A program made the position numbers and the translations under genes. This document shows positions 1 through 64,000 of a DNA stretch of 64,000 nt, in pieces. The number at the start of each line of letters is the position of its first letter. Within the stretch, counting starts at the first letter, position 1. Under the pieces are notes generated by a model. That model did not search any database. It was given only the letters and a program-made list of their open reading frames with translations, and had not been told where the DNA came from. Source of the stretch: Pelagomonas calceolata (lineage: Eukaryota; Sar; Pelagophyceae; Pelagomonadales; Pelagomonadaceae); contig CAKKNE010000001.1 of NCBI GenBank assembly GCA_918797485.1, positions 2,046,001 through 2,110,000 of the forward strand, written 5' to 3'.

Positions 1-2644
1 AAATGGTTCTGACCCTCGCTCCAGAACCGCTCGTTGTACCTCGTGACCTCTCCGTGGCTCTTCCCAAACACGTCTTCGGAAACGCGCTCCAGGTCATCGC
101 GCCCATGCCTCGACAAAGCTCTCACGAACTGCTGGAAGTGGCCCCGGTGCCAGTCCGGAAAACCTTGAGACAATAAGTGTTCCTTCTCTTCGGCGTCGTC
201 CGCGTCCAACAGGACCAACGTAGCTAGCGCGTCGTCGTCTCTTAACAGGGCCCGCTTCTTCTCGGGCGTGTCTGTTAACGCTAAGAACCGACGTCTCTCG
301 ACGTCGCGCAGCTGTTTCAAGCGTTCTTGACCCGGAAATAATTGAAAGTCAGCTAAGGAAGGCATCCGCAGCACCTCGGGCATATCAGAGTCGTCATATT
401 CTGGTTCTACGGCTTTGGAAGAACGTTTCCTAGCAGGCTCGCCTAGTAACTCCCCGACCTCGTTCTCGGCCGCATATATATCCGCTTTGTACGTCTGCTT
501 TCGCTCCCGTTTGCCCGTATCTAGGAGGAAGGGCGTCACTCTTTTCGACGCATAATCAGTACCTTCCCACACCGTACTCACGCCCCCGTCCAGCTTGAAA
601 TCCAGCAGGTCGCCCTTCGACGCCTCCTCCAACCGTTTATTTATATCGTCGGTACGTTTCCTACCTCGTTCGATGATCGCGTCGATGTCCTCATCGCGCA
701 GCTCGTCGTTCGCGCGGAAGACCTTGTCCGCGCCGAAGCGGACAGCTTTCAGTAATTCCGCCGTCTGGAGTTTTTTGGAAGCGTCTTGCAATCGACCTGA
801 TTGCACGACGACCGCGTCCAACTTCAATTTTTGGTGGGCCCGCTCGATAATTTTCTCCTCTACCGTTTGTTCAGTAACGAGTCGATACACATGAACGGGC
901 TTCGTCTGGCCGATGCGGTGGCACCGGTCCATGGCCTGCAGGTCGGCCTGGGGGTTCCAGTCCGAGTCGTACAATACTACCGTATCTGCTGTTTGTAAGT
1001 TAATACCGAGACCGCCCGCCCGCGTACTGAGGAGGAAGCAATATAGAGGCGAAGAAGGCGCGTTGTACTGCTCGATGCGCTCCTCCCGCAGTTCGTGGGG
1101 CGTGGACCCGTCGACGCGGACGTAGCGGTGGCCCCTGCGCGGGACGCGTGGTCTCACGACGACGCCATCGACGCGAAATGAAGACGCCGCATCCATACCG
1201 CATCACCAGGAAGTCCTCCAAGACATCTAACATGCGCGTCATCTGCGAAAAAACAAGGACCCTATGATTTCTCTCTTTCAACCGAGCGAGTAGTTTATCC
1301 AGGACTTTCAACTTCCCACAAGCATCAACCAAGTGTTCCCCCAGAGCCGGTAGCGTCCGATCCTCCACGTGGGGAAAGAGGTAGGGGTGGTTGCAGCATT
1401 TCCGGAGCTGCATGACCAGATTCAGCAACGGCCCGCGCGCTTTCTGCGCAGCCGACCCTTGCACCGTCGAGATCTCCCTCAATAAGCACTGCTTGTAGAC
1501 GTCCCGTTGAATAGGTGCCAATGCAGTAAACAATATAGTTTCCGTCTTTCGAGGCAAATCTTTCTCCACATCTGCCTTGAGTCTCCTAATCATGAACGGC
1601 CTTAGCAATCGATGCAACTGCTCCACCAACATCTGGGTCTTGTCCCGATCCGACGACTGCAAGTTAAACAGCTCGTCAAATCTCTCTGCCGAGGCAAACA
1701 CATCGGGCAGTAGGAAATTCAACAACGCCCAGAGCTCGTGGAGGTTGTTCTGGAGCGGCGTGCCCGTCACGAGTAGTCTATTCTCCGTCTTGAGTAGTCT
1801 GACAGTCTTCGAGAGCTGCGCCCGCTCGTTCTTGATGCGGTGCGCTTCATCGATGATGAGGAAGCGCCAGGGCACCTTCTTGAGGGCGTTGACCTGCGTC
1901 GCGGCGGCGCGGTCGCGTGACGACGCCATCGACGCGAGACGCGTAGGTGCTCTCGCGAGACGCGTCGACGCCACCGCCGCGACGGCGTGTTTTCGACGCA
2001 GCAACACGGACCTCGATCGTCGCCACTTCATAAGTCGTGAGACACACGTCCCAGGTCCGCTTGCCGGAGAAGTGCTCCTGCACCAATGCTGTACGCTCAT
2101 CCTTGGTAGTAGCATGCAGCTTCAAAACTTTGAGAGATGGCAGCCACCTCGCGAACTCGTTCTGCCAGCCCGATAATGTGGTCTTCGGCACCAGGACTAG
2201 GTGCGGACCCTTCACAGATGAATACTCCTCCAGATAACCGAGCATCGATATCGACTGTAGCGTCTTGCCCAGACCCATCTCGTCGGCCAGGATGCCGTTC
2301 AAGCCGTTATGGCGCAGCCGGATCATCCAGTTCAGACCCGCCAACTGATAGGGCCGCATCGTGCCTTGAATGACCGACGGCTGTTTGGTCAAAAACTCTA
2401 CAGTATCCGGTTCGTCGGTGATCTTCTCGTCCACCGAATTCTTTCGTCGCTTGTCGCCGACGTTCAGGGGTTCGACGCGCAACGAAGGTTCTTCCACTGG
2501 TCGTTCGAAGAAGCCGTCGCGAAAAAAGTCTCCCAGGCCCGACTGCTGCATGAGGTACTTGAATCTTCGGCCGGCCGCTTGCTGGTTCGCGAGCTGCAGT
2601 TTCGCGTGCGCGTCTCTCCTGCTTTCGGCGGCGCCGCGCGTCAT
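1..2644 (-). CDS. ISWI-type SNF2 chromatin-remodelling ATPase (C-terminus beyond window)
   Basis: ATP-dependent nucleosome-sliding motor of the nucleus. The exon from 2644 carries the first helicase lobe: GILADEMGLGKT (Walker A) and LTTYEV. The next exon has DEAHRIKNE (Walker B) and LVTGTPLQNN, then RRLKADVEKDLP and VLVFSQMTRMLD. The last exon has LSTRAGGLGINLQTADTV and DRCHRIGQ. Residues after that match the ISWI HAND-SANT region (DWHRGHFQQFVRAL, RYNERFWSEG), which separates ISWI from other SNF2 groups. Two introns fit exactly: 2011-1894 (118 nt) and 1198-1135 (64 nt); both contain the introner core. The start ATG at 2644 opens MTRGAAESRR, shortly before a stretch like the ISWI N-terminus. 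The remainder of the SANT/SLIDE part lies off the left edge. Family call is firm; the exact start is inferred. Confidence 0.93.
1135..1198 (-). repeat. introner copy forming ISWI intron 2 (64 nt)
   Basis: GT-AG intron fixed by the reading frame (MRG joined to HRYVRVDGS). It starts GTATGGATGCGGCGTC and ends CCGCGCAG, with the core GCGTCGATGGCGTC in sense orientation. Confidence 0.85.
1894..2011 (-). repeat. introner-derived ISWI intron 1 (118 nt)
   Basis: Phase-0 intron between TTYEVATIE and VNALKKVPW. Starts GTCCGTGTTGCTGCGTCG and carries GCGTCGATGGCGTC. The same GTCCGTGT start opens the eIF4G intron at 8976. Confidence 0.8.
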
Positions 2645-3120
2645 GGTGGCTCGTCGCTCGTGTTTTTCGTTGTGGGTGCGTGTGCAGCGCTATCAAGGTA
2701 ACCACGTGCGCTGCGGCTGCGGCGCGGTTTCCGGGTCGCGCTGCGCTTTCAAAGTACGCGCGCGTCGCGAGCGGCGCGGTTTCGCAGGGGTGCTCTCCCT
2801 GGTCTTCTGCTGCTCTGCTGCGGTTGCACCGCACGGCGCAAAAGCAGCGCTCTTTTTTCTAGGTCGCAGTGCTTCGATTTATGCGACGCGCGCCTTTCGC
2901 CGACGATCGATGCCGCTTTTTGGAGTGCCTCTATGGCCGCCCCATCGTCGAGCAGAGGAGAGGCGCCGCCCGAGTGACGCCTCCGCGACGCGTAGCACGC
3001 GCTACGGACCCGTAGTCTACTACTGTATACTTGTAGAAGGGCGGGACTTTAGTGTGAGCTCGCCCGCGGGCCGCGCGCCCGGACGGTATAATCGAGTGAA
3101 TTCGTTGTTAGGCGTCGCGT
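2645..3120. other. upstream region of ISWI, no gene seen
   Basis: 475 bp between the ISWI start and the end of the next minus-strand gene. Open frames here lack ATG-led, recognisable protein. It presumably holds the ISWI promoter. I found no copy of the GCTAG palindrome in it. Confidence 0.5.
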
Positions 3121-4109
3121 TCAGAAGAAGAGGATCGGGAGCTTGTGCCGCGGCGGCGTGGCCCTGCCGCGCTTGATCTTCGTCTTCGTCGTCGGCGACA
3201 GGTCGCCTTCGTCGATCCCTTCCTCGAAGTCGAAGCCCTCGACCCCGTCCGGCGTGGCCCCGACCGTCTCGCCCTCCTCGACCTGCGCGCGACGGTCGGG
3301 GCCATCGACCTCTCTACTGCGCCGGGCCGACGGCCGCCTTGACCGCGTCCGTCGTCGCGACGCCGCCCTCGGCGACCTTGCCCTTGGTCAGTTCGGCGGC
3401 CTCGTCGACGACGTCCAGCGACACGGGCGGCGCGTCCACTCCCAACTTCTCGGAGACGGCGTCGACCTGCTCCTTGGCCTCCGTCTTCGCGGAGGCGGCG
3501 GCCTCGTCGACCTTCGTGGCCGCCGCTGCTTCGGCTTTGTCCGTGGCGACCTCGACCTTCTCGATGACGGCCTCCTTCGTCGACGCCGGCGCCGGCGCGG
3601 CCGCGGCCTCCGTCGTGGGCGCGCGGCCCTTGGCGTCGGCGGCGGCCGCCTTGTCGGCCTTCGGCACCGCGTCAGCCTTCTTCTTGCCGGAGAACCTGTG
3701 TGCGCATCGAGGAAATGACGCGCGCTTAGTACGCCGAATAATTCTTCACGCCGCGAGTCACGCTCCAGACATGCCCGTCAGCTTCGCGGCCGCCTTGCGG
3801 ACGGACTTGGCGCGCGACATCGGCGGCGGCTTGGACTCGGGCGTCGCCACGGTGCGGGCCTCGGCGGGCGGCGCGACGGCCTCGGTGGCGCGGTCCTCGC
3901 CCGACTTCGTGATCGACGAGAGCCAGCTGCGCGCCTTGGCCTTGGTCTCGGACGAGGCCGATAGGCTAAACAGGATTGTGAGATCTAAGTTATTTTCACA
4001 CCGAGCGCTTCTTGATGTGCGTTCGCGATATATCTTTACGCCTTGTCGGGAGTGCCTCTCTAACACACGAGACCCGTGGCCCGCGAAGGCACTGCAGTCT
4101 CGCTTGCAT
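3121..4109 (-). CDS. Ala/Lys/Glu-rich protein of unknown function
   Basis: Several exons join in one frame: SSETKAKARSWLSSITKSG, then FSGKKKADAVPKADKAA, a long helical Ala/Glu/Lys stretch (EAVIEKVEVATDKAEAAAATK) and a C-terminus ending RHKLPILFF before TGA at 3121. Introns about 3759-3692 and 3330-3271 fit the frame; the second holds the introner core. A further intron near 4000-3966 ends TCCTGTTTAG. The ATG at 4109 (MQARLQCLRG) connects only if a GC donor is used, so the 5' end is tentative. The composition suggests an extended or coiled protein. I do not recognise a family. It is divergent from the RING/Sel1 gene, and a GCTAG palindrome lies between them. Confidence 0.5.
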
Positions 4110-4122
4110 AATCCCGGCGTAG

Positions 4123-4146
4123 GCTAGCGGACTGTAACACACTAGG
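4123..4146. promoter_or_regulatory. GCTAG palindrome, copy A
   Basis: Arms GCTAG and CTAGG around GGACTGTAACACA. It lies between divergent genes, 180 bp before the ATG at 4326. Confidence 0.55.
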
Positions 4147-4325
4147 GAGGCCACACAAAAGACAAAACCGGCAGCCCATACAAGCTCGTACAGCTGCCAG
4201 GCAGCGTGTCGACCGCACGCACGCCTTCGACGCGCGCCGGAGCCCCTGCGACGCGCCCGTCCACTCGTACGTACGAGAGTGGCCAGCACCACATAGAGCT
4301 ACCATAACAAAAGGGCAGCGCACCA

Positions 4326-5564
4326 ATGGCCGAATTCGCCGAGAAGACGCACACCGATGTGTCTTTGTGGGACGCGCTGGAGTTAAGAGAACCGATGGAG
4401 GGCTTATCGAAAGGCGCGCACGGCTACGTCGTGGGCTGGACGGGCAGCGCCTACGAATTAAAAATAAACAATAGAACGTACGAAGTGCTGCCGCACCAGG
4501 CGAAGCACCGTGAGCGTCCGGCATTAGATGGTGCGGATGAGGAAATAAAGAAGGACTTCGGGACGTGTCCTCTATGCGACAATGAAAAGACGATGACGGT
4601 CGCGGACCCGTACTACGCGTGCTGCGGCGGCCAGATCTGCGAGAGGTGTGCCGATTTACTCGATCTGCACCGGTTATCCAAGCGGAAGTGCCCGTTGTGC
4701 GGCAAGGGCGTCGAGGGGCCCTCTCGCGACTCGTCGACCGAGGCCCACGCGGTGGTATGTAGAAGACGCGCAAAAAAAGGAGACGCGCGGGCGCACTTCG
4801 CGCTCGCGGCCATGGAGGCCGTGCTGTCGGAGGAGGAGCAGGCGCGCCATTTGTTGTTATTGGTGGACGAGGGGTTTGCGGAGGTTTGCGGCGGCGTCCT
4901 CCAATCGACGCGTCGCGGCGATGGCGTCTACGCCGGCAGCACGCCATCGACGCGACCGCCCGCGCAGGCCCAGTACATCTACGGCAGTGCCTGCATCGAC
5001 CACGGGTTTGTGAGCGATGGGTTAAGATGGTGGATTCTGGCCGAGCAGCGGGGCCACGCCCAGGCGTCACTACGGCTGAGCGAGCAGCACTTCGAGAACG
5101 CCCCACCGGAAGTCCTGGGCGAGCCGTCGTCCTTCGCGCGGGGTTTGGATTATCTGCACGACGCGTGCGTGCGTGGTAGTTCGGAGGCGGCCTTTTCCCT
5201 CGGCGTGCTGTACTACGGAGGCCGGGCGCCGCATCTCGATGCGGACCCGGAGGTGGGCACGGCGTTTTATCGAAGTGCCGCGGAGTTAGATCATGCGAGA
5301 GGGTGTTTGGCTTTGGCGGACGCCATTTCCCAAGCCGACGGCGACGCGGCGGAAGCGGAGAAGTGGCTGCACCGCGCGGCGTGGCTCGGCGACGAGGACG
5401 CGGTCCGCGTCTGCAAGGAGGCGGGCTACGCGCCGGAGCCGCCCCATCCCTCCATTTGTGCCGAGCGGGAAAGCTTGAGGCAGCGCCTCTCGACGCTCGC
5501 CGTCGCGGCGGGGCGGGCGCCCGTCGTGTCGCCGAAGAAGGGGCTGAAGAAGAACTTCGTCTAG
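4326..5564 (+). CDS. RING-like zinc-finger protein with Sel1 repeats
   Basis: An N-terminal zinc-binding module (CPLCDNEK ... CCGGQICERCAD ... KCPLCGKG, residues about 79-125) resembles RING/MYND-type fingers. It is followed by Sel1-type helical repeats (AHFALAAM, AQYIYGSACIDHG, AAFSLGVLYYGG, ARGCLALADA, AEKWLHRAA). Such proteins are scaffolds or ubiquitin ligases; which one cannot be told from sequence. A phase-0 intron at 4884-4967 is 84 nt, so the frame stays open through it, but the inserted residues interrupt a Sel1 repeat and are surely spliced out. The C-terminus is basic (PKKGLKKNFV). ATG at 4326 is the first in frame. Confidence 0.85.
   Translation: MAEFAEKTHTDVSLWDALELREPMEGLSKGAHGYVVGWTGSAYELKINNRTYEVLPHQAKHRERPALDGADEEIKKDFGTCPLCDNEKTMTVADPYYACCGGQICERCADLLDLHRLSKRKCPLCGKGVEGPSRDSSTEAHAVVCRRRAKKGDARAHFALAAMEAVLSEEEQARHLLLLVDEGFAEVCGGVLQSTRRGDGVYAGSTPSTRPPAQAQYIYGSACIDHGFVSDGLRWWILAEQRGHAQASLRLSEQHFENAPPEVLGEPSSFARGLDYLHDACVRGSSEAAFSLGVLYYGGRAPHLDADPEVGTAFYRSAAELDHARGCLALADAISQADGDAAEAEKWLHRAAWLGDEDAVRVCKEAGYAPEPPHPSICAERESLRQRLSTLAVAAGRAPVVSPKKGLKKNFV
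4884..4967 (+). repeat. introner copy in the RING/Sel1 gene (84 nt)
   Basis: Starts GTTTGCGGCGGCGTCC and ends CGCCCGCGCAG, with both TCGCGGCGATGGCGT and ACGCCATCGACGCGA inside, an inverted pair. Length divisible by three, so it is invisible to a simple ORF scan. Confidence 0.9.
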
Positions 5565-5810
5565 GCGTCGCCTCGACGGCGTAAATTGTGTCTTATTTTT
5601 CGTTTATGTCCTCGAGGATCCTCCCATCCCCAAAAAATCGGGTTTTGCAAGCCGAAATAATGCGAGGCAGAAGCCGCACGCTCGAGTTGCGGATCTATTG
5701 GCCGCGTTTCGGAAGTCTTCACTGTCGCCTGGTCCAGCTGTCGCGTAGAACCACAGGAATTCGGTTCTGAGCCGAGAATAGAGCCTGGTCAAAAATCAGT
5801 GTAGATCACA

Positions 5811-6269
5811 ATGTCCGCGCGCGGCGGCAAGAAGAAAGGGAAGGCGAAGAAGAAGACGCCCCCCTGGAGATGCAACTGGTGTCCACGGACCGACGGCAAG
5901 CACTGCCGAGGCCCGGGCGGCCCGAAGACGCTCTGCGGCACGTGCCACACGCGTTGGAGAAGAGGCGAGACCGGCCCGCGCTCGGACGACTGGTCTTGTG
6001 GCTGGTGCGGCGTCCAGGAGACGCCAAGGCGGTGCAAGGGTCCGAAGGGACCAGCTACGCTCTGCGAGGTGTGCCATGGGCACCACAACAAAGCGAGGGC
6101 ACGTGCCATAATCAGAACGCGTCGGGTAGGGCGTCGTCGGCTTCTTCGTCGGTTTTGCCGTCGGTGCCACGCAGACGTTCGGGCATCCATCACGATCATA
6201 GTAGTAGGTGGAGGTGACGCGATACACGCCGCCACCAGCACAATTCATGGGCTTGCTGTGCGGAAATAA
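5811..6269 (+). CDS. protein with two GATA-type zinc fingers
   Basis: After a Lys-rich start (SARGGKKKGKAKKK) come two tandem fingers: CNWC ... GPGGPKTLCGTC and CGWC ... GPKGPATLCEVC. The spacing, the GP-G-TLC signature and the basic stretches are those of GATA fingers, so a DNA-binding nuclear role is likely. Residues after about 100 (RTRRVGRRRLLRRF onward) are antisense to a convincing exon of the convergent minus-strand gene. The C-terminus may therefore be non-conserved or the two genes may overlap. ATG at 5811 lies well upstream of the first finger. Confidence 0.8.
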   Translation: MSARGGKKKGKAKKKTPPWRCNWCPRTDGKHCRGPGGPKTLCGTCHTRWRRGETGPRSDDWSCGWCGVQETPRRCKGPKGPATLCEVCHGHHNKARARAIIRTRRVGRRRLLRRFCRRCHADVRASITIIVVGGGDAIHAATSTIHGLAVRK

Positions 6270-6991
6270 ACCAGTGAGTCCGACGCCATCGAGCAGACGC
6301 AATCACTGAGCCAAGATCACGTCAGTTGGGATTGATTTCTACGCAGCGCGCGACCAGCCGAACTCGCACTCGTGGCCCACGCAGTCCGTCGCGGCGGGGT
6401 TGCCCGGGAGGCACGTCTTCAGCGGCGCGAGGGCCGGGCACTTGTCGTTGCGCGCCGGGCAGGGCGGGCACTGGAGGCGCGGTAATTCCAGAGCGGACTC
6501 GACGAGGTAGATGGACTTGGCGTCGCCTGCGCGTGGCGTCGGTCTCGTCTCGCGCGCTCGGACGCGGCGCGATGGCGTGGCGGTCGACGCCATCGCGGTA
6601 AGCTCGACGCGTCGCGGCGACGGCGTCGGAGCGGGCCTCTCGCGGACGCCGTCGACGCGAACTCGGCGCGGGGTCGAGCCGGGCGGTTTCGCGGAGTAAA
6701 CGAAGACGCAGCGGCCGCGCAGTTGTGGTGGCCGCTCCCCTTGTCCTCGCTTCCGCAGTACAGCTGGGTCTCAGCTCTACAGTGCATTCCCTTGCAGAGG
6801 CAGGCGTCCGAGCAGACCGGCAGAGCATCAAAGTCTTTGACGTCGGTGCAGTCGTCTTTTTTAATCTTTGTGAGGACGGGGCATTCCGCGAAGTCCTGGA
6901 GCCCGCGGGCGGCCGGGCGCAGTCCTACGGCCGTCTTGAACGGAGGCGACGTCGCCGCCGCCGCGACGAGGGCGGTTATGTGTAGAAGCAT
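6100..6991 (-). CDS. secreted Cys-rich protein with PTKKPTTP linker (3' end unresolved)
   Basis: Exon 1 (from ATG 6991) begins with a signal peptide (MLLHITALVAAAATS) and a Cys-rich domain (AECPVLTKIKKDDC, SDACLCKGMHC). Exon 2 begins at 6526 (DAKSIYLVESAL, CPPCPARNDKCP, TDCVGHECEFGW). An 87-nt intron, 6342-6256, fits in phase and leads to exon 3 (AKPMNCAGGGVYRVTSTYYY, DGCPNVC, PTAKPTKKPTTPYPT). The same linker occurs in the protein at 15193, so the two are relatives. Intron 1 (about 6720-6527) seems to use a GC donor. After the linker the frame runs antisense to the zinc-finger gene; the true end is unknown and a truncated copy is possible. Confidence 0.6.
6256..6342 (-). repeat. intron ending in the CTCACTGGT 3' module (87 nt)
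   Basis: GT-AG intron fixed by frame. It has GCTCGATGGCGTCGGACTC, then CACTGGTTTATTTCCGCACAG. The last 25 nt match the ends of introns at 55757 and 62311. Confidence 0.7.
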
Positions 6992-7622
6992 ATCAAAATT
7001 GCTCCGCGCTCGCGCGTTCCTGCGCCTCGCTCGCGGCGCGGCGATTCGTGTCGATCCGTGTGGTCCTAGAGCGCGCCCTCGCCCTGCAGGGACGAGCTTT
7101 TGCGGCTACGTAGCTGGCCCAGTTTCAGGCAAAATTAATTGTAAAACCCGTGTGTACAAAAAGCCATCCGACCGGAACGCGGACGCCTCTCCTCCCCGTC
7201 CAGCATCTTCGCGCGCGCTTCTGAGCACTCTCCTGAAGGCTAGTGCGGAGGCCTTGCTGTACAGCCAAAGCAGAGGAAGCGGAGCCAAATCGCCAGCGGA
7301 GGCCGAAATAATGCAAGCGAGAAGATGTGCCCCGCTCCGCCTATAGCTCCTGTAACAGAGAAGATGTCTGCACCGTCCACAAAAGCTTTGAACGCGCGCT
7401 GCCAGCGCCCATCGCCTTATTCAAATTAGTGTCAATCGCAAGCGCTGGCGGCCACGGGCCGGCGACGCGCGCGCGGCCGTCGCATCGCTGCCCCCGCTGC
7501 GCAAAACGCGCGCGCTCGCACGATCTTGAGTGTGACACACTCGAAACGCCCGCGCGACTCGGCACGCTGGGCGAAGAAACGGGGCTAAGCAACGCGCGCG
7601 CGCCAAACTCAAAACCACGCAG
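6992..7622. other. intergenic stretch and probable 5' exon/intron of the eIF4G-like gene
   Basis: No clear gene. The frame of the eIF4G-like protein is stopped by TGA at 7533, and CACGCAG at 7622 looks like an acceptor. A first exon must therefore lie upstream; the ATG at 7364 (MSAPSTKALNAR) is a candidate. Confidence 0.4.
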
Positions 7623-9934
7623 GCCTCCGCCAGCGCCTTCGTGCCCAACGCCGCGGCCCCGGCCTTCGTGCCGAGCTTCGCGCTGCCGCCCGCGCCGCCC
7701 GCCGCGCCGAGCTCGCCCGCGAAGAGCCCGCCGACGAGCGTGCCCTCGTCGCCCAAACTCACGGCGACGGCCAAAGAATTCAAGCCCTGCTCGCCGATCG
7801 CGACCAAAAGGGAGCCGCCGGCCATCCCCGCGTCGCCGCCGCGACGGATACGATCGGCCCATACGGGCGTCCCGAAGCATAGCATTGATGATCTACTCAA
7901 ACTCGAGAGCGACTGCGGCTCCTGCTCGGAAGAGGTCAAGAGAAAGCTCGGCGTCTTTGGAGGCTACCGATACGAGAGATCCGGCGCCGGTGGCGGTTCT
8001 TCTGGAGCTGGCTTTGGGAGCCGAGACTTCGCGCAAGCGCGACGCGACACCAGCAAGCCGGGCTTCCCCTCGCATAGAAGTGACTCATCACTACGCGATA
8101 GAACAGCCATGGGCCGGTCCCACTCGTCGACGGGCCAGCTCCGCGACCGATCCCCGATCCGACCGAAGAAGCGACCTCCCAAGGAGTACGTCAAGCCCGA
8201 CTGGGCGAAGAAGGGCGACGACGACGGCGACGCCGCTTTATCCAAGAAGGCCAATTCGATACTGAACAAGCTGACGCTCGAGAAATTCGACCGCCTGTCG
8301 ACGGAATTCTGCGCGCTCGAGTTCTCGACCCTGGAGCGCGTCGCCGGCGCCGTGGACCTCATCGTGACGAAGGCCCAAACGGAGTCCCACTTCGTATCAG
8401 TATATGCATCATTATGTGTCAAACTCGCGAACACCCCCAATGAGGCATTGGGCGAAGACGAAGGGTCCACGAAAAAGTTTCGGCGGCTGCTGCTGGAGCG
8501 GTGCCAGGCGGAATTTGAACGCGACCATAGTCAGACCATCGCCGAGTTGGAATCGCTAGATGAGGAATCTAGAGAGAGGAAGCTTGCGAAGATCCGCAAA
8601 CAATACATCGGCCACATGTTTTTCATTGGCGCACTCTACAAGCAAGGTTTACTGAAGGAGAACATCATGCACCACTGCGTCCAGGAGCTCTTCGGCGACC
8701 CGTCGGAGCCGGATAGCGAGAAGCTCGAGTGTCTGGCTAAATTACTTACTTCGATCGGGAAAAAATTAGATGCGGCAGCCTTGGACAAGAAAGAATCCGC
8801 AAAATTCATGAAGGCCTACTTCAAGCAGCTCAAGAAGCTCGAGAATAATAAATCGCTAGATGCGCGGTTGCGCTTCGCGCTGAAAGATCTTCGCGAATTG
8901 AGAGAAAACACGTGGGTGCCGCGCCGCAAAGTCGAGGAGGCCAAGACCATCCAGGAGATCCACGACGACATCCAGGTCCGTGTACGGCGTCCTTCACGAG
9001 ACTGCGCCGCCGCGATGGCGTCTTCACGAGCCCACGCCGCCTCGACGCCGTCGACACGACACCGCGTCGCTGCAACGCCGCCGGCGCGCCGCCACGCCGC
9101 CGTCGACGCGACCGCGCGAGAGTCTACGGGCGCGTGAATGTACACCGTCGTTCGACACAGGCCGAGGAGGACAAAAAAGCCGGCCGCAAGCCCACGCGCG
9201 TCAAGCGCGACCGCTCCGCGAACAACCTCACGATTATCAGTGATGACGGCTGGGAGACCGTGCCCACGACTACGGCTTCCGTGCGACGATCGTCGTCGCG
9301 AAAGGAGCGGTCCCAGTCCCCCGCAAACGTACCTACTGACGTGAACATGGGCGGCTTCGGTGCCCTATTGGGTGGAGACAAGAAGAAGAAGGACAAGGAC
9401 AAGAAGAAGAAGAAGAAAAGTCGTTCCAAAGATTCTCTTACTGATCTCGAGGAAGTTACGTCTATACCGTTCGACGAGGATAAGTACCGGGGCAAGTGCA
9501 AGGCGGCCGTGGCCGAGTATTTCTCCATCGAAGTGGTTGATGAGGTCGTGGCCTGCGCTCGCGAGGAATTGGCTGGACTTGGGGAGCCGTCTAGATTATC
9601 ATTGTTGGCGTCGGCGGCGTTGGACGTCGTGCTCGACGGCAAGCAAAAGGACCGGGAGCGCGTGCCCCAATTGTTACTGGCTCTATCGGAGAAGGACGTC
9701 CTGACGCCGGCGCACTTCTCGACTGCATTCTTAGAAGCACTTGCGATCCTGCCCGACATCACGATCGATGCCCCGAAGGCGCCGCAGTGGCTGGGGGATG
9801 TCCTGAAGGCGCTCGTCGAGAAGGAGGCCTGTTCCTTGGCCTTCTTGGAGGGCGGGGCCCCGGCGGCTTTGACCGAATTAGGTGAGGAGGGGACGGAGTG
9901 CTGGTCGAAGTTCAAGGACTACGTCGCGTCCTGA
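7623..9934 (+). CDS. eIF4G-like translation initiation factor (MIF4G + MA3)
   Basis: Scaffold of the cap-binding complex. A Pro/Ala-rich N-terminus is followed by a MIF4G domain (ANSILNKLTLEKFDRLSTEF, FVSVYASLCVKLANTP, FIGALYKQGLLKENIMHHCV). After a Lys-rich linker (KKKKDKDKKKKKKS) a C-terminal MA3-type domain follows (KYRGKCKAAVAEYFSIEVVD, LLLALSEKDVLTPAHF). A 185-nt phase-0 intron, 8976-9160, joins HDDIQ to AEEDKKAGRK; without it the frame stops at 9137. The coding start given here is the inferred acceptor after 7622; the first exon is not resolved. The stop is TGA at 9932-9934. It is shorter than animal eIF4G, more like plant eIFiso4G. Confidence 0.85.
8976..9160 (+). repeat. introner-derived intron in the eIF4G-like gene (185 nt)
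   Basis: Starts GTCCGTGTACGGCGTCC and ends TTCGACACAG. Inside are several diverged copies of the core (CGCGATGGCGTCTTC, CGACGCCGTCGACACG, CGCCGTCGACGCGACC), as if elements had accumulated. Confidence 0.8.
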
Positions 9935-10039
9935 TCGCGGGCGGAGGCTCTAGTGTAAGGGTCGTCGTCCGTAGTTACTAGTCTTCGCGTCGACGGCGTC
10001 GAGACCGCTACCCCCACGCCGCCGCCGCGAATACAACAA

Positions 10040-10867
10040 TTAGTTAGGACACCGCACGGCCACGACGCGCGGCTTCGTCTTCTCCCTCCTCCTAAACAGG
10101 AACCGGTGCGCCGCCTTCATGGACGCGAGGACGCCCCGCTTCTTCTTTTGGACGGGCTCGCAGGCCGCCGTCGGGACGGAATGGCGCGATTCGGCCCGCG
10201 GCAGCTGCGCGTGGTGGAAGTCGTCCGCCGCGCCGGGCGGGATCTGTTCAACGTACTGCGGCGGCGCCGGCGGCAGCCGCGCGTGCCTCGCGTGCAATTC
10301 GGCCCCCGTGCGCCGGTGGCCCGTCGCCTGCTCCACCGCGTGCGCGACGCGGGCCCAGTCGATGTGCACTTCACCAATGACGTCGTCGCCGAGCGACGAC
10401 TGGACAGCAAGCTCCTCCGCGGCCACGGCGTCCGACAGGGCCTGATCATCCTCCCGCGTCCAGGGCCGCCGCGCCTGGACGTGGCCGCGGTTTGCCGGTT
10501 CGAGCGTGAAGGCCCACTGATGCCTAGACAAGGCGCGCCGCTCCATCTCGCGGCGGCGGCGGCGGGCGCCATTGTCGTACGACGCCCGATGCGCCGCGCG
10601 GCGCGCGCCCACGATGGCGCCGATCATCGCTGCGGCTCGCGTGGGCTGACTTGTCCAGTGCTCGTCGTGGGCGTTTAAGTGCTTGTCGTGGGCGCCCGGG
10701 GCCCTGGCTGGCTTGTCTGACTTGCTTGTCCTAGTGCCTGGAGGCTGCCCGGGGCGGCCTCGTTTCGTGCTGGGCGGCTTGGATGTGTAAGTGGGACACC
10801 GCACGCGGGTGCAGCCCCACGACAAGCTTGGTACTCCAGTCGTATGGCCGCGCAAGCTGGCGCTCAT
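10040..10867 (-). CDS. Myb/SANT-like domain protein
   Basis: A single Myb/SANT-like repeat is visible: RRPWTREDDQALSDAVAAEE, then IDWARVAHAVEQATGHRRTG, with the spaced tryptophans and a basic third helix (AELHARH). The rest is basic and low in complexity, ending KPRVVAVRCPN. Probably nuclear and DNA- or histone-binding. Two starts are possible: ATG 10867 (MSASLRGHTT) or ATG 10627 (MIGAIVGARR); the stretch between encodes short repeats (AHDKHLNAHDEHW). I chose the longer frame, with low certainty. A GCTAG palindrome lies upstream, shared with the J-domain gene. Confidence 0.6.
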   Translation of the reverse strand: MSASLRGHTTGVPSLSWGCTRVRCPTYTSKPPSTKRGRPGQPPGTRTSKSDKPARAPGAHDKHLNAHDEHWTSQPTRAAAMIGAIVGARRAAHRASYDNGARRRRREMERRALSRHQWAFTLEPANRGHVQARRPWTREDDQALSDAVAAEELAVQSSLGDDVIGEVHIDWARVAHAVEQATGHRRTGAELHARHARLPPAPPQYVEQIPPGAADDFHHAQLPRAESRHSVPTAACEPVQKKKRGVLASMKAAHRFLFRRREKTKPRVVAVRCPN

Positions 10868-10970
10868 TACAATCCACACATGGAGAGCGCTTGATTGGAC
10901 TCGTCGTTAGCAGGACCGGGGAACGCTCGGACGACGTGCTTGGGGTCGGGACGCATATCTGAAAATACGC

Positions 10971-10992
10971 GCTAGTGTCTTACAGCGCTAGC
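10971..10992. promoter_or_regulatory. GCTAG palindrome, copy B
   Basis: GCTAG arms around TGTCTTACAGCG. It lies between the divergent Myb/SANT and J-domain genes, 89 bp before the ATG at 11081. Confidence 0.6.
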
Positions 10993-11080
10993 TCACCGAT
11001 GTGTCCTCCACATAAAAAACGAGCACAGACGTGTATCATCAGCAGGAGTCGATAAGTGGCATCGTCTTGACGTCCTTGAA

Positions 11081-12349
11081 ATGTCCGAGAGCGCTGCCGC
11101 CGCGCCGACCGCTGCCGACGCAGCTGCAGCGCCGGCTGCAGCGCCTGCCGCCGCAGCGCAGGATTTGTACGCTGTTCTCGGCTGCGCCAAAGGCGACGAC
11201 GCACCGGTGATTACCAAGCGATACCGCAAGCTCGCCCTGAAATATCACCCGGACCGCAACCGCGGCGAGGGCCAAGAGGAAGCCGCGGAGAAGTTCCGCG
11301 CCGTCAGCGACGCCTACGCCGTTCTGAGTGATCCGAATAGAAGACGCCAGTACGACCTGCACGGTTCTACCACGGACGAGGCTTCAAACACGCACGCGTT
11401 CGAGAGCGTCGACGTCAAGTCGCAGTCGTGGGCGACGCGTTTTTTGCTCGCGCAAGTGTCGAAGATCGGCATACCGGTGCCCACTACTGTCGCGGCCGAC
11501 GTGCTGTCGACGGCGTGCGAGCTCTCCAGTGACATCGCGAGCGTGCCTCTCTTGATCCCGGGGGCGGCGCAGCGGGGCACGGTAAAGATCGGCAGCGCCG
11601 CGTTCTTCCGCGTGACGATATCAAACAGCATGCAGGAGCGGGGTTTGTTATTAGCAGCATCCTCGAAGCGGAGGAATGACAAATTCAGGATTCTAGTTTT
11701 CGATGGCAAAGGGAATATAAGAAGGCAGGCCGAATCCCTACAACCGGAAGACAAAAAGAGGCCGCCGCGCTGCCGCCTCTTCGTCGTGCCCGTGCCGACG
11801 CTATTAGTGGGCGCGCCGTTCCCGGCGGCGCAAGAGAATCTGCCCCCCGTCTGCGCCGCGCTCGACACGATGGAGGAGCGGGCCGCGATGGCGCCGCCCT
11901 TCGACGCGACCGGAGACGTCCTGGTGGCCTTCTACAGCGACAACCTGTTGTCGTCGCTCGAGTACACGCTGGCCTGCGCGCCGGCCGTGCTCGACGAAGG
12001 TAGATTGGAGGCGCTGGAAGCGAGCGCCGCGGGGTTGAGAGAGCGCAAGGAAGCATTACAGGCCTTCGGCGAGCGGTTTTCAACACAGTTCGACGACTAC
12101 GTGGCCAAGAAGGCCGCCCTGGACGAGGCCGAGGCGCGCCTGCGGGCCCTGCAGGACGAGGCGCGGACCCAGGCCGAGGAAAATTCCAAGGCTAGAAGCG
12201 TCCACGCGGACGCCGAGCGGGGCCTGCTGGACGCCGCGTTCGCGGAATGCGCCGCGCCGCCCGCGCCGCCGCCGCCTCCCAAAAAGAAGGGGTTCCTCGC
12301 GGCGTTCGCGCCGCCGCCGCCGAGCGGGGACACGCTGGAAGGGCTGTAG
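11081..12349 (+). CDS. J-domain (DnaJ) co-chaperone with C-terminal coiled coil
   Basis: After an Ala/Pro-rich leader comes a complete J domain (residues about 28-90): DLYAVLGC, YRKLALKYHPDRN with the HPD triad that stimulates Hsp70 ATPase, FRAVSDAYAVLSDPNRRRQYD. A middle domain follows (GTVKIGSAAFFRVTISNS, LLLAASSKRRNDKFRILVFD) that I do not recognise. Then come a predicted coiled coil (YVAKKAALDEAEARLRALQD) and a Pro-rich tail. No Zn-finger or CTD of the classical type is seen, so it is a type III J protein. Single exon. The ATG at 11081 is the first in frame. Confidence 0.88.
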   Translation: MSESAAAAPTAADAAAAPAAAPAAAAQDLYAVLGCAKGDDAPVITKRYRKLALKYHPDRNRGEGQEEAAEKFRAVSDAYAVLSDPNRRRQYDLHGSTTDEASNTHAFESVDVKSQSWATRFLLAQVSKIGIPVPTTVAADVLSTACELSSDIASVPLLIPGAAQRGTVKIGSAAFFRVTISNSMQERGLLLAASSKRRNDKFRILVFDGKGNIRRQAESLQPEDKKRPPRCRLFVVPVPTLLVGAPFPAAQENLPPVCAALDTMEERAAMAPPFDATGDVLVAFYSDNLLSSLEYTLACAPAVLDEGRLEALEASAAGLRERKEALQAFGERFSTQFDDYVAKKAALDEAEARLRALQDEARTQAEENSKARSVHADAERGLLDAAFAECAAPPAPPPPPKKKGFLAAFAPPPPSGDTLEGL

Positions 12350-12400
12350 TTAGTTGTGTATCTTGTATCTTACAACAAACAAACAACGACAGGAGCTGCG

Positions 12401-12826
12401 TCACCGAAGCGCGGCGCAGTAGAGCTCGTCGATGCCCGACAGCGCGTCCATCTGCTGGCCGTTCGCGACCTGGCACGCGAGCGCGAGGAACGCCCCGGCG
12501 ACGCACGCGAGCGAGAGCCGCTCGGCCCAGCGCGCGACGCCTGGCGGCGGCTCGCCGACGAGCCACGCGTGCGCCGACGCCCCGAAGGCGATCCTACAGA
12601 AGCCGCTCGCGCCGGCGTAGGCCAGGACTGCGACGTACGAGCCCCGCTCGACGGCATCCGGGAGGAGCGCGGGGCCGCAGCCCGTCGCCGCGACGGATGC
12701 CTCGGACCAGAGCGTCGCCGCCGATGCGACCGACGCCGTCAGCGACACCGGTCGCGCGAGCGCCGCCGGCCGCAACGCCCGTGCTCCCAGCACGAGGCTG
12801 CAGACAAGCAGGCTCCTCAGCGGCAT
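12401..12826 (-). CDS. small membrane protein, unknown
   Basis: 141 residues from ATG 12826. The N-terminus MPLRSLLVCSLVLGARALRP could be a signal or plastid-targeting leader. Further hydrophobic stretches (YVAVLAYAGASGFCRIAFG and SLACVAGAFLALACQVANG) could span a membrane. No family recognised. The frame continues upstream without an ATG. The gene is convergent with the J-domain gene. Confidence 0.5.
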   Translation of the reverse strand: MPLRSLLVCSLVLGARALRPAALARPVSLTASVASAATLWSEASVAATGCGPALLPDAVERGSYVAVLAYAGASGFCRIAFGASAHAWLVGEPPPGVARWAERLSLACVAGAFLALACQVANGQQMDALSGIDELYCAALR

Positions 12827-13134
12827 GTACGCTGTCCCAGGCGGCACTGTGGCACAGCACTGCGCAGTGCTGCCGCACACGATCTCTGGCGTCTGATTGG
12901 CGGCGGCAGGTGCAATAGGGACGAATTGGACCACGCCTACTCGCTCTGCAGCTGCTCCGTGACGCGCTGCCTGATTTTGCCACTCTGCTCAGCTGCGGGC
13001 TGCAGCGCTGCTGGCGGGCATTTGGACCGCGCGCGCGCGTATACATGGGTTCAAGCAAATAAGCAAGACGACAGCGAGTCTGCGACAGCGCGAACGAGCG
13101 CTGCCTTCACGCCGTCGCTCAGGACACGCACACA
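12827..13134. other. intergenic, divergent promoter region
   Basis: 308 bp between divergent starts at 12826 and 13135. No RNA gene, repeat or GCTAG palindrome seen. Confidence 0.5.
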
Positions 13135-13578
13135 ATGCATGCTGCTCTCAGGCACACCAGAGCGCCCGTCGTCAGACGGATGGCGAGCGAACTGGGCTTC
13201 AAGCCTGTCGTCAAACGCATGATGACGACCGAAGGGCTCGGGTTCAAGGACTTCATCCGCATGTCGCAAGTAAAAGCGCAGTATCGCGAGATGCTGCGCC
13301 TGGCGCGGCGCTACGCAAAAGCGAGACCGGCGGCCGGCGCCGACGTGCTCCGCCAAGTCAGAGACGGCTACCGGCGCCACCGCTCGGAGAGGGACGGCTT
13401 CGCCGTGGCCCAGCTCATCTCTGGTGGGAGGGCGTCGCTGCGCGAGCTCCGGGCGCTCGCGGCGGGCGCGGACGAGGCGGGTCCAGTTGATGAGTACGAG
13501 GTCGGCACGGACTGGCCTTGGGGGAAGGAGCAGTCCTCTCCGGTTCCGCCGAAGCCGCTGGGCCTGCCGCGGCGATGA
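13135..13578 (+). CDS. LYR-motif (Complex1_LYR) protein, LYRM2-like
   Basis: 147 residues. The segment GFKDFIRMSQVKAQYREMLRLARRYAKA holds the LYR-type signature (here QYR) with the preceding F-x-x-F-x-R pattern of LYRM2-like proteins. These are small mitochondrial assembly factors that bind the acyl carrier protein and help build respiratory complexes or pass on Fe-S clusters. The basic N-terminus (MHAALRHTRAPVVRRMASEL) would suit a mitochondrial leader. The C-terminal acidic tail has no match I know. Single exon with ATG at 13135. Confidence 0.75.
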   Translation: MHAALRHTRAPVVRRMASELGFKPVVKRMMTTEGLGFKDFIRMSQVKAQYREMLRLARRYAKARPAAGADVLRQVRDGYRRHRSERDGFAVAQLISGGRASLRELRALAAGADEAGPVDEYEVGTDWPWGKEQSSPVPPKPLGLPRR

Positions 13579-13742
13579 CGGTTACGTAGCGGTGGCGTCC
13601 TGCGTGTGCACGTGTGTCGCGTCGACAGCGTGCCGGTGGGGCAGAAAAACTCTTGACGTCGCGAGCCTCAACGCCATCGAGGCGACGCGACGCGTCGACG
13701 GGGCGACGGCGTTGTGGTCATGTAACACATTGTTGTAATTAA
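13579..13742. repeat. introner-like sequence outside coding DNA
   Basis: This stretch between two convergent genes contains GTGGCGTCCTGCGTGTG, AACGCCATCGAGGCGACG and GCGTCGACGGGGCGACG, pieces of the introner in their usual order. It lies past both stop codons, in 3' UTR or spacer. Confidence 0.5.
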
Positions 13743-14828
13743 CTAAGCTGATGGCGCGGGCGTCTGCGAGAACCACGCGGCTAAAGCAGACGACTGCTCG
13801 TACTCGTTCTCCTGGCGCTTCGTCGCGACGCGCTCCCGCTCCGAATCCGTGAAGCCCAGCACGGTCATGACCGCCCGCTCCATGTGCTGCTTCGGCGCCT
13901 CCTCGGCACAGACCAGGTACTGGGCCATCAAATTCTTCAGATACGCCATCTGATCATTTTCTCTCACGTTTCCCGCGGGTTTTCTCCTCCCTAAATCGGC
14001 GAGTTGGAGGCCCTTGGCGGCGTCCGCAGCTAAAGCTTTCTGTTCCTGCAAGGCCTTCAGCGCGTTCGCTCTGTATAATTTGTACTCCCTTCGGAGGGCG
14101 TCATACTTGAGCGCGAGATCACCATCACTGTTGGTTGTCGTGGGAGACGGCTGCTTGAGCCGCGCGTTCTCCTGCGTGAGCTCCTCGACCCGTTTTCTCA
14201 ACAGCAGTTCCTCGGAGGACTTCTGATCACTTGGCGCCGTCGCGGCGAGCAGCGCGTCGCGCCTCTTCTTGAGCTCGGCGTCGTCGTCTCGCACTCGGCT
14301 CCGTGTCGCATCTCTCAATAACCCATCCAGCCTCGCCTTGTCGACCGCAAACCTGGACTTCGCTTCTCGTAATTCCGCTCGCGCCTTTTGCACGTCGTCT
14401 TCAGCAGTTCTACGCAGTTTCGACGCCGTGTGCGGATCTAGCGCCGGCTCAGGTAATGTAAGAGGTTCGCGCCCCGGGTCCCTTCGTACGAAGTCATCTA
14501 AGGAGGCTTTGCTGGGGAAGTGGCGCCATTCCGGGGGCAGTACACCGTCGTCGGACTCGAACTCGAAGAGCGCCCAGCGGCCCTCCCTGTCGCTTATATC
14601 TCGACTATTGACCACACATAACGCGCGCGCCGGCTCGCCTTCGCTACTCGTCACGCCGAACGTCTTTTCGCGCTTCCGCTCTCTCTCTAAATCTTCTCTG
14701 AGTTGTTTTATTGTGGCGTCGCGGCTCGTGAGTGCTGCTTGCTGCGCTTGGAGGCGCTCCTTGGCCAGGCCCAGGAGCTGCTGGAGCTTGCCGTCATTTG
14801 TTTTTGGTGGTGGGGGGGCGTCGGCCAT
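13743..14828 (-). CDS. GRIP-domain golgin-like coiled-coil protein
   Basis: A long coiled coil (KLQQLLGLAKERLQAQQAAL, LLLRKRVEELTQENARL, ALKYDALRREYKLYRANAL) ends in a GRIP-like domain near the C-terminus (MAYLKNLMAQYLVCAEEAPK, ERAVMTVLGFTDSERERV). GRIP domains dock golgins on trans-Golgi membranes through Arl1. The usual Y-L-K-N core is present. An N-terminal stretch (ARALCVVNSRDISDREGRWA) is unassigned. ATG 14828 is the first in frame. The gene is divergent from the Cys-repeat membrane protein, with a GCTAG palindrome between. Confidence 0.8.
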   Translation of the reverse strand: MADAPPPPKTNDGKLQQLLGLAKERLQAQQAALTSRDATIKQLREDLERERKREKTFGVTSSEGEPARALCVVNSRDISDREGRWALFEFESDDGVLPPEWRHFPSKASLDDFVRRDPGREPLTLPEPALDPHTASKLRRTAEDDVQKARAELREAKSRFAVDKARLDGLLRDATRSRVRDDDAELKKRRDALLAATAPSDQKSSEELLLRKRVEELTQENARLKQPSPTTTNSDGDLALKYDALRREYKLYRANALKALQEQKALAADAAKGLQLADLGRRKPAGNVRENDQMAYLKNLMAQYLVCAEEAPKQHMERAVMTVLGFTDSERERVATKRQENEYEQSSALAAWFSQTPAPSA

Positions 14829-15011
14829 ATTGTTGCGCGCGTCGGCGGCGTGAGCTGTGGCGGACCCGGCGCGTCGGTGGGCGTGGGCTGTGGCGGACCG
14901 ACGTGCACTGGAATCGAATCCACCACCTTGAAAGGTGTTTTTTGGCAATCGATATCACGAGCTCGCTGCTGCGCTGCGTCCCACGGCACTTTTTTGCCGA
15001 CGATGTCGTGA

Positions 15012-15035
15012 GCTAGCGGCCTGTAAGACACTAGC
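15012..15035. promoter_or_regulatory. GCTAG palindrome, copy C
   Basis: Full 24-nt form: GCTAGCGG, CCTGTAAGACACTAGC. It is 184 bp from the minus ATG (14828) and 158 bp from the plus ATG (15193). Confidence 0.65.
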
Positions 15036-15192
15036 AACAAGCAAAAAAAGTTAAATCAAGCTCGTACACGGTTACGTTAACGGTTTACGCGGCGCGACTC
15101 GCGGGAGAAGCGTATCGAAAAGGCAATTGACGCGACGGCGCTCGCGACCGTGAACAGCGAAGGCGAGGGCAAAATAAGCCAGAAGCTTTTAA

Positions 15193-16646
15193 ATGGGTTT
15201 CAGAGCCGCGCTTATTCTCGCGGCCGCCGGGCTTTCGCGCACGGCCGCCCTGCGCCCGCGGATCCGCGGCGGCCTCCCGAGGCGCCGGCTCGAGGCCACG
15301 CCGTGCCCGGCGGACGACTGCTGCCCCGCGAAGCTCGAGCCGATCCCGGCGTCCGAGTGCCCGCCGCCGGATTCAGGTGACGTGGCCCGCTTTAGTTGTG
15401 ACGCTCCAGACCTCGTAGTCGGCAACCTCTGCCGGTCGAACGCCGGCGAGTGCGGCACGGACAAGAACCTGGACAATTGCGAGTATCCGGAGACGAAGCT
15501 CAAGGCCGACATCTACCGCGTCGTCGAGGCGCGGCCCGTCGCGCCGACGGCGAAGCCGACGTCGATCTGCCCCGAGCTCGTGCCCCTCGAGAAGGACTCG
15601 CCGGACTGTCCGCCGGAGCTCGACATCGAGCCCTGCGACACGCCCGGCCTGACCGGGTTCTGCGAGGGCGACGGAGAGTGCGGGACGTCGAAAAAAATAG
15701 ACAACTGCGCCTGCGCCGGCTGCGGCAAGGACGGCGCGCCGATCACGGGGGCCGACATCTACCGCATCGTCGTTTCTGGTGATACGCCGACGCCGCGCCC
15801 CACCAAAAAGCCGACGACGCCGCGGCCGACGGGCGACTGCCCCACCCTCGAGGCGCTCCCGACGGGCTCGCCGGACTGCCCTGCGGAGCTGGACATCATT
15901 CCGTGCGACACTCCTGGCTTGGCGGCGGGCGACTTCTGCGAGGGCGACGGCGGTGCGGACGCGGCGTCTTTACTTTCGTCGGGGGCCACGCCATCGATCC
16001 GGTCGCGTCCGCGCAGAGTGCGGCACCGACAAGAAGCTGGACAACTGCGCGTGCGAGGCCTGCGGCAAGGGCGGCGCGCCGATCAGCGGCGCCGACATCT
16101 ACCGACCCGGACGGCGGCGCCGCGCCCACGCCCCGGCCCTCGGACGCGCCGACGTCGTCGCCCGGCGGCTCGAAGAAGAAGAAGAAGAAGTCGGGGCACG
16201 CCTTCCCCATCTGGGCCATCATCGTCATCATCGTCGGCGGCGTCGGGTGCTGCGTGTGCCTCTTCGCGGCGGCGTCCGGCGCCGCGCTTGGCGGTGCGAA
16301 GAAACAGAAGCCGCGCGCGTCGTCCTACAAGCTCGAAGCGGGCAAGCGGCCGCCGCCGCCGGACTCGGACTCGGACGACGAGAAGCCCGCCGCGGCCGTG
16401 TCGCGCGCGCTCGAGAAGCTCGACGACGAGGAAGAACCGCCGGCGTACGACTTCACGCCTGATAAGGCGAAGCCGGCGAAGCACCGGTCCTCGGTCGAGG
16501 TCGACGAGCTCTGGCCCGCGGCCGGCGTCGCCGGGGCCGGCGCGGCGGCGGCCGCCAACGAGTCCAAGGCGCCGGAGAACGGTGACATGGACTGCGACTC
16601 GGACTCGGACCTGGGCAGCCGCATCTCTCTGCACGCGCCCATGTGA
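15193..16646 (+). CDS. type I membrane protein with repeated Cys domains and PTKKPTTP linkers
   Basis: A signal peptide (MGFRAALILAAAGLSRTAAL) is followed by three homologous Cys-rich units. Each has the pattern CDTPGL..FCEGDGECGTSKKIDNC and ends GADIYR, with Thr/Pro/Lys linkers (PTPRPTKKPTTPRPT) between. Then a lysine stretch, one transmembrane helix (HAFPIWAIIVIIVGGVGCC) and an acidic cytoplasmic tail follow. A cell-surface role is likely. A 64-nt introner intron, 15953-16016, splits unit three in phase. After the third GADIYR, near 16103-16110, the frame must shift by one base to reach the linker and membrane helix. Either the sequence has an indel or the gene is damaged there. Confidence 0.75.
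15953..16016 (+). repeat. introner copy, 64 nt
   Basis: Starts GTGCGGACGCGGCGTC and ends CGTCCGCGCAG, with CACGCCATCGATCCGG inside. Its first 16 nt are identical to the intron at 56064-56011. Confidence 0.9.
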
Positions 16647-16787
16647 ACCCACCCCCTTCCCTTCTTCGAGCTTGTAAGAGCTTTACTCACAGTTAAACAA
16701 ATCACACGCCGGCGACGGAGCGTCGAGCCGACGGGTCCCAAAAGCGACGGATCGGGGTCGCGCGCGTCTGCGACATGCGGTTCGAAA

Positions 16788-18680
16788 TCAGGAAGGAGAA
16801 AAGAACGTCGGAAGGGCCCGCGCCGCGGCGGCGACGCGGGCGTGGCACCGGCTCGCGTCGAGGACCCGCGCCTTCGCGGCCGCCGACGCCCGTAGAGACA
16901 TCTTCGATGGAGGCGGCGCGGCGGGCGCTTCGACGTCGTAGAGACCGTAGAGCACGGTCGTCACCGTTTCCGTATCGTCGGCGACGAGCGAAAAAGAGTC
17001 GAGGTGCCGGACCGCCCGGTCGCAGTCGCTCTGCGTCAGGGTTCCGTTCTGGGGCCGGCCGGCCAGGCTCAACACGAAGGCCTGGACGCCCCGGGGGAAG
17101 CGTCTCTCCAGAAATTTATCTGGTGCGAGGCTCCCATCAAAAGTCCTTTGGACGACGGACCAGGCGTCCGCAACCAACAAAATTGTAAAACTTGGTGCCG
17201 GGACCGCCCGCGCGAGCAGACCCTCGTCAAATCGAAAGCGGCCATAGACGACATCGAGGGCCCCGGGGTCCTTCTTGTCCGCTTCCGAAGGGTCGTGGTC
17301 CCGCCGGTGCCGGTCCTTGTGTCGTAACAGGGTGAGGTCCGCGGGCGCGGGCAGCTCCTCACTTTCATAGCAGGCCAGGCCCCGGTCGTCGCACAGATTT
17401 GTGACCCGCATTCCTTCGCCTAGAACAACCACAGAAGCGTAGTCCCAGAACGCCGCCTTGCGTCGCTCGTTGGATTGAATCAGCGGCGACGCGTAGAGCC
17501 GCTCCTTTGGGCTCTCTTCCACATTCGTGGGCCGTCGTAGGAACTCGTCGATTGCGTCGACCAGTTCGGCGAACGACGGCCTCATTTTAGGATAGCCATT
17601 GGACGCTTGTCGAATTATGCTTCTCAAGAAACGACGGTCTCCACTTTTAGCCTGGTCGGCGATGAACGGCAGCAGCCAGGGTCGGTTGGCGACGTCGTAG
17701 ACGTGTGTCTTCTCCGACAGGCGCATACATGTACCCTTCATACATTTCCCGCGGGCCTCGGGCGCGCCGCGCGACCGGGGCTCGCAGCTCCCCGCGCCCC
17801 GGCAGCTGTGGCTCTCGCGCGTCCACGGGCAGTCGTGATCACTTTCACAGGCCTGGGGCGCGCATTTACCGCCATGCACGTCCCGCAACGCCATGCGATT
17901 CAGGTGGCACGGCTCCGACTCGTTGCGCGTGCCCCACGCGTGCACTACACTGTTTCCCAGCGGTGATGATAATAGGAAGTCGTCGGGGCCGTCTACCAGA
18001 AAAATGGCGCCTTCATCAGACAGAGTGAACTGGGGCGCATAAAAGTCGTCCTGCAGGAAGCCGGCCGACGCCCAACTCTGGAAACACGCTAACAGCGACC
18101 GCGCGAGGTGCAACGGGTGCTCTGAGGCGCGCTTTCGGAACGCTTCTGATAGAATCGTCGGGTCGGCGGCGGAGCCGGCGCCGGCGCCGATCATTGCACC
18201 GCAGTCCTGCACTACATAAGTCGCGTGCGCGTGCTCGAACCACGCTCCCAGTAACTCGGGGATGCCCGGCTCGCCCCGTAAGGCTTCGAGATATAATAAT
18301 TCTGTGTAGATCGTCGCGCCGGCGTCGTCTCGACCACGAGGGTCGTGGTGCTTCTTCTTGACGATGACACTTTTGTTGTGTAATGAAGCCCGGAAGACTT
18401 GTTTCGCATGGTTCGTGCCAGAGACTTCCTGCCAGGGCCCGGGCACGTCTTCCTCTTTGGACACGGTCCATGTCGGCGGGACCCAGGGGTCCTTTTCGCG
18501 CCTGGCGGCACTTCTTACGCGGCCGACGATCTCGCGCCGCGGGTGCTGGCGGCGCTCCTCGAACCACCGGTCTATTAGCTTAGCTTTTTCGAGGACCTGC
18601 CGGTCGCGCGCCGTGAGAGCTGCCGGGGCTGCGGTGCGCGCCGCGGCGAGGCCGAGCAGCACGGCAAGTCTTAGCTGCAT
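16788..18680 (-). CDS. secreted protein-kinase-like protein (FAM69/DIPK-like), copy 1
   Basis: 630 residues with a signal peptide (MQLRLAVLLGLAAARTAAPA). The kinase-like core shows a candidate ATP-site lysine region (KSVIVKKKHHD), LLYLEALRGEPGIPELLGAW, a catalytic-loop equivalent (AGFLQDDFYAPQFTLSDEG) without the HRD histidine, and a DFG-equivalent FLVDGPD. A Cys-rich insert (CAPQACESDHDCPW, CRGAGSCEP) and a C-lobe tail (MRPSFAELVDAIDEFL) follow. The fold and Cys pattern suggest Golgi or secreted kinases of the FAM69/DIPK type; activity is not proven. A 200-residue C-terminal extension is unique among the three copies here. Single exon. Confidence 0.75.
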   Translation of the reverse strand: MQLRLAVLLGLAAARTAAPAALTARDRQVLEKAKLIDRWFEERRQHPRREIVGRVRSAARREKDPWVPPTWTVSKEEDVPGPWQEVSGTNHAKQVFRASLHNKSVIVKKKHHDPRGRDDAGATIYTELLYLEALRGEPGIPELLGAWFEHAHATYVVQDCGAMIGAGAGSAADPTILSEAFRKRASEHPLHLARSLLACFQSWASAGFLQDDFYAPQFTLSDEGAIFLVDGPDDFLLSSPLGNSVVHAWGTRNESEPCHLNRMALRDVHGGKCAPQACESDHDCPWTRESHSCRGAGSCEPRSRGAPEARGKCMKGTCMRLSEKTHVYDVANRPWLLPFIADQAKSGDRRFLRSIIRQASNGYPKMRPSFAELVDAIDEFLRRPTNVEESPKERLYASPLIQSNERRKAAFWDYASVVVLGEGMRVTNLCDDRGLACYESEELPAPADLTLLRHKDRHRRDHDPSEADKKDPGALDVVYGRFRFDEGLLARAVPAPSFTILLVADAWSVVQRTFDGSLAPDKFLERRFPRGVQAFVLSLAGRPQNGTLTQSDCDRAVRHLDSFSLVADDTETVTTVLYGLYDVEAPAAPPPSKMSLRASAAAKARVLDASRCHARVAAAARALPTFFSPS

Positions 18681-18821
18681 GATAGATGCATGCTCATGGG
18701 GCTGCCTCTAGGGCCTGCTGCTGGCTGCCGCGCATGGGGCAACAGCGCTGCGGCTCACGAAGAGGCGTATCGTCCTAAAAGTCACCGATAAAGACACCGA
18801 TGAGGAAAATTTTGAGGCATT

Positions 18822-18845
18822 ACTAGTGTCTTACAGGCCGCTAGC
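18822..18845. promoter_or_regulatory. GCTAG palindrome, copy D
   Basis: ACTAGTGTCTTACAGG then CCGCTAGC. Shared by divergent genes: 142 bp from ATG 18680 and 82 bp from ATG 18927. Confidence 0.65.
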
Positions 18846-18926
18846 TCGGCGCCGAGGACTTGGAGCTTGGCAGCTCAAAAATCGATTCGTGAACGTGCAC
18901 AAATTGTCTCCTAGCTGGCATTGATC

Positions 18927-19745
18927 ATGCGCTCAAGTGCTGTCGTCGTTTGGCTTGCGTGCCGCGCGGCTGTGGCACTGGGCCTTGTGCAGCCAGTGAC
19001 ACGCCAGCCTGCAACAATCGTTGCAAGTCGTAGAGCTGGAATTACTCTCGCGCAACGACAATGCAGTAGCGATGGAACATCTCTCTCGCAAAGGCATCGC
19101 CTAGACTGCAGGAGAAGCCTGCTGGGCGCAACCGCGGCCGCGGCCGTCGTGGCGCTGCTCCCTTTGCGAGCGTTCGCTGCGGAGGGATCGTGCCGGACGA
19201 AGCCGGGCGCGCTCTACGCGGAGCGCACCTGCGAGCGGTATGGGATTCAAAAAGACGGCCGCCTCGCGGGCTGCCTGCCGTCCGAGAACTGCGTGAGCTC
19301 GTCGGCCATAAAGTCGCCGGCGCAGTTCGACGCGCCGTGGCTCTTCTCGCCCGCGACGCGCGACGCCGACAGGGCCTTCGAGGAATTGGTCAAGGCGGCG
19401 CAGGCGTCGCCCGATTTAAAAATAGCCGAGACTGACCCGGCGCGGCGATACCTGCGGGCTACCGCGCCGTCGCAGATCAGCAACTACAAGGCCACCGATG
19501 TGGATGATGTGGAGGTGTTGATTTCCGCAGAAAAGGGCCTGGTCTTCCACCGGAGCGCGTCGCGGGAGTCGGTCTTCTTCTTCCCTCCCCAGAACATCTA
19601 CTCGGTGCCGCTCGGCGACAACGGCTCGAACCGCGGCCGCCTCGAGGCGCTGCGCAAGGCGCTGGGCTGGGAGTCGACGAACCCGCGGCCCGAAGACGAG
19701 GCCGACCTGCCTAGTTCCTACCAGGCGCTTAAATTTGGGATGTAG
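18927..19745 (+). CDS. DUF1499 protein, probably thylakoid lumen
   Basis: A bipartite leader: a first hydrophobic segment (SAVVVWLACRAAVALGLV), then a twin-arginine signal (RRSLLGATAAAAVVALLPL, AFA cleavage). This is typical for proteins sent through a complex plastid to the thylakoid lumen. The mature part has DUF1499 features: GCLPSENCVSSSAIKSPAQF, RYLRATAPSQISNYKATDVD, DVEVLISAEKGLVFHRSASR. Molecular function of the family is not known. ATG 18927 gives a good signal start. Its stop codon (19743-19745) directly abuts the stop of the convergent gene at 19746. Confidence 0.82.
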   Translation: MRSSAVVVWLACRAAVALGLVQPVTRQPATIVASRRAGITLAQRQCSSDGTSLSQRHRLDCRRSLLGATAAAAVVALLPLRAFAAEGSCRTKPGALYAERTCERYGIQKDGRLAGCLPSENCVSSSAIKSPAQFDAPWLFSPATRDADRAFEELVKAAQASPDLKIAETDPARRYLRATAPSQISNYKATDVDDVEVLISAEKGLVFHRSASRESVFFFPPQNIYSVPLGDNGSNRGRLEALRKALGWESTNPRPEDEADLPSSYQALKFGM

Positions 19746-21422
19746 TTAATCCTCACACAGCACAACGTCGTCCCGCAGGACCTGGGTCAGCGACACGTTC
19801 GCGTGTGCCTCGGACACGTGCCCCCGGCACGTCAGAAAGCAGGCGCGGTCGACGTCCGCCCCGCGGCGGCGCGTCCGGCCCTTGCCCCCTCTACATCTAT
19901 CTCTTCCCAGCCGCGACGTCCACGCGTCGCCGCCGGGGTCTCCAATGCTGCACGGCGCGAATTGTTTTCGAGCGACGTCGCCGAGCGCCCACTTGTTCGT
20001 AGCGTGCCAGTGCTCTAGTAACAGCGCGTCGGCGTCGGCCGGGAGATTCGAGAAGGGCGCCTTACATTTATCCCAATCATTGAGTTGTCCATCAGGCGGC
20101 GAACCCCAGCCGCCCAATGCCACCGGCACGTCAAAGTCCACTAATTCTTGATGCACCAAGCCGTTGTCGTTCGGCGACCTAGTTAACACAACAGCGTCGT
20201 AGCCCACGAGACAAGATAATGAAACGAGCATCGCGTCGAGCGCCGCCCACGGCGCCTTCTGCTGATGGTAGTAGGCCCCCGTCCCGCAGACGTTTGCGCA
20301 CCAGTCTTCTGCGCGGCCTTCTCTCACCCTTTCAAGAAAACCAGCCACGCCCAGCCGCCGCAGGGCGCCGTCCACACGCACGTAGTCGTAGGCGTATTCG
20401 GTCGCATTAAAACAATTCTTCGAGCAGATCGGCGGCTCCCGCAAACACACACATCCTAGACCGCCGCCGCCGTCCGCCGCCGCGGCAGCGACGGCGTCTC
20501 CTATTGAGGCGCCGTGCCGCCGCCTTCTTCCACCATCATACCGCGGCGCTCTTTGTAGTAACCTAACTTTCGCTTCCAAGAGAGGCGACTGGCGCATGAA
20601 ACTCTCCAACACAACTTTCCCGCCCGCCTTCGACGACACTTGCGTGACGAGGTCGACGACCGCAGCAAGGCGATTGACCGCGACGAGCGGCCGGTTCAAC
20701 CTCAAAAAGACGCCCGTGCCCCGCCAGACATTCGCCCAGGTGCCGCAGACCGGCGGGCAGGCCACGTGCGCGCCCGGCGCGGCCCACCGCGGGCCGCCGA
20801 ACTGCTCGACTTCCACGTAGCTACTTTTCAAATCCAGCGTCGTATCATGCGACGCTTTCAGTAGGTCACGCCGCGTCCAATCACTGCCATCGAGCGGGAA
20901 GGGGTACTTCACTAAAGCCAATGGTGAGGTCCACGACGGCGCCGGGCCAAATCTTGAACCGATCGTCGACGCCCGTCCAGCTGCGCTCCTCAAGGCGTTT
21001 CGGTGGCGCACCGTGTTTAATGGAGGCCGCTTGAACTTGGGAGGGTGGTTTTCTTCGGAGACGCGCCACCAGCGCTCCGCGGACGCGGAAGCGATCCAAC
21101 CCGTAAAGCGCGAGTGGTTGTGCGGCGCTGAATAATACGCGCCACTCGGGAGGTAGGGCAGGCGCGGGGCCGCGTCCGTGTTTAGGTGTCGCGCCGGCTC
21201 CAGTATGTCTCTTGTAGGTGCGTAGAAGTAGTGCAGGGCCTCGAAGGTTTGTTTCAATTGATGTGTGTTGGTGGCATGCTTTTGATGGTTGACGGGGTAG
21301 ACTTGTGTTATGTATCTTTCAATGCGGCGCGCGTCTTGTGGTTGTGATGGGACGTGGGGGTCGCAGTCTTGATGGGCTGCTACGGTGGCTGCCCCCAGGG
21401 CCAGCCATGCTTTGTGTTTCAT
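19746..21422 (-). CDS. secreted Cys-containing protein of unknown function
   Basis: About 558 residues. ATG 21422 gives a clean signal peptide (MKHKAWLALGAATVAAH). The mature protein has several N-glycosylation sequons and paired cysteines (VACPPVCGTWANVWRGTG, CVCLREPPICSKNCFNATEY, WCANVCGTG). It also holds a well-formed globular stretch (LVGYDAVVLTRSPNDNGLV, DADALLLEHWHATNKWALGD). I do not recognise the family; a glycan-related or extracellular enzyme would suit the neighbourhood. Single exon. The track of Cys residues argues for folding in the secretory pathway. Confidence 0.7.
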   Translation of the reverse strand: MKHKAWLALGAATVAAHQDCDPHVPSQPQDARRIERYITQVYPVNHQKHATNTHQLKQTFEALHYFYAPTRDILEPARHLNTDAAPRLPYLPSGAYYSAPHNHSRFTGWIASASAERWWRVSEENHPPKFKRPPLNTVRHRNALRSAAGRASTIGSRFGPAPSWTSPLALVKYPFPLDGSDWTRRDLLKASHDTTLDLKSSYVEVEQFGGPRWAAPGAHVACPPVCGTWANVWRGTGVFLRLNRPLVAVNRLAAVVDLVTQVSSKAGGKVVLESFMRQSPLLEAKVRLLQRAPRYDGGRRRRHGASIGDAVAAAAADGGGGLGCVCLREPPICSKNCFNATEYAYDYVRVDGALRRLGVAGFLERVREGRAEDWCANVCGTGAYYHQQKAPWAALDAMLVSLSCLVGYDAVVLTRSPNDNGLVHQELVDFDVPVALGGWGSPPDGQLNDWDKCKAPFSNLPADADALLLEHWHATNKWALGDVARKQFAPCSIGDPGGDAWTSRLGRDRCRGGKGRTRRRGADVDRACFLTCRGHVSEAHANVSLTQVLRDDVVLCED

Positions 21423-21522
21423 GGGCGCATCGCCTCGCTTGCACGGATAACTCCGTGGTGCAGTCCCGGAGTTGCCTTTGCGGTAGTTTAAAGGCTGCCG
21501 TTCGGGCGGGCTTGAAAATGCA

Positions 21523-21545
21523 GCTAGCGGCTGTAAGACACTAGC
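21523..21545. promoter_or_regulatory. GCTAG palindrome, copy E
   Basis: GCTAGCGG then CTGTAAGACACTAGC. Between divergent genes: 101 bp from ATG 21422 and 186 bp from ATG 21731. Confidence 0.65.
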
Positions 21546-21730
21546 AAGTGTGCGAGTGCAGCTTATGCGGCCCAAACAGCCTATTGCGCCCGTTGCGTAA
21601 ACGGTTTACACACGTCGAACCACTCTCCGCGAAGTGCGCGCATCGATGGTGGCGTAACTGCAGTGCAGGTGCCAGCTGCTGCAGCAGGCATTGGGCAGCC
21701 CCGCCTGCCCCCGCCGGCGTCGCCGCATCG

Positions 21731-22846
21731 ATGGGGGTGCCCGCCAACGCTCTCATGGTAGCGACCCTCGCCGCCGCGCGGCCGGTCACCGACGTGGCGA
21801 GCTGCCGCGCGCATGTCTTGCGGAACCTCGCCGCCGCCGGCAACGTAGAAGACGGGCAGTGGGCGACGCTCGTGTGCGCGCCCGAGCACCTGCCGCCGGC
21901 GGCGGCGGCGACCCCCGCAAATCCGCCCGCCGAAGTATTTGAAGGCCTCATGTGTCCTCGCGAAGGCGCGGCGCCGGACGCCGCGCCGCCCGCCGCGCGG
22001 GAGATGGCCGTCACGCTCGGAAAGTTCTTCTTCAACGCGGCGACGCACCCCAAGTACGCCGCGGCGCGGCGCTTCGACTACGCGGGCTGGCGGTTTCTGC
22101 CCGAGACCTGCGGGGCGGAGGGCTGGTTCCGCGCGGCGTCCTGCGCGAGCGAGGCGTCGCTACCGCAAAACTGGCAGCCGCCGCTGTTGTGGTGGACGGC
22201 CGCGGCGGTCCGCACGCGCCTGAGGTTACTCGGGCCCTGCGCGGAACGGCAACGGAACGCGCTCCTGGCGACGCGCGCGCGGGTCGCGGGGCCGGCGGCG
22301 TCGCCGGCGTGCGTCGCGGTCCACATCCGGCGGGGCGACGCGTGCCAGGTCTTCGGCGGCGCGCCCGTCGAGGACAAGAGAAGGTGCTTCCCGACGCGCG
22401 CGTACGTCGCGGCGGCCCGGCGGCTCGCGCGTCGCTACGGCCTCGGGACGGTCCGCGTCGCCTCGGACTCGCCGGCCGCGATTCGGGAGTTCACGGCGAC
22501 GATGGGCGGCGGCGTCGCCGTGGAGGCGCTGCGCTTCGACCGGCGCGCGGTCGGCGGCCCGGAGAACGCCACGCTCGGCCTTACCTTCGCGGCGGCCCAA
22601 GCAAAGTTTATTGAAACACGGCCCGACGCGCCCGACGCCGCGCTGGCGGCCGCGTCGCTCCTCGCGGACCTCGAGCACCTCGCGTCGTGCGACGCGTTCG
22701 TGGGCACGTGGGAGGCGACGCTGTCGCGGCTCGCCATCCTGAACCTGGCCGCGCGCGCCGGGTCGCTGCCGCCGTTCATCTGGCTGGACGCGCCGAACGA
22801 CCGGCGGGCCTGGGGGCCGCGGCGCGGGCGGCTCCGGCTGCCGTAG
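21731..22846 (+). CDS. fucosyltransferase-like enzyme (HxRRGD motif), copy 1
   Basis: Secretory-pathway glycosyltransferase, GT-B type, most like the alpha-1,6/O-fucosyltransferase group. Visible motifs: CVAVHIRRGDAC (donor-binding loop), LGTVRVASDSPAAIREFTAT, and DAFVGTWEATLSRLAILNL near the C-terminus. This matches the HRRGD / ATDSP / FVGT-SRL order of that group. Upstream is a Trp-rich segment (WQPPLLWWTAAAVRTRL) shared with the copies at 49.6 and 55.6 kb. ATG 21731 is the first in frame; the leader (MGVPANALMVATLAAARPV) is a weak signal or anchor. Intronless, unlike its paralogues. Confidence 0.75.
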   Translation: MGVPANALMVATLAAARPVTDVASCRAHVLRNLAAAGNVEDGQWATLVCAPEHLPPAAAATPANPPAEVFEGLMCPREGAAPDAAPPAAREMAVTLGKFFFNAATHPKYAAARRFDYAGWRFLPETCGAEGWFRAASCASEASLPQNWQPPLLWWTAAAVRTRLRLLGPCAERQRNALLATRARVAGPAASPACVAVHIRRGDACQVFGGAPVEDKRRCFPTRAYVAAARRLARRYGLGTVRVASDSPAAIREFTATMGGGVAVEALRFDRRAVGGPENATLGLTFAAAQAKFIETRPDAPDAALAAASLLADLEHLASCDAFVGTWEATLSRLAILNLAARAGSLPPFIWLDAPNDRRAWGPRRGRLRLP

Positions 22847-22935
22847 GTTAAACGTATCATGTTACTTACAATAGCCGATAGGGATTCGGACGCCGAAGGG
22901 GATTCGGAAACGAAAAGCGCCAGGCGCATAACTAA

Positions 22936-24369
22936 TCACTCGGGGCCGCAGCAGCACGCGCGGGCCTGTGGGCGCGGGCCGTCCCTCGCGCTCCGGCACT
23001 CGAGCCACGTCGATTTCCGCGACGACGTCAGCAGGGGAAAGTAGTCGGCGCCCCAGCGTTCCTTCGTCGCGTCGCAGGTCTCGATGTGCGAGAAGCACGA
23101 CGCGCAGTCGCCGGCCGCCCAGGCGATACCGTCCGTGGGACGCAGCTCCGCGGCCGAGCAGAGCCGCCGGTCGCCGCAGGCGGCTTTCGCAGCCGCGGCC
23201 GTCGGTACGAGCTGTTGCGAGCAGTTCGGCGTCGCCGCCGCGGGCCGCTCGTGGAAGCGCCGCAATAAACTCCGGTACGGAATTGTCGAAGTGCAGCCAC
23301 GGTTGCCGTCGATGGAGATGGACCGCGCGGCCCTATTATCCATGTCGGCGACCCAAAGGGCGTCCTTCGAGTGCGCGTGTTGCGCCAGGCGCCGTCTTCC
23401 GGAAGGAGGTGGGGCCGCGGCGGCGATGATAGAGTGGGGCCGCGAGAAGGACGGGACGGTCCCGCAGCCGTCGCCGGCGCCGTGTCCGCGGCCCACGACG
23501 CCAACGGTGTACGGGGGCGCGGAAAAGGCGTGCGCTTCGACCCAGCTGGAGTGCCCCTTCGTCACGAGGAGGTAGACCTTCTCCCCGAGCACCGCCAGCG
23601 CCCGCGCGTAGCGCATGTTCTCCGTGACGTAGGTCGCCAGGACCGGCGCGTGTGGTACGAGGGTGATGTTGAGAGTGATGTTGAGGACGACCACGCCGTC
23701 GCCCCCCAAGACGTAGAGCGCCTCGACCCCCATCCATGGCCCGAAGGCCAGCGCGTAGGGCTTCCGCGGGTGGCCGAAAATCCTAGCGGAGGTGGCGTTG
23801 ACCCACACCAATGCATTCTCCGCGAGCGCGAGGTGCCTCCGCTCGCGGAACTTCGCGGAGACGATTTCCACAATGTCCGCGGCGTCCACACTTATTATGG
23901 TGTGGCGCGACTGGAAAGGTAGATAAATAACGCCGTCGTGCAATGCCAATCCTTTGGGGCCGTGCGTCATGTTCCGCCACGGCTCCGCGTCGACGGCGTA
24001 CGTGCCCTCTACAAGAGTCGTGTTCGGCCGGAAGGACGCGAACCACGCCGCGTACGTTGATAGGCGGTGTTGTCGATTCTCATCATAAGCCGACGCGAAG
24101 ACGTGGCCGCCGTGCTGCGCCGTGACGATTATCACACCCGGTTCATGATCTGTCGGTTGTCGTAGACACGCGACGCCGTGCGCGAAGATGCCGTAGGGCA
24201 GCGGGACGATGTCTACGACTTCCGCGCGGCGCGGGTCGAGGATCACGACGCTGTCGGCCGCCGAGTCCGCTATTGCAATGTGGTCCGGGCCGCAGAGCGC
24301 GACGCCGTTCGCGCCGCGGCTGCCTGCTTTTGCTAGCGCCGCGACCATGGGCAGCAGCAGGCGCCGCAT
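22936..24369 (-). CDS. secreted beta-propeller-like protein with Cys-rich C-terminus
   Basis: 477 residues with a signal peptide (MRRLLLPMVAALAKAG). Repeating beta-strand blocks (GVALCGPDHIAIADSAADSV, GPKGLALHDGVIYLPFQSR, VEALYVLGGDGVVVLNIT, DALWVADMDNRAARSIS) suggest an NHL/SMP-30-like propeller. The last 90 residues are Cys-rich (CSQQL, CGDRRLCSAAEL, CASCFSHIETCD, ARACCCGPE), a small disulphide domain. Extracellular or lumenal role; substrate unknown. Single exon. It is divergent from the F-box-like gene, with a GCTAG palindrome between. Confidence 0.6.
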   Translation of the reverse strand: MRRLLLPMVAALAKAGSRGANGVALCGPDHIAIADSAADSVVILDPRRAEVVDIVPLPYGIFAHGVACLRQPTDHEPGVIIVTAQHGGHVFASAYDENRQHRLSTYAAWFASFRPNTTLVEGTYAVDAEPWRNMTHGPKGLALHDGVIYLPFQSRHTIISVDAADIVEIVSAKFRERRHLALAENALVWVNATSARIFGHPRKPYALAFGPWMGVEALYVLGGDGVVVLNITLNITLVPHAPVLATYVTENMRYARALAVLGEKVYLLVTKGHSSWVEAHAFSAPPYTVGVVGRGHGAGDGCGTVPSFSRPHSIIAAAAPPPSGRRRLAQHAHSKDALWVADMDNRAARSISIDGNRGCTSTIPYRSLLRRFHERPAAATPNCSQQLVPTAAAAKAACGDRRLCSAAELRPTDGIAWAAGDCASCFSHIETCDATKERWGADYFPLLTSSRKSTWLECRSARDGPRPQARACCCGPE

Positions 24370-24913
24370 GCTTGTTTCACTGCACAGCTGCCATTGTGCT
24401 GCAATGCGCTACTGGCCGCACTGTTGCGGGCAGCGGTTGCTGCAATGGCGGCTGCACGACAAATATTTGATACTATTGTGTGTTGGGGCAGCGTTGGTGC
24501 ATGAATTAAGGGCGTCCCAGTCCCTCGAATGCCCTTGATGACATGAGCAAATAATCAGGATAATCAGGGACCCACCCGCAACTGCACGTAACACCCCTAA
24601 TGTCCGAGTCACGATTACTTAGGTCCGCGACTCAGTAGTTCTCGTTCGCGCTAGCGGCCTGTAAGGCACTAGCGACATGGGGGGATGGTGAATTTCGAAG
24701 GCGTCGGCAAACACAATTGCGGCGCGCGATTGGCCGCAAGGATCATCTCATAAGTATCCAGTAGTCGGCTGCGCGTTGTGGTCGATCGCGCTCCTCTCTT
24801 ATTGGACGCGACGCTTCAGACGAAACGCCCACTCTCAGAGCAGTGCAACAGTGCGTGAGCGCACGCTCGTAAGCAGTGCAACAGTGCGTGCAGCGCAGCG
24901 CTCGTAAGCTCTC
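24370..24913. other. divergent intergenic region
   Basis: 544 bp. Contains the GCTAG palindrome at 24650 and a direct repeat GCAGTGCAACAGTGCGTG at about 24840-24895. No RNA gene or open gene seen. Confidence 0.5.
24650..24673. promoter_or_regulatory. GCTAG palindrome, copy F
   Basis: GCTAGCGG then CCTGTAAGGCACTAGC, one change from copy C. Distances: 281 bp to ATG 24369, 241 bp to ATG 24914. Confidence 0.65.
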
Positions 24914-26398
24914 ATGGATCGACTAGACACGCACCGCCGACACGAGGACGTCGCCCCCGAACACCTGCACAGGGACCGCACCGTCGACGCGCTCGACCTC
25001 GCTGGGCATCAGCGGTGGCAAACGCGCCCCGGGTTTCTTCATGACATGAAGTCGTTTTTAGTGGACTGCGTTTCTCCTTTGATGCTGGCGTCAAGGGGTC
25101 CGCCCCGGCCTCTGCCGCGCGTCGGTCCCGAGCCCACCACGCAGCGCGTCGAACCCAAGCCTGGTGACAGAGTTCGCGTCGTTGATGGGAGTTCCTCGTA
25201 CGAAGCTGAGCTATTGTCGATCGAAGACACGCACCCCGATGGAAATGGGCGCATACATACAGATGGGATCCTGAAACTCGACGACGGTGAATACAGGATC
25301 GTCGACTTCTGGAAAATATCCAAGGTAGCAACGGAACCGCAGACGCCGCGGCCGCCCGACCTGCCGCGCGAGCTCCGGGACGCCGGCTGGTCCATCGAGC
25401 TCCATCGGACGGGTCGGTGGTTCTACCAGCACCGGATGCCGGGCGGCCGCCCCAGTACGCAGTACGAGCGGCCGGGCTGGCCCGACGCGCCGGTCGAGGC
25501 GCCGCTGCGGCGGACGCTGCCGGTCGATCGCGATCCGTTCCGCGCCCTGCCGGCCGACGTCGTGGGCCGCATCCTCGAGAACTTTGCCCTCGACCCATGG
25601 GTCCGCGACGCGCTGGGGCACGCGGCCCTGGATCGCCACGGCCGGCGCGAGTGGAAGAACGACGCGGCGCTCGCGGACCTCCTCGCCTTTGGCCTCTGCT
25701 CTAAGGAAAGTCGGCGGGCCGCGACGACGGACGCGCTCTGGCGCGAGCGAATTGCCCTCCTCGAGCGGACGCACGTCTGTCCGAGCGAACCCGCGGGCGC
25801 CTGGGCGTGGCGTTCTCAGGAACTCGACGCCTACGTGGACCCGCGCATCATTTACCCCAAAGCCTACGCGGCCTATACGTGCTTTCGACGGTACGAGAGA
25901 CTGGGGGAGATTCGAAACAACGTGCGTTGGAAGCTGCAGCGGCTTCGCAACGAAAAGCATTGGACCGCGCGGGACCAGGCAAAGTTAGCGGAGGTCTCCA
26001 ATATGGCTCGCGAGGCTCTCGAGGGCGAACAAGCAGGGGAGGCTGAAGACGAAACGTTGCCGAAGCACGACCTTACGACCTGCACTCGGCACAGCTACGA
26101 GGACTGCTTCAAGTTTTGCGAGAGCCACGTCGTAGCGAGGACGATCGTGCAGTTCGCGATGCGACAGCTCGATGGCGGCGTCGACGGTCAAGTGCGGACT
26201 CTGATCGCGCGCGGATTCGCCGACGTGGATGTTACCGGCCTCATCTCCAAGGAGGAAGATCTCGACCCCGTGGAAGATCCTGAGGACGAGTGGGATGCTG
26301 AAGATAATGTTGCGTTTGCCGTGTCGGGATGCGGCAGGCTGAACCCATTCCGATACGAATTCGACGACCTGCCGCCGGAGCCTGAGGCAGCCGCTTAG
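24914..26398 (+). CDS. F-box-like protein with WW-like and Tudor-like segments
   Basis: 494 residues. An SH3/Tudor-like strand set (PKPGDRVRVVDGSSSYEAEL) is followed by a WW-like segment (AGWSIELHRTGRWFYQHRMP, ending YERPGW). Then comes an F-box-like helix pair (DPFRALPADVVGRILENF) with the usual L-P start. The second half is helical and acidic toward the end (EEDLDPVEDPEDEWDAED). F-box proteins choose substrates for SCF ubiquitin ligases, so this is a possible role. All three domain calls rest on short motifs. Single exon, ATG 24914. Confidence 0.55.
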   Translation: MDRLDTHRRHEDVAPEHLHRDRTVDALDLAGHQRWQTRPGFLHDMKSFLVDCVSPLMLASRGPPRPLPRVGPEPTTQRVEPKPGDRVRVVDGSSSYEAELLSIEDTHPDGNGRIHTDGILKLDDGEYRIVDFWKISKVATEPQTPRPPDLPRELRDAGWSIELHRTGRWFYQHRMPGGRPSTQYERPGWPDAPVEAPLRRTLPVDRDPFRALPADVVGRILENFALDPWVRDALGHAALDRHGRREWKNDAALADLLAFGLCSKESRRAATTDALWRERIALLERTHVCPSEPAGAWAWRSQELDAYVDPRIIYPKAYAAYTCFRRYERLGEIRNNVRWKLQRLRNEKHWTARDQAKLAEVSNMAREALEGEQAGEAEDETLPKHDLTTCTRHSYEDCFKFCESHVVARTIVQFAMRQLDGGVDGQVRTLIARGFADVDVTGLISKEEDLDPVEDPEDEWDAEDNVAFAVSGCGRLNPFRYEFDDLPPEPEAAA

Positions 26399-26480
26399 TG
26401 TGTGTAAGTAAGAATAGTGTGTCTACTAGCTAATCCCCGGGCGCCGCGCGCAGCTGACGTTGTGGGCGCGGTGCCTTCTT

Positions 26481-26499
26481 GCTAGTTACAGACACTAGC
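26481..26499. promoter_or_regulatory. GCTAG palindrome, copy G (short form)
   Basis: GCTAGTTACAGACACTAGC, 19 nt. Its reverse complement differs from copy J by one base. It is 307 bp before ATG 26806. Confidence 0.55.
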
Positions 26500-26522
26500 T
26501 GCCTAAGCTTGAAGGCAAGCAC

Positions 26523-26661
26523 ACACCATATAGCACGGTGGGATTTTTTTTTTCATCTTCATTTTCTTCAAAAATCCTCACTCCGTTCGAATTTTATCAG
26601 AAAACTCAGTGAAAGCAAAAAATACACTCGCTACGCTCGTTCCCACCGTGCTATATGGTGT
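26523..26661. repeat. perfect 21-bp inverted repeat enclosing 97 bp
   Basis: Left arm 26523-26543 (ACACCATATAGCACGGTGG plus GA) is the exact reverse complement of 26641-26661. The loop is AT-rich with a run of ten T. It could be a MITE-like relic or a transcribed hairpin. Confidence 0.7.
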
Positions 26662-26805
26662 CGACCTCGTCGTCAAAAATGTTCCGCTTCGCTGCACATT
26701 TTTTTCTCCTCGGTCGGGGGGCGGCAAAAATGTTTTAAATTTTGCGTAAGATTTTTTAAAGATTTTTAAGATTTTGATCGGACGGCCTCCGTTTTCCTGG
26801 CGGAG

Positions 26806-27354
26806 ATGATCATCAACGAGGAAACGCAGGGGACGCCGGCCGAGGCTCTCGCCCTCCTCGAGGCGATTCCGATGGGGGACGGGAGAAACCTGTTAACACC
26901 GACCATCGAAGGATCGGTCGAGTTCTTGCTCGGCATGTGCCACAAGAAATTAGCGGCGACGCCGGACGACGAGCATGCGCGCCGTACGTTCCAGCACATG
27001 CAACGTGCGACGAAGATCCCTTCGCCGCACACCTACGACGCCGTCTGCGAGTTCGCGGCGCTCGCGGCGGCGGCGGATTTCCCGACACATGCTGCTATTA
27101 TGTTTCTGTTGGGGTGCAAGGCGGGTCACGCGCGGTGCACCGAGCGCGTGCGAGAGCTCACTGCGGCGGACCCGCTGAACGTGCACTTCGTCCGAGGAGT
27201 CTGGGCCGCGCGGTCGAATGGTCTTTTAACCGACGACGAAGCCAGTCGCAACCCGACGCTCGTGGCGGCCTGGGCGTTGGCGGAAGCCAATCCGTCCGAA
27301 AATCTTCCGATGTTCGCGCAGGCGGCCGCAGCGGAGGCGGAGGAGGCCGCCTAG
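26806..27354 (+). CDS. small helical protein, unknown
   Basis: 182 residues, mostly amphipathic helices (EALALLEAIPMGDGR, VEFLLGMCHKKLAATPDDEH, AALAAAADFPTHAAIMFLLG). The pattern resembles a helical-repeat (TPR- or ankyrin-like) protein, but no motif is firm. No signal peptide. ATG at 26806. It ends 86 bp from the convergent Sel1/coiled-coil gene. Confidence 0.55.
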   Translation: MIINEETQGTPAEALALLEAIPMGDGRNLLTPTIEGSVEFLLGMCHKKLAATPDDEHARRTFQHMQRATKIPSPHTYDAVCEFAALAAAADFPTHAAIMFLLGCKAGHARCTERVRELTAADPLNVHFVRGVWAARSNGLLTDDEASRNPTLVAAWALAEANPSENLPMFAQAAAAEAEEAA

Positions 27355-27439
27355 ACCTCGTAAGCAGTAAGTACAATAGTACAATAAAAATGCAAAACCT
27401 CCTCTATGCGGTGGGAACTTGACTTTATGCTTAAATATA

Positions 27440-29506
27440 CTACCCCTCGTCACCCCCGGACGACGACGCCTCGACCAGCGCCCCGAGCCGCGCGACCTCC
27501 TGCTGCAGCGCCTCGACCTCGGCCCGCCGCCGTTCTTCCAGCGCGTTCATGTTTTTTCCAGCATTCCGCAGCAGCTCGCGCGTCCGCTCGAGCGCATCGT
27601 CCTCATTCCGCGAAGCGAGCTCGCCCTCCAACCGGTCGATCTCGTCCCGCGCCGCGACCAACTCGCTCTCGCGCGCGTCACGCAATTCCACGTCGCCGGC
27701 GTGGTCCGCCACGAGCGCCTCCGCCGCCTCCCGCCGTCGAACTTCCGCAGCTAACGCATCCCGCAGCTTCTGCGACGAGTCCCGGTGGTCCCGTTCGAGC
27801 TCCGCGACCGCCACAGCCTGCTCGTCGGCCAAGGCCCGGTAGTCGCTCACGAGCCGTTCCCGCGCGTCCGCGTCCGCCCTAGCGCGCCGTCGTTCGCGGT
27901 CGCGTCGACGAGCGAGTAAAGCCTCCATCCTCAGACCCGTCGCGCGCGCTTCCTCGATGCAGACGCCGACTTCGGTCCTTAATAAAGCTTCCGCCGCTCT
28001 ACGACCGTCTCTCGCGTCGTTGACGTGCTGGTCCCGCCGCGACATCTCGCCCGACACTTGATTGAGTGACGCCGTCGCCGCTGCCAAATCTGCGCCGCGG
28101 CGCTCCGCTTCTCGGCTGATCTCGGACCGTCGCCGCGCGTCCGCCAATCTAGCCTTGTCGTGGGCCTGTTCCAACTCGCTCACCAGATCATTGTGGGTCC
28201 GGGACTGCTCCTGCAAGGCTTTGCTCTTGGACTCGGAGAACTCCTGGCGCGCCCTCGCGACGTCGACTTGCGCTCTTCTCACAATAGTCTCGTGCGCCAC
28301 CGCTGAGGAAGCCGCATCGGCGGCTCGAGCGGCATCGAGCATCTCCACGGAAGACCGTAACGCGTCGATAACTGCATGGGATTCTAGCAGTTGTAAATCA
28401 CGCTGCGCCAGTTGAGCTATTAACGAAGCTTCTAAAGCGTCCCTATCACGCAACGCTTCCGCGGCGTCGTCGTCCCAGGCCGTTTGGAGCTTCGTCAAAT
28501 CCGCGTCGCGCTTCGTATGCAGCTCCTCGAGTTCGGTCTCGAGCCCGCGCGCGTAGTCCAAACTTCCAAGTCGCGCGACCTCCTTCTCCCGCCGATCCGC
28601 AGCTTTCGCCAATCGATCAAAGGCGGCAATCGCGGCGGCCTTCTCGTCCTCCAATTTCTGACAGTTCTCCGCATGTTTTTTGGCCTCGCGCTGCGTCGAC
28701 TCGTGTTTTTCTAGTAACGCCTGGTTCGCCGCCGCGTGGGCCGCGCCGAGTTTCGAAAGTTGTTCGGCATGTCTCGCTTGCTGTCTCCTCTGTAACGCGT
28801 CGCCCCTTGGAGCTTTTTTGGCAACTTCGAGCAGCCGCTGGGCCTGTTCTAGTTTAGATCGGTAGTCGTCGCGCTCCTTCCTTAGTCTCTTCGCGTCGTC
28901 CTCGGCGGCGGTCCTTGCTACTCTAGCAGCAGCGGCCACCGCGCGCGCCTCGGACAGAGCACCTCGCAACGCGTCGCCGTCGTTCGACACGCGCTCGGGC
29001 GAGGGCGGGCCATCTTTCTTCGAAACGCGGGGCACGGGCGGCGGACTGGGAGGCGGCGGCGGCCGTCTTGGGGATGGACCGTCTTTTCTATGTAACCAGT
29101 CGGCCGCGGCCATGTGTCCTTCGGAAGCGGCATCCGCTATGAGTGAATGCGCCTTCTCCGCATCCTTGCGCGTGCCCCGCCCCTCGAACGTGAACAGCCC
29201 GAGTCTATACCTAGCTTCCGCGCAGTCGGCAATTCTTAACCATTCGCAAGCTTCGCGCTCGTCCCGCTTCACACCGCCCGCACCTTCGGCCAACAACTGG
29301 GCGTACTGGCACTGGGCCTCGGTCTTGCCGAGCTCCGCGGACTTGATGAGGAGTCGTAAAGCTTCCTTGCGGTCTCTTTGTACACCGTCGCCGCCTCGCG
29401 CCGTCAACACAGACAACCCGTACGCCGCGTCGGCGTCGACCTCGCAGCGCTGCCTTAATAGCGCGGCCGTCGCGCCCAAAGGTTCCTCGGCCAGTTTCGA
29501 CGCCAT
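27440..29506 (-). CDS. Sel1-repeat protein with long coiled coil
   Basis: The N-terminal 150 residues hold Sel1 repeats (AYGLSVLTARGGDGVQRD, AQCQYAQLLAEGAGGVKRD, ARYRLGLFTFEGRGTRKD). A Pro-rich hinge follows (RRPPPPPSPPPVPRV), then about 500 residues of continuous coiled coil rich in Ala, Arg and Glu (AKRLRKERDDYRSKLEQAQR, HAEQLSKLGAAHAAANQALL). It looks like a structural or scaffold protein. Sel1 domains often bind partner proteins. ATG 29506 (MASKLAEEP) is the first true ATG in frame. Single exon. Confidence 0.75.
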   Translation of the reverse strand: MASKLAEEPLGATAALLRQRCEVDADAAYGLSVLTARGGDGVQRDRKEALRLLIKSAELGKTEAQCQYAQLLAEGAGGVKRDEREACEWLRIADCAEARYRLGLFTFEGRGTRKDAEKAHSLIADAASEGHMAAADWLHRKDGPSPRRPPPPPSPPPVPRVSKKDGPPSPERVSNDGDALRGALSEARAVAAAARVARTAAEDDAKRLRKERDDYRSKLEQAQRLLEVAKKAPRGDALQRRQQARHAEQLSKLGAAHAAANQALLEKHESTQREAKKHAENCQKLEDEKAAAIAAFDRLAKAADRREKEVARLGSLDYARGLETELEELHTKRDADLTKLQTAWDDDAAEALRDRDALEASLIAQLAQRDLQLLESHAVIDALRSSVEMLDAARAADAASSAVAHETIVRRAQVDVARARQEFSESKSKALQEQSRTHNDLVSELEQAHDKARLADARRRSEISREAERRGADLAAATASLNQVSGEMSRRDQHVNDARDGRRAAEALLRTEVGVCIEEARATGLRMEALLARRRDRERRRARADADARERLVSDYRALADEQAVAVAELERDHRDSSQKLRDALAAEVRRREAAEALVADHAGDVELRDARESELVAARDEIDRLEGELASRNEDDALERTRELLRNAGKNMNALEERRRAEVEALQQEVARLGALVEASSSGGDEG

Positions 29507-29931
29507 CGATGACCTGGGGGCTGCCCTCGGCCCCAACGCTGCTTCGTTTGCCGCGCGCGACCGATGTGTTTTGGGGGGCGTCGCCTCGTCGGCGTCGCGC
29601 CGGCGTCCTTGGTCACAGCGCGCAAGCTGTGAGAGCGGCTCCCTGCTCAGGGCTGAGCGCCGTGCATTAAAGCTCCGACCCGGTCCGGAAGCCGTCCATG
29701 GCTACCCGAATCACTCGAGGAGATCCAAAAAGTTGTGAACTCTAGAGAGTCTCAGCTAATAATCTCGGGCGAGGGCAAACGCAGAGCGCGGCGTGCAGCA
29801 CAGCCGCTGTTCAAGTTGAATAGCGCTGCAGCTGTAAATAATATAACTGTTCACGCATCAATCGCGGCACCAGAAATAAATCACTGCAACCACAAAAAAC
29901 AAGCACTCACCGCACTGCTGCAGCGCACAAA
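29507..29931. other. divergent promoter region
   Basis: 425 bp between the Sel1/coiled-coil gene and UTP20. No RNA gene or convincing GCTAG palindrome seen. Confidence 0.5.
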
Positions 29932-32900
29932 ATGCGCAGCGCCGACCCCAGCAAAGCCGAGGCCGTCGGCGGCCGCATCCGCTTCCAGGCGCCGCGCAAG
30001 CGCTTCAAAGCTTTGAGAGATGAAGCCGCGACGACGTCGCGCCACGACACGGTGGCGCTCGTCGAGGGCGAAGAAGGTTATGCATTAGCGTTGGGCGATC
30101 AATCGAAAAGCCGCGACGCCTGCCTGCTGAAGGCCGAGCTCGAACGATTGGGCGGCCTCGAGAAACGTGCAGAGTACAAGGAGCGTTACCAGACCCCTCT
30201 GTGGCCCTTGTGCCAATCTTTGCCGGAGGTCGTCGTCAACGTCAATAAAATCGCTTCTTTGCTCGGCGAGGCTTTTACAGAAGCGCCGCTACCGTCCGTC
30301 TTCTCGCTGGCGTCGGTGCTAGCTAGAGATGCGGGGCCCGCGTTGGCCAAAGATTCGTTGGACGTCCTCGTACATGGTTTAGTACAGGCCGTCTCCAGCA
30401 AAGACGCGGACACGGCAAGTGCCGCGGCTAGAGCCTTAGATTATGTGTTCAAGTACTGCGCGTCCCATTTACTGGAAGGCCTCGCGGAGACCGGCTGGCC
30501 GTCTCATTGTAGACGGCACTACGCTTCCTTATTAGGAGCGCCGACGGACGACGCGCGGTTGCTCGGCGCGCGGGCCCTCGCTCGACTCATAAGGAGGGCG
30601 CACGACGATAATGCCGTGGAGGCGCACGTCGGCAACGTCTGTTCATCGGTAGCTCAACGACAAACGAAGCACGTCGCTTCGGGTTTAGCGCATTTCGTGG
30701 TGGAGCTTTCCTTAGGAATTCGCGGGCGGCTGCACACGCGCGCGCGGTCCGCTTTATTGCCTTGCGTTGCAAAGGCGCCAGCCGACGTTTTACAGGAGGT
30801 GCTCCAGCGTATCATGGACGCGACGCGGCCGGGCGACGACATCGAACCGTTGTGGAGTTTGTGTGTGGATCTCCCTGAAACAATACCGCGCGACCGCGCG
30901 TTGGCCACGCTAGCTTGCGTCGTCAGATGGCGGCGCGGGCGCTTACTCACGCCGCGACTGCGGGACGGCGCCGCGGACGACGCGGCGCTGCCTCATTCAT
31001 TAGCGTTGTCTCGGTCAAATCAACTGCGGGCGCTGCTCGACGCGGAGCCGGTCTCGCCAGAATCCATGCAACTGCTCGACGCCTGCGTCCTCGGCGCGTC
31101 CGCGTCGGCGGTCGGCCCGCTGACGCGTCTCTGCAACGAAAGGGTAGGGGCGTGGCTCGCCGCCGCTTTTGATGCGGCACCGGTGCGCGCGAGCCGGTCG
31201 CTGGAAGGCGCGTCGCGGGTCGCGGCCCTCTCTTTTGAACCCATCCTCGCGCGGGCCGCTTCCTTATCATCGCAGGACGCGGCCGCGGCCCTAGTGATCG
31301 CGCGGCGCGCGCTCGACGCCTCTTCCTCATCGGCGGAGCTGCCCTTCGTCGGCGCGCTTCTGCAGAATGAGGACCGGGCGATCCGCGTCGCTGCTTTGAA
31401 TGTTTGTGCGCATTGTAAAAGTGTGCCGCGCGCGCCCGTCGAGGCTTTGTTAGATGAAAACGACGGCGTCGTCTTCGGCGCGGCCCTGGCAGCTTTATCT
31501 GTGATAGACGCGCGCGCGGCGTCGATGAAGGCGGTGCGGGCGCGCGCACTCATCGAGAGCGCCGCCGTGCTCGAGGCGGCCGTCGTCGCTGTGGAAAGGC
31601 GCCCCGTCCCGCTGCCCGACGCGCTCGACGCGACGCTTGTGGACATGCTCGCGTCGCCCTTCACGCGCGCGCGCCGGCTTTCCAGGAGGCTCCTGAGCAC
31701 GACGGAGGCGGCTCCAGAGATTACTGATGACGCTTTAACAGCTACGACGCTCTCCATATTTAGCTCGCACCGGCGGTGGGCGCTGCGCCTCGCGGAGGCT
31801 GTGGATAGACTGCCGCTGGCCCTATCATCGGAGCGCCCTCTACAAAGGTTGTTGGGCGCGGCGGCGGCCGCGGCGCCGCGGCTCGACGCGGACGCGGCTT
31901 CGACTCTAGCAGCGGTCTGCGTCGGGCTTTTATCAATACGGTTCGCGCCGGCCTGGGCGTCGAGCACGCAAGCTTTGCAGGCCCTCGCCACCACGCACCC
32001 GTCAGAAACGTGGCCCTTTCTTCTCCGGCGATTGGAAACTTGCTGCGAGGCGCGAGCGACGCCGCCGCACAAAATAACCGAGAGCGTTTTCGACGCGGAC
32101 GACGCCTCGGAAATATTGAAGGAAGATTTGAGAAGGAAGGACGAGACCAATGGTCTCGGGAGTCCGCTAGGCGACGACGACGCCCCACTAGAAACGGAAA
32201 AGGCCCACGAGGTCTGCTGGAAGGCCGTCGACGCGTGCGGCGGTTTGAAACATGGCACCAAATACGCCGCGCGCACCTGCGTGGCGCTGCTCGAGAAATT
32301 ACTAAGGCAGGACGTCTTTCCGTCGTCGCGAGACGACCCCGACGGTAAAGATGTGTTAAGACACGTCGTCGAGAGCGACGCGCGGACACCGCTACAACCA
32401 TCCATTGCGCAGCGGCGGCTCGAGGTTGTATTAACTGTCTTTGCGAGCGCGCCGGCGCCTCTATCATTACCGCGCGGCGAGCAATTAAGGCGCGTCTACG
32501 AGGGTTTATTAGCGAGGCCGCGGGGCGACGTCGCGTTGCTTTCATTAAGATGCCTCGGGACGTATCGTCTCCCACACCTGAAGCCCTACGCATTGCGACT
32601 GGAGGCTTTGTTAGATGATGCCAAATTGCGAGAGACGCTCGTGAAGTTTCGCGTCGCGCGGGAGGGCGACGCGCGGTTACCGGAAGGTGCCCGAAAAGGC
32701 GACGACGACCAGCTCTGGACCGTCGACGATGCCCACCGGGCGGAGCTGATTCCATTAATCACAAGGGTACTCTATGGGCGGTTCCGCGCGCGGTCAGGCG
32801 CCGCGGGCGGCCGCCGCGGCGCGTCGCCTTCACTAAGACGGGCCACGATTTTAGCTTTTCTCGCGGCGCTGGAAAGCGAGGAGCTCGACGAGTTTATCAG

Positions 32901-35900
32901 ACTCATGTTCCGCGCGTTTTGTGAAGACGTCGATGCCTTGGAGGACGCCGAGACTGCCAAAAAGGCCGTCTCTAGTAATACGCCGGCGCGTGTGCTTGGG
33001 TTGTGTACTTTGCTAAGAGCCGTGGTCGCCAAGCTCGGTTTTAAGATTGAGAAGCGGGCGCCCGCCATCCTGTCGGTCTGCGTCGCGGCGGCCGCGGGCG
33101 ATTCGATCGTCGAGGACGAAGAGCTCGACGAGGACGATGATGATCAAGACGACTCGCCCGCGAAACAAAAAAGACGTCGCGTCGCGGCCCTGCAGTGTTT
33201 GAGAGATTTGCTAGAAAGGTTCGCGGCGTCGCAAGTTTTACGGGAGATGGATCTGGTCGCGCGCCTCTGGACGCCTTTATCAGATCACCTCGCGGCGTTA
33301 AGTAGGGGCGGGGCGGACGGCACGCCCGCGCTGCTCAAGGTCGTGGCGGTCTGTTGTAGAAGCGACGCGCTGCGTTCTATTGTGGATGAACGGTGCGTCG
33401 CCGCGCTGGCGGGCTGTTGTCCCCGAAGCTCCTTTGCCCTCGAGGAGGTCTGCCATTTATTGATTATCGAGGACGACGCGAAGCTCGAAACGCATTCTTC
33501 ATTAATTATCAAGGCCTTGGGCGGGCAGCTCAGTAAAGGAACGCACACGCAATTACAAAGGCGCTGCCTCAGCGCGTTGGCGCGAGTTGGGAGATTGGCG
33601 GCCGACGGCGCGTGGCGGTTGACCGAGTCTGACGCGGACGAATTGATCGGGTGCCTGTGCGCGCGCCTGAAGACTGTTGGAAGTGCGCACGACACGACTA
33701 TTGATTCCGCTAGGGAATCGATCCTGGCGTGCCTCGAGACGCTTTTACCGCGGAGCGGCAGGCCGGGCCAGCAGGCGACGCGCCTCGCGCCGTTGTTAGG
33801 CCCGCCGCGGAGGAAGCGCGACGCCACGAGCTTCTTCGGGGCTTCTGATAGGCACGCGGCGTTACGAGCCGTGGCGACGGCCTACGTCGCGCTGGCGAGC
33901 CACGCGGATTTGCAAAGGGACTGCATCGCGGTGGCCTCTTCCACAATCTCTGCTTTATTCAAGCGCGACGAGGATAGCATCGACGACGCGCCGGACTACG
34001 ACGCGTCGGCCGGCGCGTGCGCCGATCTGACGACAAGTGACGCGTGGGCGGCGCTCTTCGGTGATACTAGAGACGACGCGCGCGCCGCGGCCGCGCCCGT
34101 GGTCCACGCCCTCTGTTCGATCATGCGGGACGACGACGCGACGCTCCGGGACGCGGCCGCGCGGTCGTTGCGCAGCTTCGTCAAGGCCGCGGCGGCGGCG
34201 GACCACGTGCGCGATATTTGTAGAGACGACCTCGTCCCGCACGTCCTCGACGCGCTGGCGCTCGCGGACGACTCGCGGCGGCGCGCGCACGTGTCGGTGC
34301 TCGCCGTCCTCGTCGACGAGAGCTCATCAACGTATGTGCCGCGCTTCGTCCCGCTCAAGCAGTTGAGGGATGCCAGTAATAGGGATGTGGACGTGTTCGA
34401 GAACGTCGCGCACCTGCAAGCGCACCGCCGCGCTAGAGCGTTTGCGAAGGCCGCCGACTGGATTACCGTATCCAAGGACACGGAGAGCGCGAAGATCCTG
34501 CTCCCATTGGCTCTCCAACCTTTGTCGGACCCGTCGCGCGACGGCGTCCACGCGGACGCGGCGCGCTGCGTCGGCGCGCTGGGCGGCGCGCTGCCCTGGT
34601 CGCGGTACGCGGCCCTCCTCAAGCGCCTCGCGACGGTTATTGACCGCCAAGCTGCGGCCGTGGACCGGTTCAGTTCCAAGGAAAAGAAGGCGTCGGCGGC
34701 GCCGGGCGCGGCCTCGCGCAAGGAGAAGCCGAGCCACCAGCAGCAGCGCCTGCGGACGTCGCGGACCCTCGAGGCGACGTTCGTGTCGGCCTTCTGCCAC
34801 GCGCTGGACTGCTTTCCGTTTTCCGAGGACGTCGTCGCCGGTGCCGAGGAGGAGGAGGACGACGACGACGACGACGCCGACGCCGCGGCCGAGGCGCCCG
34901 CCGAGAAGGAGACGCCCCTCTCGCGCGGCGTCGCGACGTTCCTCGTGCCGACGGCGCGGCGGCTGCTGATGCGGCCCGAGCGGCGCGCGAAGACGGGCGC
35001 GCGCGACGAAGTACTAAGGCCGCCCGTGGCCCTCTCGATTCTGAGACTGTCGCGGAAACTACCGCGGGACGGGCGGGAGGTCGCGCGGCAGTTGGTGGTC
35101 GCGGTCTGCGCGTCGCTGCGGCACCGCGACGCGACGAAGAGGGACGCGTCGCGGAAGGCTTTGGCGCGCATGGCGGCCGAGGGCGCGTCCCTCTCGCTCA
35201 TCTTGACGGAACTGCGGGCGGCGCTGCCGACGGGCTACATGCTTGCCGTCCGTTCCGCCGCGGTCCACTCCTTACTGGAGAAGGCGCAGCACCCGCTCCC
35301 GTCGGAAACGGTCGGCGTGATCGCGTCGCTGTTGGTCGAGGATTTACTAGGCGACGCGGCGGCCGCGCGCGACGGCCGCGAGGACGGCGAGCACAAGGCC
35401 GGCTCGGCCGCTGGTCCTTGCCTGTGTCCTTTTCTTGTCTTTGTGATCCGAGGCGCCCCGCGGTCTGACGGCTCCTCTACGCCATCGACGCTACGTGTCT
35501 CCGTAGCTGCGTCCCTCACTGGTTGATTTCCGCACAGGCGTGCCGGAGGCGCGACTCGTCGTCGGTCGGACCTACGAGTCGCTCGAGCTCTGCGGGCGGT
35601 TAATAGCCTACGCCCAGAAGGACGAGCTCGCGACGCCGTTGTTCGACGCTTTGGACAAGCGGCTCGCGGAGCCCGACGCGCGCGGGGCGAGGGAAGCGCA
35701 GCGCTGCCGCGCGGCGGCGCTGCGGCTCGCGGCCGGCCTCGCGGCGAACCCCGAGGCTTCTGGGGAATTGGTCAAGCACGCCGTCGAGGTGCTGTCCCAG
35801 AGCGAGGCCGCGGTCGACGACGACGAGGACTCCTCGGACAGCGACGACGACGACGGCGACGAGCCCATGCTCGCCGTCGTCCGCGACGAGGCGGACCTGC

Positions 35901-38169
35901 CCGCGCGGCGGAAGCCGCGACCCGGGAGCGCGACGCAGTGGCTGCCGAGCCACGGCGACGCGTCGAGCGACGCGTCGGCGGCGCGGCGCCGGAAGCGCGT
36001 GCGCGAGACCGAGGCCGTCACGCTCCTCGACGGCGCGTCGGCGCCGCGGCTGACGGGCCGCGGCCGCCGGGGCGACGTCGCCGCTCCATCGACGACGCGC
36101 CGGGCCGACCGCGCGCGCTTCGCCGTGGCGTTACTAAGGAGGGGCCTGCCGCGCGGCGCGCTCGCCGGCGACGCCGGGGACCTGCTGGGGTTATTAGCAA
36201 GGTGCTACCGCGGGGCTAAGGGCGACGACGCGCTGCAGACGGACGTCGTTATCGTGGCCGCGGCGCTGCTCAAGCGGGAACCGGAGAGCGCGCGGCGCTG
36301 GGCGCCGCGGCTCGCGCGCGTCGCGCTGCAGACGCTAAGGAGGGTCGCGGCTATCGGCGGCGCGCCGACGGGCGACGCCGCCGAGGGCGCCTTCCGCATG
36401 CTCGCCGCGCTGTTGGGTGGCCGCGACGCCGTCGTTTTGTCTGATGCTAAACTCAAAGCTGTCGCGGCCTCCGGCCGGGCCGCTCTGGCGGACGGCGCCC
36501 TCCTGGACCAGGGCACGCTCCAGTCCCATCGAGCGGCCGCTCTACAATTAATCTTAGCACTGGTCACGAAGAAGGTCGTCGTGAGCGAGGTGTATGACGC
36601 CATGGACGCGATCGCGGACCTCGCAATTACAAGTCTCGACAAATCAGATAGGACCAAGTGCGCCAAGGCATTTGTAGGGTTCATTGTGGCCTATCCTCTA
36701 GGTAAAAAAAGAAAGACGCACTACCTCGGCAAGGCTCTGGCTGGTTTGGACTACGCGTACGAAGAAGGTAGAACAGCGGCGTTGGACCTGGTCCTGGCCG
36801 TCGCGCGCGCGCTACCGCAGCCCGAGCTGGATTCTAGGTCGGACGCGTTCTTTTCAGCGCTCGCGCAGCGCCTCGCGAACGAGGACGTCGGGTCGGTCAG
36901 GCTCGCGCGTTCCGCGGCGTCCTTGTTTTTGTTGTTCGTCTTCGCCGCGGCCTTGTACTGCGTCGCGGCGGTGGCGTCGCGGTGGGCGTGCCTCTACCCC
37001 ACCGGCGCGCCGTCGCGGCGGTGCGCGTGGAGAGCCCATGGTCGAGCGCCAAACGCCATCGCCGCGGCGCGCCGTCGACGAGACCTTTTCAAACGCAGGC
37101 CGCGGGCCGGGCGCTCACGGCTTTGATAAGGAAGCTGTCCGACGAGAGGCGCGCCGCGGGCCGCGGACGCGTCGCGTCGTTTGTGGCGGTGTGCAAGTCT
37201 TTTGGTATCCTTCGTTTTGGTGCTGGATGACGCGTACGAAGCGATCGACGAGAGACATGCCCCCCCAGACGCCGTCGACGCGGCGCCCCTCGACGCAGGT
37301 GGCTCCGCGAGGCCGCGAAGGAAGAGAGACTCGAGCGCTTCGCGGAAGCGGAGAAGGTCGGGCGATTACGTGTTTGTGGTGCCGCGTGCGCTGCCGCCTT
37401 TGCGAGGATGGGCGACGCGGCACTTTGTGGAGATATCATCAAGGCGCTGGCCGCTTCCAGTGACGACGACGCGGGCCGCGCGGAGCTCCTGAAGGCCGCG
37501 CGCGGTTGCGTCGAGGCCGACGCGACGGTGTGTGATGGAAAAGTGCTGGCCGCGGTCCTCGCTTCCCTCCAAAGGTGCGGGCCCTTGTCGCGCCGCGCGG
37601 CGCACGAGGCCTTGGGGGCCGTCTTCGCGAGCGGTCGCTGTGCGTTAGAAGAGGTTCAAGCAAGGGACGTCTGCCGCGCGGCCTGCGCCGCGCTCGACGC
37701 GCCGGACGATGTGTTTGATGAGAGTGTCTCAACGCAAGCGGCGAAGAACGCGCTGTACGCCGCGGGGCATTTCCCAAGCTTGGCGGCCGACGTCTTGAAG
37801 CGCCTCGCCGACGCGGCGGGCCGGCGCGGCGCGGCGCGGCGCAAGGCCGTGTTCGCCTTCGTGGCGGCGTGCCTGGCTCATTCAACGATCGGGGCCGCGC
37901 CCGTCCGGGCCGCGCTGGACCGCGTCTGCGCGGCGCTGCGGCGCGCCTTGGACGACGACGACGTCGATGTGGCGGCGCTCGCGACGGACGTCGTCGGGCG
38001 GCTCGAGGACGCGCTGGGCGCGGACGTCGTCGGCCGGGCGCTGGCCGAGGCGGCGGCGGCGCGAAGGCGGAAGCGGAGCGGTCGGGTCGCGGATGCGGCG
38101 CGGGAGAAGGTCGTGGATCCGAAGGGAGCGGCGGCGAGGAAGCGGCGGAGGCGTGATCAGCGTAAGTAG
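29932..38169 (+). CDS. UTP20: UTP20 (DRIM) small-subunit processome HEAT-repeat protein
   Basis: Very large HEAT-repeat protein (about 2,500 residues) needed for 18S rRNA processing in the nucleolus. Recognisable UTP20 features: the early block ALDYVFKYCASHLLEGL ... HYASLLGAPTDDARLLGARA, the block FENVAHLQAHRRARAF, and near the C-terminus KAFVGFIVAYPLGKKRKTHY followed by LAGLDYAYEEGRTAALDLV. Acidic runs and basic tails (RKRRRRDQRK) suit a nucleolar protein. Four exons join in frame through introns 35414-35537, 36917-37098 (GC donor) and 37197-37298. All three introns lie in the last third of the gene, and the first 5.4 kb is one exon. Start ATG 29932, stop 38167-38169. Confidence 0.85.
35414..35537 (+). 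repeat. introner copy in UTP20 (124 nt)
   Basis: Starts GTCCTTGCCTGTGTCC and ends TTCCGCACAG, core TACGCCATCGACGC. Its middle (TTTGTGATCCGA, CCGCGGTCT, CGGCT) also occurs in the intron at 60370-60486. Confidence 0.85.
36917..37098 (+). repeat. introner-derived GC-AG intron in UTP20 (182 nt)
   Basis: Only a GC donor at 36917 keeps the frame (VRLARSA joined to AAGRALTALI). Starts GCGTCCTTGTTTTTG and holds AACGCCATCGCCGCG. The exon after the acceptor also begins GC. Confidence 0.65.
37197..37298 (+). repeat. introner copy in UTP20 (102 nt)
   Basis: GTCTTTTGGTATCC to CTCGACGCAG; contains CCCCCCAGACGCCGTCGACG, matching the 3' half of the introns at 59326 and 47908. Confidence 0.85.
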
Positions 38170-38210
38170 TGGTGTTGTGAGATCGCGATGTGCAATTGTA
38201 CCCCGTGGTC

Positions 38211-38519
38211 ATGGCGTGGTGCAAATTAATCTGCCAACAATTTACTCGTCTACGCATCTATGTTTCGCGGCACCTCCTCCTCCTCCTCAGGTTCTTCCCT
38301 CTGCGCCTCGTCCAGGGCCACGAGCCGATCACTAAAAACCGCCGCCCCACGTACTCTATGGTGTTACGCGCGGGCGCTCTACCAGCCGCGCTCCGCGCCC
38401 GCGAAACGCCTGAGCAGCTTGCCCAGGACGCGTTTCGGACGGCGCGCGCGAAACTCGCCCAGGAGCGCGCAGAGCTCGCAAAGACGCTCGCCGACGCGTC
38501 TGCAAGGCCGCCTAAATAA
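38211..38519 (+). CDS. possible small protein after UTP20
   Basis: 102-codon frame starting at ATG 38211, 41 bp past the UTP20 stop. The second half (RAGALPAALRARETPEQLAQ, AKLAQERAELAKTLADASA) would form an amphipathic coiled coil, which looks like selected protein. The first half is Leu/Arg-rich and less convincing. No homologue recognised. It may be a real small gene, a missed UTP20 3' exon or chance. Confidence 0.3.
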   Translation: MAWCKLICQQFTRLRIYVSRHLLLLLRFFPLRLVQGHEPITKNRRPTYSMVLRAGALPAALRARETPEQLAQDAFRTARAKLAQERAELAKTLADASARPPK

Positions 38520-38697
38520 ACTAGCAAATTCCTCCCAAAACTTACGCGGACAATGGTTTCTTTTCGAGGCCGTCGCGCGTCGTCGAGTTCTGGCTCAACG
38601 CAGGCTACTACTGAGTGTGTAAGCTATGTTGATTGTTAACATGATCCATAATGTTAGCGCATCTCATAACAAAATCACAATTACCCAGAGAGGAAAC
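38520..38697. other. spacer between possible small gene and carrier gene
   Basis: AT-richer spacer, nothing recognised. Confidence 0.4.
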
Positions 38698-40058
38698 TCA
38701 CGTGATTGCGTCGAACTGGAACACCTCGTCGAGGATGATCCAGTCCCGGAGCCCGACGTAGAAGAGCGTCCGGAGCGGGATGGACGCCGCCACGACGACT
38801 CCTGTGTACGCGACGCGCAGCGCGGCGCCCGAGAAGAGCGAGCCCTCCGCCGCGACCTCCGCCAGCGTCGCCGCGAGCGCGGGCGGGCCCGATTCCGCGG
38901 CGCCGGGCGCGGTCCGGAGCAGGACGCGCGTCCGCGCGACGTCGAGCGGCGTCGTGAGGAGCGCCGCGACGACCGCGACCGCGACGGTCCGCGCCGTCGC
39001 GTCGAGGACGCCGCCTTTCGTGGGCGTGGTCGCGTCGAGCGCCGCGAGACCCAGGATCCGCAGCAGGCTGTACGGCAGCTCGGCCGCGAAGAGCGTCGGC
39101 CAGCGCCGGAAGCCGACGGCCGCCGCCTCGGCAGTCGTTGTGGCGACCTCCTCGCCGCGCCGCCGGACCTGAGCGCGCGTCGCGAGCACGTCGGCCGGCG
39201 CGCGGACCACGAGCGCCGCCGCCGACGCGGCCGACGCCGAGAGCAGGGCCAGCGCGAGCGGCGGCGGCGCCAGGGGCGCGAGGACCCGCCGCGAGACTTC
39301 GCGCGCGGCGTAGTACGTCGCGGCCGCGGCTGCGCGGGGCACGGAACTGTTGTATTGATGGTGTGGGGCGCGACGCCATCGACGTCGCCTCGACGGCGTG
39401 GAGCGGTACGCCATCGACGCGGCGTCGCCTCGACGGCGCGGAGCGGTACGCCATCGACGTGGTAAAGCGGTACGCCATCGACGCGACCCCAAAAACAGGA
39501 CGCCGAGCGCGCGCGCGCGGCCGCGGACACGGACGGCACGAGGCCCGCGTAGAGGTCCTTCACTTCCCGCGGCTCGATGATGCCGTTGCCGTCGGCGTCG
39601 ATCAACGCGAGCGGGCCCGTGCCCGGGCGCGCCTGTGCCCGCGACTTGAGCGTCGCGAGCGGGTGCAGCGCGGCGACGCGCGCGATCTCCGTCGTGCCTC
39701 CCGCGACGACCGCGGCCAGCGCGAGCTCCGCTTCTGAGACGCGGCGCTCGACGAGACGCGGCGGCCTCAGTGACTTGGGGTAGCCCGCGGGCAGCTGGAT
39801 CTCGCGGAGCTCGTCGCCCGTCTTCGGGTCTATTACGACCTCGGTCAGTAGGTCCTGACGGCGGACAACGACCTTGTTTTTTGCTAGCGCTTCGGTGACG
39901 TTGGTTTTTGGTGGTGGTACCGCGTTCGCGGCCGCAGCGATGATGCCGATGGCGCTGCCGCAGCCGAGGATGTTGCGGCGCGTTTGTCGTGCGCGTGGTG
40001 ATGCGTCGAGCGGTGCGGCTCGGGGCGCGGCGGTGCTGATGAGGAGGAGTCTGAGCAT
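38698..40058 (-). CDS. mitochondrial-carrier-family protein with EF-hand-like loop, probably plastid or mitochondrial membrane
   Basis: From ATG 40058 a leader (LRLLLISTAAPRAAPLDAS, RRNILGCGSAIGIIAAAANA) resembles an organelle-targeting sequence. Carrier repeats follow with P-x-(D/A)-x-x-(K/R)-x-R signatures: HPLATLKSRAQ, VRAPADVLATRAQ, TTPLDVARTRVL. Between repeat one and two sits DADGNGIIEPREV, a single EF-hand-like calcium loop. Six-helix carrier structure fits the hydrophobic pattern. Substrate unknown. One intron, 39501-39347, carries tandem introner units. Stop TGA at 38698. Confidence 0.75.
39347..39501 (-). repeat. tandem introner units in the carrier intron (155 nt)
   Basis: Starts GTCCTGTTTTTGGGG and ends TACAACAG. 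On the plus strand the unit GCGGTACGCCATCGACG repeats three times with short spacers, next to a fourth GACGCCATCGACG. Confidence 0.85.
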
Positions 40059-40348
40059 GTGGCGTGGTGCTCGTTGTGAGGCGTTACGTGTTTTTTGCAG
40101 CGCGCATGGTACCGGTGCGCCACTATGCGTTTTTTGCGTTTTTCTCCGCCTGAAGGCGCTCGTTTTGCAGCCGGCTTCGCGAGGTGCGGCTCTGAGCTTC
40201 CTATTTTGCGTTTTTGCGAGTTTTGGCCGCGAAGGCCGCAGCTTTATCTCCGCTGCACGGGTCAAATCATAACAAAAAAGGTCAAACACAGATCACGGGT
40301 TTTTCTTAGCGCTAATAAATATAGAAAAAAAAAACATCTTTGCCGGTT
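40059..40348. other. 5' flank of the carrier gene and of the permuted tRNA
   Basis: 290 bp. Ends with an A-rich stretch and a TATA-like AATAAATATAG at about 40314-40324, just before the tRNA-Cys 3' half. Confidence 0.45.
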
Positions 40349-40428
40349 TTCGAGTGGTCATCAGTTCGATCCTGGTTTCGTCCTTATCTATGGACGAATA
40401 GCTCAGTGGCAGAGCGCTCGATTGCAGG
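40349..40428 (+). tRNA. permuted tRNA-Cys(GCA): 3' half precedes 5' half
   Basis: 3' half, 40349-40384: anticodon-stem strand TCGAG, variable TGGTC, T-stem ATCAG, loop TTCGATC, T-stem CTGGT, acceptor TTCGTCC, discriminator T73. Spacer TATCTAT (40385-40391). 5' half, 40392-40427: acceptor GGACGAA, TA, D-stem GCTC, loop AGTGGCA, GAGC, G, anticodon stem CTCGA, loop TTGCAG. All stems pair: acceptor 7/7, D 4/4, anticodon 5/5, T 5/5 with one G-T. U73 is the discriminator expected for tRNA-Cys, and T8, A14, G18-G19, T33 and T54-T55-C56 are present. A T-rich run (40430-40446) follows, as for Pol III termination. Promoter box B lies before box A. The mature product would be 72 nt and needs circular-intermediate processing. 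Confidence 0.92.
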
Positions 40429-40824
40429 CTTTTTTTTTGCTTTTTTGGACACTACTGGACTAGACTATCATCCTGAACGAGTTTGGCTAACGTACAGTAC
40501 CCTTGGTATGTGACAAGAGCCACCGACGACGACGCCACCGCCGGAAACGCAAAAGAAGGACAGCCAAACCACCACAAACCCAAACAACGAGCTGAAGCCA
40601 GACCCTCGTGAGGTGCAGATTGATGCTACAGAACAAACTGGCCCATAAAAGTTTGGGAAAATGTTGAACCGCCCGCGCGTGTCTCCGACCATATTTCCTA
40701 CAGGTACATCGACGACATCGACGCCCCCAAGGTCGCTCATTTGTTTTGTCAAGTGGGCAAGTAGCTACTGAAAAGAGGCACACGCTACTCTAGAGCTAGA
40801 CACCGCGCATGCTGAATCATGAAA
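40429..40824. other. spacer after the permuted tRNA
   Basis: Begins with two T-runs likely to end Pol III transcription. The rest shows only weak open frames on the minus strand and no recognisable feature. Confidence 0.45.
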
Positions 40825-40846
40825 TTAGTGTGTTACGGCCGCTAGC
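40825..40846. promoter_or_regulatory. GCTAG palindrome, copy H
   Basis: TTAGTGTGTTACGGCCGCTAGC, diverged left arm. It is 163 bp before ATG 41009. Confidence 0.5.
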
Positions 40847-40892
40847 CTTGGGCTTTGCGGCGCGATGCGGGCGTGATGCGGGCGCACTGGCA

Positions 40893-41983
40893 CGGATAGA
40901 TCAAGCAATAATTCATAAAATTTGCCGTGTGCCCGCTGCCGCCGACTCCGGCATTTATAGCGGTGTCTCTGATGGCTGTGCCAGCAAGCAGGGCGACCAG
41001 TGCTGCCTATGCCTGACTGGAAAGATCGCTCGAACCCCCAGTTCGGCCGGCGGCGCGCTGTCGCCAGGCGGCAGGGCGCGGTCCGGGTCCGGCCGGGAAG
41101 CGCGTGGCAGCGGGCCCTCGCGGTCGCGCGCGAGCGTCAGCCGCGGCACTTTGCCGAGTGGCAAGCATCGGATGCAGTGTGCCACCGCCGCCGCGCCATC
41201 GACTTCCGCGCGCTCCCGCGGTCGTGCGATCCGCTTTGGGGCGGCGGCGTGCCGCCGATCCGGGCCTGGCGGAAGCGGCGCCAGATCGAGAACGTCCTGG
41301 GGCCGCTCGCAGAGCTGACGGCGCTATTGAAGCGACCGGCGCACATCGTCGACTTCTGTGCCTCGAGCGGCCACGTCGCGCTGCCGGCCGCCGCCGTGCT
41401 GAAGGGCGTCACCGTCGAGATCAACGACCTGCGCGAGCGGCCGATCGACATCGCGCGCGAACGCATCGCCGCGCTGCCCCCGGCCCTGCGCGCTCGTTGC
41501 ACGGCCCGCGTCGGTTCCACGGAGACCCATACTGGGCCCTTCGACATCGGCGTGGCGCTCCACGCCTGCGGCGTGGCGACGGACGTGGTGCTGGAGACCT
41601 GCCTGCGCCGCCGCGCGGCCTTCGTGCTCGTCCCGTGCTGCGTCGGCCGGCTCGCGCAGCGGGCGAACAGAGGGCGGAACGCCCGGTCGAGTCTGCCGAA
41701 GACGGAGGCCTTCGCCGCGTGTTTCGATTTACCCAAGTCGGCGGTCTGGCGCGGGGCCCTCAGCTCGGACGAGGCCAAGGCGCTCGCGCGCGCGGGCGAC
41801 TGCACGGCCCGCGACAAGTTGACGGCGGACGACCGGGAGCGTCGCGCCTGCAAGACGGTGATCGACGGCGACCGCCTCGCGCTCGCCGCGGAGCGCGGCT
41901 ACACGGTCTCGCACTTTTTGATGCGCCCGTTCGGCATCACGCCGAAGAACGATGTTATTGTAGGGTACCCGTCCGAGTGGAGG
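40893..41983 (+). repeat. arm 1 of a 1.1-kb inverted duplication
   Basis: Nearly identical to the reverse complement of 45604-46684, including about 110 bp upstream with GGCATTTATAGCGGT (TATA-like). The match stops just after the codon for the shared GYPSEW. Confidence 0.9.
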
Positions 41984-41995
41984 AGTCCAGTCTGA
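41009..41995 (+). CDS. methyltransferase-like protein (GSTCD/METTL25 type), copy 1
   Basis: Class I SAM-dependent methyltransferase fold: motif I region HIVDFCASSGHVALPAAAVL, acidic end of strand two (VTVEINDL), motif IV-like FDIGVALHACGVATD and the VLVPCCVGRL strand. The HACG and PCC signatures point to the family containing GSTCD and METTL25. The substrate is unknown. ATG 41009 (MPDWKDRSNPQFGRR). Copy 2 at 45588 is almost identical; copy 1 ends WRSPV and copy 2 ends WCRA, since the duplication stops within the last codons. Confidence 0.8.
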   Translation: MPDWKDRSNPQFGRRRAVARRQGAVRVRPGSAWQRALAVARERQPRHFAEWQASDAVCHRRRAIDFRALPRSCDPLWGGGVPPIRAWRKRRQIENVLGPLAELTALLKRPAHIVDFCASSGHVALPAAAVLKGVTVEINDLRERPIDIARERIAALPPALRARCTARVGSTETHTGPFDIGVALHACGVATDVVLETCLRRRAAFVLVPCCVGRLAQRANRGRNARSSLPKTEAFAACFDLPKSAVWRGALSSDEAKALARAGDCTARDKLTADDRERRACKTVIDGDRLALAAERGYTVSHFLMRPFGITPKNDVIVGYPSEWRSPV

Positions 41996-42097
41996 CCGCG
42001 TTTTTTTGTAAGTTGTGTACCACAAACCTTAAATTCCTCCAAACTCCTTCACACGCACGCTAGAAACATGAAAGTCAAAAAAAAAGCAAAAAGAACG

Positions 42098-42251
42098 CTC
42101 TCCGTAGTGGGATTGAACTGTCAGAGAATATATTAAAATTTCTCCACTGAAACGGGTATCTATAGATAGATATCACCCAGATTAACAGTCGTATCCTCTG
42201 TTAGAGACTGATGCTCTACCAACTGAGCTGGTCCGTTGAAGAAAACGGAGA
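42098..42251 (-). tRNA. tRNA-Asn(GTT) interrupted by four small introns
   Basis: Read on the minus strand, exonic parts are: acceptor TCTCCGT, T8 (42251-42244); A9, D-arm GCTC-AGTTGGTA-GAGC, A26, TCAG (42229-42208); A31, loop CTGTTAA, TCTGG (42189-42177) and the start of the variable loop; the end of the variable loop and AGTGG; then TTCAATC, CCACT, ACGGAGA, G73 (42117-42098). Insertions: 42243-42230 (14 nt), 42207-42190 (18 nt), about 23 nt in the variable loop (within 42176-42149) and 42143-42118 (26 nt). Without them every stem pairs (acceptor 7/7, D 4/4, anticodon 5/5 with one G-T, T 5/5), giving 73 nt. Each insertion can form its own hairpin. A T-rich stretch follows (TTCTTTTTGCTTTTT). 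Confidence 0.9.
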
Positions 42252-42551
42252 CGTGGTAGACACCGATGCGCCTTAGCCGGGTCATTTAATTTCGCGCCTG
42301 TTCAAGTACTTTTTCAAAAAACCCTTTTTCTTGGATTTGACCCTGCCGGTGCGAGTCAAAATCCCCCAATCTCGATAAGGACCCGCGAAGGGGAACGTAA
42401 AAGATCCATAACAACGCGCCGAGTCAGAATCTAGAACGAAAATCGCCGCCAAAAGCGCTGCACACCACTGAGAGCAGCGTCAGCGCTGCCCCACGCCGCA
42501 GGACACGCGCGCTAGCCGAGCGAGCGAATATCAAGCGGCATCACTACGAAA
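42252..42551. other. spacer upstream of tRNA-Asn
   Basis: 300 bp. Holds a small inverted repeat (GATTTGAC ... GTCAAAATC, about 42336-42364) that may form a hairpin. No further tRNA parts found. Confidence 0.4.
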
Positions 42552-43274
42552 ATGGGCCGCAGCACGCGCAACCGCCAGCCCGGCGAGCGAAGGTACCCTC
42601 ACGTGGAGCGAGCGGCGAACGCCGTCAAGCAGCAGCACAACGCTTGGGTCCTCGAAGCAGCGGTAAGGAACGGAGGCGACGTCGTCGCTCTAGATGGCGT
42701 CGACCTGAACACATGCGGAATACTGGTGCGCGGCGGCATCGCGGCGGCGCGCATCCACGTGCCGAACCGGCCGGACTTTGACGCGATCGTGAGCCGGGAA
42801 AGCGACGGCCCTGCGGGCACGGTATACCGTGCGACGGCGCAGGAGTTTTGCGAAGCCTATGCGGCGCTGGCACGGCCGCGGCCGCCCGTACGCACGGTCT
42901 GGCTCGACGTCAACGCGCGCTGGGGGCTGCACGTCGAGCGGGCCGTCCGTGCGCTCGCGCGGTGCGGTTGCGTCGCAGACCTCTTCCTCACGCTCAGTCG
43001 GGGCTACCACGCGCCGCAGCTCCCCGCCCTGCTCGACGCCGTTGAGGCGATCTTCGGCGAGGAGGCGCCAGGCGCCGCGCTGACGCTCGTCGACGAGCAC
43101 ACGGGCGAGTACGGGACGGGCATGATGATCATGCACTGGCGCGTCGCCGAGGGCTGGTGGTGGGAGCGCGCGTGGGCCGCGCGCGCGGCGTCGGCGCCGC
43201 TGGCGGACCGCCTCGCCGCCGAGGGCCCGGAGGCGTTCCGGAAGCCGCGGAACGTGCGGGCGGCTCACGGGTGA
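42552..43274 (+). CDS. unknown protein, Rossmann-like
   Basis: 240 residues. The pattern DVVALDGVDLNTCGILVRGG, ARIHVPNRPDFDAIV, VRTVWLDVNARWGLHVERAV resembles the alternating strands and helices of a Rossmann-like enzyme. A VPN after the second strand is reminiscent of some methyltransferases, but no catalytic motif is certain. The basic N-terminus (MGRSTRNRQPGERRYPHVER) may bind nucleic acid. Single exon. It sits between the tRNA-Asn gene and a repeat cluster, within the inverted duplication. Confidence 0.55.
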   Translation: MGRSTRNRQPGERRYPHVERAANAVKQQHNAWVLEAAVRNGGDVVALDGVDLNTCGILVRGGIAAARIHVPNRPDFDAIVSRESDGPAGTVYRATAQEFCEAYAALARPRPPVRTVWLDVNARWGLHVERAVRALARCGCVADLFLTLSRGYHAPQLPALLDAVEAIFGEEAPGAALTLVDEHTGEYGTGMMIMHWRVAEGWWWERAWAARAASAPLADRLAAEGPEAFRKPRNVRAAHG

Positions 43275-43360
43275 TGGGTGAGTGAGAGCAGCGTTGCCTT
43301 GTTTGTATTGTATTAATCTTACCACAAGTCTAAACATGCAACCCGAATTGACTATATGGC

Positions 43361-43478
43361 CTGTAATTTCACCAACACGCCCCGGGCACGGCGACGACGA
43401 CGCACGCTTCTACGACCGGCTGTAATTTCACCAACACGCCCCGGGCACGGCGACGACGACGCACGCTTCTACGACCGG
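43361..43478. repeat. 59-bp unit in perfect tandem duplication
   Basis: Unit begins CTGTAATTTCACCAACACGC and ends TTCTACGACCGG; copies at 43361-43419 and 43420-43478 look identical. Confidence 0.9.
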
Positions 43479-43492
43479 CAGCAAGCTTACGT

Positions 43493-43542
43493 ACACGCTC
43501 GCGGGGGATAGCTCGCCGCCACCGCCCCCGCAACCCGAATTG
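43493..43542. repeat. direct repeat, left copy
   Basis: ACACGCTCGCGGGGGATAGC ... CCCCCGCAACCCGAATTG; recurs at 45366-45431, so the pair flanks the fucosyltransferase-like gene. Confidence 0.8.
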
Positions 43543-43686
43543 GCTATAGCCATTTGTAATTTCAGTGCAAAGACACAAAGACACTACCCGCAAGCAAGCA
43601 AGCGGATGGAATGGCCGTGGACTCGCCCCGGGTCTACTATGTGTAGGGAACATCGGAATACCAAGCAGTAAAATTGTATTCGTGCC

Positions 43687-45298
43687 ATGGGCGGCCACTG
43701 GCTCATTGCCTTGCTGGCGCTGCCCGGCGCGTGCCAGGAGCCGCCCAGCTACGAGCAGAAGCTAGAAATAGCACGTCACCGCATCGCCCAGCTCGAGCGC
43801 GTCGTCGAGCGGCTGCGGTCCGAGCTCGATGGGCTGCGCCCGCCCTTCGCGGCGCTGTGGCATGCCCGCGGAGTAGCGGCGCGGCAAGCGACGACGTGCG
43901 GCACGCCAGCGATGCGCGCGGTGCTCGACGACCTGAGGGGACGGCGACCGGGGACGCACGGCGAGGTCTGGTTCCCGTTCGAGGGCGGCGGTTTCGGCAA
44001 CGAACTGAACAAGTACCTGGCGGGATGTGCGCTCGCGATTGCTCTGAACCGAACGGCGCGGATCGTTGTAGGTGGGGCGAAGACCATTGGGCTCTTTGAG
44101 CCTCGATTAGGCGACTGGCGCAGCGATTCGGCGCCGAGCGGTGAAAACGCGACGACGCTGGATTATCGCGCCGCCGTGGCGTGCGCGCCACAGGCGTGTG
44201 GCGCTCGCTATGTGCCCCTCGTGCTGACGAAACCGAAGCCGCAGCCGCCCGCAGAGAATTCGACCCTCGCCCGCAAAGTCTACGCACACATAAAAGCGCG
44301 CGTCGCGTCGCCTCCTGCTTGGTCCGACCTCCTCGGGTGCCTGACCGCCGAAGCGCTACGACCGTCAGCAGCGGCGTTCTTCAGCTCTGAGAGAGTCGGG
44401 GAAATGGCGTGCCGCTCCACGTCTTGAGCGTGTCGCGTCGACGGGGTCTCGGTGGCTTGGACGCGTTTCCTCGACGATCGGCGCGATGGAAGGTGGGGTA
44501 GAGGTACTCTGAAGTACCCTCGTGATTTTACGCGGCCTCCACGCCATCGATCCGATTCGTCACGGCGATGACATGGGGCGCCGTCTGCGAGAGCTCGTGC
44601 GCCATCGACGCGGCGGGGGAGGTCGCGAGGTCTCGTCGATGGCGTGGAGGCACCGGAGTTCGCGCACGAGGCTCACCGCCAAAAAACACAGGTCGGCGCC
44701 GCTCGCCGACGAGCTCCGCGCGTACCTCGACGCCGCGCGCGGCCGGCCCCTCGTCGGCGTCCACGTCCGGACGACGGACCGCGACATGGCGATACACATG
44801 GGGCATACCGGCTTTTTGAGCCGCGGCCAGCGCCTTTTGGGCCGCCTCGACTACACGGGCGAGGTCCGGCGAGAGAACGGCTGCGTCACGGACGCGGCCG
44901 CCTACGGTCGGTGCGTCGCTGGCCTCGCGGCGAAGGCGGGCGACGCGACGTACTTTGTGGCGGGCGACGCTCCGTCGGCCGTCGACGCCGTGGCGAATGC
45001 CATTGCTCGCGCGGCCCCGAACACGACCGTCGTCACGACGCCGGGCCACCCGATCCACACGGGCAGCGTGGACCACGTCCAGCACGCGAACCGCACGCAC
45101 TACTCGGGGCACGCCGAAGGGACGCTGAAGGCGCTCGTCGACTTCATGATGCTTGTGGCCTCCGACGTCTTCCTCTCGAACTGTCCCGACGGCGGCTCGA
45201 CGTTCGCCTGGAACGTCCGCACCCTACGGCTAGGCGAGCGGGCCTTCTACGGCCGCGACGCGCGCGTCTGCGAGGGGCGAGTCGCGCTCGGCGCCTAG
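43687..45298 (+). CDS. fucosyltransferase-like secreted enzyme, divergent copy
   Basis: Signal peptide MGGHWLIALLALPGACQ, then a short coiled coil (EIARHRIAQLERVVERLRSE). Exon 1 has FPFEGGGFGNELNKYLAGCA, like the GG-x-GNQ motif that opens fucosyltransferase catalytic domains. Exon 2 has GRPLVGVHVRTTDRDMAIHM, TYFVAGDAPSAVDAVANAI and SDVFLSNCPDGGSTFAWNVR, in the order typical for the GT-B O-/alpha-1,6-fucosyltransferase group. A 283-nt intron, 44409-44691, joins EMA to SAPLADELRAY in phase and contains three or more introner cores. Probably lumenal in ER or Golgi. Confidence 0.7.
44409..44691 (+). repeat. composite introner intron (283 nt)
   Basis: Starts GTGCCGCTCCACGTC and ends AAAAAACACAG. 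Cores ACGCCATCGATCCG, GCGCCATCGACGCGG and the reverse GTCGATGGCGTGG all occur, so elements have inserted more than once. Confidence 0.75.
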
Positions 45299-45365
45299 CG
45301 AGTCCCCCGGCCTAAGTTCTCGTCTATAGTCATTGGGAAGCTTTTTGACATCAAAAGCTCGTAGA

Positions 45366-45431
45366 ACACGCTCGCGGGGGATAGCTCCCCCGAAACCCCT
45401 CCCTAGGCGCGTGCCCCCGCAACCCGAATTG
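45366..45431. repeat. direct repeat, right copy
   Basis: Same two blocks as 43493-43542, with a longer middle (66 versus 50 bp). Confidence 0.8.
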
Positions 45432-45587
45432 ATCGAGCGCCCGCAGGCGCAAGCGCACGTCGCAGAGGATACCTTGTCGTAAGAGGTCGACGGCGAGCGC
45501 GACCTCGTGTAGGACAAACGCCGCACAGACAGAACCCATAGCGTATGGTGCGCGCACGTAAGTGCGCGCGCGTAGATAAAACAACAT

Positions 45588-46571
45588 TTAAGCTCTACAC
45601 CACTCAGACGGGTACCCAACGATGACGTCGTTCTTCGGCGTGATGCCGAAGGGGCGCATCACGAAGTGCGAGACCGTGTAGCCCCGCTCCGCTGCGAGCG
45701 CGAGGCGGTCGCCGTCGATCACCGTCTTGCAGGCGCGCCGCTCCCGGTCGTCCGCCGTCAACTGGTCGCGGGCCGTGCAGTCGCCCGCGCGCGCGAGCGC
45801 CTTGGCCTCGTCCGAGCTGAGGGCCCCGCGCCAGACCGCCGACTTGGGTAAATCGAAACAAGCGGCGAAGGCCTCCGTCTTCGGCAGGCTCGACCGGGCG
45901 TTCCGCCCTCTGTTCGCCCGCTGCGCGAGCCGGCCGACGCAGCACGGGACGAGCACGAAGGCCGCGCGGCGGCGCAGGCAGGTCTCCAGCACCACGTCCG
46001 TCGCCACGCCGCAGGCGTGGAGCGCCACGCCGATGTCGAAGGGCCCAGTATGGCTCTCCGTGGAACCGACGCGGGCCGTGCAGCGAGCGCGCAGGGCCGG
46101 GGGCAGCGCGGCGATGCGTTCGCGCGCGATGTCGATCGGCCGCTCGCGCAGATCGTTGATCTCGACGGTGACGCCCTTCAGCACGGCGGCGGCCGGCAGC
46201 GCGACGTGGCCGCTCGACGCGCAGAAGTCGACGATGTGCGCCGGTCGCTTCAATAGCGCCGTCAGCTCCGCGAGTGGCCCCAGGACGTTCTCGATCTGGC
46301 GCCGCTTCCGCCAGGCCCGGATCGGCGGCACGCCGCCGCCCCAAAGCGGATCGCACGACCGCGGGAGCGCGCGGAAGTCGATGGCGCGGCGGCGGTGGCA
46401 CACTGCATCCGATGCTTGCCACTCGTCAAAGTGCCGCGGCCGACGCTCGCGCGCGACCGCGAGGGCCCGCTGCCACGCACTTGCCGGCCGGACCCGGACC
46501 GCGCCCTGCCGCCTGGCGACAGCGCGCCGCCGGCCGAACTGGGGGTTCGAGCGATCCTTCCAGTCAGGCAT
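45588..46571 (-). CDS. methyltransferase-like protein (GSTCD/METTL25 type), copy 2
   Basis: Almost identical to copy 1 on the opposite strand; a handful of substitutions (for instance RHFDEWQ versus RHFAEWQ, STESHTG versus STETHTG, FVMRPF versus FLMRPF). Catalytic-fold motifs DFCASSGHVALP, HACGVATD and VPCCVG are intact, so both copies may be active. ATG 46571. The C-terminus is WCRA because the duplication ends there. The upstream TATA-like element is conserved too, but the GCTAG palindrome region differs (copy H versus copy I). Confidence 0.8.
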   Translation of the reverse strand: MPDWKDRSNPQFGRRRAVARRQGAVRVRPASAWQRALAVARERRPRHFDEWQASDAVCHRRRAIDFRALPRSCDPLWGGGVPPIRAWRKRRQIENVLGPLAELTALLKRPAHIVDFCASSGHVALPAAAVLKGVTVEINDLRERPIDIARERIAALPPALRARCTARVGSTESHTGPFDIGVALHACGVATDVVLETCLRRRAAFVLVPCCVGRLAQRANRGRNARSSLPKTEAFAACFDLPKSAVWRGALSSDEAKALARAGDCTARDQLTADDRERRACKTVIDGDRLALAAERGYTVSHFVMRPFGITPKNDVIVGYPSEWCRA

Positions 46572-46684
46572 AGGCAGCAGTGGTCGCCCTGCTTGCTGGC
46601 ACAGCCGCCCCCAGAGACCGCTATAAATGCCGGCGTCGGCGGCAGCTGGCAGACGGCATATTTATGAGTGATTGATTTGATCTA
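45604..46684 (-). repeat. arm 2 of a 1.1-kb inverted duplication
   Basis: Reverse complement of 40893-41983 with few differences; encloses the 3.6 kb between. Confidence 0.9.
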
Positions 46685-46742
46685 TCAGTACCAGTGCGCG
46701 CCCGAAATCACGCCCTCCCTCCCGCCAAGCCCTCGCAACCGC

Positions 46743-46765
46743 GCTAGCGGAAGTAAGACACTAGC
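46743..46765. promoter_or_regulatory. GCTAG palindrome, copy I
   Basis: GCTAGCGGAAGTAAGACAC then TAGC. Between divergent genes: 172 bp from ATG 46571 and 207 bp from ATG 46972. Confidence 0.6.
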
Positions 46766-46971
46766 GGAGCAAAAGCGTCTCGACGTCATAGGTGCCAAGC
46801 CGGCTGCAAGGGTAGTGGTAAGCGCAGTTGCGTGATCAACGGACACCTCCGTGCTGCGACGCTCGACGCTGGTGCGCCAACTTACTGCGCGCGCCTTCAG
46901 TCGGCGATTTTAGCTAGTCTAGTTGGTCAAAGCAAGCAAGCCGCCGCGGCGTGCGCATCGGTGCGCCGGCC

Positions 46972-47511
46972 ATGATTCTGTTGGGATTCATACACGACCT
47001 CGCCAACGGCAAATACGTTGATTCGCCGAGAGACGCGAATCAGCTCGCGCGGTTCGCGGCCGTCTGCAAGGAGGCCGCTTATCTGTCAGCAACTGGCTGG
47101 CTAGATGATAGGTTTGTGGAGCACCCCTCGCTCGACGGCGTCTGGTTCCGGGATTTCACGAGGGAAACACTCGAGGAATTCGCCGTTCTTGAAACGACGT
47201 ACGAAGACCGCGAGTTTATGACTGAATACTTGAAACAATTCGTTAAGGCTCTTCAGTCGTTGTGGGATTGCGATTTTGCAGAGCTCGAAGCCGACCGCAG
47301 TGAGCGCGAGTTAAAGGAGAGTATATTACGGGCTCGGGCGGCGGCCGAGGAGAGGAGAGCCCAGCGCGCGGCGGACCGGAAACGCCTTCGCGAGGAGATG
47401 CTGAGCGACGAGCATTTCCGAAAGTACCGGAAGCAGGCGGAGGAAGGCGACGCCGAGGCCGCGGCGTTCTTTGAGAGCGTTGGCTGGCCCGTCACCGAGC
47501 CCGCCGAATGA
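46972..47511 (+). CDS. unknown protein with C-terminal coiled coil
   Basis: 179 residues from ATG 46972. The first half (ILLGFIHDLANGKYVDSPRD, ARFAAVCKEAAYLSATGWLD) is helical and may be a small globular domain. The second half is a charged coiled coil (AEERRAQRAADRKRLREEML) ending in a Sel1-like turn (YRKQAEEGDAEAAAFFESVG). No family recognised and no signal peptide. Single exon. It is divergent from methyltransferase copy 2. Confidence 0.55.
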   Translation: MILLGFIHDLANGKYVDSPRDANQLARFAAVCKEAAYLSATGWLDDRFVEHPSLDGVWFRDFTRETLEEFAVLETTYEDREFMTEYLKQFVKALQSLWDCDFAELEADRSERELKESILRARAAAEERRAQRAADRKRLREEMLSDEHFRKYRKQAEEGDAEAAAFFESVGWPVTEPAE

Positions 47512-47564
47512 GCGCGCGGCCCGGCTGTCTAGTATGTAATGATGTTTTGTGCCAGTGATTCAGA

Positions 47565-47600
47565 TTCTCGGTCGCGTCGCGTCGATGGCGTATAGGGGGT
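47565..47600. repeat. introner-like fragment in spacer
   Basis: TCGCGTCGCGTCGATGGCGT lies between the stops of two convergent genes, outside any intron I can place. Confidence 0.45.
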
Positions 47601-47608
47601 TCTCAACC

Positions 47609-48821
47609 TCAACTTACCCCAAACAAAACCCCCAAGACAAAAACAAAAAAGCAGCCACCAGCAGAAGTCCGCGCCGCCCCGTCGCTATCCTTCCTCGTAA
47701 TGCACTTGCAGTCGTCGCACGCATCTAGGTCCGGCTGATTTGGGTCCGGTTGCTGACAAAAACCGTGATTTTGGCACCTCCGCCCGTCGTAGGGGCCGCC
47801 GTTGCAGACTCGCCCCTCCGGGTCGGGCGTCGGCGCCGGCGTCTTCTCGGGCTCGCACGCTCCGAGCGCCCCGGGGTCCTCGGCACGGACGCCGCGCAGG
47901 ACGCCGCCTGCGCGCGTACGCGACGCCGTGAGGCCGCGTCGATGGCGTTTGGGGGTATTTCTCTCGTCGGAGGCGTGGCCGTAGGCTCCGCGCCACGGGC
48001 GCCGGCGCAAAGTCACCGCGACAGAGAACAAACAAAGGAAGGGAAACGCAGGACACGGCAAAACACAGTCGTTCGACTGGCACGGGGAGGTGTGAAACGC
48101 CCGGTCCACGGTCGCGAGCGTGCACCAGCCGAGGTCCTGGTCGAAGGCCGAGGCGCCGTAGAACATGCGGTCGATGGTCTCGGCGTTGTCGACGCGCCAG
48201 TCACCTGCGCGGGTCCGAGATCGCGGCGATGGCGTGCTGGTGGGTATTTTTCTCAGCTCGGACTGTCGCGGCGATGGCGTGCTGGTCACGCGCCAATGTC
48301 CTCGTCGAAGGAGAATTGCGTCGATAGCGTATAGGTGACGAAAGTCCGATTGCAGCGATGGCGTGCTCGTAACCAAGTCCAAAAACAAAAAGGACGCCGC
48401 AAAACACCGATGTCTTGGTTGAACACCTCCGCGTAGCAGAACATGCACTCAAAGTCCTTGACCTTGCGGACGTCCCAGGCGCCTGCGCGGGTTCGGCTCC
48501 CGGCGGCGCAGAGGACTCGGACGCGGCGAAAGCACCGATCGGTTGATCGAAGTCGATGGCGTACCAGAACATGCGGTTCATCGACGTGACGCTCGACGTG
48601 TTCCACGCGCCGATGTCCTCGTTGAAGTCAGTCGAAAAATGAAACAATTTCTCCATGTCGACCACGTCCGCGGTGTCCCACGAAGAAATGTGGCCGTACG
48701 TCGCCTCGGCGGCGGCGGGATCGGACTCCCACAATTCCACGGCGGCTTTGATCGTGTTGTCGTCCATCGCGCGGCCGCCGCCGACGAGCCCGGCGGCGAG
48801 CACTGCAGCGCAAAGTCGCAT
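47609..48821 (-). CDS. BspA-like (DUF285 repeat) secreted protein
   Basis: Signal peptide MRLCAAVLAAGLVGGGRAM, then repeats of the DUF285/BspA type: TDFNEDIGAWNTSSVTSMNR, MFWYAIDFDQPIGAWDVRKV, MFCYAEVFNQDIGDW, MFYGASAFDQDLGW. A Cys-rich EGF-like tail (CNGGPYDGRRCQNHGFCQQP, CDDCKC) and a hydrophobic C-terminus (GGCFFVFVLGVLFGVS, possibly a GPI or membrane signal) follow. Cell-surface protein, perhaps adhesive. Introns 48535-48483 (53 nt), 48407-48205 and 48066-47908 all join in phase and all are introner-like. Stop at 47609. Confidence 0.8.
47908..48066 (-). repeat. full-length introner in the BspA-like gene (159 nt)
   Basis: Starts GTGTTTTGCCGTGTCC. Then TTGCGCCGGCGCCC, CGGAGCCTAC, GAGAGAAATACCCCC, AACGCCATCGACGCGG and GCGTCGCGTACGCGCGCAG. 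These blocks occur in the same order in the intron at 59326-59493. Confidence 0.93.
48205..48407 (-). repeat. composite introner intron (203 nt) with coding-like remnant
   Basis: Starts GTGTTTTGCGGCGTCC and ends GGACCCGCGCAG. Holds three cores (CACGCCATCGCTGC, CACGCCATCGCCGCG twice). Between them FSFDEDIGA is encoded, a BspA-type phrase. Confidence 0.75.
48483..48535 (-). repeat. shortest clear introner-type intron (53 nt)
   Basis: GTGCTTTCGCCGCGTCC to GAACCCGCGCAG, in phase between DQPIG and AWDVRK. The start matches the introner 5' end but the CCATCGACG core is lost. Confidence 0.75.
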
Positions 48822-48987
48822 GGTTGAGGCACCTCCTGGGCTGCGTCGCGCCGACGGCGTGCGGGCGGACGTGCCGAGGCCGGGGGCAGCTTTTTGCGAC
48901 CGGTTCGCTCGCAGGGGCTGCTGCACAGCGTTGTACGTTGTGCACATAATGCGCCGGTCAAATCTAGAGTGTAACTACTGGCACACA
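48822..48987. other. 5' flank of the BspA-like gene
   Basis: Nothing recognised; ends at the AT-rich tail of the LINE fragment. Confidence 0.4.
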
Positions 48988-49400
48988 TAAATAAAATAAA
49001 TTAATGAATTAATTAATTAAGGAAGACCTAAAAAAAGGAACAAGCTCCTAAGAGCCTTCTCCGTGCTCGGTCAGGATGCCCAACCGGAGCTTCGAAATAG
49101 CAATAAGGTATCTATACACAGTATTCTCAGTCTCATGAGGTAAGTCGTCACTCATTAAGAAGTCGCAATGACCTTCGGGGCTCAAACCACGCGCGATAGG
49201 GTGCAACTCGTATAATCGTTCAAGGAACGTGCGGCGTTCTTTCGTAAAAGCCGGGCATTCGAATAGGGTATGTTGAATCGTTTCCGACTCGCGGGATTCG
49301 CAACAGGGACATTGCGCGTTACGGACAAGCTTCATTCGGGAGCTCGAGCTCCGGAGATCGAGAGACAGTGAGACTCAAATAATAACGCGCGTGGCGCCCG
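48988..49400 (-). mobile_element. 5'-truncated LINE (non-LTR retrotransposon) 3' end
   Basis: Minus-strand frame 49335-49048 ends in the cysteine-histidine module found at the C-terminus of many LINE ORF2 proteins: RMKLVRNAQCPCCESRES, then IQHTLFECPAFTKERRTFL. A short 3' UTR and a tail of TTAATTAATTAATTCATTAA type follow (49020-48988), as LINE tails do. No reverse transcriptase domain is present here, so this is a dead 5'-truncated insertion. Its 5' edge (about 49400 or further) is unclear. Confidence 0.7.
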
Positions 49401-49608
49401 GCCGCGTCCCCTCCGGGTAGGGCCGATGCGCCCCCATCGCGGGCCTGGGATTCCGGCGTCCGACCTGCTCCCCCCTCGCCGCCGTCGCCTCCGGGCCAAC
49501 ACTCGGGGCGACGGCGTACGTGGGCGGGGGCGCCCGGGGCGGGCATGCGGTCACGCAGACCCTAGCTCGAAGCAGAACAAAGCCAAAAAAGAGAATACTA
49601 CTACAAAA
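49401..49608. other. spacer between LINE fragment and fucosyltransferase-like copy 2
   Basis: GC-rich, no supported gene; may include the LINE 5' edge. Confidence 0.35.
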
Positions 49609-51250
49609 CTACACGACAGAAGAAGCAGAAGAAGAAGGCGCTCCATCGACGAACTCGAACGGCGGCACGCGCCCCAGCCTCCCAATCATTGCCACCAGCC
49701 CGGCCTGCGTGGAAACCAAATTTCGGGCGCCCCGCCGTACGTGCGGCAGCAACGCCGAGCCCGACGCGGCCGATGGTCGTGCCGGCCGTGCCGACGAACA
49801 CGTCGGCGGCCGCGAGGAGCTCGAGGTCCGCGAGGAACGTGACGAGCGCGTGGCGCGCGTCGAGGTCCGCCCGGTTCTCGATGAAGGCCGCCGGTGCGCG
49901 GCGCCCGAGCGTCGCGTTCTCGGCGCCGCCGAGGCGGTGCCTGTCGAAGGCGAGGGCCTCGACGGCGAACCCGGGCAGCAGCCGGCGGAGCTCGCCTGCG
50001 CGCGGAAAGGGGCGCGTCGACGGCTCGCGCGGGGCGTCCGGAAGGGAGCGAGGAGGACGACCGCGGGACAAGCCGGCGCAACGTCACCGCGACGGAGAAC
50101 GGGTCGAAGAGGACCGCGGAAGGGAAAACAACAAAAACAAGGGACGCGGCACAACGCCGACGACGGTCGGCGAGTCCGTCGCCACCGCGACACGTTGGAC
50201 GCCGTACGTCCGGCGCATCCGTCGGAGAGCCGCGGCGTACGCGCCGGCGGGGTAGCACGCGCGCAGCGTCGGGTCGCCCTCGTCGCCGAACCGCTCGCAC
50301 GCGTCGCCGCGTCGCACGTGCACGCCCGCGGTGAGGCCTCGCCCGGCGGCGCGCCGCAGGGGACCGAGGAGCTGGTCCCGCGCCGTCGCGGCGCAGGGGC
50401 CCGCGCCCGCGAGCCGGTGCCGCACGCCCGCGGCGAGCCGCCAGAGGCCGGGCGGCAGGTCGACGTCGTTCTCTACCGTGCCTCGCGGCGGATCGACGAC
50501 GCCGGCGCAGGCCGGCGGCGCGAACCAGTCGTCCTGGGTCGCGCCGCATCCCCCGCGAGGCAGGAAGCGCCAGGCCGCGAGCTCGGGGCGCGTGTGCTGG
50601 AACGGCCTGCGCGGGAGTCGCGTCGATGGTGCAGGGGAGGAGCCGCTCACGGACGCCGGACGCCGGACGGCGCCGCCCAGCAGCGGCGGATGCCGTCGCG
50701 CTCCTTCTTGGCGGTGGCCTGTGCGCGGACGTGTCTCGCCGTCCGCCCTAGTACAACATCCCGGGGCCGACTCCCACGGGAGGGCGCGGGACGGCCGCCC
50801 GCGACGGACGTCGCGCCGGACACGCGTCAAGAAGGAGGCCGGCGCGTCACCAGTAATCGGGCTGCCGCTGCACACGGTGGCTCCCAAATCACGGGCGACG
50901 CGGCACGCGCGGGCCAGGATCGACGGCGTTGATTGAAAAGGGACGCGGCGCCAGGCGACGCCATAGTAGAAGAACTTGCCGAGCGACAGGTCGGGGCGCG
51001 GCGCCGCGCGAGTCGGCGGCCGGGCGCAGACGCGCGCGCGCACCGCCGCGTCCCGGAGCCGCGTCTGCGTCGCGTTCGTCGCGAACGAGTAGGCGTCCGG
51101 GTAGTAGCTCGTGCCGCAGCGCAGCGCCGCGAGGCCCGCGTGGGCCGTTTCCGGGCACGCGTCCGCGGCGACGGCGCAGGCCGCGCTGCGTGGCCCGCCT
51201 TCCCACGCTGCGGCGAGGGCGCCGAGCGACGCGACCAGAGCGGCGCGCAT
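49609..51250 (-). CDS. fucosyltransferase-like enzyme, copy 2
   Basis: Signal peptide MRAALVASLGALAAAWEGG from ATG 51250. Motifs as in copy 1: KFFYYGVAW/PFQHTRPELAAWRFLP, TAGVHVRRGDACERFG, VQRVAVATDSPTVVG/ELRRLL, ADVFVGTAGTTIGR and AMIGRLGRVPPFEFVDGAP near the C-terminus. Three introns fit by alignment with copy 1: 50951-50607 (GC donor), 50157-49996 (GC donor) and 49765-49705 (61 nt). Removal of the last restores the exact spacing between SRL-type and PPF motifs seen in copy 1. Sits among other secretory glycosyltransferases. Acceptor specificity unknown. Confidence 0.75.
49996..50157 (-). repeat. introner copy with GC donor (162 nt)
   Basis: Starts GCGTTGTGCCGCGTCC and shares TCTCCGTCGCGGTGAC and TTGCGCCGGC with the intron at 48066-47908. 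The GC of the donor is repeated after the acceptor (GCAG, GC). Confidence 0.8.
50607..50951 (-). repeat. long intron with introner ends (345 nt)
   Basis: Starts GCGCCGCGTCCCTTTTC and ends GACTCCCGCGCAG. A diverged core (CACCATCGACGCGACTCC) lies just before the acceptor; the middle has no clear repeat. Confidence 0.6.
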
Positions 51251-51536
51251 GGCGCCTCGACTGCCAATGAGCTCTTGGCGCTGCCCAACCGAGCCAGCCC
51301 GAGCTCGCTGCGCTGCCCGAGCACTGATCTCGCGTGCAGCCGCACCGACTCGTGGGCGAGTGCAGCGAGCAATTGCGGGCAGACCGCGGCGCCGCATTTC
51401 CGCCGGCAGCCGGGTTTTTCGGCGCTCGGGATCCGTGCTAGAGGGGCCAGCTCAATAAGCGGCTCTCTCTCTCTCTCTCCCGCACTGCATGAAGCGCTTT
51501 AGGATAGTAATAGTGCGTACTGTGTCTAAAACAACG
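51251..51536. other. promoter region of fucosyltransferase-like copy 2
   Basis: Includes CCCGAGCTCGCTGCGCTGCC (shared with the flank of copy 3 near 57515-57535) and a short CT microsatellite (51465-51480). Confidence 0.6.
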
Positions 51537-52610
51537 TTAAGAAGCAGGCGCCGCGTTGAGCGCCGCGAGCGCATCCACCAGACTCGGCCGGTCCTCGGGC
51601 GCTTCGCTCCGCATGCGCGCGATGAGCTCCTCCAGCCGCCGCTTCGCCGCCGACGACGGGAACCGACCCTCCTGCAGGATTAATGGCAGCGCCCACGTCC
51701 GCGTCGCCAGGTCGAAGACGTGCGTGCGCGCGTCCACCCCGACGCACGTCGCCCGGCGGCACCAGCCCCGCGTCTCTCGCGCGCCCGCTTCGAAGCCGCG
51801 AATACAGTCGCGGAGCGCGCACCGCTCCATGTCGGACGTCCGCACGCAATCGTCGTCCCGGGAACAGTTCCTCCCCGGCGCCCCGGGGCCGTGGGTCCTC
51901 CGGGCGGCGTCTTTGGGCCGCCGGAGCGCCCAGTCCAGGGTCGCGGCGACGGGCGCGCCTGGGCGCGACTCCGGCGCGTCGATGGCGAAGACCTCGCCCG
52001 CGTCGTTTAGCGTGAACTGCGAGCCGTGCAGGTCCTCCATGTGGTAGCCTGCATCCGTAAACGACCGGAAGCACTCGAGGAGCGCCCGCGCCGCCTCGAC
52101 GGGCGCGTCTTGGCACCGCTTCAACCAAAGCGGCGACGGACGGCCCGACGGAGCGCCGCGGGTCCCGCGCCGCACCAGCGACGCGTCCACGCGCTGCACG
52201 ACGTAGTACACCCTCTCCTGGTCGATCCAGCCGCCGTACAGCGCGGGCACGCCCCGGCGCCCGCGGGCGACCTCGAGGTACAGCACCTCCGCGCGCACGG
52301 CGCGCTCGCCGCGGTGGTTCAAGGCCTGTTTGTGGAGCGCCCCGTGCGCGCGCGTCTTCACGAGCAGCTCCGGCCGGTCCACGACTTCGATCACCCTCTT
52401 GTAGGCGCCAGCGCCCAAGGTTTGGTTGAGGTCGCGCGCGAGCGAAGCCGTGAGCGTCCAGTGCCTCGGCGGCGGGGCACCCCGGAACCAGGCGGCCGCG
52501 GCCGTGGCGCGCGCGACGGCCGCGTCCGTCAGAGATACGGGCTCCGGGATCTCCCCGGGACACTCGCGGCCCGCCGCGAGGGCGTACAAAAGCAGCGGTG
52601 CTGCTTTCAT
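51537..52610 (-). CDS. secreted protein-kinase-like protein (FAM69/DIPK-like), copy 2
   Basis: 357 residues, signal peptide MKAAPLLLYALAAGRECPG. A glycine-rich-loop-like GAGAYKRVIEVVDRPELLVK precedes EVLYLEVARGRRGVPALYGG. The catalytic-loop equivalent is AGYHMEDLHGSQFTLNDAGE and the DFG equivalent FAIDAPE. The Cys insert (CSRDDDCVRTSDMERCALRD) and C-lobe (APEDRPSLVDALAAL) match copy 1. The conserved acidic residue in MED and the Asp in AID could serve catalysis and metal binding. The HRD histidine is absent, as in FAM-type secreted kinases. Single exon. Confidence 0.75.
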   Translation of the reverse strand: MKAAPLLLYALAAGRECPGEIPEPVSLTDAAVARATAAAAWFRGAPPPRHWTLTASLARDLNQTLGAGAYKRVIEVVDRPELLVKTRAHGALHKQALNHRGERAVRAEVLYLEVARGRRGVPALYGGWIDQERVYYVVQRVDASLVRRGTRGAPSGRPSPLWLKRCQDAPVEAARALLECFRSFTDAGYHMEDLHGSQFTLNDAGEVFAIDAPESRPGAPVAATLDWALRRPKDAARRTHGPGAPGRNCSRDDDCVRTSDMERCALRDCIRGFEAGARETRGWCRRATCVGVDARTHVFDLATRTWALPLILQEGRFPSSAAKRRLEELIARMRSEAPEDRPSLVDALAALNAAPAS

Positions 52611-52990
52611 GCGCGCTGGTTAGGGTCTCGTCCTGCTGGTGGTGGAGACCATGCGAGCGGGTCCGGGCTGCCGGTCTGGAGCCGATTGCGTGCCTCTCTG
52701 GATAAAAATTACTGGCTTGGTGGCTAGTAGGGATGAGGCCTGCTAGTGTCTTGTAACTAGCCTGAGCCTTCAGCAGTTGATTGAAACGCCGACGAGGTGA
52801 CGCTGTTTGGAGCAACCTGACGAGCACTAAGGCTGTAGAGTCTAAGACAAAGCTAAAGATAAATCACTGGCGATCGAGCCCCGGGCCTCGTGAGCTCGCG
52901 GGTTTCTAAAAGGCCACCCCCTACTCTCTCTAGCGCGCGGGATTTCCTAAACGCGGGAGCCCTGGAAGCCGCAACCCGGATTAGGGGTCC
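52611..52990. other. spacer with GCTAG palindrome J
   Basis: 380 bp upstream of kinase copy 2, downstream of the GT15 gene. Palindrome at 52742; otherwise nothing seen. Confidence 0.45.
52742..52761. promoter_or_regulatory. GCTAG palindrome, copy J (short form)
   Basis: GCTAGTGTCTTGTAACTAGC, 132 bp upstream of ATG 52610 (minus). Confidence 0.6.
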
Positions 52991-53013
52991 CTAGTGTCTT
53001 GCAGGCTGCTGGC
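52990..53013. promoter_or_regulatory. GCTAG-like palindrome, copy K (degenerate)
   Basis: CCTAGTGTCTTGCAGG then CTGCTGGC. It overlaps the last codons and stop of the GT15 gene, unlike the other copies. Confidence 0.35.
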
Positions 53014-54087
53014 TACACACGGGGTAGCACCATTGGTCCTCGCGCTGGATCGCGACACGGGCCGCGGCGCCGCGAAGTCGCGCAGCGCGAAGACTCTCGC
53101 GGATCGGGCAGCCTCTGGCCGTCAGGTTGAAGGACAGGTCGCAGCGGTCCTGGCGCCCGCCGTGCACGTAGTCGTACTCGCCGCCGAAACAGACTAGGTC
53201 CGTCCTGCTCGCGAAGAGCGCCAGCTGGATCCACCGGAGCGGCGCGTCGCCCCAGCGGCTCGCGAAGATCTGCCCCGTCCTGCGCGGGGGGCATCGCGTC
53301 GACGGCGCATCGTCAAAAAAATTTTCACTGCGCGGGAGCCGGACGCGTCGACGGCCCGCGCGAGCGCCACGGCGCGCGGTTGCACGAACCAGGACACGTC
53401 CATAATTTCAAAGTTCGTGTAGAACATGGGCGCGGGGCAGTTTTTGTGGGCGTTCGGCGGGAAGCGGAAGAAGGCGTCCTGTATTTGTGGCACGCGCCGC
53501 GCATAGGCAGCGCCAAAAGCGGTTAAATTTCGCGCGACCCGCTGGTGGTCCATCTTGACGGCCACGTAGCCGTAGATGGCGCGCCGCCGGGCCATGACCT
53601 CGAAGGGGTCGCGCGAGTCCGCGCGGCACCGGAGCTCCGAGTCCGTGTCCAGGCGCAGCAGGTACGTCAGGTTCCGCACGTCCTCGAGCTCGAAGACGCC
53701 GGAGAACCAAAAGCGGCACATCCGGCGGTAGCCAAGGCCGAAGGTCCGCTGGCCCCGCCGGCGCGGCCTGTCCACGAAAGCCGGCGCGGGCGCCGCGAAC
53801 ACGTCGGAGACGTCCCGGGCCCGCAGGCGGAGCCCGGTCCGGCGCCGAAGCGCGGCCAGGCGCGGGCGCAGGGCGTCGCCTGCGGCGCCGCCCTCGTGGA
53901 AGACGATCACATCGTAGCGGCGCGCCCAATCGCACGTCCGCGCGAGCGTCGCGAGGTTGCGCAGCATGGCGTCGGTCGTGGCGGGGTTCGCGCCGTCCGC
54001 GAGGAGCGCGACGGCGGCGTCCGTCGCGCACGCCGGCGTCGAGAGCCAGAGCAGCCCGGCCGCCCAGACGCAGTTGCGGCGCCGCAT
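52991..54087 (-). CDS. GT15-type alpha-1,2-mannosyltransferase (KRE2/MNT1-like)
   Basis: Type II Golgi or secreted enzyme: hydrophobic start MRRRNCVWAAGLLWLSTPAC. GT15 motifs in order: FGLGYRRMCRFWFSGVFELE, TYLLRLDTDSELRC (donor/metal region), YTNFEIMDVSWFVQPRA (catalytic-nucleophile region NFEI), and after an intron GQIFASRWGDAPLRWIQLAL, RWGDAP being a family hallmark. An intron ending at 53280 lies between the last two; its donor (near 53340) is unresolved, and it has CGTCGACGCGATGCC. Transfers mannose to protein or N-glycans in fungi; this is inferred here. Stop TAG at 52991. Confidence 0.82.
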
Positions 54088-54227
54088 CGCAAACCGCAAC
54101 GATGGGGCAGATATATGGGCGACGTAGAGCTGGCCACTGGTCCTCTCAGACACTTTGCCATTTACCAAGTAAAGACCTGCCCCGGGGAGCGGCTACCAGG
54201 GCTCCCGCGCCTACGAGTCCGCGCGCA

Positions 54228-54249
54228 GCTAGCGGCCTTAGTCACTAGC
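54228..54249. promoter_or_regulatory. GCTAG palindrome, copy L
   Basis: GCTAGCGGCC then TTAGTCACTAGC. Between divergent GT15 (141 bp) and kinase copy 3 (127 bp) starts. Confidence 0.6.
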
Positions 54250-54375
54250 GCCAAAAAAAGTGATTTTTCAGTGTGATTTTTTAATTCCGGGGCAATGCGC
54301 GTCGAAAGTTTTTTGAGCGAAATGCTCGCCCCCTTCGCACCGTAGCTGCCTGCACTGCACGACACGGGACAGCTG

Positions 54376-55587
54376 ATGAGGATCCTCCTGCTGCTTGCCG
54401 GCCTGGGCAACGCGCGCGCGGGGGCCGCCGAGCCGCCGTGGGACGCGGACGACGCGCTGGCGCGCGCGTTGCGCGTCGACGACTGGATCCGCAACGCGAC
54501 GGACGGGCGGGCCGGCGCACCGCCAAACCACTGGCGCGTCACGCACCCGTCGGGGCTCGCGGCCGCGCCGGCTCCCTTTCACTTCACGGCCAACAACACC
54601 GTCAAGTTCGTTTTTGCGACCAGCATAATGATCAACGCGACCGCGCGCGCCGTCGTCGTCAAGTCGACCAAGTCCCTGGAAAAAAAGTACGCCAGCGGCC
54701 TGCGGCGCGAGGCGCTGTACCTGGAGTACCTGCGGGGCCAGCCCGGCATCCCCCTCCTCCACGGCGGCTATTTCGTGAAGGGGACGCTGCATCTGGTCGT
54801 CGAGCGGTGCGGCCGGCAAATCGGGGACGACGATCACAGCCTCTACCGCGACTACGAGGCGCTGGCCGCGTCGCGCCCCCGGGCCGTCGCGCGCGCCTGG
54901 ATTGAGCTCTTCCGGTCCGTCGAGGGGCGCGGCGGCTTCTTCCTGCGGGACTTCAAGCCGTCGCAGTTCACGTGCGGGGCGGACGCGCGCGGCGCGCCCG
55001 CGCTCTGGCTCGTGGACGGGCCGAACCCGAGCGTGGGGCCGCTCGCGGCCGCCCTGCGCGCGCGCCACGCGCCCGCGCGCATGACGACGCACCATCGCGA
55101 CCGATCGCACGTGCACGACCTCGGCCGCCGCGCGTGGCTGCTGCCCCGGCTCGGCGACCTCGCCGCGGCCGGGGGGGACTCACAAACCGCGTCCCTCCTG
55201 AGGGACGCCGTGCGCCGATGCACGCGCGAGCCGTACCCGACCTACGGCGACCTCCTCGCGCTCCTCGACTCCGACCCGGATGCCTCCGCGTCGCCGAGGA
55301 GAGGGACGTCGAGCCGGGGGGCGCATGCAGAACTGCCTGTCTACTCTTTCAAGCCGTGCGTAGAAGCCGTGCGTACCCGCAGTACTGTAGGTGCTAGCTC
55401 GGTAAAACCCGCGGGAGGCTCGTCCTCCGTGCGCACGCTGCCCCAGCGGATCGCAATTGCGACGGCTTGGGGGCGGCCGTCGCGCCGGAAAACCCCCGTT
55501 TTACTAGGTGAAGTCCGGGTTCCCGCCCACGAGCCGGAGGCCGTCGATCTTGATCCGGGCGTACTCGCGCGCCGTTTTTTTGGCTAA
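54376..55587 (+). CDS. secreted protein-kinase-like protein (FAM69/DIPK-like), copy 3
   Basis: Signal peptide MRILLLLAGLGNARAGA. Kinase-like core: ARAVVVKSTKSLEKKY (candidate ATP-site lysines), EALYLEYLRGQPGIPLLHGG, LHLVVERCGRQIGDDD, FFLRDFKPSQFTCG (catalytic loop, RD present), LWLVDGPNPS (DFG equivalent) and YPTYGDLLALLDSDPDA. The Cys insert of copies 1 and 2 is missing, so it is the shortest core. The last 110 residues are Ser/Arg/Pro-rich and overlap DNA that looks better coded on the other strand, so the real C-terminus may be earlier. ATG 54376. Confidence 0.72.
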   Translation: MRILLLLAGLGNARAGAAEPPWDADDALARALRVDDWIRNATDGRAGAPPNHWRVTHPSGLAAAPAPFHFTANNTVKFVFATSIMINATARAVVVKSTKSLEKKYASGLRREALYLEYLRGQPGIPLLHGGYFVKGTLHLVVERCGRQIGDDDHSLYRDYEALAASRPRAVARAWIELFRSVEGRGGFFLRDFKPSQFTCGADARGAPALWLVDGPNPSVGPLAAALRARHAPARMTTHHRDRSHVHDLGRRAWLLPRLGDLAAAGGDSQTASLLRDAVRRCTREPYPTYGDLLALLDSDPDASASPRRGTSSRGAHAELPVYSFKPCVEAVRTRSTVGASSVKPAGGSSSVRTLPQRIAIATAWGRPSRRKTPVLLGEVRVPAHEPEAVDLDPGVLARRFFG

Positions 55588-55612
55588 TTGCTCCTCTAAA
55601 TCGGTTTTTTTA

Positions 55613-57419
55613 CTAGTGGGGGACGCCCGGCGCCCGGCAGTGCCACCCGCCCCGCTCCGTTTCCCACGTGACCGCGCGGTAGGGCCGGTCCAGGAGCACG
55701 TACGGCGGCAGGCCCGGCAGCTTGCCCCGCTCGCTCGCGGCGCCGCCGCCGATCGCCTGCGTGGAAATCGACCAGTGAGTCGGGCGCGTTCGACACGATG
55801 ATCGCGGCGCGGAGGCTCGCCAGCAGCGCGAGCCGCGACACCCACGACACGGCCGTGCCCACGAAGGCGTCGGCCTCCCGCGCCAGCAAGCGCAGGTCCG
55901 CGGCGATGTCCAGGGTCACGTCCAGCGCCGCCTCCGGACGGAAGCGCCGCTCCTCGATGAAGCGCGCCGCGGCGTACTTCGTGCGGTTCGCCTCGAGGAA
56001 CGCCACCCGCCTGCGACGCGCCGATGGCGTCGAAAGGGACGTCGACGGGACGCCGCGTCCGCACAGCCCGCGCGGCGTCAGGGCCGTCACTAGGTCCTGG
56101 ACGGCGTCTTGCGCGTCCGAGGCGACGACGACCGTCGAGATCGTCGGGTATTCGGCGACGAGCGTCTCGACGGCCGCGACGTATAAACGGGACGGATAGC
56201 AGGGCCGCTCCGCGGGACGCTTGTGCTGGCCGCCCGCGCGAACGGCCCAACTCTCGCACGCGTCGCCGCGACGGACGTGGACGCCGACGCTCCGGACGCC
56301 GCGCGGCGCGTCTCCGGCCGGCGGCGCGGCCGCCGGCGGCCCACGCGCCACGACGCGGCCGAGGCGCGCGTCGATGAGCCCGGCGCCGCAGCGCGACCAG
56401 CCGCGCGTCACCGCCCAATACGACGACAGGAGCCACCAGAGCAGCCTATGGGGATATAACATTTCCCGGCGCCTTCGTGGCGAATCGGCGCGTCGACCTC
56501 CGCGCCATCGACGCGACGTCCGCGCGACTGCGTGGCGATGCGGGCCCCTCACCGCGCGACTTCGCCGGCGACGACGCGGGTGGAGAACTGTCACGGTTGA
56601 TTTCCCCACGGAGCGGAGCTGGTGGCCGTGGTGGGGGAAGACGTCCCGGGGCCCGACCGCCAGCGCGTCGAGGCGCGCCGCGAGCGGCCGGGGCACGGCT
56701 GCCGCCTCCGCGCACGCGGCCGGCGGCGCGCCGCGCCAAAGCGCGCGCGCGTCCGGTTCCCCCGGCCCGGGACAGTTCGCCGCGAACTTGCCGGTCCCGC
56801 GCTGCGCCCGGGCGAACGCGGCCGCCGCGGCCCCGTAGTCCACGCGCGCCGGCGCCGCGACCGCCGCGCGCCGGAAGCGCCGCGAGTCGGCGAGCGCGAA
56901 GGCCTGCGCGGCCGCGAGCGCGCCGAGCGTCTTGCCGACCTGTGCGTCGTTGGGTCCTCTTCTCCACGCCATCGAGCGGCCGCCGTGCGTGTGTGACGGT
57001 GCGCGTTCGCCTCCACGCCATCGAGCCGAAGGCGCGCCGTCGCGGTGGACCGCGGCACTTCCTCTGGGACCGCCCCGACACCGTCGCCGCGGCTCCCCGA
57101 AGGCACCGGCGGAAACGGGAGACGCCGGGGCCACCGTGAAGCTCGTCGGGAAGGCCTCGTGCGCCGGGAGCCCGCACCACCAATCGTCCAGGGCCCCGCC
57201 CAGCGCGCGACCGCGCGCCACGGACTCGCCTTCTACGAACGCGGGCGGCAGGTACGTGCGGTTCGTGTGCAGGTTGTGCGTGCAGGTGGGGCCTACCTTA
57301 CAATAGCCGGCGCAGCGCAGCCCGTCCTTCTCGAGCAGCGCGAGCGCCCGGTTGGCGGCGCGCGGGTCCCAGGCGGAGGCGGTCCGTAGGACGAGTGCTG
57401 CGAGTGCGACGCGCCTCAT
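55613..57419 (-). CDS. fucosyltransferase-like enzyme, copy 3
   Basis: Signal peptide MRRVALAALVLRTASAWD. Motifs: VGKTLGALAAAQAFALADS, VGVHVRRGDACESWAV, ISTVVVASDAQDAVQDLVTA, ADAFVGTAVSWVSRLALLAS, then LPGLPPYVLLDRPYRAVTWE. Introns inferred from frame and paralogues: 57116-56940 (177 nt), 56619-56446 (174 nt, GC donor), 56064-56011 (54 nt) and 55796-55757 (only 40 nt). The first three have lengths divisible by three, which leaves one long open frame. The tail after the stop at 55613 has a convincing frame (EYARIKIDGLRLVGGNPDFT) in another phase, so a frameshift or longer C-terminus is possible. Confidence 0.72.
55757..55796 (-). repeat. 40-nt intron with CTCACTGGT 3' module
   Basis: GTGTCGAACGCGCCCGACTC then ACTGGTCGATTTCCACGCAG. 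The 3' part matches introns ending at 6256 and 62311. Confidence 0.55.
56011..56064 (-). repeat. introner copy, 54 nt
   Basis: Starts GTGCGGACGCGGCGTCC (as the intron at 15953), core ACGCCATCGGCGCG, ends CGTCGCAG. Confidence 0.85.
56940..57116 (-). repeat. introner-rich intron (177 nt)
   Basis: Two copies of GGCTCGATGGCGTGGAG or GCTCGATGGCGTGGAG lie 60 nt apart, suggesting a tandem pair. Ends GACGCACAG. Confidence 0.75.
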
Positions 57420-57858
57420 CGGTTGTTGCTGTATCGACGCATCGACGCTCGCGGACGTCTTCGTCCTCCGCTTCCAAGAGCGATGAGCTCCTGGCCGCTG
57501 CCCGGCTGAGGGCTGCCCGAGCTCGCTGCGCTGCCCGAGATCAGTACTCGGGCTGCGAGTGTGCTTGCTAGTGTGTGTTGTTATAGCCCCCCCTCGCCCG
57601 CTAACGAGCGGTTGCGAAAAACGAGACTTGCTGCCCCTCACACCCCAGGAGAACGCTAGTGTCTTACAGGCCGCTAGCAGCATTCTGGCCACCATGCATG
57701 TGGACTGCAGAGGCTTGGACTCCCCGCAGCCTGAAAGCCTGAATTTATGAACCGAGCGACGGATTAGGGTAGCTGAATTGACGAATGGCAGTCGACCGAG
57801 GGGGCAGCGTCGCGGCGACACGGCGGGCAGCCCCTCAGCAGCGGCTGCCACACGGATC
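57420..57858. other. divergent promoter region
   Basis: 439 bp. Holds CCCGAGCTCGCTGCGCTGCC (as upstream of copy 2) and palindrome M. Confidence 0.55.
57655..57678. promoter_or_regulatory. GCTAG palindrome, copy M
   Basis: GCTAGTGTCTTACAGG then CCGCTAGC, exact reverse complement of copy C. 236 bp from ATG 57419 and 181 bp from ATG 57859. Confidence 0.65.
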
Positions 57859-59610
57859 ATGAGGCGGCGCACGCGCGCGCTCCTCCTGGCCGGGGCGGTC
57901 GCCGCCCGCGTCCTCGACACGCAGCGCGCCGTGTCGCTGCCCGTCGACTCGGAGCGCCAGCGCGTCGTGACCGTCGACGCCTCGCCCCTCGCCGTCAAGC
58001 GGGCGCTGCGGCGCTACGACGCGCGGAGTCACAAGGTCTGCGGCGCCGTCGTCGCCAAGGCCCACCGGCGGCACGAGCGGAACCAGGACGGGCTCGGCGC
58101 CCAGGTGCTGCGCGCGGACCAGCTGGCTCCATTACTACTCGCGCACGCGCTGACGGGGCTGCGCATCGCGTGCCGGTCGCACGAGTGGGACTTCGGGCAT
58201 GCTTATGGAGAGGAGGGCGCCATGGCGTTGTTCGGGTGCGGCCGCGATGACCGGGGCGGGATGGCGGGCGTCGGCGTCTTCGCGGCCTCCGCGGCCTTGG
58301 ATCGGTTGCTGGGCGTCGATGAGACGGAGCCTCGGGAAACATCTTGGGTCCAGCGCGTCTTCTCGCGGTTCCAGCCAGCGCCGGCGCCCGCGCCGGTTGT
58401 CACAGTCGTCAACCCCCGGATCTCCATCGAACGGCGCGACGCCTTCCTGGCGGCCGTGCCGCTGCTCAAGCCCTTGCAACGAGGCGAGGCCAACGCGTCC
58501 TTCGCGTGCGCGGCGTACGACGTCTACTGCGTCAAGGTCTCGGCGGCGTGGTCGAAGAACGTTTCTCTCACCAGCGTCGCCGGCGCCCACAGCTTCCAGC
58601 TCGCGCGGAAGGTGCTCCGGCCCCAGTTCGATTTGGTAAAAGCAGCGCGGCCGCGGCCGCTGGACGTCTGGGGCAACGCCACCGTGCGCGTCGCGCTCCA
58701 CGTCCGCCGCGGCGACGTCATGCCCGTGGACAAGGGTGATCGCGGCGCCCGCGAGGGCGCCGCCTGGGGCCTGCCCCTCAAGGCCCAGTGCAAGGCCGTC
58801 GAGCTCGCCGCGTACTGGCCCTGTCTCCGGGCCTACCTGGAGAGCCGCGCGAACGAGACGGCGCGCGTCGTCGTCGTCTCGACCGCGGGCCGCGCGGACC
58901 TGCCCGGCGCCGACGACGCGCCCGTCGCGGACGTCGCGTACCTCGCCGACCGCCCGCCGCCGCCGTGTGTTTCCTGCGTCCTGTTGGTTTTTGTGTCTTC
59001 GTCCTTCTGTCGCGGTGCCGAGCCCACGGAGCCGATGTTTGAGACGGGCCCCCGAAGACGCCATCGACGCGGCACGCCATCGATGCGGGGCCTGATGACT
59101 CAGCGACCACGAGAGACATACTACCGTATCACACGCCATCGATGCGATCAAACCCGTCAACGTTGTGCACGCAGGCGGGCGACGCCGCGGTCGAACGCGC
59201 ACGTCGATGCGATCGCGCGCGATTTGGACGTGATGGCGTCGGCGACGGCCATCTTCTTCTCGCCGGCCTCGTCGATGGCCCTGCTCGGCGCCGCGCTCGC
59301 GCCCGAGGACGTCCACCTCTTCGAGGTGTGTTTTGCCGCGTCCTTTTGTCCTTTTCGATTTGTTGTTCTCGGGACTTGCGCCGGCGCCCACTGGCTCGGA
59401 GCCTACTTCGGAGCCGCGCCCGCGGGCCTCCGACGCGAGAGATACCCCCCAGACGCCATCGACGCGATCTCACGTCGTCGCGTACCCACGCAGGTGCGGA
59501 GCCACGCGAAGGGCTGCGGGGGCGTGGGCGCCGCATGCCACCGGCTGAAGAGCCACAAGCGGGGCGGCGGCGTGTATACGGCGTCGTCGCCGTCGTCGCT
59601 TCCGAGCTAA
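57859..59610 (+). CDS. fucosyltransferase-like secreted enzyme, divergent copy 2
   Basis: Leader MRRRTRALLLAGAVAARVLD. The catalytic domain shows RNQDGLGAQVLRADQLAPLL (acceptor/donor loop), VRVALHVRRGDVMPVDKGDR, RVVVVSTAGRADLPG, and after an intron DAIARDLDVMASATAIFFSP. This is the motif order of the GT-B fucosyltransferase-like group, but more distant than copies 1-3. Introns 58965-59174 (210 nt) and 59326-59493 (168 nt) join in phase and are both introners. The last exon encodes KGCGGVGAACHRLKSHKRGG. Stop 59608-59610. Confidence 0.7.
   Translation: MRRRTRALLLAGAVAARVLDTQRAVSLPVDSERQRVVTVDASPLAVKRALRRYDARSHKVCGAVVAKAHRRHERNQDGLGAQVLRADQLAPLLLAHALTGLRIACRSHEWDFGHAYGEEGAMALFGCGRDDRGGMAGVGVFAASAALDRLLGVDETEPRETSWVQRVFSRFQPAPAPAPVVTVVNPRISIERRDAFLAAVPLLKPLQRGEANASFACAAYDVYCVKVSAAWSKNVSLTSVAGAHSFQLARKVLRPQFDLVKAARPRPLDVWGNATVRVALHVRRGDVMPVDKGDRGAREGAAWGLPLKAQCKAVELAAYWPCLRAYLESRANETARVVVVSTAGRADLPGADDAPVADVAYLADRPPPPCVSCVLLVFVSSSFCRGAEPTEPMFETGPRRRHRRGTPSMRGLMTQRPRETYYRITRHRCDQTRQRCARRRATPRSNAHVDAIARDLDVMASATAIFFSPASSMALLGAALAPEDVHLFEVCFAASFCPFRFVVLGTCAGAHWLGAYFGAAPAGLRRERYPPDAIDAISRRRVPTQVRSHAKGCGGVGAACHRLKSHKRGGGVYTASSPSSLPS
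58965..59174 (+). repeat. introner-rich intron (210 nt)
   Basis: Starts GTGTGTTTCCTGCGTCC. Three cores: GACGCCATCGACGCGG, CACGCCATCGATGCGG and CACGCCATCGATGCGA. Ends TTGTGCACGCAG. Confidence 0.88.
59326..59493 (+). repeat. full-length introner, reference copy (168 nt)
   Basis: Starts GTGTGTTTTGCCGCGTCC; then TTGCGCCGGCGCCC, CGGAGCCTAC, GAGAGATACCCCCCAG, ACGCCATCGACGCGA and GTCGTCGCGTACCCACGCAG. Nearly block-for-block the same as 48066-47908. Confidence 0.93.
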
Positions 59611-59754
59611 CCCAGGTCACAACATTCTAAATTAGGAGTCCGGGCCCCATCGCGACCCCGTGCCGCCGCCGAAGGCTCGTAGCACGCGCCCGCGCCCCGC
59701 ACGACGTTGTGCGCGTACAATTGTGCCGGCCGAGGAATCGACGCCGCCGCCACG

Positions 59755-60516
59755 ATGGTGCTGGACGGTGATGGGAACCGCTGGAACGCCCACGTCGACC
59801 CGGCCTCGGGCAACACCTACTACGTCAACGAACGCACGGGCGTGTCCAGCTGGACGCTGCCCAAGAAGGGCACCTCCGCCAACGGTGCGGCGTCGGGCGG
59901 CGCGAGCCCGCTGAAACTCGCGCTGGGCGTCGTGATCATCGCGGTCCTGGCGTGCTTCCTGCCCGCGGACTCGGCGCTGCGAGGAGCCGTCCCGTTTTCG
60001 TTTCCCACGCTGTACGGAGCCGCGTCCGAAGTCCCGACTCCGTCGCGACGCGAACGCAACCCTCCCGCGCAGGAGCCTGGCCGCGCTGCGGTCGCTGCGC
60101 CTCGTCGACGTCGTCGCCGCGCTGCCCGGTTCGCTTGCGGTGTCCTTTTGCTCTTTGCTCGTCCTCGCGTCGCGCGTTCTCGCGGCACTCCGTGCGTGGC
60201 GAGAGGACCCCGCCGGACGCCGTCGACGCCGACCCGCGCGGCCGCAGGCGCGCCGTCGGCCGAGCGGCTCCTCGAGGCCGTGTCGACGCGGCACCTGCCC
60301 GACGCCGCGACGGCCGCCGGCGGCTCGGTCCCAACGAAGAAGCTCGCCGGCGCCGCCGTCGTCGGCCTGGTGTGTTTCCCGCGTCCCCTTTTCCAGTCTT
60401 TGTGATCCGACGCGTCCCGCGGTCTCGCGGCTGAGCCCACTTCGGAGCCGCCCAAGACGCCATCGACGCGATTCATCTGCGCGCAGGCGGGCTACAAGAA
60501 GTTCGTCGCCAACTGA
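59755..60516 (+). CDS. WW-domain protein with one transmembrane helix
   Basis: The WW domain at the N-terminus is complete: NRWNAHVDPASGNTYYVNER followed by TGVSSWTLP, with both tryptophans, the YY pair and the final proline. It binds proline-rich ligands. A membrane helix follows (LKLALGVVIIAVLACFLPA), then a tail with APSAERLLEAVSTRHLPDAA and KKLAGAAVVGL. Introns 59989-60072, 60140-60247 and 60370-60486 keep one phase; the second exon is only 67 nt and its reading is less sure. ATG 59755, stop at 60514. Confidence 0.65.
60140..60247 (+). repeat. introner copy (108 nt)
   Basis: Starts GTGTCCTTTTGCTC, contains GAGAGGACCCCGCCGGACGC and CGTCGACGCC, ends GCGGCCGCAG. Confidence 0.75.
60370..60486 (+). 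repeat. introner copy (117 nt)
   Basis: Starts GTGTGTTTCCCGCGTCC, has TTTGTGATCCGACGCG and CCGCGGTCTCGCGGCT (as at 35414), core GACGCCATCGACGCG, ends CTGCGCGCAG. Confidence 0.9.
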
Positions 60517-60564
60517 TCCCATGTTCCCCCCCCTCTGCCTAAGCGGTGGTTTTGTCGATACTAT

Positions 60565-61867
60565 TCAAAGATTTATCGTCGCCCCCGTGAGCCGCTCGGA
60601 CACGTCCCAGAGCCGCCGCGCGAGCGCCGCGTCGCCCGCCGCTTTGTTTGGGTTCCCCCGCTTCAGACCGTCGAAGTAAGGGCCGCCCGGGTCGGCTGCG
60701 AGGTCCGCCTCGGCCGCGAGGCGCACTTGGCCGTTCGCGCCCAAAGACACGGGCAAGATGAACTTGGCCATGCCCTCCATGAGCTTCTTTTGTAGCGGCG
60801 ACATCGTCTCGAACGCCTCCGTCTGCGACACGCCGGCCTCGGCCGCGTCGACACCCTGGACCAGATACCGCGACAGGTCCGTCTGCACGACGCCGGGGTG
60901 CACGGCCACGGCGGTGCCTTTTGACGGGAGCCGCCGTCGCAACTCCTCGACAAATAGAACATTAAAAACCTTGGACAGGCCGTAGTTCGTCCACGCGCCG
61001 TAGGGCGGCTCGAGGTTCGCGTCCAGCGCCTGGGCGATGGCCTTCCCATCTACAATCTTGTTCGCGTCCGACGAGACGGCCACGATCCTAAAAGCGGAAC
61101 TCTTCTCGAGCAGCGGCAGCAAACTCGCGACGAGCGCGTAGTGGCCGAGGTGGTTCACGCCAATCTGCCGCTCGAAGCCGTCCTTCGTCGCGAGGCGCTC
61201 GGGGATGGCCATGACGCCCGCGTTCTCCATCAGCACGTCTATTTTCGATACGGACTTGGGCAGGCGGCTCGGCAGCGACTTGACGCTCTTCAAATCAGCC
61301 AGGTCCAGGGCGACGCCTGATACTTTGCGGCCCGTGCGTTTTTCGATTTCATTCACGGCCTGCTGGGCCTTGGCGTCGGTCCGCGCCGTCGCGACGACGT
61401 CGGCGCCGGCCGCGGCGAGCCGCGCGGCCGACTCGAGGCCGAGGCCCGAGTTCGCGCCCGTGATGAGCACCGTGCGGCCGGCGAGCGAGCCCGGCGCCGG
61501 CGCGAAGACCTCGTCCGTTTTTGCCAAGGCCTGTGTCGGTTGTGCTGTGACGCTCGCGCGTAGACAAAAAATGCCCGTGGTGTGGCGCTCTCTACGCCGT
61601 CGACGCCAGGCATCTGTGGCGCTCTACGCCATCGACGCGAAGCATCTCCTACGCCGTCGACGATGCGACCCGCCGCGCGTCGACAAAAACTGCGCGCAAT
61701 TCGAAGGCACGCATGCAACGCTGGCCAAGCACCGGCAACGACGGCCGCAGCGCGACGCCCGCCGCCGCGAGCCCACCGATGCTGCGGCGTGTGACTGCGG
61801 CCTGGGGCGTGCGCATGCTGCTGCAGGCTCGCAAGAGCAGTGCGACGAGCAGGCGCTGCCGCATCAT
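60565..61867 (-). CDS. short-chain dehydrogenase/reductase, plastid-targeted
   Basis: Exon 1 (ATG 61867) is a leader with a twin-arginine-like motif (MRTPQAAVTRRSIGGLAAAG). The 160-nt intron 61690-61531 joins ELRA to ALAKTDEV in phase. The enzyme has the NAD(P)-binding TGANSGLGLESAARL, DVLMENAGVMA (NAG motif), RIVAVSSDANKI and the catalytic Y-x-x-x-K in NYGLSKVFNVLF. The length and motifs fit retinol-dehydrogenase/protochlorophyllide-reductase-like SDRs. Substrate unknown; a plastid role is inferred from the leader. Ends 49 bp from the convergent WW gene. Confidence 0.82.
61531..61690 (-). repeat. introner-rich intron in the SDR gene (160 nt)
   Basis: Starts GTTTTTGTCGACGCG and ends CCGACACAG. 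Three related blocks repeat: GTCGACGGCGTAGGAG, CGTCGATGGCGTAGAGCGCC and CGTCGACGGCGTAGAGAGCG, as a tandem array. Confidence 0.85.
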
Positions 61868-62169
61868 TGTCAGGGTGTAAACGGCGCGCAGTCGAGGAGT
61901 TCTGGTGTCCTGGGGTGCGAGCTGTGACTCGGAGAGCAGCTCTGTGTGGCGGCACCCCAGTTTGCTAGTGTCTACGACGCTAGCTCACGGTGAAAACAGA
62001 CGTTCTTCAGGTCCGGACGGCTTCCTGGGGGAACCATACTCGTGGGAGCGGCGACGCGTGGTGGCGGCCGACCTCTTCGCAAGTCTTGACGTATTGTTTG
62101 CAACCCCGCGAGCATGTCTTGCGCCCGGCCCGAGGCCGCGCGGCGGATAGTTATTCCAATATAATATAC
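61868..62169. other. SDR promoter region
   Basis: 302 bp. Holds palindrome N; no other feature seen. Confidence 0.5.
61964..61984. promoter_or_regulatory. GCTAG palindrome, copy N
   Basis: GCTAGTGTCTACGACG then CTAGC, 97 bp upstream of ATG 61867. Confidence 0.6.
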
Positions 62170-62984
62170 TTACTCTTCCGCGGATTTAAGCTCGACCTCG
62201 ATGGCCTCGCCGACCTTGCGGAACCGCTCCTGGACCATCGCGACGAGCAGGTCCGCGCGGCCGCCCAGCTTCGCGTAGGTGCCGTGGGCCTGGATCGTGA
62301 CCTTCTTGACCTGCGCATAAACCGACCAGTGAGCGGACCGGTCCACGAGACGAAGACGTCGCACCGAAATTGATTTTGGGACGCGGCGTGTTCGTGCCCC
62401 GAAAGCGACGGCCATCGCGACAATCTCCCACGCCGCCCACACGGGCGGCGGGAGCAATTTGGCCTCCGCCTCCGAGAGCGGAGTCGATACCCAACCTGCG
62501 CCGCAATATGAACGCGCGCACGGGCGAAAATTACACAGCCGCCACCAGCCCCGGTCCTCATCTCGTCACCGTCCGGCAGGCAGCCGTCGACGACGGCAAT
62601 AATATGCCGCGGGAACACCGGCGCCTGGCACCGCAGTTCTAGCGCCCGCTTCGCCTCCTCGAAAAACTTGGTCTCGGCCGTCGCAAAATCCGGTTTCGCC
62701 CGGTCGGCGACCCAAACCTCCAGGGCCAGAGGCTCTTCGCAGGTGGCGAGGACGCACGAGGCGTCTGCTTTCACGCCTGGATACGCGCCGAGCAATACGG
62801 CTCGTTGCGGCACGAAGTGGACGGCTTTGCGGCCTGGGACAATGTCACAGTCACTCCTCCAAAAGTGTCGTGTACCGTTGCCGCCTTCCGTCCAGCGGTA
62901 ACCGCCTTGCTCGTAGACGTTCTGAGGAGGGCCGTTCGGCACGCGTGCGGTCGTGAAGGCGACGGGAGCCGTCTGGTTTTGCAT
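62170..62984 (-). CDS. unknown two-exon protein
   Basis: Exon 1 from ATG 62984 (MQNQTAPVAFTTARVPNGPP) has YRWTEGGNGTRHFWRSDCD, LALEVWVADRAKPDFATAET and CQAPVFPRHIIAVVDGCLPD. Intron 62534-62311 (224 nt) joins GGC to VKKVTIQAHG in phase. Exon 2 (GGRADLLVAMVQERFRKVGE) ends at 62170. The frame extends upstream to ATG 63167, but that part is low in complexity. No family recognised; the fold looks like a compact alpha/beta protein. The intron ends with the CTCACTGGT module. Confidence 0.6.
62311..62534 (-). repeat. intron with CTCACTGGT 3' module (224 nt)
   Basis: GTAATTTTCG to GCTCACTGGTCGGTTTATGC then GCAG; no CCATCGACG core seen. Confidence 0.65.
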
Positions 62985-63282
62985 GCCCCAACCAAGCAAT
63001 GCAAGGCAAATGGATACAGGAAACCCGCGGCGCGGAACGTTAGGAGACGCGTGCAGGCTGTCGCAGGCGCTCCCGACGCTTCGCAAACGCCGCGAGGCCA
63101 ACGCCAATCGCGCGGTATTTTTGGTCGGACGCGGCGACTTGGCTCTATATATATTCGAATTCTGCATTACTCGGGACTTCTAACCGGCGCACGAGGCGGC
63201 TGCATTATGGTATCGTAGTTCTGTGAATTAGCGCCATGCGAGGAATAACGGCCGCGACGCCGCGCGACGACTCCTGGTCCGT
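62985..63282. other. spacer with TATA-like run
   Basis: TATATATATTCGAATTC at about 63146-63162 may serve the minus-strand gene. Nothing else found. Confidence 0.4.
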
Positions 63283-64000
63283 CTACAAGACGCGCAGCTC
63301 GTCCGCCCGGACAGTCTCCCTGAAGCAGCCCTTGTCGAAGAAGACGATGAACACGCCCGGCGTGTCCTCGGCCTCGACGACGCCCTCGCGCCCGTACTTC
63401 ATCCAGACGACGCGGTCGCCGACTGCAGCCTCTCGCTGGAAGCGCCGCTTCGGCGGCGGCGGCGCGTCGACGACCCTAGGCCGCTTGTCTCCGCGGCTCG
63501 ACCGGCGCGCCGGCTTGGCCGACGCGAAGAAGGCGTCCAGCTGAGCGTGGCTGGGCGACGGCCGCCGCGCGATGGGCGGCCGCCGCGCGCCCGCCGCAAA
63601 CCGCCGCGCTGTTCGGGGCGCGGCGACCGCGTCCTTCTGCTTCTGCTCCTCGTGGGCCTTGGCGTCGGCGCGGTCGATGTCGCGCACGAGCTCTTCAGCC
63701 CGCTCCGCGCCCAGGCCGAGCGGCCCCAACAAGGCCACGAGCGACTTCACGGCGTCGCCGTCGTGCGGACCCGCCGACGTTATCATCCTTTGCCGCGCCT
63801 TGAGCCGGGCCGTGGCGTCGCGCGAGGCGATGGGCCGCTCGCCCTGCGACGGCGCCGGCGTCGGCGCCGGGGCGTCGCCCGACTCCGTGCGCGGCGCTTC
63901 GGGCGACACCACGTCCACGTCCATGGGCTGCGTCGCGTCCGGCGCCGGCGCCGGCGCCGGCCCCGCAGCGGCCATCGCCGCCGCCGCGATCTTGTTGAGG
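63283..64000 (-). CDS. unknown protein with C-terminal SH3/Tudor-like segment (N-terminus beyond window)
   Basis: The frame enters from the right edge (LNKIAAAAMAAAGPAPAP). A Pro/Ala-rich region with PMDVDVVSPEAPRT is followed by a helical part (AVKSLVALLGPLGLGAERAE) and a basic linker (RRPPIARRPSPSHAQLDAFF). The end (VGDRVVWMKYGREGVVEAED, VFIVFFDKGC) has the strand pattern of a small SH3/Tudor-like barrel. A nuclear role is possible. Stop at 63283. Most of the protein may lie outside the window. Confidence 0.6.
   Translation of the reverse strand, partial: LNKIAAAAMAAAGPAPAPAPDATQPMDVDVVSPEAPRTESGDAPAPTPAPSQGERPIASRDATARLKARQRMITSAGPHDGDAVKSLVALLGPLGLGAERAEELVRDIDRADAKAHEEQKQKDAVAAPRTARRFAAGARRPPIARRPSPSHAQLDAFFASAKPARRSSRGDKRPRVVDAPPPPKRRFQREAAVGDRVVWMKYGREGVVEAEDTPGVFIVFFDKGCFRETVRADELRVL

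What the first reader, a model, noticed from the sequence alone, without database searches (positions are those of the whole stretch)
40349..40428. Permuted tRNA-Cys gene
Seen: a full tRNA whose 3' half (40349-40384) comes before its 5' half (40392-40427), separated by TATCTAT. All four stems pair across the permutation, the anticodon is GCA and base 73 is T, the identity base of tRNA-Cys. A T-run follows the 5' half. The outer flanks GCC (40342-40344) and GGC (40427-40429) can pair and extend the anticodon stem, as the bulge-helix-bulge of permuted precursors does. Known: such genes exist in red algae, some green picoalgae, a nucleomorph and an archaeon, and mature through a circular intermediate. 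I know of none in a stramenopile, if that is what this is.
Basis: partly seen in the sequence, partly recalled or inferred. Interest (0 to 1): 0.96.

Follow-up and report, generated by a model that had tools for sequence, protein, structure and literature searches.

The report
Back-to-front tRNA-Cys gene in alga
This stretch carries a transfer-RNA gene for cysteine whose two halves sit in swapped order, a rare arrangement known mainly from a few tiny red and green algae, here in the nucleus of what is probably an unrelated alga of another lineage.

Summary
The 3' half of a tRNA-Cys(GCA) (40349-40384) lies upstream of its 5' half (40392-40427), with TATCTAT between. Rejoined, they form a full cloverleaf: 21 of 21 stem pairs, anticodon GCA, U73; ARAGORN calls tRNA-Cys. 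A scan for this architecture gave one 21/21 hit in the window and none at 21/21 in 4914 random windows. ARAGORN finds no ordinary nuclear-type tRNA in the window. A TATA-like site and an A-run precede the gene; T9 follows it.

The best reading is a working type II (37/38) permuted tRNA-Cys gene: Pol III transcript, splicing-endonuclease cuts, circular intermediate, RNase P/tRNase Z, CCA addition. Expression was not testable.

The kind is known: the same tRNA and junction type are listed for Ostreococcus lucimarinus, O. tauri and Micromonas pusilla. What may be new is the host. Presequences that look like secondary-plastid targeting, about 65% GC and introner-like repeats point to a secondary-plastid alga, most likely a pelagophyte. 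I found no report of permuted tRNA genes in stramenopiles in the open-access library. The host is inferred, not proven.

The parts
40314..40323 (+). TATA-like AATAAATATA, candidate upstream Pol III promoter element, ending 25 nt before the 3' half
   Evidence: Sequence. The stretch 40290-40348 is 67.8% AT; only 0.29% of equal-length stretches of the window are as AT-rich. Function inferred by analogy with C. merolae as described in PMC3978253.
40325..40334 (+). A10 run between the TATA-like site and the gene; promoter or leader DNA
   Evidence: One of 2 A-runs of 9 or more on the + strand of the window.
40342..40348 (+). Leader just before the 3' half (GCCGGTT): offers positions -3, -4, -5 to pair with U32, U33, G34; also holds the GCC of the alternative GCC/GGC stem
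   Evidence: Pairs counted: U.G, U.G, G-C, then a C/C mismatch.
40349..40384 (+). 3' half of tRNA-Cys: U38, anticodon stem 39-43 (40350-40354), variable loop (40355-40359), T arm (40360-40376), acceptor 3' strand (40377-40383), discriminator U73 (40384)
40385..40391 (+). Intervening sequence TATCTAT joining tRNA 3' end to tRNA 5' end; no CCA encoded; expected to be removed from the circular intermediate
   Evidence: removal step inferred from PMC3978253 section 6.
40392..40427 (+). 5' half of tRNA-Cys: acceptor 5' strand (40392-40398), U8 A9, D arm (40401-40415), anticodon stem 27-31 (40417-40421), U32 U33, anticodon GCA (40424-40426), G37 (40427)
40430..40438 (+). T9 run, candidate Pol III terminator
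   Evidence: One of only 2 T-runs of 9 or more on the + strand of the window.

Best explanation
This is an intact, probably working, type II circularly permuted nuclear tRNA-Cys(GCA) gene. Shown: the gene order, the complete cloverleaf after rejoining, the Cys identity bases, and the flanking TATA-like and T9 sequences. Inferred: RNA polymerase III transcribes leader, 3' half, TATCTAT, 5' half and trailer as one RNA. The tRNA splicing endonuclease cuts after G37 and before U38, and a tRNA ligase closes the RNA into a 79-nt circle. RNase P and tRNase Z then remove TATCTAT, and CCA is added to the 72-nt tRNA. The host is inferred to be a secondary-plastid alga, most likely a pelagophyte stramenopile.
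For: 21/21 stem pairs and Cys identity on rejoining. 0 of 4914 random windows reach 21/21. No ordinary nuclear-type tRNA in the window and no second copy of either half. TATA-like site upstream, T9 downstream, as in characterised permuted genes (PMC3978253 sections 4 and 5). G37, the base expected in tRNA-Cys (recalled), comes from the 5' half, which fits a 37/38 junction, the usual green-algal type. A position 32 with -3 pair, which eukaryotic endonucleases use (recalled), is possible as U.G and leaves a 3-nt 3' bulge. The neighbours include eukaryotic nuclear genes (UTP20, SNF2/ISWI-like, GRIP).
Against: No RNA data. The central helix of the bulge-helix-bulge has only 3 of 4 pairs, two of them G-U, and adding it to the cloverleaf costs energy (-20.6 against -22.5 kcal/mol), while the GCC/GGC pairing gains (-28.5); the minimum, -35.1, uses the latter, which involves G37. 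The predicted minimum of the mature tRNA is also not the textbook cloverleaf (-26.7 against -22.0, with a shorter D stem and longer anticodon stem). The exact junction is not fixed by sequence: 3 joins give a tRNA-Cys. A TTTT run at 40347-40350 could act as a weak Pol III stop in species where four T suffice (recalled). No relative turned up in the reachable collections, so there is no test by conservation. Whether an ordinary tRNA-Cys exists is unknown.
Confidence: 0.85

Rival explanations
1. Relic of a tandem tRNA-Cys duplication: the two inner halves of neighbouring genes remain by chance and the locus is a dead pseudogene.
For: Tandem tRNA genes do produce this geometry: in 12 of 19 distinct scan hits in the 120 control loci, ordinary tRNAs were called over both halves. 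Tandem duplication is also a plausible route by which permuted genes arise.
Against: No trace of the outer halves: no ordinary nuclear-type tRNA called in the window and no second copy of either half. No decay: 21/21 pairs and the consensus bases kept. The terminator-like T-run directly follows the 5' half.
Confidence: 0.08
2. Y-RNA-like (YrlA-type) RNA: a permuted-tRNA mimic that binds Ro60-type proteins rather than a tRNA.
For: The only Rfam match at E up to 1 is YrlA, full length, 33.7 bits, E 6.4e-06. The A10 and T9 runs could pair into an outer stem.
Against: Far below the family's gathering score of 69. Two of two tandem pairs of ordinary tRNAs tested also match YrlA across their junction, partially, at 27.8 and 24.8 bits, while a YrlA-like RNA in an IMG/VR contig scores 44.7. 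YrlA is a bacterial family (recalled). A full anticodon arm with GCA, G37 and U73 is not needed in a mimic.
Confidence: 0.04
3. Assembly or library artefact (for example a circularised and recopied tRNA fragment joined into a contig).
For: Only one assembled sequence is available and no reads were seen.
Against: The halves are separated by a heptamer and flanked by promoter- and terminator-like sequences between two divergent genes (first ATG at 40058 on - and 41009 on +). No intact copy is in the window that could have been scrambled.
Confidence: 0.03
4. The host is a green picoalga such as a Micromonas relative, so the gene is simply one more of the described green-algal tRNA-Cys genes. (This rival concerns the host and can hold together with the best explanation of the gene.)
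For: M. pusilla has 65% GC, introners and a permuted tRNA-Cys(GCA) at 37/38.
Against: Proteins starting with a signal-peptide-like stretch followed by a twin-arginine hydrophobic stretch, judged by eye and hydropathy: two clear (18927 +, 61864 -) and one weaker (40058 -); this is the layout of secondary-plastid targeting (recalled). The M. pusilla gene has a 12-bp intervening sequence, this one 7 as I count.
Confidence: 0.12

Closest known systems
Permuted nuclear tRNA-Cys(GCA), type II, of Ostreococcus lucimarinus, O. tauri and Micromonas pusilla (Maruyama et al. 2010; seen as Table 1 of review PMC3978253; the original paper is not held)
   Same: Same amino acid, anticodon and half order; the 37/38 junction as placed here by inference; no additional intron.
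   Different: Intervening sequence 7 bp against 26, 38 and 12 bp. Host probably a secondary-plastid alga rather than a prasinophyte. Sequences could not be compared.
Permuted tRNA genes of Cyanidioschyzon merolae (Soma et al. 2007; via PMC3978253)
   Same: 3' half first, short intervening sequence without CCA, upstream TATA-like site, downstream T-stretch; two tRNA-Gly(CCC) genes also have 7 bp between the halves.
   Different: C. merolae uses several junction positions and other tRNAs; no permuted tRNA-Cys is listed there.
Permuted tRNA-Ser genes of chlorarachniophyte nucleomorphs (B. natans in PMC3978253; Amorphochlora amoebiformis in passages of PMC4494063)
   Same: Permuted genes (type II in B. 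natans) in a lineage with a secondary plastid.
   Different: They lie in the remnant nucleus of a green endosymbiont; here the neighbours look like ordinary host nuclear genes.
YrlA, Y RNA-like (RF02553)
   Same: Permuted-tRNA-like geometry; sub-threshold match of 33.7 bits.
   Different: Bacterial (recalled); gathering score 69 not reached.

Membership tests
Circularly permuted tRNA gene, type II | 3' half encoded upstream of 5' half with a short intervening sequence, no intact tRNA there | tested here: met
Circularly permuted tRNA gene, type II | Rejoined halves give a cloverleaf with eukaryotic consensus bases (U8, R15:Y48, G18G19, U33, U54U55C56) | tested here: met
   Stems, tRNA-Cys by ARAGORN; bases read from the sequence.
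Circularly permuted tRNA gene, type II | Junction at 37/38 | tested here: inconclusive
   40427|40349 (G37|U38) fits best, but ARAGORN also accepts 40426|40348 and 40428|40350; only RNA ends can settle it.
Circularly permuted tRNA gene, type II | Bulge-helix-bulge (hBH) at the junction | tested here: inconclusive
   Outer helix 5/5, 3-nt 3' bulge possible, central helix 3 of 4 pairs with two G-U, energetically unfavourable.
Circularly permuted tRNA gene, type II | Upstream TATA-like sequence within 50 bp and downstream T-stretch, no termination signal between the halves | tested here: met
   AATAAATATA 40314-40323 and T9 40430-40438; no run of 4 or more T in the intervening sequence. A TTTT at 40347-40350 spans the start of the 3' half.
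Circularly permuted tRNA gene, type II | CCA not encoded (eukaryotic) | tested here: met
   U73 is followed by TATCTAT.
Circularly permuted tRNA gene, type II | Circular RNA intermediate and mature aminoacylated tRNA | not testable with these tools
   No RNA data available.
YrlA (RF02553) | Covariance-model score at or above gathering (69) | tested here: not met
   33.7 bits; no match at gathering threshold.
Tandem ordinary tRNA genes | Complete tRNAs overlapping both halves | tested here: not met
   0 nuclear-type tRNAs in the window, introns up to 300 allowed.
Pelagophyte (stramenopile) nuclear genome | Phylogenetic placement by marker genes | not tested
   I had no algal reference proteins to compare with; host inferred from presequences, GC and introner-like repeats only.

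The most novel reading that the evidence does not exclude
A stramenopile (pelagophyte) nucleus makes its tRNA-Cys(GCA), perhaps its only one, from a permuted gene through a circular RNA. That would mean permuted tRNA genes arose or were transferred outside red algae, green algae and green-derived nucleomorphs among eukaryotes, and that the same tRNA was permuted at the same junction as in prasinophytes, either by convergence or by gene transfer.
Probability: 0.5. Interest if true: 0.72.

Novelty: new member of a known kind. Interest (0 to 1): 0.52.

Why it matters
Permuted tRNA genes test how freely tRNA genes can be rearranged when the splicing endonuclease and ligase are present. Finding the same tRNA permuted at the same place in an unrelated alga would allow a direct test of convergence against gene transfer. 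It also warns that a standard tRNA finder can miss such a gene altogether: ARAGORN found nothing here.

Tried and rejected
Ordinary tRNA finding, introns allowed: 0 tRNAs. A metazoan-mitochondrial mode gave 4 low-scoring calls elsewhere in the window, taken as noise. Own-genome search: no genome held. Exact 21-mer of the T arm and acceptor: 0 matches in IMG/VR and 0 in the GTDB contigs. A relaxed permuted tRNA-Cys pattern: 0 in both; the same pattern matches the window once, so it is well formed. UTP20 as a bait in IMG/VR: 308 stretches matched a pattern, none confirmed.

It served as a real-sequence control. The scan printed 24 hit rows, overlapping variants included; I checked 19 distinct hit regions for overlap with ordinary tRNAs. 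In 12 of 19, ARAGORN called tRNAs over both halves, in 1 over the 3' half only, in 6 over neither; a rerun on the six whole loci again found none overlapping. One of the six (L052) lies at the edge of its locus, so its outer half could be cut off. One of the six was tested with Rfam at relaxed threshold and is a sub-threshold YrlA match (L058, 44.7 bits); the other five were run at gathering threshold only and show no match there. So the architecture alone is not proof where tRNA arrays or YrlA-like RNAs exist; this is a caution against resting on the random-window test.

The solved-structure searches did not help place the host. A six-term paper search returned 3,268 papers ranked by other terms and was uninformative; one search found one unrelated paper. 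Maruyama 2010 and Huff 2016 are not held.

Full report
WHAT IS THERE. The 3' half runs TTCGAG...TCCT (40349-40384), then TATCTAT, then the 5' half GGACGAA...TTGCAG (40392-40427). Across the permutation the acceptor stem pairs 7/7, the D stem 4/4, the anticodon stem 5/5 and the T stem 5/5 (one G-U), 21 of 21 in all. ARAGORN calls the full-length rejoined halves tRNA-Cys(gca) for 3 of 5 joins tried, those that keep a 7-base anticodon loop, and leaves the 2 shorter joins undecided (one search was a first run on constructs lacking the last 3 bases). The discriminator base is U73, and U8, G15 with C48, G18G19, U33, T54T55C56 and A58 are present (read). With the join after G37 (40427) and before U38 (40349) the loop is UUGCAGU. 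A G at 37 is what eukaryotic tRNA-Cys carries (recalled), so I place the junction at 37/38; the sequence alone does not fix it.

CHANCE. A mechanical scan for this architecture (T-arm consensus, four paired stems, U8, GG in the D loop, U33, spacer 0-80) on both strands gave one hit in 64 kb, this one, at 21/21. In 4914 order-2 Markov random windows it gave 48 hits of 17 or more pairs: 32 with 17, 9 with 18, 6 with 19, 1 with 20 and 0 with 21. An earlier batch of 150 gave one hit, at 18. Real sequence can mimic the architecture. In 120 IMG/VR loci chosen for a T loop followed by an A box, 12 of 19 distinct hit regions were junctions of two ordinary tRNAs, 1 had a tRNA over the 3' half only, and 6 had none over either half. 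One of those six is a YrlA-like RNA below threshold. So I checked that no complete nuclear-type tRNA is called around our halves and that neither half has a second copy in the window. The YrlA resemblance of the window, 33.7 bits, lies a little above two junctions of ordinary tRNAs, 27.8 and 24.8 bits, below the example in an IMG/VR contig at 44.7, and well below the family's gathering score of 69.

SURROUNDINGS. The gene lies between a minus-strand gene (first ATG 40058) whose downstream part, in another frame, matches mitochondrial carriers, and a plus-strand methyltransferase gene (first ATG 41009). Upstream is a stretch as AT-rich as only 0.29% of the window, with AATAAATATA ending 25 nt before the 3' half and an A10 run. 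Downstream, T9 starts 3 nt after G37 and is one of two such T-runs on the plus strand in 64 kb. Review PMC3978253 (section 4 part 1 of 2 and sections 5, 6 and 8 read) describes this set for permuted genes of C. merolae: upstream TATA-like site, T-stretch after the 5' half, no signals between. A TTTT at 40347-40350 at the start of the 3' half is a possible weak stop and counts slightly against.

HOW IT PROBABLY WORKS. [quoted passage not shown] Here the circle would be 79 nt and the tRNA 72 nt plus CCA. None of these steps is shown for this organism.

THE JUNCTION MOTIF. In the canonical register positions 32, 33, 34 and 35 face leader positions -3 to -6: U.G, U.G, G-C and C/C, so 3 of 4 pairs, and a 3-nt 3' bulge. 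This allows the position 32 with -3 pair that eukaryotic endonucleases use (recalled), but it is weak, and adding it raises the energy (-20.6 against -22.5). But it ties up exon base G37 and so is not the standard bulge-helix-bulge. The minimum for the mature tRNA (-26.7) also departs from the textbook cloverleaf (-22.0), with a shorter D stem and a longer anticodon stem. I call the motif inconclusive; eukaryotic enzymes also measure from the tRNA body.

THE HOST. Several genes are eukaryotic (UTP20, SNF2/ISWI-like, GRIP, MIF4G with MA3). By eye and hydropathy, two predicted proteins begin with a clear signal-peptide-like stretch followed by a twin-arginine hydrophobic stretch: a DUF1499 protein (start 18927 +) and a first exon that I join by inference to a short-chain reductase (start 61864 -). 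A third, at 40058 -, is weaker: its first stretch passed an 11-residue measure (1.75) but is not among the starts listed above 1.6 by the 12-residue screen, and its link to the carrier domain crosses frames. That layered layout is typical of plastids gained by secondary endosymbiosis (recalled). GC is about 65%. A 13-mer, ACGCCATCGACGC, occurs 36 times with at most one mismatch against 0.48 expected. Copies lie in the gaps between coding stretches of the SNF2 and UTP20 genes, and related sequence lies in the MIF4G gap, as introners would. Pelagomonas calceolata has 63.6% GC, 0.45 introns per gene and an intron-length peak like Aureococcus introners; A. anophagefferens has 67.4% GC (passages of PMC9481584). 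Introners also occur in Micromonas and Chrysochromulina (passages of PMC9860276), so they do not decide. My estimates are about 0.7 for a pelagophyte, 0.88 for some secondary-plastid alga and 0.12 for a green alga. No phylogeny was made.

WHAT IS KNOWN. PMC3978253 counts 34 permuted tRNA genes from six algal species and one archaeon, among them type II tRNA-Cys(GCA) in O. lucimarinus, O. tauri and M. pusilla. Later papers add Auxenochlorella (passages of PMC12633428) and another nucleomorph (passages of PMC4494063). Of 45 held papers naming permuted tRNAs (40 listed), one also names stramenopiles; both its mentions are in reference titles. Six also name diatoms (5 listed, one being held twice). 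I looked at passages of those five, PMC12633428, PMC4090602, PMC4929541, PMC13353863 and PMC8450103; none of the passages reports a stramenopile permuted tRNA. A search with Aureococcus gave 7 papers, one of them on tRNA genes (passages), with nothing on this. Most subscription journals are not held and I did not open the other listed papers apart from those cited here, so absence is not proof.

VERDICT. A real, apparently intact member of a known kind, in a host where the kind seems unreported. Interesting for distribution and for the question of convergence or transfer; not a new mechanism.

Noticed in passing
40826-41980 and 45600-46763: Inverted duplicate, 94% identical over 1167 aligned bases, each copy holding a methyltransferase gene (Methyltransf_32 above cut-off, TRM13 just below it); the duplication stops about 400 bp short of the tRNA.
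   Followed up: partly
whole window, e.g. 1162, 1923, 35479, 39373-39484, 47936, 59453, 61626: Introner-like short repeat ACGCCATCGACGC, 36 copies with at most one mismatch against 0.48 expected; some lie in apparent introns, others in tandem clusters.
   Followed up: partly
18927 (+), 61864 (-), 40058 (-, weaker): Protein starts with a signal-peptide-like stretch followed by a twin-arginine hydrophobic stretch, suggesting secondary-plastid thylakoid targeting.
   Followed up: partly
L058:9285-9394 and L026:5332-5407: IMG/VR contigs with a permuted-tRNA-shaped RNA of 21/21 pairs; L058 matches YrlA at 44.7 bits, below the gathering score; L026 looks alike but was run at gathering threshold only. 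Such RNAs may be missed by the Rfam threshold.
   Followed up: partly
L046:3859-3939, L092:4231-4328, L106:2528-2602 (-), L052:12358-12495 (-, at locus edge): Further permuted-tRNA-like hits in IMG/VR contigs with no ordinary tRNA called over either half; no gathering-score Rfam match there; not examined further.
   Followed up: no
43361-43479: A 59-bp unit repeated twice in tandem without mismatch.
   Followed up: no
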